This document shows, one piece after another, positions 1 to 21,285 of a stretch of DNA of 21,285 nt. Where the stretch lies: positions 1-21,285 of IMG/VR virus record IMGVR_UViG_3300030106_004471, one strand, 5' to 3'. A model generated the notes under the pieces. The model did not search any database. It saw only the letters and a list, made by a program, of their open reading frames with translations, and was not told the origin of the DNA. Numbering within the stretch: position 1 is the stretch's first letter; every line of letters starts with the position of its first letter. Source of the stretch: a virus. A program made the position numbers and the translations under genes.

Positions 1-1225
1 GAACACCTCTCGCTTTGAAACCTGCTGGAAGATTCGATAAAGTACCTGCATCTATCAATTGCCTCAATATTGAGGTGGCTGCACGAGACAAACCACCGAT
101 TGTGTGTAATAAACCAAAGCCGTAAAACCCAAAACCCGGTAAAAACTTGTAATGAGTGAAATATTGTCTCTTTCTTTTTAGTGGGTCTTGCTCTCTAAAG
201 TTTCTAGAAATTGATAACACTTTTCCAGACCCTTGATCAATGGTGACAATATAAGGAAGCATAATCCCCGAAGGATTCCCCTCCATATCCTTGTCTTCAA
301 AACCTTCCAGATCCAAGTCAACATGGCACTCCAGTAAGGTAAAGACATCATCAGAATAGTTCGGGCGTAGTCCCAACAACTCATCAGCACGTTCTTGGAT
401 AGCTCCTTCGTCTTGGTCGCCATCTGAGCTAGATAATTCAACATCTCTGTAAACTCCTGCTACTTGTAGTTTTCTGATTTCATTATATGTCATTCTGACA
501 ACATGTGTAACCCTCTCTGCTGTTCTTAAATCAGAAGCTGAGTACGGAACAATCATGTCCTCGGCTGGTACAAACTTGGAAACGGCTCTCTGCTTGGTTT
601 CGTCAAAATAAATTTTCTTGAATGTAGAACCTGTCAACGGCAAATAAAATAACATCTGATCTGTGTCTTGATCAAATTCTTCCATAACCTCAGTTATCTG
701 ATAGTTCATGAAATCTCTTACACGCTGTGCCTGTGCCTCAGTCTCCTTGGTCGGAGTTCCGAGAACCTGTGTCTTTACAGGACCGCCACTAGGTAACATC
801 TCCTTGTATGCCTGTGCTTGGAACTGGGTCACAGCCTCAGACAATAACGGATGTGTAACACCACTCGCACCTAAAAAAGGCTGACTTCTATCTTCATAGT
901 TTATGCCAAGAAGTCCTAGTCCCTTGGATATAGCCTCTTCCCAGTCCTCTCTGGATTCTACATCTTCACGAAATTTAGATTGAATGTCCGAGGACAAAGA
1001 ACCAAGAACCGACTCATCAAGTGCCTCGGCTAAGTTTGCATCATGATCATAAGGCACTGCTATAACTTCAGTAACCTCCTCGTTTACAAGTTCTATACCA
1101 TCAGGTAATTGCTCCTCGGTACTGGGGAGTTCGATCTGGAGGCTATCTTCTTCGGGCATCATCTGACCCCCTGCTCCCATTGCTCTTTCTACCATTGTTG
1201 ATATTTTTCTAGGTTCTGTTGCCAT
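1..1225 (-). CDS. Phage portal protein, C-terminal part cut by window edge
   Basis: The portal forms the dodecameric ring at one head vertex through which DNA is packaged and ejected. The reading frame is open from an ATG at 1225 to the left edge, about 408 codons without a stop. Near residue 100 is a GASGVTHPLL segment followed by an FQAQAYKEMLPSGGPVKTQ stretch. The last visible part contains LLHTIGGLSRAATSILRQL then LIDAGTLSNLPAGFKARG. These read like P22-type portal proteins of marine podovirus-like phages; that assignment is from memory. Its start overlaps the stop of the 107-residue gene (TAATG), so it is probably translationally coupled to it. It is the last visible gene of the leftward packaging/head operon. 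The N-terminal 30 residues are acidic and low in complexity. The missing C-terminus is likely a few hundred residues. I am confident of 'portal' and less so of the subfamily. Confidence 0.82.
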   Translation of the reverse strand, partial: MATEPRKISTMVERAMGAGGQMMPEEDSLQIELPSTEEQLPDGIELVNEEVTEVIAVPYDHDANLAEALDESVLGSLSSDIQSKFREDVESREDWEEAISKGLGLLGINYEDRSQPFLGASGVTHPLLSEAVTQFQAQAYKEMLPSGGPVKTQVLGTPTKETEAQAQRVRDFMNYQITEVMEEFDQDTDQMLFYLPLTGSTFKKIYFDETKQRAVSKFVPAEDMIVPYSASDLRTAERVTHVVRMTYNEIRKLQVAGVYRDVELSSSDGDQDEGAIQERADELLGLRPNYSDDVFTLLECHVDLDLEGFEDKDMEGNPSGIMLPYIVTIDQGSGKVLSISRNFREQDPLKRKRQYFTHYKFLPGFGFYGFGLLHTIGGLSRAATSILRQLIDAGTLSNLPAGFKARGV

Positions 1226-1548
1226 TAGTAAACTCCCTTGAAAGTGCCACCACGATTTCTCATAACACCACCCATTGCTTTTTTAACTTTAGGAGGACCT
1301 ACATCTCTATCTTTTTGAGGTTTATATTGTGTTTTCGGTTCTCTGTTTTTTAAACTATAAACTTTACCACCAACATGTATTTCATCATACACACCTGAGT
1401 CTGAAACACCATACTCATCATCAATTATTCTTGCTAAAGCTCTAACTGGATTTCTCTTGTCTCGTCTTTTTATTGCTGCACTTTTTAAGTCACCTTTTAT
1501 GTTTTTTTTAAAATCTTGTGCATGTGTAAATTTTATTTTTTTAGTCAT
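1225..1548 (-). CDS. Small basic head-region protein with a shared C-terminal tag
   Basis: This 107-residue protein is rich in Lys and Arg and of no family I can name. Its last residues, MGGVMRNRGGTFKGVY, nearly repeat the end of the 85-residue protein two genes upstream (MGGVMKNRGGTFKGTF), while the rest of the two proteins does not look alike. The start ATG at 1548 overlaps the stop of the 41-residue gene (ATGA), and its own stop overlaps the portal start (TAATG). It is therefore locked into the terminase-to-portal operon. Position and charge suggest a role in head assembly or DNA packaging, but that is inference from context only. Confidence 0.8.
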   Translation of the reverse strand: MTKKIKFTHAQDFKKNIKGDLKSAAIKRRDKRNPVRALARIIDDEYGVSDSGVYDEIHVGGKVYSLKNREPKTQYKPQKDRDVGPPKVKKAMGGVMRNRGGTFKGVY

Positions 1549-1670
1549 GTAATCCTCGTTACTCTTTTTTTGCCTGGAGCCAGTATATCAGAAAATCTGT
1601 TTTTAACTAATTTTCCTTTTCTTATAGGCTTTTTGTTTAATTTTCTTCTGATTTTAAAAAGTCTAGTCAT
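1545..1670 (-). CDS. Tiny very basic protein (41 aa) between terminase and portal
   Basis: An open frame of 41 codons runs from the ATG at 1670 to a TGA at 1545-1547. Its start overlaps the stop of the 85-residue gene as TAATG, and its stop overlaps the start of the 107-residue gene as ATGA, so it fills the gap exactly and keeps the chain of coupled genes unbroken. That fit is the main reason to accept such a short gene. The product is strikingly basic, beginning MTRLFKIRRKLNKKPIRKGK and ending with an APGKKRVTRIT tail, so it could bind nucleic acid or an acidic partner. No family is recognised. Confidence 0.68.
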   Translation of the reverse strand: MTRLFKIRRKLNKKPIRKGKLVKNRFSDILAPGKKRVTRIT

Positions 1671-1927
1671 TAAAATGTGCCTTTGAATGTCCCACCACGG
1701 TTTTTCATTACACCGCCCATATTCATTTTTTTAACAGTGCCTCCTGATTTTCTTTCTAGAAAATCATCACCTTGATTTAAACCTAAACCTTCTATGTCTT
1801 GAATAACATCTTCTTTATTATTATTTCTAGAATAAGCACCAATATTTGTATCATACCTATCAGCAAGAGCCGATCCAAATTTTTTTAATAAATCTTTTTT
1901 AGATAATTCTTCTAATCTTTTTGCCAT
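1670..1927 (-). CDS. Small head-region protein (85 aa) with a shared C-terminal tag
   Basis: An 85-residue protein starting MAKRLEELSKKDLLKKFGSA. The N-terminal 50 residues look helical and charged, roughly like a Rho-N/SAP-type short helical element (weak resemblance only). The C-terminus, KKMNMGGVMKNRGGTFKGTF, is shared almost exactly with the 107-residue protein. The start overlaps the terminase stop (TAATG) and the stop overlaps the start of the 41-residue gene. Location directly after the terminase suggests a packaging or head-completion role. The function is unknown. Confidence 0.8.
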   Translation of the reverse strand: MAKRLEELSKKDLLKKFGSALADRYDTNIGAYSRNNNKEDVIQDIEGLGLNQGDDFLERKSGGTVKKMNMGGVMKNRGGTFKGTF

Positions 1928-3411
1928 TAATAATACTCCCTTGCCCCTCTTGGAAACCAGTCTTCTGGTTCATCCTCTCCTTGTAAACTAATAAAACCAC
2001 CTTGTCTAAACCTAAGTAGTGCCATTGTCATACTATCACAATAGTCATCATGATCGCCATTGGGAAAAGATGCAACCTCTTCTATAACTTCGTCAGCAAA
2101 CTTTTCATCAGGATACCACACTTTTCCAGATTCGAAAATAGGAGACACCATGTGCATCCTTGTGGTCTTGTCCATACCACCCCCACCTTTACGCCTACCG
2201 GGACTGAACGTAGTAACAGGTAAATTCAGCATTCGTAGCTCATCCGCCAAAGATGCACCAGACGCTTTTGCTTCGATTAACATCATGTCTGGCTCCCAGT
2301 ATTCGTTTTGATCAACAGCAATCTCTTTTAGTTCTGGAAAGTTCCAACGCCCTTTTTTGGCATCTAACAAAATTAAATGTTGTTCTCCGTTTTCTTTTGG
2401 CTCAAATACACCCCACGTTGTGATGGCACTATAGTCCGCTGTCTCTTTTTTGCTATACGCTGTATCGTAACTTTGAATTATGTAATCCAGTCTTGGTGTA
2501 TCTTCTCTCTCCCACAACTGCCACCAGTCACGTTTGACCATAGCCACTTCTTCAGATGTAGGATTTTGTTGCCACTGTGCATTCCATTTACCAACGGATA
2601 GTGACGCTTTGACTTTTAGTAATTCTTCTTTTTTCCAGAATTCATGCCATAGTGGTTCCCCCGAAGGAAGTATGGCTGGAAATTCTACCACCTCCCATTG
2701 ATCTGCCATCAGGTCTCTTGCCTGTGCCCCCAGTAACCTTCCTGTCAAATCTTTCTTTGACCATCTGGTTTGCACAATTATAATGGTTCCCCCTGGTTGC
2801 AATCTCTGCCGTGGACCAGAAGTATACCACTCGTAAGCCGTATCATACGCACTGCTCGATAGAGCATCTTGTTCCGAGTGCGGATCGTCAATAATTAATA
2901 AATCCGCACCACGACCTGTCATCGCAGCACCCACCCCTGCTGCGAAATATTCCCCTCCAGCACTGGTTTCCCATCTACCTGCTGCTTGGCTATCCTGTTT
3001 CAAGTCCGTGTCGGGGAATATCTCTGCGTATATGGGATCGGCAATGAGATCACGAACTTTTCTACCAAATCTTACAGCAAGTTCTGTATTCATGGTAGCC
3101 TGTATTATCTTTAATTTTGGATTACGCCCCAAGAACCAAGATGGCATGAGATAGGATGCAAACTCTGACTTAGAATGTCGAGGAGGCATATTGACAATTA
3201 ATCTCTTTAGTTTGCCCTCGGCTATCGCTTCTAGCTTCTCGGCTATGATCTTGTGATGCCGTCCTTCAATAAAACCATCGTACACATGTTTTGCATACGC
3301 CATAAATTTATCACGAGCCAAATCACGAGTATCTAGCTTCTTGAGTTGTTCTTCCAGTAACAGTGTTTCTTTTAGCACCTCATCGGGCAGTGCTTGTAAG
3401 TTCGTTGACAT
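1927..3411 (-). CDS. terL: Terminase large subunit (packaging ATPase and nuclease)
   Basis: A 494-residue TerL, the motor that pumps DNA into the prohead and cuts the concatemer. The N-terminal ATPase has a Walker A-like loop, NMPPRHSKSE (about residues 74-83), and a Walker B, DLLIIDDPHS (about 170-179). The C-terminal RNase H-like nuclease shows acidic residues in SYDTAYS (about 315), LIEAKASG (about 380) and the HDDYCDSM end motif (about 455). The length is typical. The ATG at 3411 is preferred to a TTG two codons upstream; neither has a strong ribosome binding site. It heads the leftward chain towards the portal. Unusually, a divergent plus-strand cassette separates it from the small subunit-like gene at 5785-6330. 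Confidence 0.95.
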   Translation of the reverse strand: MSTNLQALPDEVLKETLLLEEQLKKLDTRDLARDKFMAYAKHVYDGFIEGRHHKIIAEKLEAIAEGKLKRLIVNMPPRHSKSEFASYLMPSWFLGRNPKLKIIQATMNTELAVRFGRKVRDLIADPIYAEIFPDTDLKQDSQAAGRWETSAGGEYFAAGVGAAMTGRGADLLIIDDPHSEQDALSSSAYDTAYEWYTSGPRQRLQPGGTIIIVQTRWSKKDLTGRLLGAQARDLMADQWEVVEFPAILPSGEPLWHEFWKKEELLKVKASLSVGKWNAQWQQNPTSEEVAMVKRDWWQLWEREDTPRLDYIIQSYDTAYSKKETADYSAITTWGVFEPKENGEQHLILLDAKKGRWNFPELKEIAVDQNEYWEPDMMLIEAKASGASLADELRMLNLPVTTFSPGRRKGGGGMDKTTRMHMVSPIFESGKVWYPDEKFADEVIEEVASFPNGDHDDYCDSMTMALLRFRQGGFISLQGEDEPEDWFPRGAREYY

Positions 3412-3461
3412 GCCCAAACGATAATATATTTGAATAAATTTATCAACCTAACTATTACAGT

Positions 3462-3483
3462 CGTAGGCTGTGTACAGCCTACG
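3462..3483. repeat. Perfect 9-bp stem-loop upstream of terL
   Basis: CGTAGGCTG and its exact reverse complement flank a TGTA loop. There is no T-run on either side, so it is not a standard terminator. It lies in the terL leader on the minus strand. The right arm runs into ACGGTCA (3481-3487), the reverse complement of the TGACCGT unit repeated at 4537-4610. Confidence 0.7.
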
Positions 3484-3492
3484 GTCATACAC

Positions 3493-3506
3493 GGGGGGCG
3501 GGGGGG
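3493..3506. other. G6-C-G7 homopolymer tract
   Basis: Six Gs, one C and seven Gs sit in an otherwise AT-rich intergenic region between the divergent terL and gp88-family genes. Nothing else like it occurs in the window. A sequencing or assembly artefact in run length is possible. A local G-rich structure is inference. Confidence 0.6.
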
Positions 3507-3556
3507 CCTTGGTTCTAAAACTTATTTTTGAAATTCTATAAGTTACCCTAGTTGCG

Positions 3557-3569
3557 AATGATTATCATT
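3557..3569. promoter_or_regulatory. AATGAT-n-ATCATT palindrome
   Basis: Perfect 6-bp arms around one base. The surrounding sequence resembles the bacterial Fur box pattern. It lies 20 bases upstream of the 18-bp operator-like site at 3589. It may be a regulator site, but AT-rich palindromes this short also arise by chance. Confidence 0.3.
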
Positions 3570-3588
3570 ATTACCCAGGGTTTATTGC

Positions 3589-3669
3589 TGTGACATTTTT
3601 ATCACAGCATAAAAAAATAATTTATTATCTTATATTATTTACTTGTTATATTATATTTTATGTTATAAG
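3589..3669 (+). promoter_or_regulatory. Operator-like palindrome plus promoter of the gp88-family gene
   Basis: The operator-like box TGTGACATTTTTATCACA (3589-3606) lies inside a longer inverted repeat with TGCTGTGA/TCACAGCA arms. TTGTTA (3643-3648) and TATAAG (3664-3669) are 15 bases apart and are the likely -35 and -10. Box, -35, -10 and ATG sit at offsets 0, 54, 75 and 118. Exactly the same offsets occur upstream of the gene at 4734, and the leader AAAGAGAGAGTAAAAAA is shared as well. This is strong evidence for common control by one dimeric DNA-binding protein. The protein is not identified. Confidence 0.65.
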
Positions 3670-3706
3670 ATAGTATCATATTTTAATTAAAGAGAGAGTA
3701 AAAAAA

Positions 3707-4462
3707 ATGAAATTATTAGATACAAATCAAAATAATACTAAAATTAAAAAATCAATTGAATATATTTCTTTGTGGAAAAACTTAAATAAAAATAATACAG
3801 ACTTTGCAAGTTTATCTTTAATGCCTGATTATAAAATTTGTGGTGGGTCTAAATCTGCTGGATGCATGGAATTATGTTTAAAAGATGCTGGGTTTGCTAA
3901 AATTTTTAATTCTGTAAATATAGCACGTCAAAATAAAACAAACTTTTTATTAAATGATAAAATTGGTTTTATTAATCAATTAAAAAAAGAATTATCTAAT
4001 TATAATAAAAGATGTATTAAGAATAATAAAAAAGGGTTTGTTAGACTAAATACAATTAGTGATTATCCATTTTATAAAACTGGCGTAATGACTGAAAACC
4101 CTGATTTAATTTTTATTGATTATACAAAAATTGCTAAAAGATTATTTGAAGAACTACCTGAAAATTATTTTTTAATATTTTCTTTTTCAGGACGTGAACA
4201 ATATACAAATCAGGTAAGACTAGCATTAAAAACTGATTATCCAATTTCAGTAGTTTTTTATGATGAACTACCAAAAACATTTTTAGGACGTGACGTTATT
4301 GACGGCAATAAATCAGATTTAAATAATGTTTTAGAATTCAATAAAATTATTGGTTTATCTTTTAAAGAAATTTCAGATGAAAATTTTAATGAGTTTAAAG
4401 ATAATGGGTTTATTGTTTACAATCATCAATTAGATTTTTATAATAAAAAATTCTTAAATTAA
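3707..4462 (+). CDS. gp88-family protein (mycobacteriophage gene product 88 domain)
   Basis: A 251-residue protein matching, by my recognition, the phage 'gene product 88' domain family, whose biochemical role is unknown. Conserved-looking blocks in order are GGSKSAGCMELCLKDAGFA (about 46-64), an ARQNKTNFLL stretch, FVRLNTISDYPF (about 111), IFIDYTKIAKRLF (about 134), NYFLIFSFSGREQ (about 151), ISVVFYDELPKTFLGRDVI (about 179-197) and a final DGNKSDLNN. Two Cys of the first block could bind metal. The gene is much more AT-rich than the packaging genes (A/T-only third positions, many AAA and AAT codons). It has its own promoter and a strong terminator, as expected for an accessory cassette. Its ATG follows an AAAGAGAGAG leader. 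Confidence 0.78.
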   Translation: MKLLDTNQNNTKIKKSIEYISLWKNLNKNNTDFASLSLMPDYKICGGSKSAGCMELCLKDAGFAKIFNSVNIARQNKTNFLLNDKIGFINQLKKELSNYNKRCIKNNKKGFVRLNTISDYPFYKTGVMTENPDLIFIDYTKIAKRLFEELPENYFLIFSFSGREQYTNQVRLALKTDYPISVVFYDELPKTFLGRDVIDGNKSDLNNVLEFNKIIGLSFKEISDENFNEFKDNGFIVYNHQLDFYNKKFLN

Positions 4463-4483
4463 TTTATTATCTTTAATAAATAT

Positions 4484-4515
4484 AAAATCTCAGGCTATAG
4501 CCTGAGATTTTTTTT
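4484..4515 (+). terminator. Rho-independent terminator after the gp88-family gene
   Basis: A perfect palindrome AAAATCTCAGGC (4484-4495), TATA loop, then GCCTGAGATTTT, running into a T-rich tract. It starts 22 bases after the stop codon. The A-rich left flank also makes it usable from the minus strand, so it could act in both directions. Confidence 0.88.
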
Positions 4516-4536
4516 ATCTAAAAAAATTTTGAAAAA

Positions 4537-4610
4537 TGACCGTATAAAAAAGTATGACCGTAGGTCATTCCATGACCGTTGTCAGCTTGACCGTAGGTTA
4601 AGATGACCGT
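4537..4610 (+). repeat. Five-copy TGACCGT direct repeat (iteron-like array)
   Basis: Exact TGACCGT copies start at 4537, 4555, 4573, 4588 and 4604, so spacings are 18, 18, 15 and 16 bases. The second copy forms the inverted repeat ATGACCGTAGGTCAT and the fourth continues as TGACCGTAGGTTA. The array sits between a terminator and the operator-like palindrome of the next gene, with no reading frame in it. One further copy is inverted at 3481-3487, on the other side of the gp88-family gene. It could be a replication iteron set or a multimeric regulator site. Confidence 0.75.
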
Positions 4611-4615
4611 TTTTA

Positions 4616-4696
4616 TGTGACATAAATGTCACACCCAGGAAATAAAATTAAAAATAATTAAATTAATAGTTGTTATTGTATATAAGATAATATAAT
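4616..4696 (+). promoter_or_regulatory. Operator-like palindrome plus promoter of the 75-aa gene
   Basis: The perfect palindrome TGTGACATAAATGTCACA (4616-4633) shares its left half with the site at 3589. TTGTTA (4670-4675) and TATAAT (4691-4696) are spaced 15 bases apart. All offsets to the ATG (0, 54, 75, 118) are identical to those before the gp88-family gene, although the sequence between is not conserved. This implies conserved spacing rather than simple recent duplication. Confidence 0.65.
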
Positions 4697-4733
4697 ATAT
4701 TCTTATAACGTTAACAAAAGAGAGAGTAAAAAA

Positions 4734-4961
4734 ATGAGTAAATATGATAAGGACTATATTCATAATAAAAAAAATGGTGGCACTATTTATTGTTATGGCA
4801 ATATAGAAGAAGATTCAAATTTTTATATTGTCTGTGATAATGAAAATTATGATGGTGTCGCCTGTGATGTTGATGCTATAAAATTAAATACTTGGAAAAA
4901 AGTTTGCGAATATTTAATTAAAAATTATAGACATGACATAGAAGAAATTTCTACTTGTTAA
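4734..4961 (+). CDS. Small unknown protein co-regulated with the gp88-family gene
   Basis: A 75-residue acidic protein with five Cys and several Tyr, not recognised. A short, probably beta-rich middle (GGTIYCYGNIEEDSNFYIVC) precedes a likely C-terminal helix. The start ATG follows an AAAGAGAGAG leader identical to that of the gp88-family gene. Its promoter and operator have the same geometry too, so the two are probably expressed together and may act together. High AT content and AAA/AAT codon use match the gp88-family gene. A stem-loop follows 8 bases after the stop codon. Confidence 0.72.
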   Translation: MSKYDKDYIHNKKNGGTIYCYGNIEEDSNFYIVCDNENYDGVACDVDAIKLNTWKKVCEYLIKNYRHDIEEISTC

Positions 4962-4968
4962 TTTAACA

Positions 4969-4989
4969 GGGGTAGGTTTTTCCTACCCC
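4969..4989 (+). terminator. Stem-loop, terminator or attenuator
   Basis: GGGGTAGG pairs perfectly with CCTACCCC around a TTTTT loop, followed by AATTTTTG. The T-run after it is short, so termination may be partial. It lies between the 75-residue gene and the next gene, just ahead of that gene's ribosome binding site (GAAAGGA). Confidence 0.6.
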
Positions 4990-5009
4990 AATTTTTGAAA
5001 GGAAAAAAA

Positions 5010-5279
5010 ATGAATAAATATTGTTTTACATTAGTTCATGATGGACTAACAAAATGGGAAGATAAATTTAGGGTAGCTAAAGTTATTGAAGATGAAGTTG
5101 GATATTATCCATTAGGAAAAAAAGATCCTGGAGATCCAACAGAATTAGATAAATTCAGTGGGTCTTATGATGACATGCTTAATGTCTGTGAATTTATGAA
5201 TAGTAAATTAAATCTGAGTGAAGAAGAAAAAGATAAAATAATTTTATCATCTATGAAACTTGAGAAATTTCTTCTATGA
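5010..5279 (+). CDS. Small unknown acidic protein, last gene of the AT-rich cassette
   Basis: An 89-residue protein of unknown family starting MNKYCFTLVHDGLTKWEDKF. The ATG at 5010 is chosen because a GAAAGGA ribosome binding site precedes it by 8 bases; a TTG at 4995 in the same frame has none. The N-terminal half looks beta-rich, and the C-terminal half (LSEEEKDKIILSSMKLEKFLL) looks helical and charged. It has no promoter of its own that I can see, so it probably depends on read-through of the hairpin at 4969-4989. A strong hairpin terminator follows 31 bases downstream. Confidence 0.68.
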   Translation: MNKYCFTLVHDGLTKWEDKFRVAKVIEDEVGYYPLGKKDPGDPTELDKFSGSYDDMLNVCEFMNSKLNLSEEEKDKIILSSMKLEKFLL

Positions 5280-5309
5280 AACTTGGAATGAACTAATAAG
5301 TTACTCTCG

Positions 5310-5345
5310 GCTCTCTCTCCGAAAGGGGAGGGGGCTAAAATTTTT
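5310..5345 (+). terminator. Terminator with GAAA tetraloop
   Basis: GCTCTCTCTCC (5310-5320) pairs with GGGGAGGGGGC (5325-5335) over 11 pairs, three of them G-T in DNA terms. The loop is GAAA, and TAAAATTTTT follows. It closes the plus-strand cassette. Confidence 0.72.
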
Positions 5346-5372
5346 GATGACCGAACCTATGACAGTAGTCGA

Positions 5373-5445
5373 CCTGCGTTCGCAGAACGCAGGATTCCAG
5401 GTCGCAAGACCTGGAATCAGGTCGCAAGGTCGCAAGACCCCCCTG
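5373..5445. other. Tandem hairpin cluster with GCAA (GNRA) tetraloops
   Basis: Three stem-loops are packed end to end between convergent genes. CCTGCGTT/AACGCAGG surrounds a 5-base loop (5373-5393). ATTCCAGGTC/GACCTGGAAT is a perfect 10-bp stem on a GCAA loop (5394-5417). GGTC/GACC on another GCAA loop (5428-5439) sits inside an outer CAGG/CCTG pair (5418-5445). There is no T-run, so it is not a simple terminator. It could be a structured RNA, an RNA-stabilising element or a bidirectional transcription block. Confidence 0.65.
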
Positions 5446-5462
5446 CCCTGCCCTCCCCTACC

Positions 5463-5867
5463 CTACTCTATCGGTGTGACATTTTTGCAACACTGTTGTA
5501 AATATGCAACAACATCTTTTATTGATCCTTGGACTAAATGTTCTATGTCCTCGATCCTTGATCCTTGGATCTCCAACGATTTTCCACCCTCAAATAAAAA
5601 TAGATCTCTCTCCTTGGGTCTCGATGCAAGAAAAAAACTAACACCATTACATTGATTATATTTGATATGCCAAGCTATCTGTGACTTTTGTATAGTAATT
5701 CTATTATTTTTTATTATTTTTAATTCGATGAAGAATACATTTCCATTCATGCAAATAAATGTGTCAGGTATTCCCTCTCCAACTCTATTTTCTATTCTTT
5801 GATAGAACGTCTTCTTTGGTAGATTTTGTTTTAATATTGCTGATAATAACTTCTCTGTTTTTGGCAT
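5463..5867 (-). CDS. PD-(D/E)XK-like nuclease next to the terminase small subunit-like gene
   Basis: A protein of about 134 residues with the core of a VRR-NUC or Holliday-junction-resolvase-like nuclease. The signature is GIPD (Asp near residue 35), a strand NVFFIELK carrying the E-x-K pair (about 48-50), and a downstream KSQIAWH helix with the usual Gln. An upstream Glu in RIENR could complete the site. The start is uncertain: two adjacent ATGs at 5870 and 5867 follow AAGAGG, and the second has better spacing. Its first 83 to 86 bases overlap the small subunit-like gene upstream in another frame, an unusually long overlap. Such nucleases may resolve branched DNA before packaging, which fits the neighbourhood; that role is inferred. 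Confidence 0.75.
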   Translation of the reverse strand: MPKTEKLLSAILKQNLPKKTFYQRIENRVGEGIPDTFICMNGNVFFIELKIIKNNRITIQKSQIAWHIKYNQCNGVSFFLASRPKERDLFLFEGGKSLEIQGSRIEDIEHLVQGSIKDVVAYLQQCCKNVTPIE

Positions 5868-6330
5868 CATCTATCCTCTTATATTCGCCCTCAAAAGCAT
5901 AACTATGTGCTTTCCTTAATTCAGATAATCTAGCAACTATTTCATCTCTTGATAATTGATCTATTTTATGAGTGTTTTGAACTTCTCTTTTATCAACAGA
6001 TAATCCACCTAATGCTGATCTTATTTTTTCTGCATTTACAGATGCTGAAAATTGACCCTCTTGTTCTGCTTTATGAGATAACTCAGAAAATCTTTTTAGC
6101 TGACCAATCAATGTCACTCCATATTTCTTTTCTCTCTCTTCTCGAAGTTCTTTTATATATTCTGTGACTAAAGGAAAATCTTTTCCATTCAATAATTTTG
6201 ATGCTTGAATGTGTGAACTATCTTCAGCATACCCAGCCATCTTTGCACATTTAGAATTAGAATAAATTCCCTCAACAATAAATTTAGCAAATTCTTTTTG
6301 TCTATTTGTGAGTTGATTTTTGTTTCCCAT
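5785..6330 (-). CDS. terS: Terminase small subunit-like protein
   Basis: A 181-residue protein. The N-terminal part, LTNRQKEFAKFIVEGIYSNS (residues 6-25), then CAKMAGYAEDSSHIQASKLL, is the typical helix-turn-helix-bearing start of the terminase small subunit (Terminase_2-like), which recognises the packaging site and feeds DNA to TerL. A charged helical middle (EYIKELREEREKKYG) would be the oligomerisation region. The ATG at 6330 has GAGGAT upstream, about 11 bases away. It is the first gene of the leftward transcription unit, starting from the divergent region 6331-6638. The large subunit lies about 2.4 kb further on, beyond the plus-strand cassette and the nuclease gene. Confidence 0.78.
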   Translation of the reverse strand: MGNKNQLTNRQKEFAKFIVEGIYSNSKCAKMAGYAEDSSHIQASKLLNGKDFPLVTEYIKELREEREKKYGVTLIGQLKRFSELSHKAEQEGQFSASVNAEKIRSALGGLSVDKREVQNTHKIDQLSRDEIVARLSELRKAHSYAFEGEYKRIDDAKNREVIISNIKTKSTKEDVLSKNRK

Positions 6331-6638
6331 AATAGTGTTTTATCCTCATTTTTTACTTTTTTCAAAATATTTTTTTAAAAGCTATCCCATCTCATAAGTG
6401 TCATAAACGTATAAAAATGTATATAAAATTCTTTAATAAAAACAATGGTTTGTACGTTTACACATTTTATACGCCTATTTTGAAAAATATTTTTTAAAAA
6501 CTTTTTTTTGAAATTTAAACTGTATTAAATAAATATTTTGTTGACAGATATCTTTTATCGTATACTTTAGATCCTATATTATCTTTTATTAGATGATATT
6601 TTATAGTTAAATAATAACAGAAAAAAGGGAAAATTAAA
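6331..6638. promoter_or_regulatory. Divergent regulatory region with inverted repeat and rightward promoter
   Basis: About 308 bases without a gene, very AT-rich. CGTATAAAAATGT (6408-6420) and the inverse ACATTTTATACG (6462-6473) form a long imperfect inverted repeat, and TAAACGTA (6404-6411) and TACGTTTA (6453-6460) pair as well. Two similar A/T tracts flank the repeat (about 6362-6380 and 6478-6500). A TTGACA at 6541-6546 with TATACT (6561-6566) or TACTTT (6563-6568) downstream is the likely start of the long rightward operon. The inverted repeat may be an operator or part of an origin. Confidence 0.55.
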
Positions 6639-6866
6639 ATGAAGATCGATATAAACGAATACTTTAACGAGATCACAATAGAATACAAGGGTATTACTTA
6701 TCATCTTGATTTCAATGTGATGATACAAGGATGTTGGACTTTTTATGAGTCAGCTACAGATCCTTGGGATGAAGATATTCTAAGAGGAAGATATAGAGTT
6801 GATACAGATAGATCTAAAATTCTACAAAAATGTATCGCTCACATACATTTTTACTGTGGAAAATAA
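6639..6866 (+). CDS. Small unknown protein, first gene of the rightward block
   Basis: A 75-residue protein of unknown family (MKIDINEYFNEITIEYKGIT...). Alternating hydrophobic and charged residues suggest a small beta-rich fold with aromatic residues in the middle (GCWTFYESATDPW). The ATG follows an AAAGGGA ribosome binding site. It is the first gene after the promoter candidate at 6541, so probably among the earliest expressed. Confidence 0.68.
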   Translation: MKIDINEYFNEITIEYKGITYHLDFNVMIQGCWTFYESATDPWDEDILRGRYRVDTDRSKILQKCIAHIHFYCGK

Positions 6867-6881
6867 TTAGGGAGAAATTAA

Positions 6882-7625
6882 ATGATTAGAAAATTTTATC
6901 ACTACAATCAATTGGTTGGAACTACTGAAGTTCCAACCAAAAATGTTGTCTTAACTAAAGTAGTTGAAAAACCTAAATACAGATATTCTCATGTTGATGC
7001 TGAATGGACTAAGATCACTTCTGATCCTACTCCTACTAAGTCTGATACTGAAGTAAGTCTTGATACTTTATTCGAGGATCTAAAGTTCAATAATCTTGAT
7101 GGTAATTCTTTTGTTACTAAGATGGCATTTGTTTATGGCAAAAAGGGATTTTTAACTGATCCTCAGATCAATGTTCTTAAAAAGATATTGAGAGAGTCCA
7201 TTTCAAATCAAGCTAGATCCAAGAACCAAGATCCAATATCTGTGGATAAGATCAGGGAGTTATTTAAAACTCCATTAGAGAATGGATTAAAATATCCTAA
7301 ATTTACAGTATCCGATATCACATTATCTTTACCTACTGAGAACTCAGCATCTCACAATAAGGATGCCATTTATGTCAGGCATGAGGACGTTTATGTAGGC
7401 AAGATTTTAAATGGTAAGTTTATGCCTACCAATAGATGTGATGCATCAGTACATGACAAGTTAATAGATATAGCTAAAGATCCTATGTCCGAGGCTATTG
7501 GTCATGGTCATTTACATGGCAACTGTTCTATGTGCAGAAAGAAGTTATCTGATCCTAGATCCATGAAAGTTGGTTATGGGCAGATCTGTGCTAACAAATG
7601 GGGATTTCCTTGGGGAGAGAAATAA
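6882..7625 (+). CDS. Protein with a C-terminal DUF6011-like zinc finger
   Basis: A 247-residue protein. The C-terminus has Cys215 and Cys218 (NCSMCRKKLSDPRSMKVGYG), then QICANKWG with Cys236, preceded by a His-rich GHGHLHG. This is the pattern of the short DUF6011-type zinc finger (C-x2-C ... LTDP.S...G.G..C) found in many phage and SNF2-associated proteins. The N-terminal 100 residues are low in complexity (Thr/Pro/Lys), and the middle (DPQINVLKKILRESISNQAR) looks helical. A nucleic-acid-related role is plausible but inferred. A GGGAG ribosome binding site precedes the ATG, and the stop overlaps the next start (TAATG). Confidence 0.75.
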   Translation: MIRKFYHYNQLVGTTEVPTKNVVLTKVVEKPKYRYSHVDAEWTKITSDPTPTKSDTEVSLDTLFEDLKFNNLDGNSFVTKMAFVYGKKGFLTDPQINVLKKILRESISNQARSKNQDPISVDKIRELFKTPLENGLKYPKFTVSDITLSLPTENSASHNKDAIYVRHEDVYVGKILNGKFMPTNRCDASVHDKLIDIAKDPMSEAIGHGHLHGNCSMCRKKLSDPRSMKVGYGQICANKWGFPWGEK

Positions 7626-7936
7626 TGAGTGTTCGTGGATCAGACATAAAATTATTTCATCAGAATAGATCAGCTATTGCTGAGATGAATAAAGAAGATA
7701 ATGGGGAGTCGTATTGTGAATGCGACTTCGACCACAATGTGTCTTTTGATCAGCTACCTATTTTTAGAAATAGATATGGGGAAGATCAGCTAGACATTTG
7801 TGATTGTTGTCATGAGTGCTTTAATGATCTTTGTGATCAACTTAGGGAGTCTTATGACTCCTATGAAGAGCCTTATGATCAAAGAGAGGGTATGTATGAT
7901 AATCCCCATTATTATCAATCCCTCATAGAAAAATAA
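7625..7936 (+). CDS. Cys-rich acidic small protein, possible metal binder
   Basis: A 103-residue protein. The ATG at 7625 is chosen because it overlaps the previous stop as TAATG; a start 27 bases upstream would lie inside the preceding gene. Cys residues cluster as CECD near residue 31 and CDCCHECFNDLC near residues 58-69, consistent with a small zinc site. The C-terminal third is rich in Tyr, Asp and Glu (SYDSYEEPYDQREGMYDNPH) and probably disordered. The family and function are not recognised. Confidence 0.68.
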   Translation: MSVRGSDIKLFHQNRSAIAEMNKEDNGESYCECDFDHNVSFDQLPIFRNRYGEDQLDICDCCHECFNDLCDQLRESYDSYEEPYDQREGMYDNPHYYQSLIEK

Positions 7937-7956
7937 ACTTTAACAGGAGAAAAATT

Positions 7957-8199
7957 ATGAATGAAGTAATTAAAGATATCGAAAGATTAAAAGAAGTTCG
8001 AGATCAAATAAGTTCAATCAATGGAATGTATTACACTAAAGGTATAATCGAACTAATGATTGAAGAAAAAGAAATCATAGTAAAAACTTTTGAGAAAAAT
8101 GCTGATGACCGAAGTCAATGGAATCTGCCTTACCATTCAACTAGGAGAGGTCAATGGAAATCAGATATAAATAAAATTTTAAAGTTAGGAGAAAAGTAA
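7957..8199 (+). CDS. Small unknown charged helical protein
   Basis: An 80-residue protein, MNEVIKDIERLKEVRDQISS..., with a probable N-terminal helical pair and a basic C-terminus. An AGGAGA ribosome binding site lies in a leader (AACTTTAACAGGAGAAAAA) very similar to the one before the gene at 9798. Its stop overlaps the next start (TAATG). No family recognised. Confidence 0.68.
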   Translation: MNEVIKDIERLKEVRDQISSINGMYYTKGIIELMIEEKEIIVKTFEKNADDRSQWNLPYHSTRRGQWKSDINKILKLGEK

Positions 8200-8420
8200 T
8201 GAAGACATTGGATAGATTGAATGTGATTTATCACAATTGGGGGAATGCCAATGGCATTTCTCCATTACTAAGTGCAGATGATATGGATTATGATTTTAGA
8301 AGAGGAGAGAATGAATTAACTTATCCTCAATGGCAATGGATCAAAAAGTTTATGAGAGTTTGGGATATTGCTGAGAATCATGAAATTAGAAAAAATAGAA
8401 ATCAAGGAGAGAAATCATGA
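8199..8420 (+). CDS. Small unknown protein
   Basis: A 73-residue protein starting MKTLDRLNVIYHNWGNANGI, with several Trp residues (YPQWQWIKKFMRVWDIAE) near the C-terminus. It is coupled on both sides: TAATG with the upstream gene and ATGA with the downstream one. A GGAGA ribosome binding site lies within the upstream gene. No family recognised. Confidence 0.68.
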   Translation: MKTLDRLNVIYHNWGNANGISPLLSADDMDYDFRRGENELTYPQWQWIKKFMRVWDIAENHEIRKNRNQGEKS

Positions 8421-8758
8421 AGACATTATATTTTTATTACGATCACACTAATGGAGAGGGTGGAGTTATTGGACACTTTGGAGAGTTGATGAATTTCATT
8501 GATAACTCTTATGACAAAGATCGACATTCAATCCATGATTGTTGGGAGAGTCATAAACAATGTTGTGAAGACAATGATAATCAAGAAGAGGGATTTGATT
8601 TTATAGACGATTGGGAAAAGATGAGAGATTATTATCAACTCACAAAAGAAGATTTTCTAAAATTCTATTCCTATCTTTCTGAAAAAGATTACGAGGCTAC
8701 TGATAATAGAGTCGTAAGAGAGGGTCTTCGATTTGAAGATATTGTGTGTCCATTATGA
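8417..8758 (+). CDS. Small unknown acidic protein
   Basis: A 113-residue, strongly acidic protein (MKTLYFYYDHTNGEGGVIGH...). The middle has HDCWESHKQCCEDND with paired Cys and His, so a metal site is possible but unproven. The start overlaps the previous stop as ATGA, with AGGAGAGA upstream. No family recognised. Its acidity would fit a DNA-mimic inhibitor, but nothing else supports that. Confidence 0.68.
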   Translation: MKTLYFYYDHTNGEGGVIGHFGELMNFIDNSYDKDRHSIHDCWESHKQCCEDNDNQEEGFDFIDDWEKMRDYYQLTKEDFLKFYSYLSEKDYEATDNRVVREGLRFEDIVCPL

Positions 8759-8782
8759 ATGCTTGTAAAAGAGGAGAGAGCA

Positions 8783-8971
8783 ATGCCTAAGAAAGTATAT
8801 ATGACTATGGTTAGTTTTAGATTTCCTTGTCCTCATGATCATCCTGATCCTACTGAAATGAGCATACAAGAAATAAGACAATATTGTATTGGAGAACTAA
8901 ACAATATGAAAGACGAAGAATTGTGTGGAGCAATTTACATTGAAGAAAATACTACAGAGGAGATATTTTAA
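8783..8971 (+). CDS. Small unknown protein
   Basis: A 62-residue protein from the ATG at 8783, chosen because a perfect GAGGAGAG ribosome binding site precedes it; an in-frame ATG at 8759 has none. The N-terminal MPKKVYMTMVSFRFPCPHDH and the later QEIRQYCIGELNN read like a short alpha/beta protein. The stop overlaps the next start (TAATG). No family recognised. Confidence 0.65.
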   Translation: MPKKVYMTMVSFRFPCPHDHPDPTEMSIQEIRQYCIGELNNMKDEELCGAIYIEENTTEEIF

Positions 8972-9168
8972 TGACTATAAAAGAATTATTTAAAAACCTA
9001 TCAAGATATGATGAGAACACAAGATTAGATTTTATGTATATCAATCATGTTGAATCAGATTCACAATTTGACATCCCATTAAAGTTAGTGGGAGTTATAG
9101 GAAGTGGAGATACTGTTGAGAATTGTGAAGTTAAATATTTAGAACTAGGATTAATAGAGGAGAAATAA
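8971..9168 (+). CDS. Small unknown protein
   Basis: A 65-residue protein, MTIKELFKNLSRYDENTRLD..., with an N-terminal helix and a beta-rich remainder (KLVGVIGSGDTVENCEVKYL). The start is coupled by TAATG to the gene before and the stop by TAATG to the 50-residue gene after. A GAGGAGA ribosome binding site is present. No family recognised. Confidence 0.66.
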   Translation: MTIKELFKNLSRYDENTRLDFMYINHVESDSQFDIPLKLVGVIGSGDTVENCEVKYLELGLIEEK

Positions 9169-9320
9169 TGTTTAAATATTATATTTATGATTTTAATGGA
9201 ATTCTATTATTCAAAAAAGGTTTTGATACTTATCAACAAGCATTTGATTTTTGTTTAGATAAATTCAAATTTGATGAAGAAATGGATGAAATAATAATTA
9301 AAGGAAGAGGAGAAGAATAA
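9168..9320 (+). CDS. Short protein (50 aa) filling a coupled gap
   Basis: Fifty codons from the ATG at 9168 to a TAA at 9318-9320. Both ends overlap neighbouring genes as TAATG, and GAGGAGA lies upstream. The product (MFKYYIYDFNGILLFKKGFD...) is aromatic-rich, with an acidic C-terminus ending IIIKGRGEE. The exact fit between two coupled genes is the main support. No family recognised. Confidence 0.62.
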   Translation: MFKYYIYDFNGILLFKKGFDTYQQAFDFCLDKFKFDEEMDEIIIKGRGEE

Positions 9321-9586
9321 TGAAAGGCATTTTAAATATACCTTATCTAATTGATGAGGCACATGGGTGGATAATTGTGACAAGGGAAGATCTTCGTAAA
9401 GCGAGGCTACACCCTGATGATTTTCCAAAAGCTTATAGAACCAAGGGCGAAGAACTTTTTGCCCTTGAGGAAGATTGTGAGATGCCATTGTTATTGGATA
9501 AATTAAATAGCAATGGAGTTCTTTATCAGATCAATGAGAAGTTCATCACATATGATGACAAAGATAATCCTAGAAATTGGAGATAA
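9320..9586 (+). CDS. Small unknown protein
   Basis: An 88-residue protein, MKGILNIPYLIDEAHGWIIV..., acidic, with a probable beta-alpha start and a helix TREDLRKARLHPDDFPKAY. It starts at a TAATG overlap, with AGAGGAGAAG upstream. No family recognised. Its GC content is somewhat higher than that of its immediate neighbours. Confidence 0.66.
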   Translation: MKGILNIPYLIDEAHGWIIVTREDLRKARLHPDDFPKAYRTKGEELFALEEDCEMPLLLDKLNSNGVLYQINEKFITYDDKDNPRNWR

Positions 9587-9588
9587 TC

Positions 9589-9756
9589 ATGGAAAATAAA
9601 TATCAAAGTAATAAAAAACCTTTTTGGTGGGTTAATAAAAACCATAATTATTCTTTCACAACAATAGAAGTTATTGAGGAAGAAATTGAGGACACAATAT
9701 TTTTTATAAAAGAAAATAAAAATATTTTACCTCATACCCTTGAATATCATAATTGA
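9589..9756 (+). CDS. Short protein (55 aa)
   Basis: Fifty-five codons from the ATG at 9589, three bases after the preceding stop, with GGAGA as ribosome binding site. The product (MENKYQSNKKPFWWVNKNHN...) has a basic aromatic N-terminus and an acidic helix VIEEEIEDTIFFIKENK. It fills what would otherwise be a gap of about 200 bases. An 8-bp inverted repeat spans its stop codon. No family recognised. Confidence 0.6.
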   Translation: MENKYQSNKKPFWWVNKNHNYSFTTIEVIEEEIEDTIFFIKENKNILPHTLEYHN

Positions 9757-9761
9757 TATTC
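9742..9761. repeat. Inverted repeat spanning a stop codon
   Basis: GAATATCA and TGATATTC are perfect 8-bp arms around TAAT. The right arm includes the TGA of the 55-residue gene. TATGATAAT follows, resembling a -10. It may be an operator or a weak processing hairpin; there is no T-run for termination. Confidence 0.45.
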
Positions 9762-9797
9762 TTATATGATAATATATTAACTTTAATGGAGAAAAAA

Positions 9798-9995
9798 TTG
9801 TCAAAATTAAAAAATAAAATGTTAGAGGTCGAGTTGTTCATAGGAGAGCAACTCGAAGATCTAACGAATGATCAGGTTTTAAAAGCCGTGGATAAGAAGT
9901 ATGGATCTTATTGGGTAGAGTATGCAAAGGAGTTATTAGATGAATTTGCAGAAGAAGTAAGAGCCACGAGAATAGCTGATAGTTGGGGAGGATAA
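9798..9995 (+). CDS. Small acidic helical protein, probable TTG start
   Basis: A 65-residue protein from a TTG at 9798, preceded by GGAGAAAAAA in a leader almost identical to that of the ATG-started gene at 7957. An in-frame ATG at 9786 lies upstream of that ribosome binding site and has none of its own. The sequence SKLKNKMLEVELFIGEQLED and ELLDEFAEEVRATRIADSWG reads as two amphipathic helices. The phrase LTNDQVLKAVDKKYGSYWVE is helical too. No family recognised. Confidence 0.62.
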   Translation: MSKLKNKMLEVELFIGEQLEDLTNDQVLKAVDKKYGSYWVEYAKELLDEFAEEVRATRIADSWGG

Positions 9996-9997
9996 TT

Positions 9998-10396
9998 ATG
10001 GAAACTATTAACGGAGGAACTTTTAATATAGATTTTTTTGAGTTGGATAAAAGAACTCAGAAAAAAATATCAAAAGCATATAATGAATCTCATCATGATT
10101 GGTCTGAGAATTATTATACTGATCCAAAGGTCACACATCCGAGGATCAAGATCGATGTGTTGATACCCAAGGATTGGAAATCAATGTCCTACAAAAATGA
10201 TGTTTGTCCGAGTTTTACTCATAATGGTTTACAGATTTTTGTGTGTGACAATAAGACAAAAAAGCTAGAGGAACTTCATACTAAATATACTGTTATGCTA
10301 GAAGATGATTATGGATGTGGATATGATTCTTTATTGGATACTGATGATTGGAAAGAAGTTCTTAAATTTGTATCTAAATTCAAGGAGAAAAAATAA
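9998..10396 (+). CDS. Unknown protein (132 aa)
   Basis: The ATG at 9998 follows GGGAGGATAATT, a strong ribosome binding site overlapping the previous gene's end. The protein (METINGGTFNIDFFELDKRT...) is acidic and mixed alpha/beta, with two Cys in the middle and HPRIKIDVLIPKDWKSM as a probable strand. The C-terminal DDWKEVLKFVSKFKEKK is helical. The stop overlaps the next start (TAATG). No family recognised. Confidence 0.66.
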   Translation: METINGGTFNIDFFELDKRTQKKISKAYNESHHDWSENYYTDPKVTHPRIKIDVLIPKDWKSMSYKNDVCPSFTHNGLQIFVCDNKTKKLEELHTKYTVMLEDDYGCGYDSLLDTDDWKEVLKFVSKFKEKK

Positions 10397-10908
10397 TGCA
10401 AATAAATAAAATAGAAGTAAAAAATATATCTCATTATGCGAGGGGTTCAGAAGAAACCCCTTGTTATAATGCTACAGTTTACGTCAATGGTTTCAAAGCC
10501 ATTGAGGTATCTAATGATGGGTGTGGTGGTTGTGACAGGCAACATACCTATCCTGAGATGGAAAGAGGACTTCTTCAAAAGGTCAATGAATATTGTGTTG
10601 AAAAGTTTGGTCAAGAAACTTGGGAGTACAATGGTAAGACCTATTCTACTGATCTAGACTTAGAGCATTATTGTCATCAAGAGTTATACAAACATCTTGA
10701 TACTAAACTTTTGAAAAGAAACATGAAGAAGAACATTATGTTTTTTAGAGATGAGAATGACATCAAGAATGGTCAGTATACTCTTGCAAAAATTCAAAAT
10801 AACATTGGAGGACTTGTGGCATATATAAAAGATAAATATCCAAAATGTTTTATTCTTAATGAGATGCCATTAGAAAAAGCATTAGAAACTTTTAGAGGGA
10901 GGATCTAA
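10396..10908 (+). CDS. Conserved-looking phage protein of unknown function (170 aa)
   Basis: The largest product of this small-gene stretch. The N-terminus, IEVKNISHYARGSEETPCYN, then ATVYVNGFKAIEVSNDGCGG, reads like a beta-sandwich pattern I have seen in many unannotated phage proteins (recollection, not a search). A CGGCDRQH stretch near residue 43 and two later Cys/His could bind metal. The C-terminal part is helical and basic (LLKRNMKKNIMF). It is coupled to both neighbours by TAATG. Confidence 0.7.
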   Translation: MQINKIEVKNISHYARGSEETPCYNATVYVNGFKAIEVSNDGCGGCDRQHTYPEMERGLLQKVNEYCVEKFGQETWEYNGKTYSTDLDLEHYCHQELYKHLDTKLLKRNMKKNIMFFRDENDIKNGQYTLAKIQNNIGGLVAYIKDKYPKCFILNEMPLEKALETFRGRI

Positions 10909-11096
10909 TGTATAATTTAGATAAAGTTTTATACGATCTTAACTGTATGAAAAGAGGAATGACTAGAGCAAAAGATATTTCTGTAAAAAAGAAAATGTGC
11001 AAGGACTTATCTTTTCAGACAGTAAAACTTCAACACGAACTAATGAAATATAATTTCTATTTACAAAAGGAGGATAAAAAAAATGGGCGAATATGA
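10908..11096 (+). CDS. Small basic helical protein (62 aa)
   Basis: MYNLDKVLYDLNCMKRGMTR... is predicted by eye to be almost wholly helical, rich in Lys. The start overlaps the previous stop (TAATG) behind GGAGGATC. Its last 14 bases overlap the next gene in another frame. No family recognised. Confidence 0.64.
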   Translation: MYNLDKVLYDLNCMKRGMTRAKDISVKKKMCKDLSFQTVKLQHELMKYNFYLQKEDKKNGRI

Positions 11097-11211
11097 ATGT
11101 TGCGATTGTTTACAGACTTTTTGGTGTGATGAACCACCCGAGGGTCGTGAAGTTTGTGATGAATGTAAAGAAGAAGAAAAAAAAGAAAGGGAGAGATTAG
11201 AAAATGGGTAG
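11083..11211 (+). CDS. Tiny zinc-ribbon-like protein (42 aa)
   Basis: Forty-two codons from the ATG at 11083, with AAAGGAGG ideally placed upstream. Two CxxC pairs (Cys6/Cys9 and Cys25/Cys28) 16 residues apart make a minimal treble-clef or zinc-ribbon layout, followed by a highly charged tail KEEEKKERERLEN. It overlaps the genes on both sides by a few bases. The ribosome binding site plus the Cys spacing support a real gene. The partner is unknown. Confidence 0.68.
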   Translation: MGEYECCDCLQTFWCDEPPEGREVCDECKEEEKKERERLENG

Positions 11212-11596
11212 ATATTATCACGGAGATATTGATGGCAAATTTTGGGTTGCCGTTCAGAGTTCAACTGATGCAGATTTCTTTGGAGTCGAGGGAGCAGTAA
11301 CTCATGTTAATTACTATTTTACTAAAGAGCATTTAGATAAAGTAAAAAAGGGAATCAAGGATTGTGAAAATTGTTTAGGAGAATATAAAAAGCATCTAGA
11401 TAATTTTTTCAAGAATAGAGATTTCTATAATGACGAGAAGTTAGCTGATTATCTAAATAAGAATGCCAATAATGGAACTCATACGAAGAATGGTGTTAAG
11501 TTCTATTTAGAATGGTATGCAAGACTTGATCTTGGAAAAGAAATTCTTGCCTGTATGGAAGAGAATGGAGAGTGTTCTTTTGAGGCAGAGTTATGA
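11204..11596 (+). CDS. Conserved-looking unknown phage protein (130 aa)
   Basis: It starts MGRYYHGDIDGKFWVAVQSS, then TDADFFGVEG, a beginning I associate with unannotated proteins in many tailed phages (from memory). The middle is helical (KEHLDKVKKGIKDCENCLGE) with a CxxC pair. The C-terminus is acidic. It overlaps the zinc-ribbon gene by 8 bases and the next gene by an ATGA. The function is unknown. Confidence 0.7.
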   Translation: MGRYYHGDIDGKFWVAVQSSTDADFFGVEGAVTHVNYYFTKEHLDKVKKGIKDCENCLGEYKKHLDNFFKNRDFYNDEKLADYLNKNANNGTHTKNGVKFYLEWYARLDLGKEILACMEENGECSFEAEL

Positions 11597-11823
11597 CAAC
11601 AAGTTATAGTAAAATCAGAGGAAGATCAAAAGGGCATCGATATAGAAATTCTATAGTCGATCTTCAAAGAGATCTTCAAAGAGCAAATGCCAAAAAAACT
11701 CCACAAGAGTTGGGAGAGGATGAGAGATTTGAAGATGATCCTCGTGCCTTAAAAGAAATAGAATATGGTCGAGTGGTCAGGAAATCTACGTCAGGACTTC
11801 AAGACAGAAGAAGAGGAGATTAA
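11593..11823 (+). CDS. Small basic, probably disordered protein
   Basis: A 76-residue protein starting MTTSYSKIRGRSKGHRYRNS. It is very rich in Arg, Lys, Asp and Glu with few hydrophobics, so probably unstructured or RNA/DNA-binding through its basic N-terminus. The start overlaps the previous stop (ATGA), behind GAGG. No family recognised. Confidence 0.62.
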   Translation: MTTSYSKIRGRSKGHRYRNSIVDLQRDLQRANAKKTPQELGEDERFEDDPRALKEIEYGRVVRKSTSGLQDRRRGD

Positions 11824-11824
11824 A

Positions 11825-12142
11825 ATGAAATATAATAGTAGAGGTTTTTTAGGATTTAGTGTTGATCATGAAACCGAAGATCCTGATAAGTCTGTAAGAG
11901 CAGATGATATTCGGAAAGCAATTATAAAAAGATTAGCAGATTTAAATGATGAAGATCTTATATCATCCGTTGAACTAGATGATACTTGTGAATGGGTAAT
12001 GGAAGAATTGGATATCACCAAATGTAAAAATGGTGTTGGGGATTGGGAAATCACACCTCTCCATGAAACCTTTGATACCTTTGAAGAGGCAGAGTCTAGA
12101 GTAAAAGAACTACAAGCAGAGGAGGATAGGAAATTAAAATGA
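11825..12142 (+). CDS. Small acidic protein upstream of the methyltransferase
   Basis: A 105-residue protein from the ATG at 11825, preceded by AGGAGATT; an earlier in-frame start at 11765 would overlap the previous gene and lacks such a site. The charged helix RADDIRKAIIKRLADLNDED is followed by LISSVELDDTCEWVMEELDI and a C-terminal helix FEEAESRVKELQAEED. The stop overlaps the methyltransferase start (ATGA), so the two are co-translated. No family recognised. Confidence 0.68.
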   Translation: MKYNSRGFLGFSVDHETEDPDKSVRADDIRKAIIKRLADLNDEDLISSVELDDTCEWVMEELDITKCKNGVGDWEITPLHETFDTFEEAESRVKELQAEEDRKLK

Positions 12143-13173
12143 ATCGAGATCACATAGATTTATGTAGTGGGATAGGAGGATTCCCTCTCGGATTTTCATG
12201 GAGTGATTTAGAAACTAATTTAAAATTACTTTGTGATACCGAAGAATGGTGTAGAAAAGTATTAGCCAAGAACTTCCCAAATGTACCAATAGCAAATGAT
12301 GTTAAGGAGATTGCAAATGACCCAAAGAGATTTATTCAAAGAAAGCCGTTCATCCTCACAGGTGGCTATCCCTGTCAGCCGTATTCAGTCGCAGGACGTA
12401 GAAACAAAGAAGACCCTCGTAGAATCTTTCCGTACATCCATAGCATTGTTGAACAAACAAGACCCTCTTGGTGCGTTTTCGAAAATGTATATGGACACTT
12501 CTCAATGGGACTTGACGAGGTTCTCGTTCAAATGGAAACCATTAATTACGCAACACGGACGTTTATCATTCCGTCTAGTTCAATCGGAGCATTGCACAAA
12601 AGGGACAGAATTTGGATCATCTGTAAAGACTTGGGCAACTCCGAACACGATGGATCATCTACCACCGAGATCCGAGGAAGCAACACGGAAACTTCAGAAC
12701 GGACACCGAAAGGGCAGAAAACGTCCATCGAATCTGAGGGAGCAAGTAGATCCGAACACAATCAAACTATATCCAACTCCGAGAGCATCGGACGTAGAGG
12801 GGGGGATGGCATCCAATGTGGAGATCAACAACGGAAGATTCTCAAGGACGAACAAGGACGGAGTTCGGTGGGGAGTGAAGTTGAGGGATGCCGTGAATCA
12901 CATGGAAACCTTTCCGACTCCAAGAGCATCCGAATACAAAGATTGTGGAGCAGTTGGGAGCAAGAGTCAGATCCACATGGACAAGAGATCATACCTTTGT
13001 GCGAAAGTGAAAGATCCCCAACAACCATCTGGAAAACTGAACCCAACGTGGGTCGAGTGGTTGATGGGTTATCCAAAAGGGTGGACAGAATTAAAGGACT
13101 AGGCAATGCCATAGTCCCTCAGAATGCTATGATGATAGCTAACGCAATTCATAGGAGTATGACCGAAGTTTAG
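12139..13173 (+). CDS. dcm: C5 cytosine-specific DNA methyltransferase
   Basis: A 344-residue enzyme that transfers a methyl group from S-adenosylmethionine to cytosine C5. Motif I is DLCSGIGGFPLGF (7-19), motif IV GGYPCQPYSVAG (75-86) with catalytic Cys79, motif VI FENV (114-117), motif VIII HKRDRIWII (153-161), and motif X KGLGNAIVPQ (about 319-328). Between VIII and X (about 165-305) the sequence is an odd Ser/Glu/Gly-rich low-complexity stretch, and I see no clear motif IX. Third codon positions turn from A/T-rich to nearly balanced there, where a second frame (12317-13102) is also open. It is coupled to the preceding gene by ATGA. Likely role: protecting phage DNA from host restriction. 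The target site cannot be read from the sequence. Confidence 0.9.
   Translation: MNRDHIDLCSGIGGFPLGFSWSDLETNLKLLCDTEEWCRKVLAKNFPNVPIANDVKEIANDPKRFIQRKPFILTGGYPCQPYSVAGRRNKEDPRRIFPYIHSIVEQTRPSWCVFENVYGHFSMGLDEVLVQMETINYATRTFIIPSSSIGALHKRDRIWIICKDLGNSEHDGSSTTEIRGSNTETSERTPKGQKTSIESEGASRSEHNQTISNSESIGRRGGDGIQCGDQQRKILKDEQGRSSVGSEVEGCRESHGNLSDSKSIRIQRLWSSWEQESDPHGQEIIPLCESERSPTTIWKTEPNVGRVVDGLSKRVDRIKGLGNAIVPQNAMMIANAIHRSMTEV
12317..13102 (+). CDS. Overlapping frame within the methyltransferase gene, TRD-like
   Basis: A 261-codon frame, one base ahead of the methyltransferase frame, lies entirely inside it. The ATG at 12317 has an AAGGAG ribosome binding site (12304-12309) exactly 7 bases upstream. 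The product has WATPNTMD, YPTPRASD and FPTPRASE at 46- and 47-residue spacing and ends with LNPTWVEWLMGYPKGWTEL. The latter resembles motif IX (LTPREAARLMGFP-like) and the target-recognition part of phage C5 methyltransferases, as I recall them. In these same bases the main frame is low in complexity. It is either a true overlapping gene, a frameshift-accessible C-terminus, or a conserved shadow. It is reported as coding because of the ribosome binding site and family-like text. Confidence 0.5.
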   Translation: MTQRDLFKESRSSSQVAIPVSRIQSQDVETKKTLVESFRTSIALLNKQDPLGAFSKMYMDTSQWDLTRFSFKWKPLITQHGRLSFRLVQSEHCTKGTEFGSSVKTWATPNTMDHLPPRSEEATRKLQNGHRKGRKRPSNLREQVDPNTIKLYPTPRASDVEGGMASNVEINNGRFSRTNKDGVRWGVKLRDAVNHMETFPTPRASEYKDCGAVGSKSQIHMDKRSYLCAKVKDPQQPSGKLNPTWVEWLMGYPKGWTELKD

Positions 13174-13394
13174 TTAAGTGGTTGGCAACTACTTTCTCAA
13201 CAAGTGCGAAGATAGAATATCGTTTAGCTTAAATGCCGTAGATGTCTTGTATCAATTGCCCACACGATTTTAATATGGATTGATGCAAGGGTAATGTTTG
13301 TTGCCGTAATTTTGATATGCAAAATCTATGGAAATCTATCACCCCTTATACTTTGATGAGGGATGTGTATAATAGAAGTAAATGGGAGTATTTT
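13174..13394 (+). promoter_or_regulatory. Non-coding gap with promoter candidate
   Basis: About 220 bases follow the methyltransferase without a convincing gene, the longest break in the rightward block. TATAAT at 13368-13373 is a perfect -10 with only a weak -35 (CTTATA, 13345-13350). It would start transcripts about 15-20 bases before the ATG at 13395. Imperfect pairing exists between TATCAATTGCCC (from about 13250) and GGATTGATGCAAGGGTAA (from about 13277), so the leader could be structured. Confidence 0.45.
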
Positions 13395-13586
13395 ATGGAA
13401 GAAAATAATTTACAGGAAACTCAACTAGAACATGATCCTATATTAAAAGAAAACATTAGTTGGGATCAAGCCGTGCAAAAAATTGAAACAGTTATAAATG
13501 ATGTCTGTAAAGAATATGAAAAAGATGGACATCCATATTATGCAGATTCATTATTAAAATATTGGAGAAGAGTTTTGAAAGGATAA
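13395..13586 (+). CDS. Small unknown acidic protein (63 aa)
   Basis: The ATG at 13395 is chosen because GGGAG lies 6 bases upstream and a TATAAT lies just before that; a start at 13317 would be upstream of that promoter and has no ribosome binding site. The protein (MEENNLQETQLEHDPILKEN...) has a probable helix ISWDQAVQKIETVINDVCKE and a basic end YWRRVLKG. No family recognised. Confidence 0.62.
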   Translation: MEENNLQETQLEHDPILKENISWDQAVQKIETVINDVCKEYEKDGHPYYADSLLKYWRRVLKG

Positions 13587-13588
13587 TC

Positions 13589-13825
13589 ATGTTTAAGGTT
13601 TTAATTATAGCTTGTGGAATTTTTCCGTTTCCTAGAGGAGAGATAATAGCCACACAATGTTACTTTATTCAAGATCAATGGCAACCTACTGCATATGGAT
13701 ATTATTCTAAAAAAACTTGTGAAAAAAGATTAAAAAAAATAACAGATACGATTAGAGAAAACTACAAGTTAATGGATATAAAAGAAGAAAAGTGCGTCAA
13801 GTCGCAAGATAGGGAGGTATTATGA
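13589..13825 (+). CDS. Small protein with hydrophobic N-terminus
   Basis: A 78-residue protein from the ATG at 13589, with AAAGGA upstream. It opens with MFKVLIIACGIFPFPRGEII, which could be a weak signal or membrane-associating stretch but is short, then a basic Cys-containing body. The C-terminus is highly charged. The stop region overlaps the next start (ATGA). No family recognised. Confidence 0.6.
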   Translation: MFKVLIIACGIFPFPRGEIIATQCYFIQDQWQPTAYGYYSKKTCEKRLKKITDTIRENYKLMDIKEEKCVKSQDREVL

Positions 13826-14097
13826 GGCAAGAAAAATATAGAAAGTATGACACTCAATTCATGAATTACAATCAAGCTGATTCATATTACATAGAAGTTT
13901 ACACAAACGTAAAAAGAGTTATAAAGCTTGAGGCTTTAAATGAAAAACAAGCTATACAAAAAGCTTTGAAAAGAGAAGAAAAAAGAAGAACAAGAAATTG
14001 TTATCTATTCGTTGATTGCGATTACAACGTAGTTGAGGAGAAAGACTATGAGGCTTATAGACAGAATTATAAAAAAATTCGAGGAAGAGGCGATTGA
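13822..14097 (+). CDS. Small basic unknown protein (91 aa)
   Basis: MRQEKYRKYDTQFMNYNQAD... is followed by a probable strand SYYIEVYTNVKRVIKLEALN and a helix EKQAIQKALKREEKRRTRN. A following strand, CYLFVDCDYNVVEE, gives a beta-alpha-beta impression like small nucleic-acid-binding folds, but I recognise no family. The start is an ATGA overlap behind GGGAGG. The 3' end overlaps the next gene by 50 bases. Confidence 0.62.
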   Translation: MRQEKYRKYDTQFMNYNQADSYYIEVYTNVKRVIKLEALNEKQAIQKALKREEKRRTRNCYLFVDCDYNVVEEKDYEAYRQNYKKIRGRGD

Positions 14098-14236
14098 GTT
14101 TGCATCAGTAGGGATGGAGGAGGAGGCGAAAGCCTCAAGAAAGTTAGCTAGTAAATATACTGAAATGAAATACAATGGACACATACATTCAATTAGATCG
14201 GAGATAGAAGAAGATGAAAGAGGAAGTAAATTATGA
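14048..14236 (+). CDS. Small charged helical protein (62 aa)
   Basis: The ATG at 14048 has TTGAGGAGAAAG just upstream. The product (MRLIDRIIKKFEEEAIEFAS...) is a probable long amphipathic helix with EEEAKASRKLASKYTEMKY. It overlaps the previous gene by 50 bases and the next (zinc-ribbon) gene by 23 bases. The overlaps are longer than usual here, so one of the three may be mis-started. Confidence 0.55.
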   Translation: MRLIDRIIKKFEEEAIEFASVGMEEEAKASRKLASKYTEMKYNGHIHSIRSEIEEDERGSKL

Positions 14237-14387
14237 GTGGAAAAAAGAAGAAGTTAAAACGCACTGCTTACCTAGATGCTCAAGATGTCAAGGCACACTA
14301 CAGACTGTTAATATACATGGTCATGAGCAATGTGTTTTGTGCCATAGTGTTGTGGACGATTGTTGCCAAGGCTCACAATTAAAATGA
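14214..14387 (+). CDS. Zinc-ribbon protein (57 aa)
   Basis: Fifty-seven codons from the ATG at 14214 to a TGA at 14385-14387 that overlaps the next start as ATGA. Cys18, Cys22, Cys25, then Cys40 and Cys43 (PRCSRCQGTLQTVNIHGHEQ, then CVLCH), then Cys50-Cys51, give a zinc ribbon with a CxxC pair on each side. A CxxC...GH..C..C...CCQG pattern recurs in small phage proteins as I remember them. A competing frame at 14233-14382 would encode a membrane segment; the Cys pattern and the exact ATGA coupling favour this one. It probably mediates protein or nucleic-acid contacts. Confidence 0.66.
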   Translation: MKEEVNYEWKKEEVKTHCLPRCSRCQGTLQTVNIHGHEQCVLCHSVVDDCCQGSQLK

Positions 14388-14620
14388 GTGACAATATAAT
14401 AAAATTCCCATATAAAATGAGAAGAACCGTAAAACCAGTCCCACTAGTTTGTGAGATGGCTGCGGAAACATTTGAACAACTTGTCATCATGGGGCAAAAC
14501 AAACAGGGTCAGGTTCAAATGATAACAACACTAAAAGACCCTGCCGACATCTTGTGGTACATGGAAGCCGCACGATTTGGAATCATGCAAGGACTAGAAG
14601 AGGAGGAAATGTATGAGTAA
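14384..14620 (+). CDS. Unknown protein (78 aa)
   Basis: A 78-residue protein from the ATG at 14384, coupled by ATGA to the zinc-ribbon gene. It begins MSDNIIKFPYKMRRTVKPVP and continues with a long helix (CEMAAETFEQLVIMGQNKQG) and a helical, acidic C-terminus (GIMQGLEEEEMYE). No family recognised. Its last bases carry the AGGAGG ribosome binding site of the next gene. Confidence 0.64.
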   Translation: MSDNIIKFPYKMRRTVKPVPLVCEMAAETFEQLVIMGQNKQGQVQMITTLKDPADILWYMEAARFGIMQGLEEEEMYE

Positions 14621-14801
14621 AAAGAATGGAAAAACAAAAGTATACTCTATCCATAGAGATAACGTCATCAACTTTCCCAAACCACCCCCACCTGGCGATG
14701 AAGGTCGCAAGAAGGATGTGGAGTCTGGGACACGATACACAGTCCATTTCGAACCAGATTGGGACGGATGGGAAGACGATCCTAAAGATAGCAAAACTTG
14801 A
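14613..14801 (+). CDS. Small Pro/Asp-rich protein (62 aa)
   Basis: The ATG at 14613 has an excellent AGGAGG 7 bases upstream. The protein reads MSKKNGKTKVYSIHRDNVIN, then a PKPPPPGDEGRKKD linker, then an aromatic acidic end (TVHFEPDWDGWEDDP). About half is likely unstructured. It overlaps the next gene by 104 bases in another frame. The ribosome binding site is the main support. Confidence 0.58.
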   Translation: MSKKNGKTKVYSIHRDNVINFPKPPPPGDEGRKKDVESGTRYTVHFEPDWDGWEDDPKDSKT

Positions 14802-15018
14802 AGAATGGAAGAGGGAAAAACGTAGTTCGATTGAAGGATCAAATGGATATTGGGGACCTTTCTTAACAACTGAAGAAGAAAGCGAATTACCAGAATCAGA
14901 TTTTTCTAATACAGATCATCCCGATGCTATCAAACCAGAACCTAGATATAAAGAAAAATATAGAGAGAATTATTCAGCACCATCATCTCTCGCATGGATA
15001 GAGGACTCATACAAATGA
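14698..15018 (+). CDS. Possible helix-turn-helix protein (106 aa)
   Basis: An open frame whose stop overlaps the SNF2 gene start as ATGA; nothing else covers 14802-15014. From the ATG at 14698 the N-terminus reads MKVARRMWSLGHDTQSISNQ then IGTDGKTILKIAKLEEWK, a layout like a small helix-turn-helix (helix, G-turn, IA/IS-type second helix). The rest is acidic and probably disordered (TTEEESELPESDFSNTDHPD). No ribosome binding site precedes 14698, so it may depend on translation of the overlapping 14613 gene. The start is therefore uncertain and the function unproven. Confidence 0.5.
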   Translation: MKVARRMWSLGHDTQSISNQIGTDGKTILKIAKLEEWKREKRSSIEGSNGYWGPFLTTEEESELPESDFSNTDHPDAIKPEPRYKEKYRENYSAPSSLAWIEDSYK

Positions 15019-16448
15019 AATTTAAATACAAAACAAAACCATATGAACATCAAAGATTAGCTTTAGAAAAAAGTTACGATAAAAAGAATTATGCATACTT
15101 CATGGAGATGGGGTGTGGTAAATCAAAAGTTCTTATTGATAATATTACATGGCTATATCAAAACGGAAAGATTGATACTGCCGTCATAGTCGCACCAAAA
15201 GGTGTTTACAGAAATTGGCAAGAAAATGAAATACCAAATCATATGTTGGATGAAATAGATCGTGAAGTTTATTTATGGAATCCGCAGCCAAACAAAACAG
15301 AAAAGAAAAGATTAGTTGATGGAGCATATTCAAGAGAAAAATTAAGAATTCTTTTGGTAAACGTGGAGGGTTTTGCAACTGCAAAGATGAAAAACTACAT
15401 CCAATACTTTGTTAAGAACACAGATTTTTTATTAGCAATAGATGAATCTACAACTATTAAGAATCCAAAAGCTAAAAGAACCAAGGCTCTGATGTCCTTT
15501 GGATCACTAGCTAAATACAAAAGGATATTAACAGGATCTCCTGTCACAAAGTCTCCTATGGATTTATATTCTCAATGTGGATTCATGAGTAAAGATCTAT
15601 TAGGTCACGATTCGTATTGGTCTTTCCAGGGAAAATATGCGATCTCAAGAACACAAAGAATGGGATCACATACGTTTCAACAGATAGTTGGATATAAAAA
15701 TTTAGATCACTTATCTGAAAGACTTCACACATTCTCACATAGAGTTACAAAGTCTGAGGCATTAGATCTACCTCCAACAATATATGCAACTCGTGAAGTT
15801 CCAATGACGAGTGAACAGTTAAGACATTACAAAAGTATTAAGGATGCAGCCATAGCTTTACTTGATGATGGTCAGTTAGTTTCAGCACCTGCCGTGATGA
15901 CTCAGCTATTAAGATTACAACAAGTGTTATGTGGTCACACAATGACGGATGATGGAGACTTAGTTGAGTTCAAGAGTCACAGAACAGATGCCATGTTAGA
16001 AGTTATAGAAGAGATGAATGGTAGTGTTATTATTTGGTCAAGATTTAGATACGATATTTTAAAAATAAAAAAGGTTTTACAAAAAGTGTATGGCAGTGAT
16101 TCCGTGGTTACTTTTTATGGAGACACTTCTGAAAAAGACAGACAGATCGCAGAACAAAGACTGAAGAGCGGAGATGCAAGATTTTTTGTAGCCAATCCCC
16201 AAACAGCAGGAAGAGGTCTTACATTAAATACTGCAAGTAATGTTATCTACTATGCTAATGATTTTAATCTAGAGTCTAGGATACAATCAGAGGCAAGATG
16301 TCACAGAATAGGACAGAAGAATACAGTTCTTTATGTTGATCTTGTAGCAAAGGGAACAGTGGATGAACACATAGTTAAAAGTTTAAAATCTAAAAATGAA
16401 CTATCTGCAAGATCTCTTGGAGAAGAGGTAAGAGAATGGTTGAAGTAA
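15015..16448 (+). CDS. SNF2-family (SWI/SNF-like) DNA helicase/translocase
   Basis: A 477-residue superfamily 2 ATPase. Motif I is MEMGCGKSK (31-38 region), motif II DEST (143-146, the phage variant of DEAH), motif III LTGSP (172-176), and motif VI QSEARCHRIGQ (424-434). Both RecA-like lobes are present, and there is no extra domain. Phage SNF2 proteins are thought to remodel or translocate on DNA during replication or recombination. The ATG at 15015 is chosen over 14994 because of the ATGA overlap with the upstream gene and an AGAGGA site. The 3' end overlaps the nuclease gene by 13 bases, so helicase and nuclease may work as a pair. Confidence 0.92.
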   Translation: MKFKYKTKPYEHQRLALEKSYDKKNYAYFMEMGCGKSKVLIDNITWLYQNGKIDTAVIVAPKGVYRNWQENEIPNHMLDEIDREVYLWNPQPNKTEKKRLVDGAYSREKLRILLVNVEGFATAKMKNYIQYFVKNTDFLLAIDESTTIKNPKAKRTKALMSFGSLAKYKRILTGSPVTKSPMDLYSQCGFMSKDLLGHDSYWSFQGKYAISRTQRMGSHTFQQIVGYKNLDHLSERLHTFSHRVTKSEALDLPPTIYATREVPMTSEQLRHYKSIKDAAIALLDDGQLVSAPAVMTQLLRLQQVLCGHTMTDDGDLVEFKSHRTDAMLEVIEEMNGSVIIWSRFRYDILKIKKVLQKVYGSDSVVTFYGDTSEKDRQIAEQRLKSGDARFFVANPQTAGRGLTLNTASNVIYYANDFNLESRIQSEARCHRIGQKNTVLYVDLVAKGTVDEHIVKSLKSKNELSARSLGEEVREWLK

Positions 16449-16894
16449 AAACAAGGAGTGCAAAACAGACAGGAATGGCAGGAGAACTTTTCACTGCCTT
16501 TGAGTTAGCCATGATAGGTGTACAATGTGACTTGGTAAAACATGACGGAACAGATGTTGTTGCGATTAAAGGTCCCAATATTTTTTCGTCCCAAAAGATA
16601 GAAGTAAAAACATGCACATATAAAAACGAAAAAAATCTGTATTGTTTTTCTATATCTAAGGGTGGTCAAAAAAGCAGATACACAAAAGAGGATTGTGATA
16701 TTTTAGCTTTGGTTTGTCTACCTCAAAGAAACATAATGTTTTACTCTGTTGGTTCTTTATCAGGGATAACTAAAAAAATTCATTTTAATACTTTTGAAAA
16801 TGATAGGAATCTCATAAAAACGTCTTGGGATACTGCTTTGAAGAATAGTTTAAATGAATCAAAAGAGATGCTAAAAAATTATAGTATTGAATAA
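16436..16894 (+). CDS. PD-(D/E)XK-type endonuclease
   Basis: A 152-residue protein with a compact nuclease core: GMAGELFTAFELAMIGVQCD (Glu17 in the first helix), HDGTDVVAIKG (Asp40), then KIEVKTCTY with the E-x-K pair at 56-58. The pattern matches small PD-(D/E)XK nucleases, including Holliday-junction resolvase-like and group I intron-type ones. The start at 16436 has GAGG upstream and overlaps the SNF2 gene by 13 bases. It is the second PD-(D/E)XK-like gene in the window; the other lies beside the terminase small subunit-like gene. Likely role: branched-DNA or recombination processing during replication. Confidence 0.82.
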   Translation: MVEVKTRSAKQTGMAGELFTAFELAMIGVQCDLVKHDGTDVVAIKGPNIFSSQKIEVKTCTYKNEKNLYCFSISKGGQKSRYTKEDCDILALVCLPQRNIMFYSVGSLSGITKKIHFNTFENDRNLIKTSWDTALKNSLNESKEMLKNYSIE

Positions 16895-16902
16895 GAAGTT
16901 AT

Positions 16903-16931
16903 TTGACACTATATGTATAAAAGAGTATCTT
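16903..16931 (+). promoter_or_regulatory. Promoter candidate before the RHH regulator
   Basis: TTGACA (16903-16908) is a perfect -35, and TATCTT (16926-16931) follows at the ideal 17-base spacing. It lies in the 70-base gap after the nuclease gene and would drive the regulator and the replication genes behind it. Confidence 0.6.
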
Positions 16932-16964
16932 CCACTAACGTAATGGATTTAAGAGGAGTGTATG

Positions 16965-17108
16965 ATGGATCCTAACAAATGGAAATCGGTAGCAGTGTCT
17001 ATCGAGGTTTACGAAATGTTAAAACAGTTGGCTGACAAAAACGAAAGAAGTGTCAGTAGACAGTTAGCACATTTGGTAAAACAAGTTGCACAAAAAGAAG
17101 CAGCTTGA
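16965..17108 (+). CDS. Ribbon-helix-helix (Arc/CopG-like) regulator, 47 aa
   Basis: Forty-seven codons from the ATG at 16965; an ATG directly before it, at 16962, is only 3 bases from AGGAG, too close. The N-terminal strand WKSVAVSIEV (6-15), helix YEMLKQLADKN and second helix RSVSRQLAHLVKQVAQK match the ribbon-helix-helix fold, where paired strands read the DNA major groove. Such small proteins are phage repressors or activators that bind short operators as dimers or tetramers. It has its own promoter candidate just upstream. It is a candidate ligand for one of the repeat arrays in this window, but that link is inference. Confidence 0.78.
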   Translation: MDPNKWKSVAVSIEVYEMLKQLADKNERSVSRQLAHLVKQVAQKEAA

Positions 17109-17183
17109 CAAGTAAGTCGATTGTAAAGTAAAACAATCATTCAATCCCGAAGGGGAAAAACTTTGTAACTGAAAGAGGTAATT

Positions 17184-17750
17184 ATGAGCGATATGTATGC
17201 TCTATTTGAAAAGGAAAAGGTCGATGCCGATAAGTTCGACAATATCGATAAGGAGGGAGCATCTAAGTTATCCAACTTTATCCGACAATCTATTCAAATC
17301 CAAAAAGATATTGAGGATGCAGAACAACACCTCAAGGATTTGAAATTCAAAAAAAGAAAAGTGAACGAAGAAGACATACCTATGCTCATGGAAGAAATGG
17401 GTATGGATAGTATCACTGTGGATGGTCACAAGGTTACTATTAAACCTTTCGTTCATGCTCGTATATCTGAAGATAAGAGAGAACAAGCTTTTAACTTTCT
17501 CAGGTCTGTGGGCGAGGCTGACATCATTAAGAACGATGTCGTTGTGTCGTTTAATCAAGGAGAAGATAACATTGCAGGAGCAGTGATTGATGATCTGCGA
17601 CAGAATGGATTTGAACCTGTTCAGAAAACACACATACATCCTATGACTTTAAAATCATGGGTTAAAAATAGAATCGAAAGTGGTGCAGAGTTAGACTTTG
17701 ATACTTTCGGTGTTTTTGTCGGTAACGAAGCTAAGATAACAAGGAGTTAA
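17184..17750 (+). CDS. Conserved phage coiled-coil protein next to SSB and primase
   Basis: A 188-residue protein. Residues 28-62 form a charged coiled coil (SNFIRQSIQIQKDIEDAEQH and beyond) leading into DIPMLMEEMGMDSITVDGHK. The C-terminal half (HIHPMTLKSWVKNRIESGAE, then FDTFGVFVGNEAKI) reads like a family I have often seen in phages beside replication genes; I do not recall a proven function. The coiled-coil start is a little Gam-like, but I would not assert homology. A GAAAGAGG ribosome binding site precedes the ATG. It is 3 bases from the next gene and so co-transcribed with it. Confidence 0.76.
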   Translation: MSDMYALFEKEKVDADKFDNIDKEGASKLSNFIRQSIQIQKDIEDAEQHLKDLKFKKRKVNEEDIPMLMEEMGMDSITVDGHKVTIKPFVHARISEDKREQAFNFLRSVGEADIIKNDVVVSFNQGEDNIAGAVIDDLRQNGFEPVQKTHIHPMTLKSWVKNRIESGAELDFDTFGVFVGNEAKITRS

Positions 17751-17753
17751 ATA

Positions 17754-18554
17754 ATGGCTAGTACTCAATTAAAAGAAAAGAAAGAAACTTTACCTGTAAA
17801 TTTCATGAGCGAACTATCTGAGTTTGCAGGGGAAGGCTTGGAATCAATAGGTGCAGACGATATGCAGATTCCATTTTTAAGAATAATGCAAACTACATCG
17901 CCTCAGTTAAATAAACAGGAGTCTGTTTATATAAAAGGTGCGAGTGGGGGAGACTTATTCAACACTGTTACAGGTCAGTTTTGGGACAGTGACGAAGGTG
18001 TATACGTTATCCCATGTGGATACACCTTAAAATACCTAGAGTTTCAACTAAGAACCGAGGGTGGAGGATTTATGGGCGAAATAAAAGCTACTGATCCTGT
18101 CTTAACTCAAACAACTAGAGATAGTTCAACTGAGTTATTACCATCGGGTAACGAGTTGATACGTTCAGCACAACATCTAGTTATGATTGTGGATGTTAAT
18201 ACAGGTGCTACTCAATCAGCCATTTGTGACATGAAAAAAACACAGTTGAAAGTGTCTAAGAGATGGAATACCATGATGAAGATGGTGCAATACTCAGGTC
18301 CAAATGGTTTGTTTAATCCTCCTATGTGGGGAACTGTGTGGAAGTTAACTTCTACTCAGGAGAGCAATGATAGAGGTTCCTGGTTTAATTTTGCAGTGGA
18401 GAAAGTTGATCCTACACTTATTCCCCAAGAGGCTTTCTTATCTGCAAAAGCTTTCTATCAATCGTTTAAGGCAGGAGAAATTAAGACTCAGGCTGGAACG
18501 AATGATGAAGTGGATAATGGTAGTTCCAAGGAGGAGAATGAACTACCATTTTAA
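17754..18554 (+). CDS. Probable phage single-stranded-DNA-binding protein
   Basis: A 266-residue protein. The body (IGADDMQIPFLRIMQTTSPQ onward, with GGDLFNTVTGQFWD and GVYVIPCGYTLKYLEF) reads like a family of phage proteins found between recombination and primase genes. The last residues, NGSSKEENELPF, form an acidic tail ending in Pro-Phe, like the tip by which bacterial SSB docks partners. The family call rests on context and the tail, not on an OB-fold motif I can point to. A good AAGGAG site precedes the ATG. A stem-loop follows the stop. Confidence 0.66.
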   Translation: MASTQLKEKKETLPVNFMSELSEFAGEGLESIGADDMQIPFLRIMQTTSPQLNKQESVYIKGASGGDLFNTVTGQFWDSDEGVYVIPCGYTLKYLEFQLRTEGGGFMGEIKATDPVLTQTTRDSSTELLPSGNELIRSAQHLVMIVDVNTGATQSAICDMKKTQLKVSKRWNTMMKMVQYSGPNGLFNPPMWGTVWKLTSTQESNDRGSWFNFAVEKVDPTLIPQEAFLSAKAFYQSFKAGEIKTQAGTNDEVDNGSSKEENELPF

Positions 18555-18560
18555 CTGTTT

Positions 18561-18592
18561 GGGGCGATAAATACTCCTCCGTTTATCGCCTC
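18561..18592 (+). promoter_or_regulatory. Stem-loop with CCTCC loop before the primase gene
   Basis: GGCGATAAA (18563-18571) pairs perfectly with TTTATCGCC (18582-18590); two more pairs extend it outward, one of them G-T. The 10-base loop TACTCCTCCG contains CCTCC, the sequence of the 16S rRNA anti-Shine-Dalgarno. A TCTTTTTGGGG follows, and the primase ribosome binding site (GGGGA) is 13 bases further on. It could attenuate transcription or sequester the ribosome binding site. Confidence 0.6.
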
Positions 18593-18611
18593 AATCTTTT
18601 TGGGGAATCAA

Positions 18612-20141
18612 ATGAACATTTACGAAAAGTTCATGGTTGCATTTGAAGGGTTTAATGCAGCACATGGACAGACAAAAATATCAGAAGAAAGAAGAGCAGG
18701 AAAGCAAAAGGCTCATTCTTATATTGTAAGGCAACCCTTAACTCTATCTTTGGTAGAAAGTCATATAAACGGATTCAAAGGTGTTGGATCTATACCCATA
18801 AACGAACACAACAAGTGTAAGTTTGGTGCATTAGATATTGATCAGTATCCATTAGATTTAGTTGCTCTAGATAAAAAAGTCAGAAAATTTAAAATACCTG
18901 CCGTGGTTTGCAGAAGTAAATCAGGTGGGGCACATATATTCTTTTTTTTCAAAGAATGGATTAGTGCAGGAGAATTTAGAGATAAAGCATCAGAGATATC
19001 TTCAGTCTTAGGTTTTGGTAACTGTGAGATATTTCCAAAACAAGAACAAGTTTTAGTTGAACGTGGAGATGTGGGTAATTTTATAAATCTACCATACTTT
19101 GATGCAGAACAAACTATGAGATATGCAATCAAAAAGGATGGAGAGGAGGCAACCCTAGAAGAGTTTATTGAGTTGCAAGAGAGTAGAACTGTAGAGCCAA
19201 AAGATTTTTTATCTTTAGACTTTGGTGGATCATCTGATCAGTTTAAAGAAAGTCCTCCTTGCATATCAACAATGGCAAAGCAAGGCATACCAGAGGGTGG
19301 TAGAAATACATCTATGTTTAATGTTGCCGTCATGTTTAAGAAAATGGATCCTGACAATTGGAAAACATTATTAGAAAATTTTAATACAACCTATTGCAAT
19401 CCTCCACTTCCTGCATCTGATATTGTTACAATACAAGGACAGATGGAAAAGAAAGAATATTTTTATACATGTGATCAACAACCCTTGTGTTCTTACTGTA
19501 ACAAATCTTTGTGTAAGACAAAAAAATATGGTGTTGGTAATCAAATTCAAACTATGGAGATAAGTGGTTTGTCAGTTGTGTTGTCAGAGCCAAGAGTTTG
19601 GTTTGCTGACGTAGAAACAAGACGATTAGAATTATCTACTGAAGATTTACAAGTGCCTTTGAAATTTCAAAGACAGTGTATGGAGCAGTTAAACTATATG
19701 CCTCCGATAATGAAGAACAGTGATTGGCAAACTTTAATTAATTCTCTACTTGAAAATGTAAACGAAATAGAAGTTCCAGAGGAGTTGACATACAAAGGTC
19801 AGTTTCTTGAGTTGCTAGAAAATTATTGTAACGGAAGAGTTCAAGCACAATCATCAGAGGAACTATCTTTGGGTAAACCTTGGACAGAAGAGGGTAAAAC
19901 TTATTTTAAGTTAGACTCTTTGATGCAGTTTTTAAGAGCCAAGAAGTTTGATAACTACAGTCGTGGTCAAATACAAGAAAGACTGAAAGAGTTAAATGGT
20001 AATCAAACTGCTAATGGTCCTAAAAATTTTAAAAATACTAAAGGAGAGTGGAAGAGTATTAGAGTTTGGTGGGTTCCTGAGTTTGAACCAGAGATCCAAG
20101 TTCCGAGTATCGATGTTGGAGAAGAGGAGGTTCCGTTCTAA
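18612..20141 (+). CDS. Archaeo-eukaryotic-type DNA primase
   Basis: A 509-residue primase. The active site has GALDIDQY with Asp75/Asp77, the RSKSGGAHIFFFF loop (101-113) and the EIFPKQE strand (139-145), as in AEP-type primases of phages and TOTE conflict elements. A PriCT-like segment, GIPEGGRNTSMF (about 225-236), and a Cys cluster (Cys287, 293, 296, 301) suitable for zinc follow. The C-terminal 180 residues carry a winged-helix-like end (RAKKFDNYSRGQIQERLKEL) and finish DVGEEEVPF, an acidic Pro-Phe tail like that of the preceding SSB candidate. The ATG at 18612 has GGGGA 6 bases upstream. It makes primers and perhaps polymerises; no separate replicative helicase is seen here. Confidence 0.85.
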   Translation: MNIYEKFMVAFEGFNAAHGQTKISEERRAGKQKAHSYIVRQPLTLSLVESHINGFKGVGSIPINEHNKCKFGALDIDQYPLDLVALDKKVRKFKIPAVVCRSKSGGAHIFFFFKEWISAGEFRDKASEISSVLGFGNCEIFPKQEQVLVERGDVGNFINLPYFDAEQTMRYAIKKDGEEATLEEFIELQESRTVEPKDFLSLDFGGSSDQFKESPPCISTMAKQGIPEGGRNTSMFNVAVMFKKMDPDNWKTLLENFNTTYCNPPLPASDIVTIQGQMEKKEYFYTCDQQPLCSYCNKSLCKTKKYGVGNQIQTMEISGLSVVLSEPRVWFADVETRRLELSTEDLQVPLKFQRQCMEQLNYMPPIMKNSDWQTLINSLLENVNEIEVPEELTYKGQFLELLENYCNGRVQAQSSEELSLGKPWTEEGKTYFKLDSLMQFLRAKKFDNYSRGQIQERLKELNGNQTANGPKNFKNTKGEWKSIRVWWVPEFEPEIQVPSIDVGEEEVPF

Positions 20142-20383
20142 TGGAAGTATTAATAGCTTTTTGCACAATCATAGTTGAAGAATGCAGATACAAAGGTGGC
20201 AAGGGAAAGTGTAGCTTTTGGAATCCTGGTGTAGTTTTTAAAGATAGGGACGAATGTACCAAAGATAAAAAACTTATAGAAGATTACGTTGTTGAAGAGT
20301 TGTGGAGAATACACCCAGAGGCAGTAAAGATATATGCAAAGGGAGTATGTTTTAAAAAGGAGGAGGAAAAAAATGATAAGTAA
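20141..20383 (+). CDS. Small Cys-containing unknown protein (80 aa)
   Basis: It starts at a TAATG overlap with the primase stop, with GAGGAGG 11 bases upstream. MEVLIAFCTIIVEECRYKGG... has four Cys in the first 40 residues and one near the end, plus a helix KKLIEDYVVEELWRIHPEAV. A metal-binding or disulfide function is possible. It overlaps the HNH gene by 11 bases. No family recognised. Confidence 0.64.
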   Translation: MEVLIAFCTIIVEECRYKGGKGKCSFWNPGVVFKDRDECTKDKKLIEDYVVEELWRIHPEAVKIYAKGVCFKKEEEKNDK

Positions 20384-20627
20384 ATGGTCAAGAACTAGAG
20401 CTAGATTAAGAGATTATGTTAATCAAGTTAAAGTAGAAAGAGGTTGTGAAAGATGTGGATACAATGAAAATCCTAGAAATCTACAATGGCATCATGTTCT
20501 ACCAGAAACAAAATATAAAGCAGTTGCAGAAATAGTAAGTGAAGACAGGTGTATAAAGAAGATAGACGCAGAAATAGAAAAATGTATGTGCGTTTGTAAG
20601 ATGTGTCACGGAATGTTGGAGATGTAA
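20373..20627 (+). CDS. HNH endonuclease, small
   Basis: An 84-residue protein with a zinc-coordinated HNH core: Cys25/Cys28 (CERCGYNENPRNLQWHH), His40/His41, and Cys75/Cys78/His79 (VCKMCHGMLEM). The WHH and final CH correspond to the catalytic histidine and metal ligands of HNH nucleases. The basic N-terminus (MISKWSRTRARLRDYV) suits DNA binding. The ATG at 20373 is preferred because of AAAGGAGGAGG upstream; in-frame ATG codons before it lie in the preceding gene. It is a possible free-standing homing or repair nuclease among replication genes. Confidence 0.78.
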   Translation: MISKWSRTRARLRDYVNQVKVERGCERCGYNENPRNLQWHHVLPETKYKAVAEIVSEDRCIKKIDAEIEKCMCVCKMCHGMLEM

Positions 20628-21285
20628 TGGAAACGACAATATTTGGTCCACCAGGGACAGGAAAAACAACAAAACTTATATCCATAGTTCAAGAAGAATT
20701 AAAGAATGGTGTAGCACCAGAGAAAATAGGATTTGTATCTTTTAGTCGAAAGGCTGCAGAAGAGGCAAAAACTAGAACTATAGATAAATTAAATATTAGA
20801 GATGACAAACTAGTTTGGTTTAGAACATTACATTCATTGGCTTTTCAATGGTTAGGTATGAGTGGTAAAGATGTTTTTAAAGGATCTGATTACACTCAAT
20901 TAGGAAAGCTAGTGGGACTAGAGTTTTCAGCAAACTCTTCATTAAACATGTCGGAGGGAACATTATTCACGGCAGGAAAAGATGGAGATGCTTATCTTGG
21001 TTTAATCAATATGGCTCGTGTTCGTGGTGTTAGTCTAGAGAAACAGTTTAGTGATACCAATGACCGTAGGATGAACTTTCAACAAGCACTAACAGTTCAA
21101 CAGGCATTAATAGATTACAAACGATCAATGAGAAAAAAAGATTTTGTTGATATGATTCAAGATTTCATAGACCAAGGAGAGGGACCGAGTTTAGATTTAC
21201 TTATAGTTGATGAAGCACAAGATTTAGTCCCTATGCAGTGGGAAATGGTAAAGAAAGTTTTAGTTCCAAAATCTAAAAAAGTTTT
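20627..21285 (+). CDS. UvrD/Rep-like superfamily 1 helicase, cut by window edge
   Basis: The first 219 codons of a superfamily 1 helicase. Walker A is GPPGTGKTT (7-15), motif Ia GFVSFSRKAAEEAKTR (35-50), a RTLHSLAF stretch (66-73), and motif II LLIVDEAQDL (191-200). The DEAQD box and the motif Ia text point to the UvrD/Rep/PcrA group rather than Dda. The start overlaps the HNH stop (TAATG). The C-terminal part, with motifs III to VI, lies beyond the right edge, so a fused nuclease or helicase domain cannot be excluded. It unwinds DNA in replication or recombination together with the primase upstream. Confidence 0.9.
   Translation, partial: METTIFGPPGTGKTTKLISIVQEELKNGVAPEKIGFVSFSRKAAEEAKTRTIDKLNIRDDKLVWFRTLHSLAFQWLGMSGKDVFKGSDYTQLGKLVGLEFSANSSLNMSEGTLFTAGKDGDAYLGLINMARVRGVSLEKQFSDTNDRRMNFQQALTVQQALIDYKRSMRKKDFVDMIQDFIDQGEGPSLDLLIVDEAQDLVPMQWEMVKKVLVPKSKKV

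Follow-up and report, generated by a model that had tools for sequence, protein, structure and literature searches.

The window analysed in the current study, a marine phage sequence of 21,285 bases that represents the complete record IMGVR_UViG_3300030106_004471, harbors two promoters with a common 18-bp operator at an invariant distance from the -35 element. The recurrence of this site at the same distance in unrelated phages and its near absence from bacteria suggest, on comparative sequence grounds, a widespread virus-specific gene activator. The explanation that we favor, with somewhat more confidence than doubt, is that a dimer bound to the distal dyad activates transcription from a class I position, and that the factor is distinct from canonical CRP and probably virus-encoded. 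A more far-reaching proposal, which we advance tentatively and would not yet bet on, is that a virus-specific activator from a family new to science reads TGTKRCAW-N2-WTGYMACA from this position and switches on exchangeable accessory genes. The same reserve applies to the proposed range of users: phages of several unrelated lineages, for the most part marine and including podovirus-like relatives of pelagiphages as well as T4-like phages, whose gp88, ArdC and cobS/cobT-type genes would share a common promoter socket.

Genomic setting of the accessory units

The window is presumably a fragment of a larger genome, because its nearest relatives with names have 57–61 kb; its TerL is ~60% identical to that of the pelagiphage HTVC027P. 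Two accessory units are located between terL and the small-terminase/VRR-NUC genes, and a comparison across 80 terL relatives showed that the interval beside terL is hypervariable. Both units are AT-rich (22–26% GC versus ~40% on the terL side), both run opposite to terL and to the TerS/VRR-NUC genes, and each has its own promoter and its own intrinsic terminator on the plus strand (4484–4511 in unit 1, 4969–4989 in unit 2). They are best explained as exchangeable accessory transcription units.

Unit 1 encodes a gp88-family protein of 251 aa (PF17338; 3707–4462, plus strand) with the invariant cysteines Cys45, Cys53 and Cys57. Its predicted structure (pLDDT 85) had no PDB match with E ≤0.001, and the radical-SAM protein TYW1 was among the weak TIM-barrel-like matches; that GP88 might be an iron-sulfur enzyme is a guess. 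The gene of unit 2 (4734–4961, plus strand) encodes 75 aa without a match in Pfam or PHROGs, and homologues are present in two contigs with the same type of operator (L155, 52%; L115, 41%).

Several short elements accompany the units. Five TGACCGT repeats that are kept in relatives stand immediately left of operator 2 (4536–4611); in the extended form (A)TGACCGT(AGG), these five tandem copies are joined by one inverted copy near terL (3478–3488), and such repeats are also found in freshwater relatives bearing other operators. G+C-rich short repeats (CAGGTCGCAAGACC) occupy positions 5390–5439 of the otherwise AT-rich interval. An element AGTNACCC at about 3540–3550 is conserved in all terL relatives on the terL side of every operator class and may belong to the promoter that drives terL leftward.

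Anatomy of the twin promoters

The two 18-bp dyads announced in the original prediction are readily found, and operator 1 (TGTGACATTTTTATCACA, 3589–3606) and operator 2 (TGTGACATAAATGTCACA, 4616–4633) can be read directly from the sequence. The former is identical in related phages, and the latter is a perfect dyad except for its central bases. The predicted geometry is exact on the plus strand of both units: the -35 element TTGTTA lies at +54 (3643–3648, where it is invariant in unit 1 of the relatives, and 4670–4675), which corresponds to 45.5 bp from the operator centre, and the ATG follows at +118 (3707 and 4734). The leader with the ribosome-binding region AAAGAGAGAGTAAAAAA (3689–3705 and 4717–4733, plus strand) recurs as an exact 17-base match and is the sole such pair, compared with a shuffle mean of 0.07 even if two mismatches are allowed.

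The -10 element had been placed at +75 and is indeed readable there, but the assignment is ambiguous, since a register at +77 fits as well. In promoter 1 (3664–3671, plus strand) the alternatives are TATAAG at +75 (3664) and TAAGAT at +77 (3666), and in promoter 2 (4691–4698, plus strand) TATAAT at +75 (4691) and TAATAT at +77 (4693). The +75 register implies a 15-bp spacer and provides four to six matches to TATAAT, and the +77 register has a 17-bp spacer and yields TANNAT in 11/11 compared promoters. From these elements we infer transcription starts near 3678 and 4705; with the 17-bp spacer, the operator centre is positioned at -80.5 from the predicted start.

A relaxed motif TGTKRCAWNNWTGYMACA, which was drawn up after the sites had been seen, matches the window at four sites with at most one mismatch versus 0.01 expected. 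Two variant operator-like sites, TGTGACATTTTTGCAACA at 5475 and TGTTGTAAATATGCAACA at 5494, stand 19 bp apart at the 3' end of the VRR-NUC-like gene (5475–5511). A comparable pair is also present in L009, L015 and L032 and a single site in L023 and L026, and a variant box is retained in the VRR-NUC gene of relatives with another operator class (class C, see below); these sites may reflect coding constraint.

The sequence between operator and -35 had been described as different in the two units. This is correct within the window, where 17/35 positions are identical compared with 13.9 by chance (p 0.16), but it does not extend to the relatives: the unit-1 gap of L010 matches the window's unit-2 gap at 25/35 positions (p 0.0004). 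Given that, in relatives, the gap of unit 1 is similar to that of unit 2, the two promoter modules are probably paralogous on this sequence evidence, and the equal spacing, if judged from the window by itself, may simply have been inherited. Independent support for a selected spacing comes from unrelated phages.

Gene exchange under conserved operators in near relatives

Four operator classes were distinguished at this locus, namely T (the window-type dyad), C (ACCAGCTGG repeats), A (TTAACATGTTAA) and D (a dyad around ATAGCTATCA). A scan for operator plus leader retrieved L008–L016 and one unrelated match, L017. The original prediction had proposed to look for the operator at the same offset in related phages, and there it recurs: L008–L016 retain the operator, the leader and the 54-bp distance to TTGTTA, and their ATG lies at +117 to +120. 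The genes downstream are gp88 of type A, gp88 of type B or a gene of 97–108 aa that replaces the 75-aa gene. When the promoters of the relatives are compared in pairs, they agree on average at 100% of positions in the left arm of the operator, 83% in its right arm, 97% in the -35 element and 68% in the gap. Conversely, gp88 sits under ACCAGCTGG repeats in L004 (89% identity) and under TTAACATGTTAA in L005–L007 (80% identity). Since relatives keep operator, spacing and leader while swapping genes, and others keep gp88 under different operators, the box is part of a promoter module and not tied to the gene. A fixed link between gene and box is thus contradicted by these four gp88 homologues, but the promoter module itself held its box and its spacing. 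The conservation of operator, -35, spacing and leader during gene exchange, together with the return of the identical operator-promoter distance in unrelated phages, upholds the proposal of a selected co-regulation of the two units, which would be exerted by a dimeric factor.

The class D dyad is present in L009, L034 and L040, and L009 combines class D at unit 1 with class T at unit 2. L034 and L036 carry TGTGACATTTTTGCAACA at the unit-2 operator position, so that TGTTGCAA is apparently tolerated as a half-site. To the right of terL, the operator class (T, C, A or D) is swapped among the relatives L021–L095 even where TerL is 99–100% identical. The cassette and the operator class are all that distinguishes some close relatives, and TerS is almost unchanged between T- and C-class relatives. 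For the class A and C operators at the same locus, no significant phasing to promoters was detected among their too few independent promoters.

Helical phasing in unrelated phages

The pattern TGTGACATWWWTRTCACA matched at least 120 stretches in viral contigs; several inner letters are fixed in this pattern, so that it cannot show their conservation beyond the window's clade. The T dyads are mostly intergenic: among the matches listed, 14/115 distinct sites (12%) fall into ORFs of at least 80 aa, versus 76% of positions drawn at random from these contigs. A control pattern with a comparable composition returned 46 stretches in all, and 25 of its 31 distinct sites were in ORFs.

Sigma70-like promoters downstream of the dyads were scored regardless of spacing, and near-identical gaps were removed before counting. 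Among the matches listed, the distance from operator centre to -35 in 38 non-redundant promoters clusters at 44.5–46.5 bp (17 promoters), 54.5–56.5 bp (8) and 34.5–36.5 bp (3), which amounts to a helical phasing with a period of 11 (R 0.73, Rayleigh p 1.7e-9), although shared ancestry still inflates these counts and the contigs are fragments. The 45.5 bp of the window is the global mode of this distribution (clusters at 45.5, 56 and 35 bp), and 20/233 operators lie at 44.5–46.5 bp versus 0.064% of random centres, both again among the matches listed. Relative to the predicted start, the dyad centres cluster near -70, -80.5 and -91. Of the sites linked to a terminase, about 20 lack a strong promoter within range.

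One example of the recurrent architecture is provided by L201 and L373, the latter being part of a 155-kb record. Both have tandem dyads followed by TTTACA or TGTACA, 17 bp and TATAAT, with the -35 element at +54/+55 from the nearer dyad, and the promoters precede a small membrane-protein-like gene and gp88; their gp88 proteins are merely 33–35% identical to that of the window. Further first genes under T operators are cobS-like, cobT-like, DUF6267 and ArdC genes. The ArdC-type antirestriction gene is located under the T operator of L132 (2293–2310), and the class A operators of L070, L076 and L077 precede genes resembling it. In the unrelated contig L177 (3900–4221), a gene for an RHH protein is situated directly 3' of a T operator. 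We found no paper on such a motif in phages in the literature.

Virus specificity and candidate regulators

The consensus dyad TGTGACATWWATGTCACA was detected in 86 viral stretches versus 17 in 257 Gb of cellular genomes. These 17 are scattered across unrelated taxa at about chance level, and at ≤1 mismatch the dyad occurs once each in four of 147 SAR11 genomes. The near absence from cellular genomes therefore speaks against a host regulon of the consensus form, degenerate sites apart. It also weighs against the alternative in which a host transcription factor, with a specificity conserved among hosts, recognizes the dyad, and phages retain near-perfect copies of it to tie their accessory genes to the host state. 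Such a factor would explain why one site and one geometry are used by unrelated phages with different hosts and few genes in common, and it accords with the close relatives that differ only in cassette and operator class as well as with the SAR11-type host Fur box adjoining operator 1. Given the chance-level counts in cellular genomes and SAR11, we nevertheless judge it unlikely.

In contigs that had been selected for a spacer of 8, this spacer was found at 172 sites and any other at 0–3; in sets that were unselected or only partly selected for it, it was found at 7/10 and 6/13 sites. CRP-type N6 sites (TGTGA-N6-TCACA) are at background. The proteins of the T-bearing phages offer few candidates for the regulator: a single HTH_3 domain exceeded the cut-off, in G045, and no gene common to all T-bearing phages emerged from their available parts.

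The original prediction had suggested the RHH protein at 16965 (16962–17108) as a regulator, a role that is not supported by the comparison. Its family is present in 10/28 T-bearing records, which are fragmentary contigs, and in HTVC027P and HTVC023P, both without a T box at ≤1 mismatch; most of the T4-like phages that bear the box, one of 155 kb among them, did not yield it. Its recognition strand KWKSVAVSI is, moreover, identical in a class C phage in which these promoters lack the box. By these sequence criteria the RHH protein is unlikely to be the regulator, a verdict that is no stronger because class C relatives keep the variant T box in the VRR-NUC gene. TerS is nearly identical in class C relatives and is left as a weak rival candidate. 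A lysis/lysogeny-like switch, also considered in the original prediction, finds no support in the 21-kb fragment: neither an integrase nor a phage repressor was seen among its ORFs and the families searched, and the spacing fits a distal site, not operators overlapping divergent promoters.

Proposed mechanism and comparison with known systems

According to the model that we favor, a distal 18-bp dyad with the half-site TGTGACAT, centred ~80.5 bp before the predicted start, precedes a sigma70-like promoter, and a dimeric factor at this dyad would help RNA polymerase from a class I position. The promoter anatomy, its conservation during gene exchange, the phasing and the virus specificity of the consensus dyad are computed results; the binding of a protein dimer, the activating sign of control, the viral origin of the factor and the start sites are inferred from them. 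The same face of the DNA would be used throughout, as the distances step by ~11 bp like those of CRP class I promoters, and one factor would co-control different accessory genes in many phages.

The class I sites of CRP are centred at -61.5, -71.5, -82.5 and -92.5. The T dyad likewise has TGTGA/TCACA ends, it lies distal to the -35 element in steps of ~11 bp, and its helical phase is that of a class I site (period 11; 45.5 bp twice in the window). However, it does not match TGTGA-N6-TCACA and is not a canonical CRP site, because its spacer is 8 and not 6; in addition, the half-site variant TGTTGCAA is accepted, the dyad is virus-specific, and no CRP-type HTH exceeded the cut-off in T-bearing phages. 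The activators Ogr of P2 and Delta of P4 bind TGT-N12-ACA dyads, and Ogr sites are centred near -55. The T dyad fits this pattern upstream of a sigma70 promoter, and a phage activator would act on the host polymerase in a similar manner. In contrast, the window's dyad is centred at -80.5 with clusters near -70, -80.5 and -91, and among 28 records, which include many fragments, no Ogr_Delta protein (PF04606) exceeded the cut-off.

With phage morons the window's units share their own promoter and terminator, a deviating composition, an orientation against the neighbours and the exchange among relatives. Here, however, several cassettes stand under one operator class with a fixed promoter geometry, even across unrelated phages. 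HTVC027P and HTVC023P, whose TerL is 55–60% identical, also bear accessory genes between terS and terL, including a gp88 homologue in HTVC023P, yet neither genome contains a T operator at ≤1 mismatch, and no Fur box was present in the stretches read.

The phased distances also bear on three further explanations. The dyad could bind a repressor that acts at a distance, by looping or polymerase contact, with twin sites cooperating in silencing. Two in-phase sites in one region and the tandem sites of L201 and L373 would suit such a repressor, and looping likewise requires helical phasing. We consider it rather improbable, since many contigs have a single site, and since fixed distances of ~35, 45.5 and 56 bp to the -35 element resemble those of activators, for which fixed spacing is typical, more than those of looping repressors. 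The dyad could also serve packaging or replication as a target of the small terminase (a pac or cos region), its adjacency to promoters being incidental because the cassettes lie near the terminase. Such an element would account for the many sites near terS, VRR-NUC or terL homologues, often 370–1200 bp past terS without a strong promoter; it is very unlikely in view of the helical phasing, the dyads at cobS-/cobT-like and other genes away from the terminase, and the constancy of TerS across the T and C classes. Finally, a mere recent duplication of one promoter, with a dyad devoid of selected function, is hardly credible in spite of the gap homology between units in some relatives, because the operator arms are intact while the flanks diverge and the same geometry in unrelated phages contradicts it. 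The probabilities attached to these readings are not a strict partition, because the host factor and the repressor partly overlap with the activator model. Counting against the activator are the failure to find a regulator among the families searched in T-bearing phages, the ~20 terminase-linked sites without a strong promoter nearby, the coding location of the sites at 5475 and 5494, and the lack of significant phasing in classes A and C.

Possible iron control and biological significance

Between terL and operator 1, the window contains a predicted Fur box (3554–3572) that the original prediction had overlooked, a 19-mer GCGAATGATTATCATTATT with three mismatches to GATAATGATNATCATTATC, a match for which 0.03 are expected by chance. 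It is a 19-bp dyad of the GATAATGATNATCATTATC type as in the presumed SAR11 host, where a box like GCGAATGATTATCATTATT stands directly upstream of a gene for a periplasmic iron-binding protein. The Fur box is kept in 18 of 23 relatives of classes T, C and D and in 0/35 of class A. Infection by HTVC027P leads to higher host iron-transporter transcripts (PMC12753301). The proximity of a SAR11-type Fur box makes a host iron control of the phage locus directly testable.

If the activator model is true, the operator would provide a sequence handle for predicting which accessory genes of uncultured marine phages are co-regulated, and the putative DNA-binding protein would be a concrete target for understanding how exchanged cassettes become part of the infection programme.
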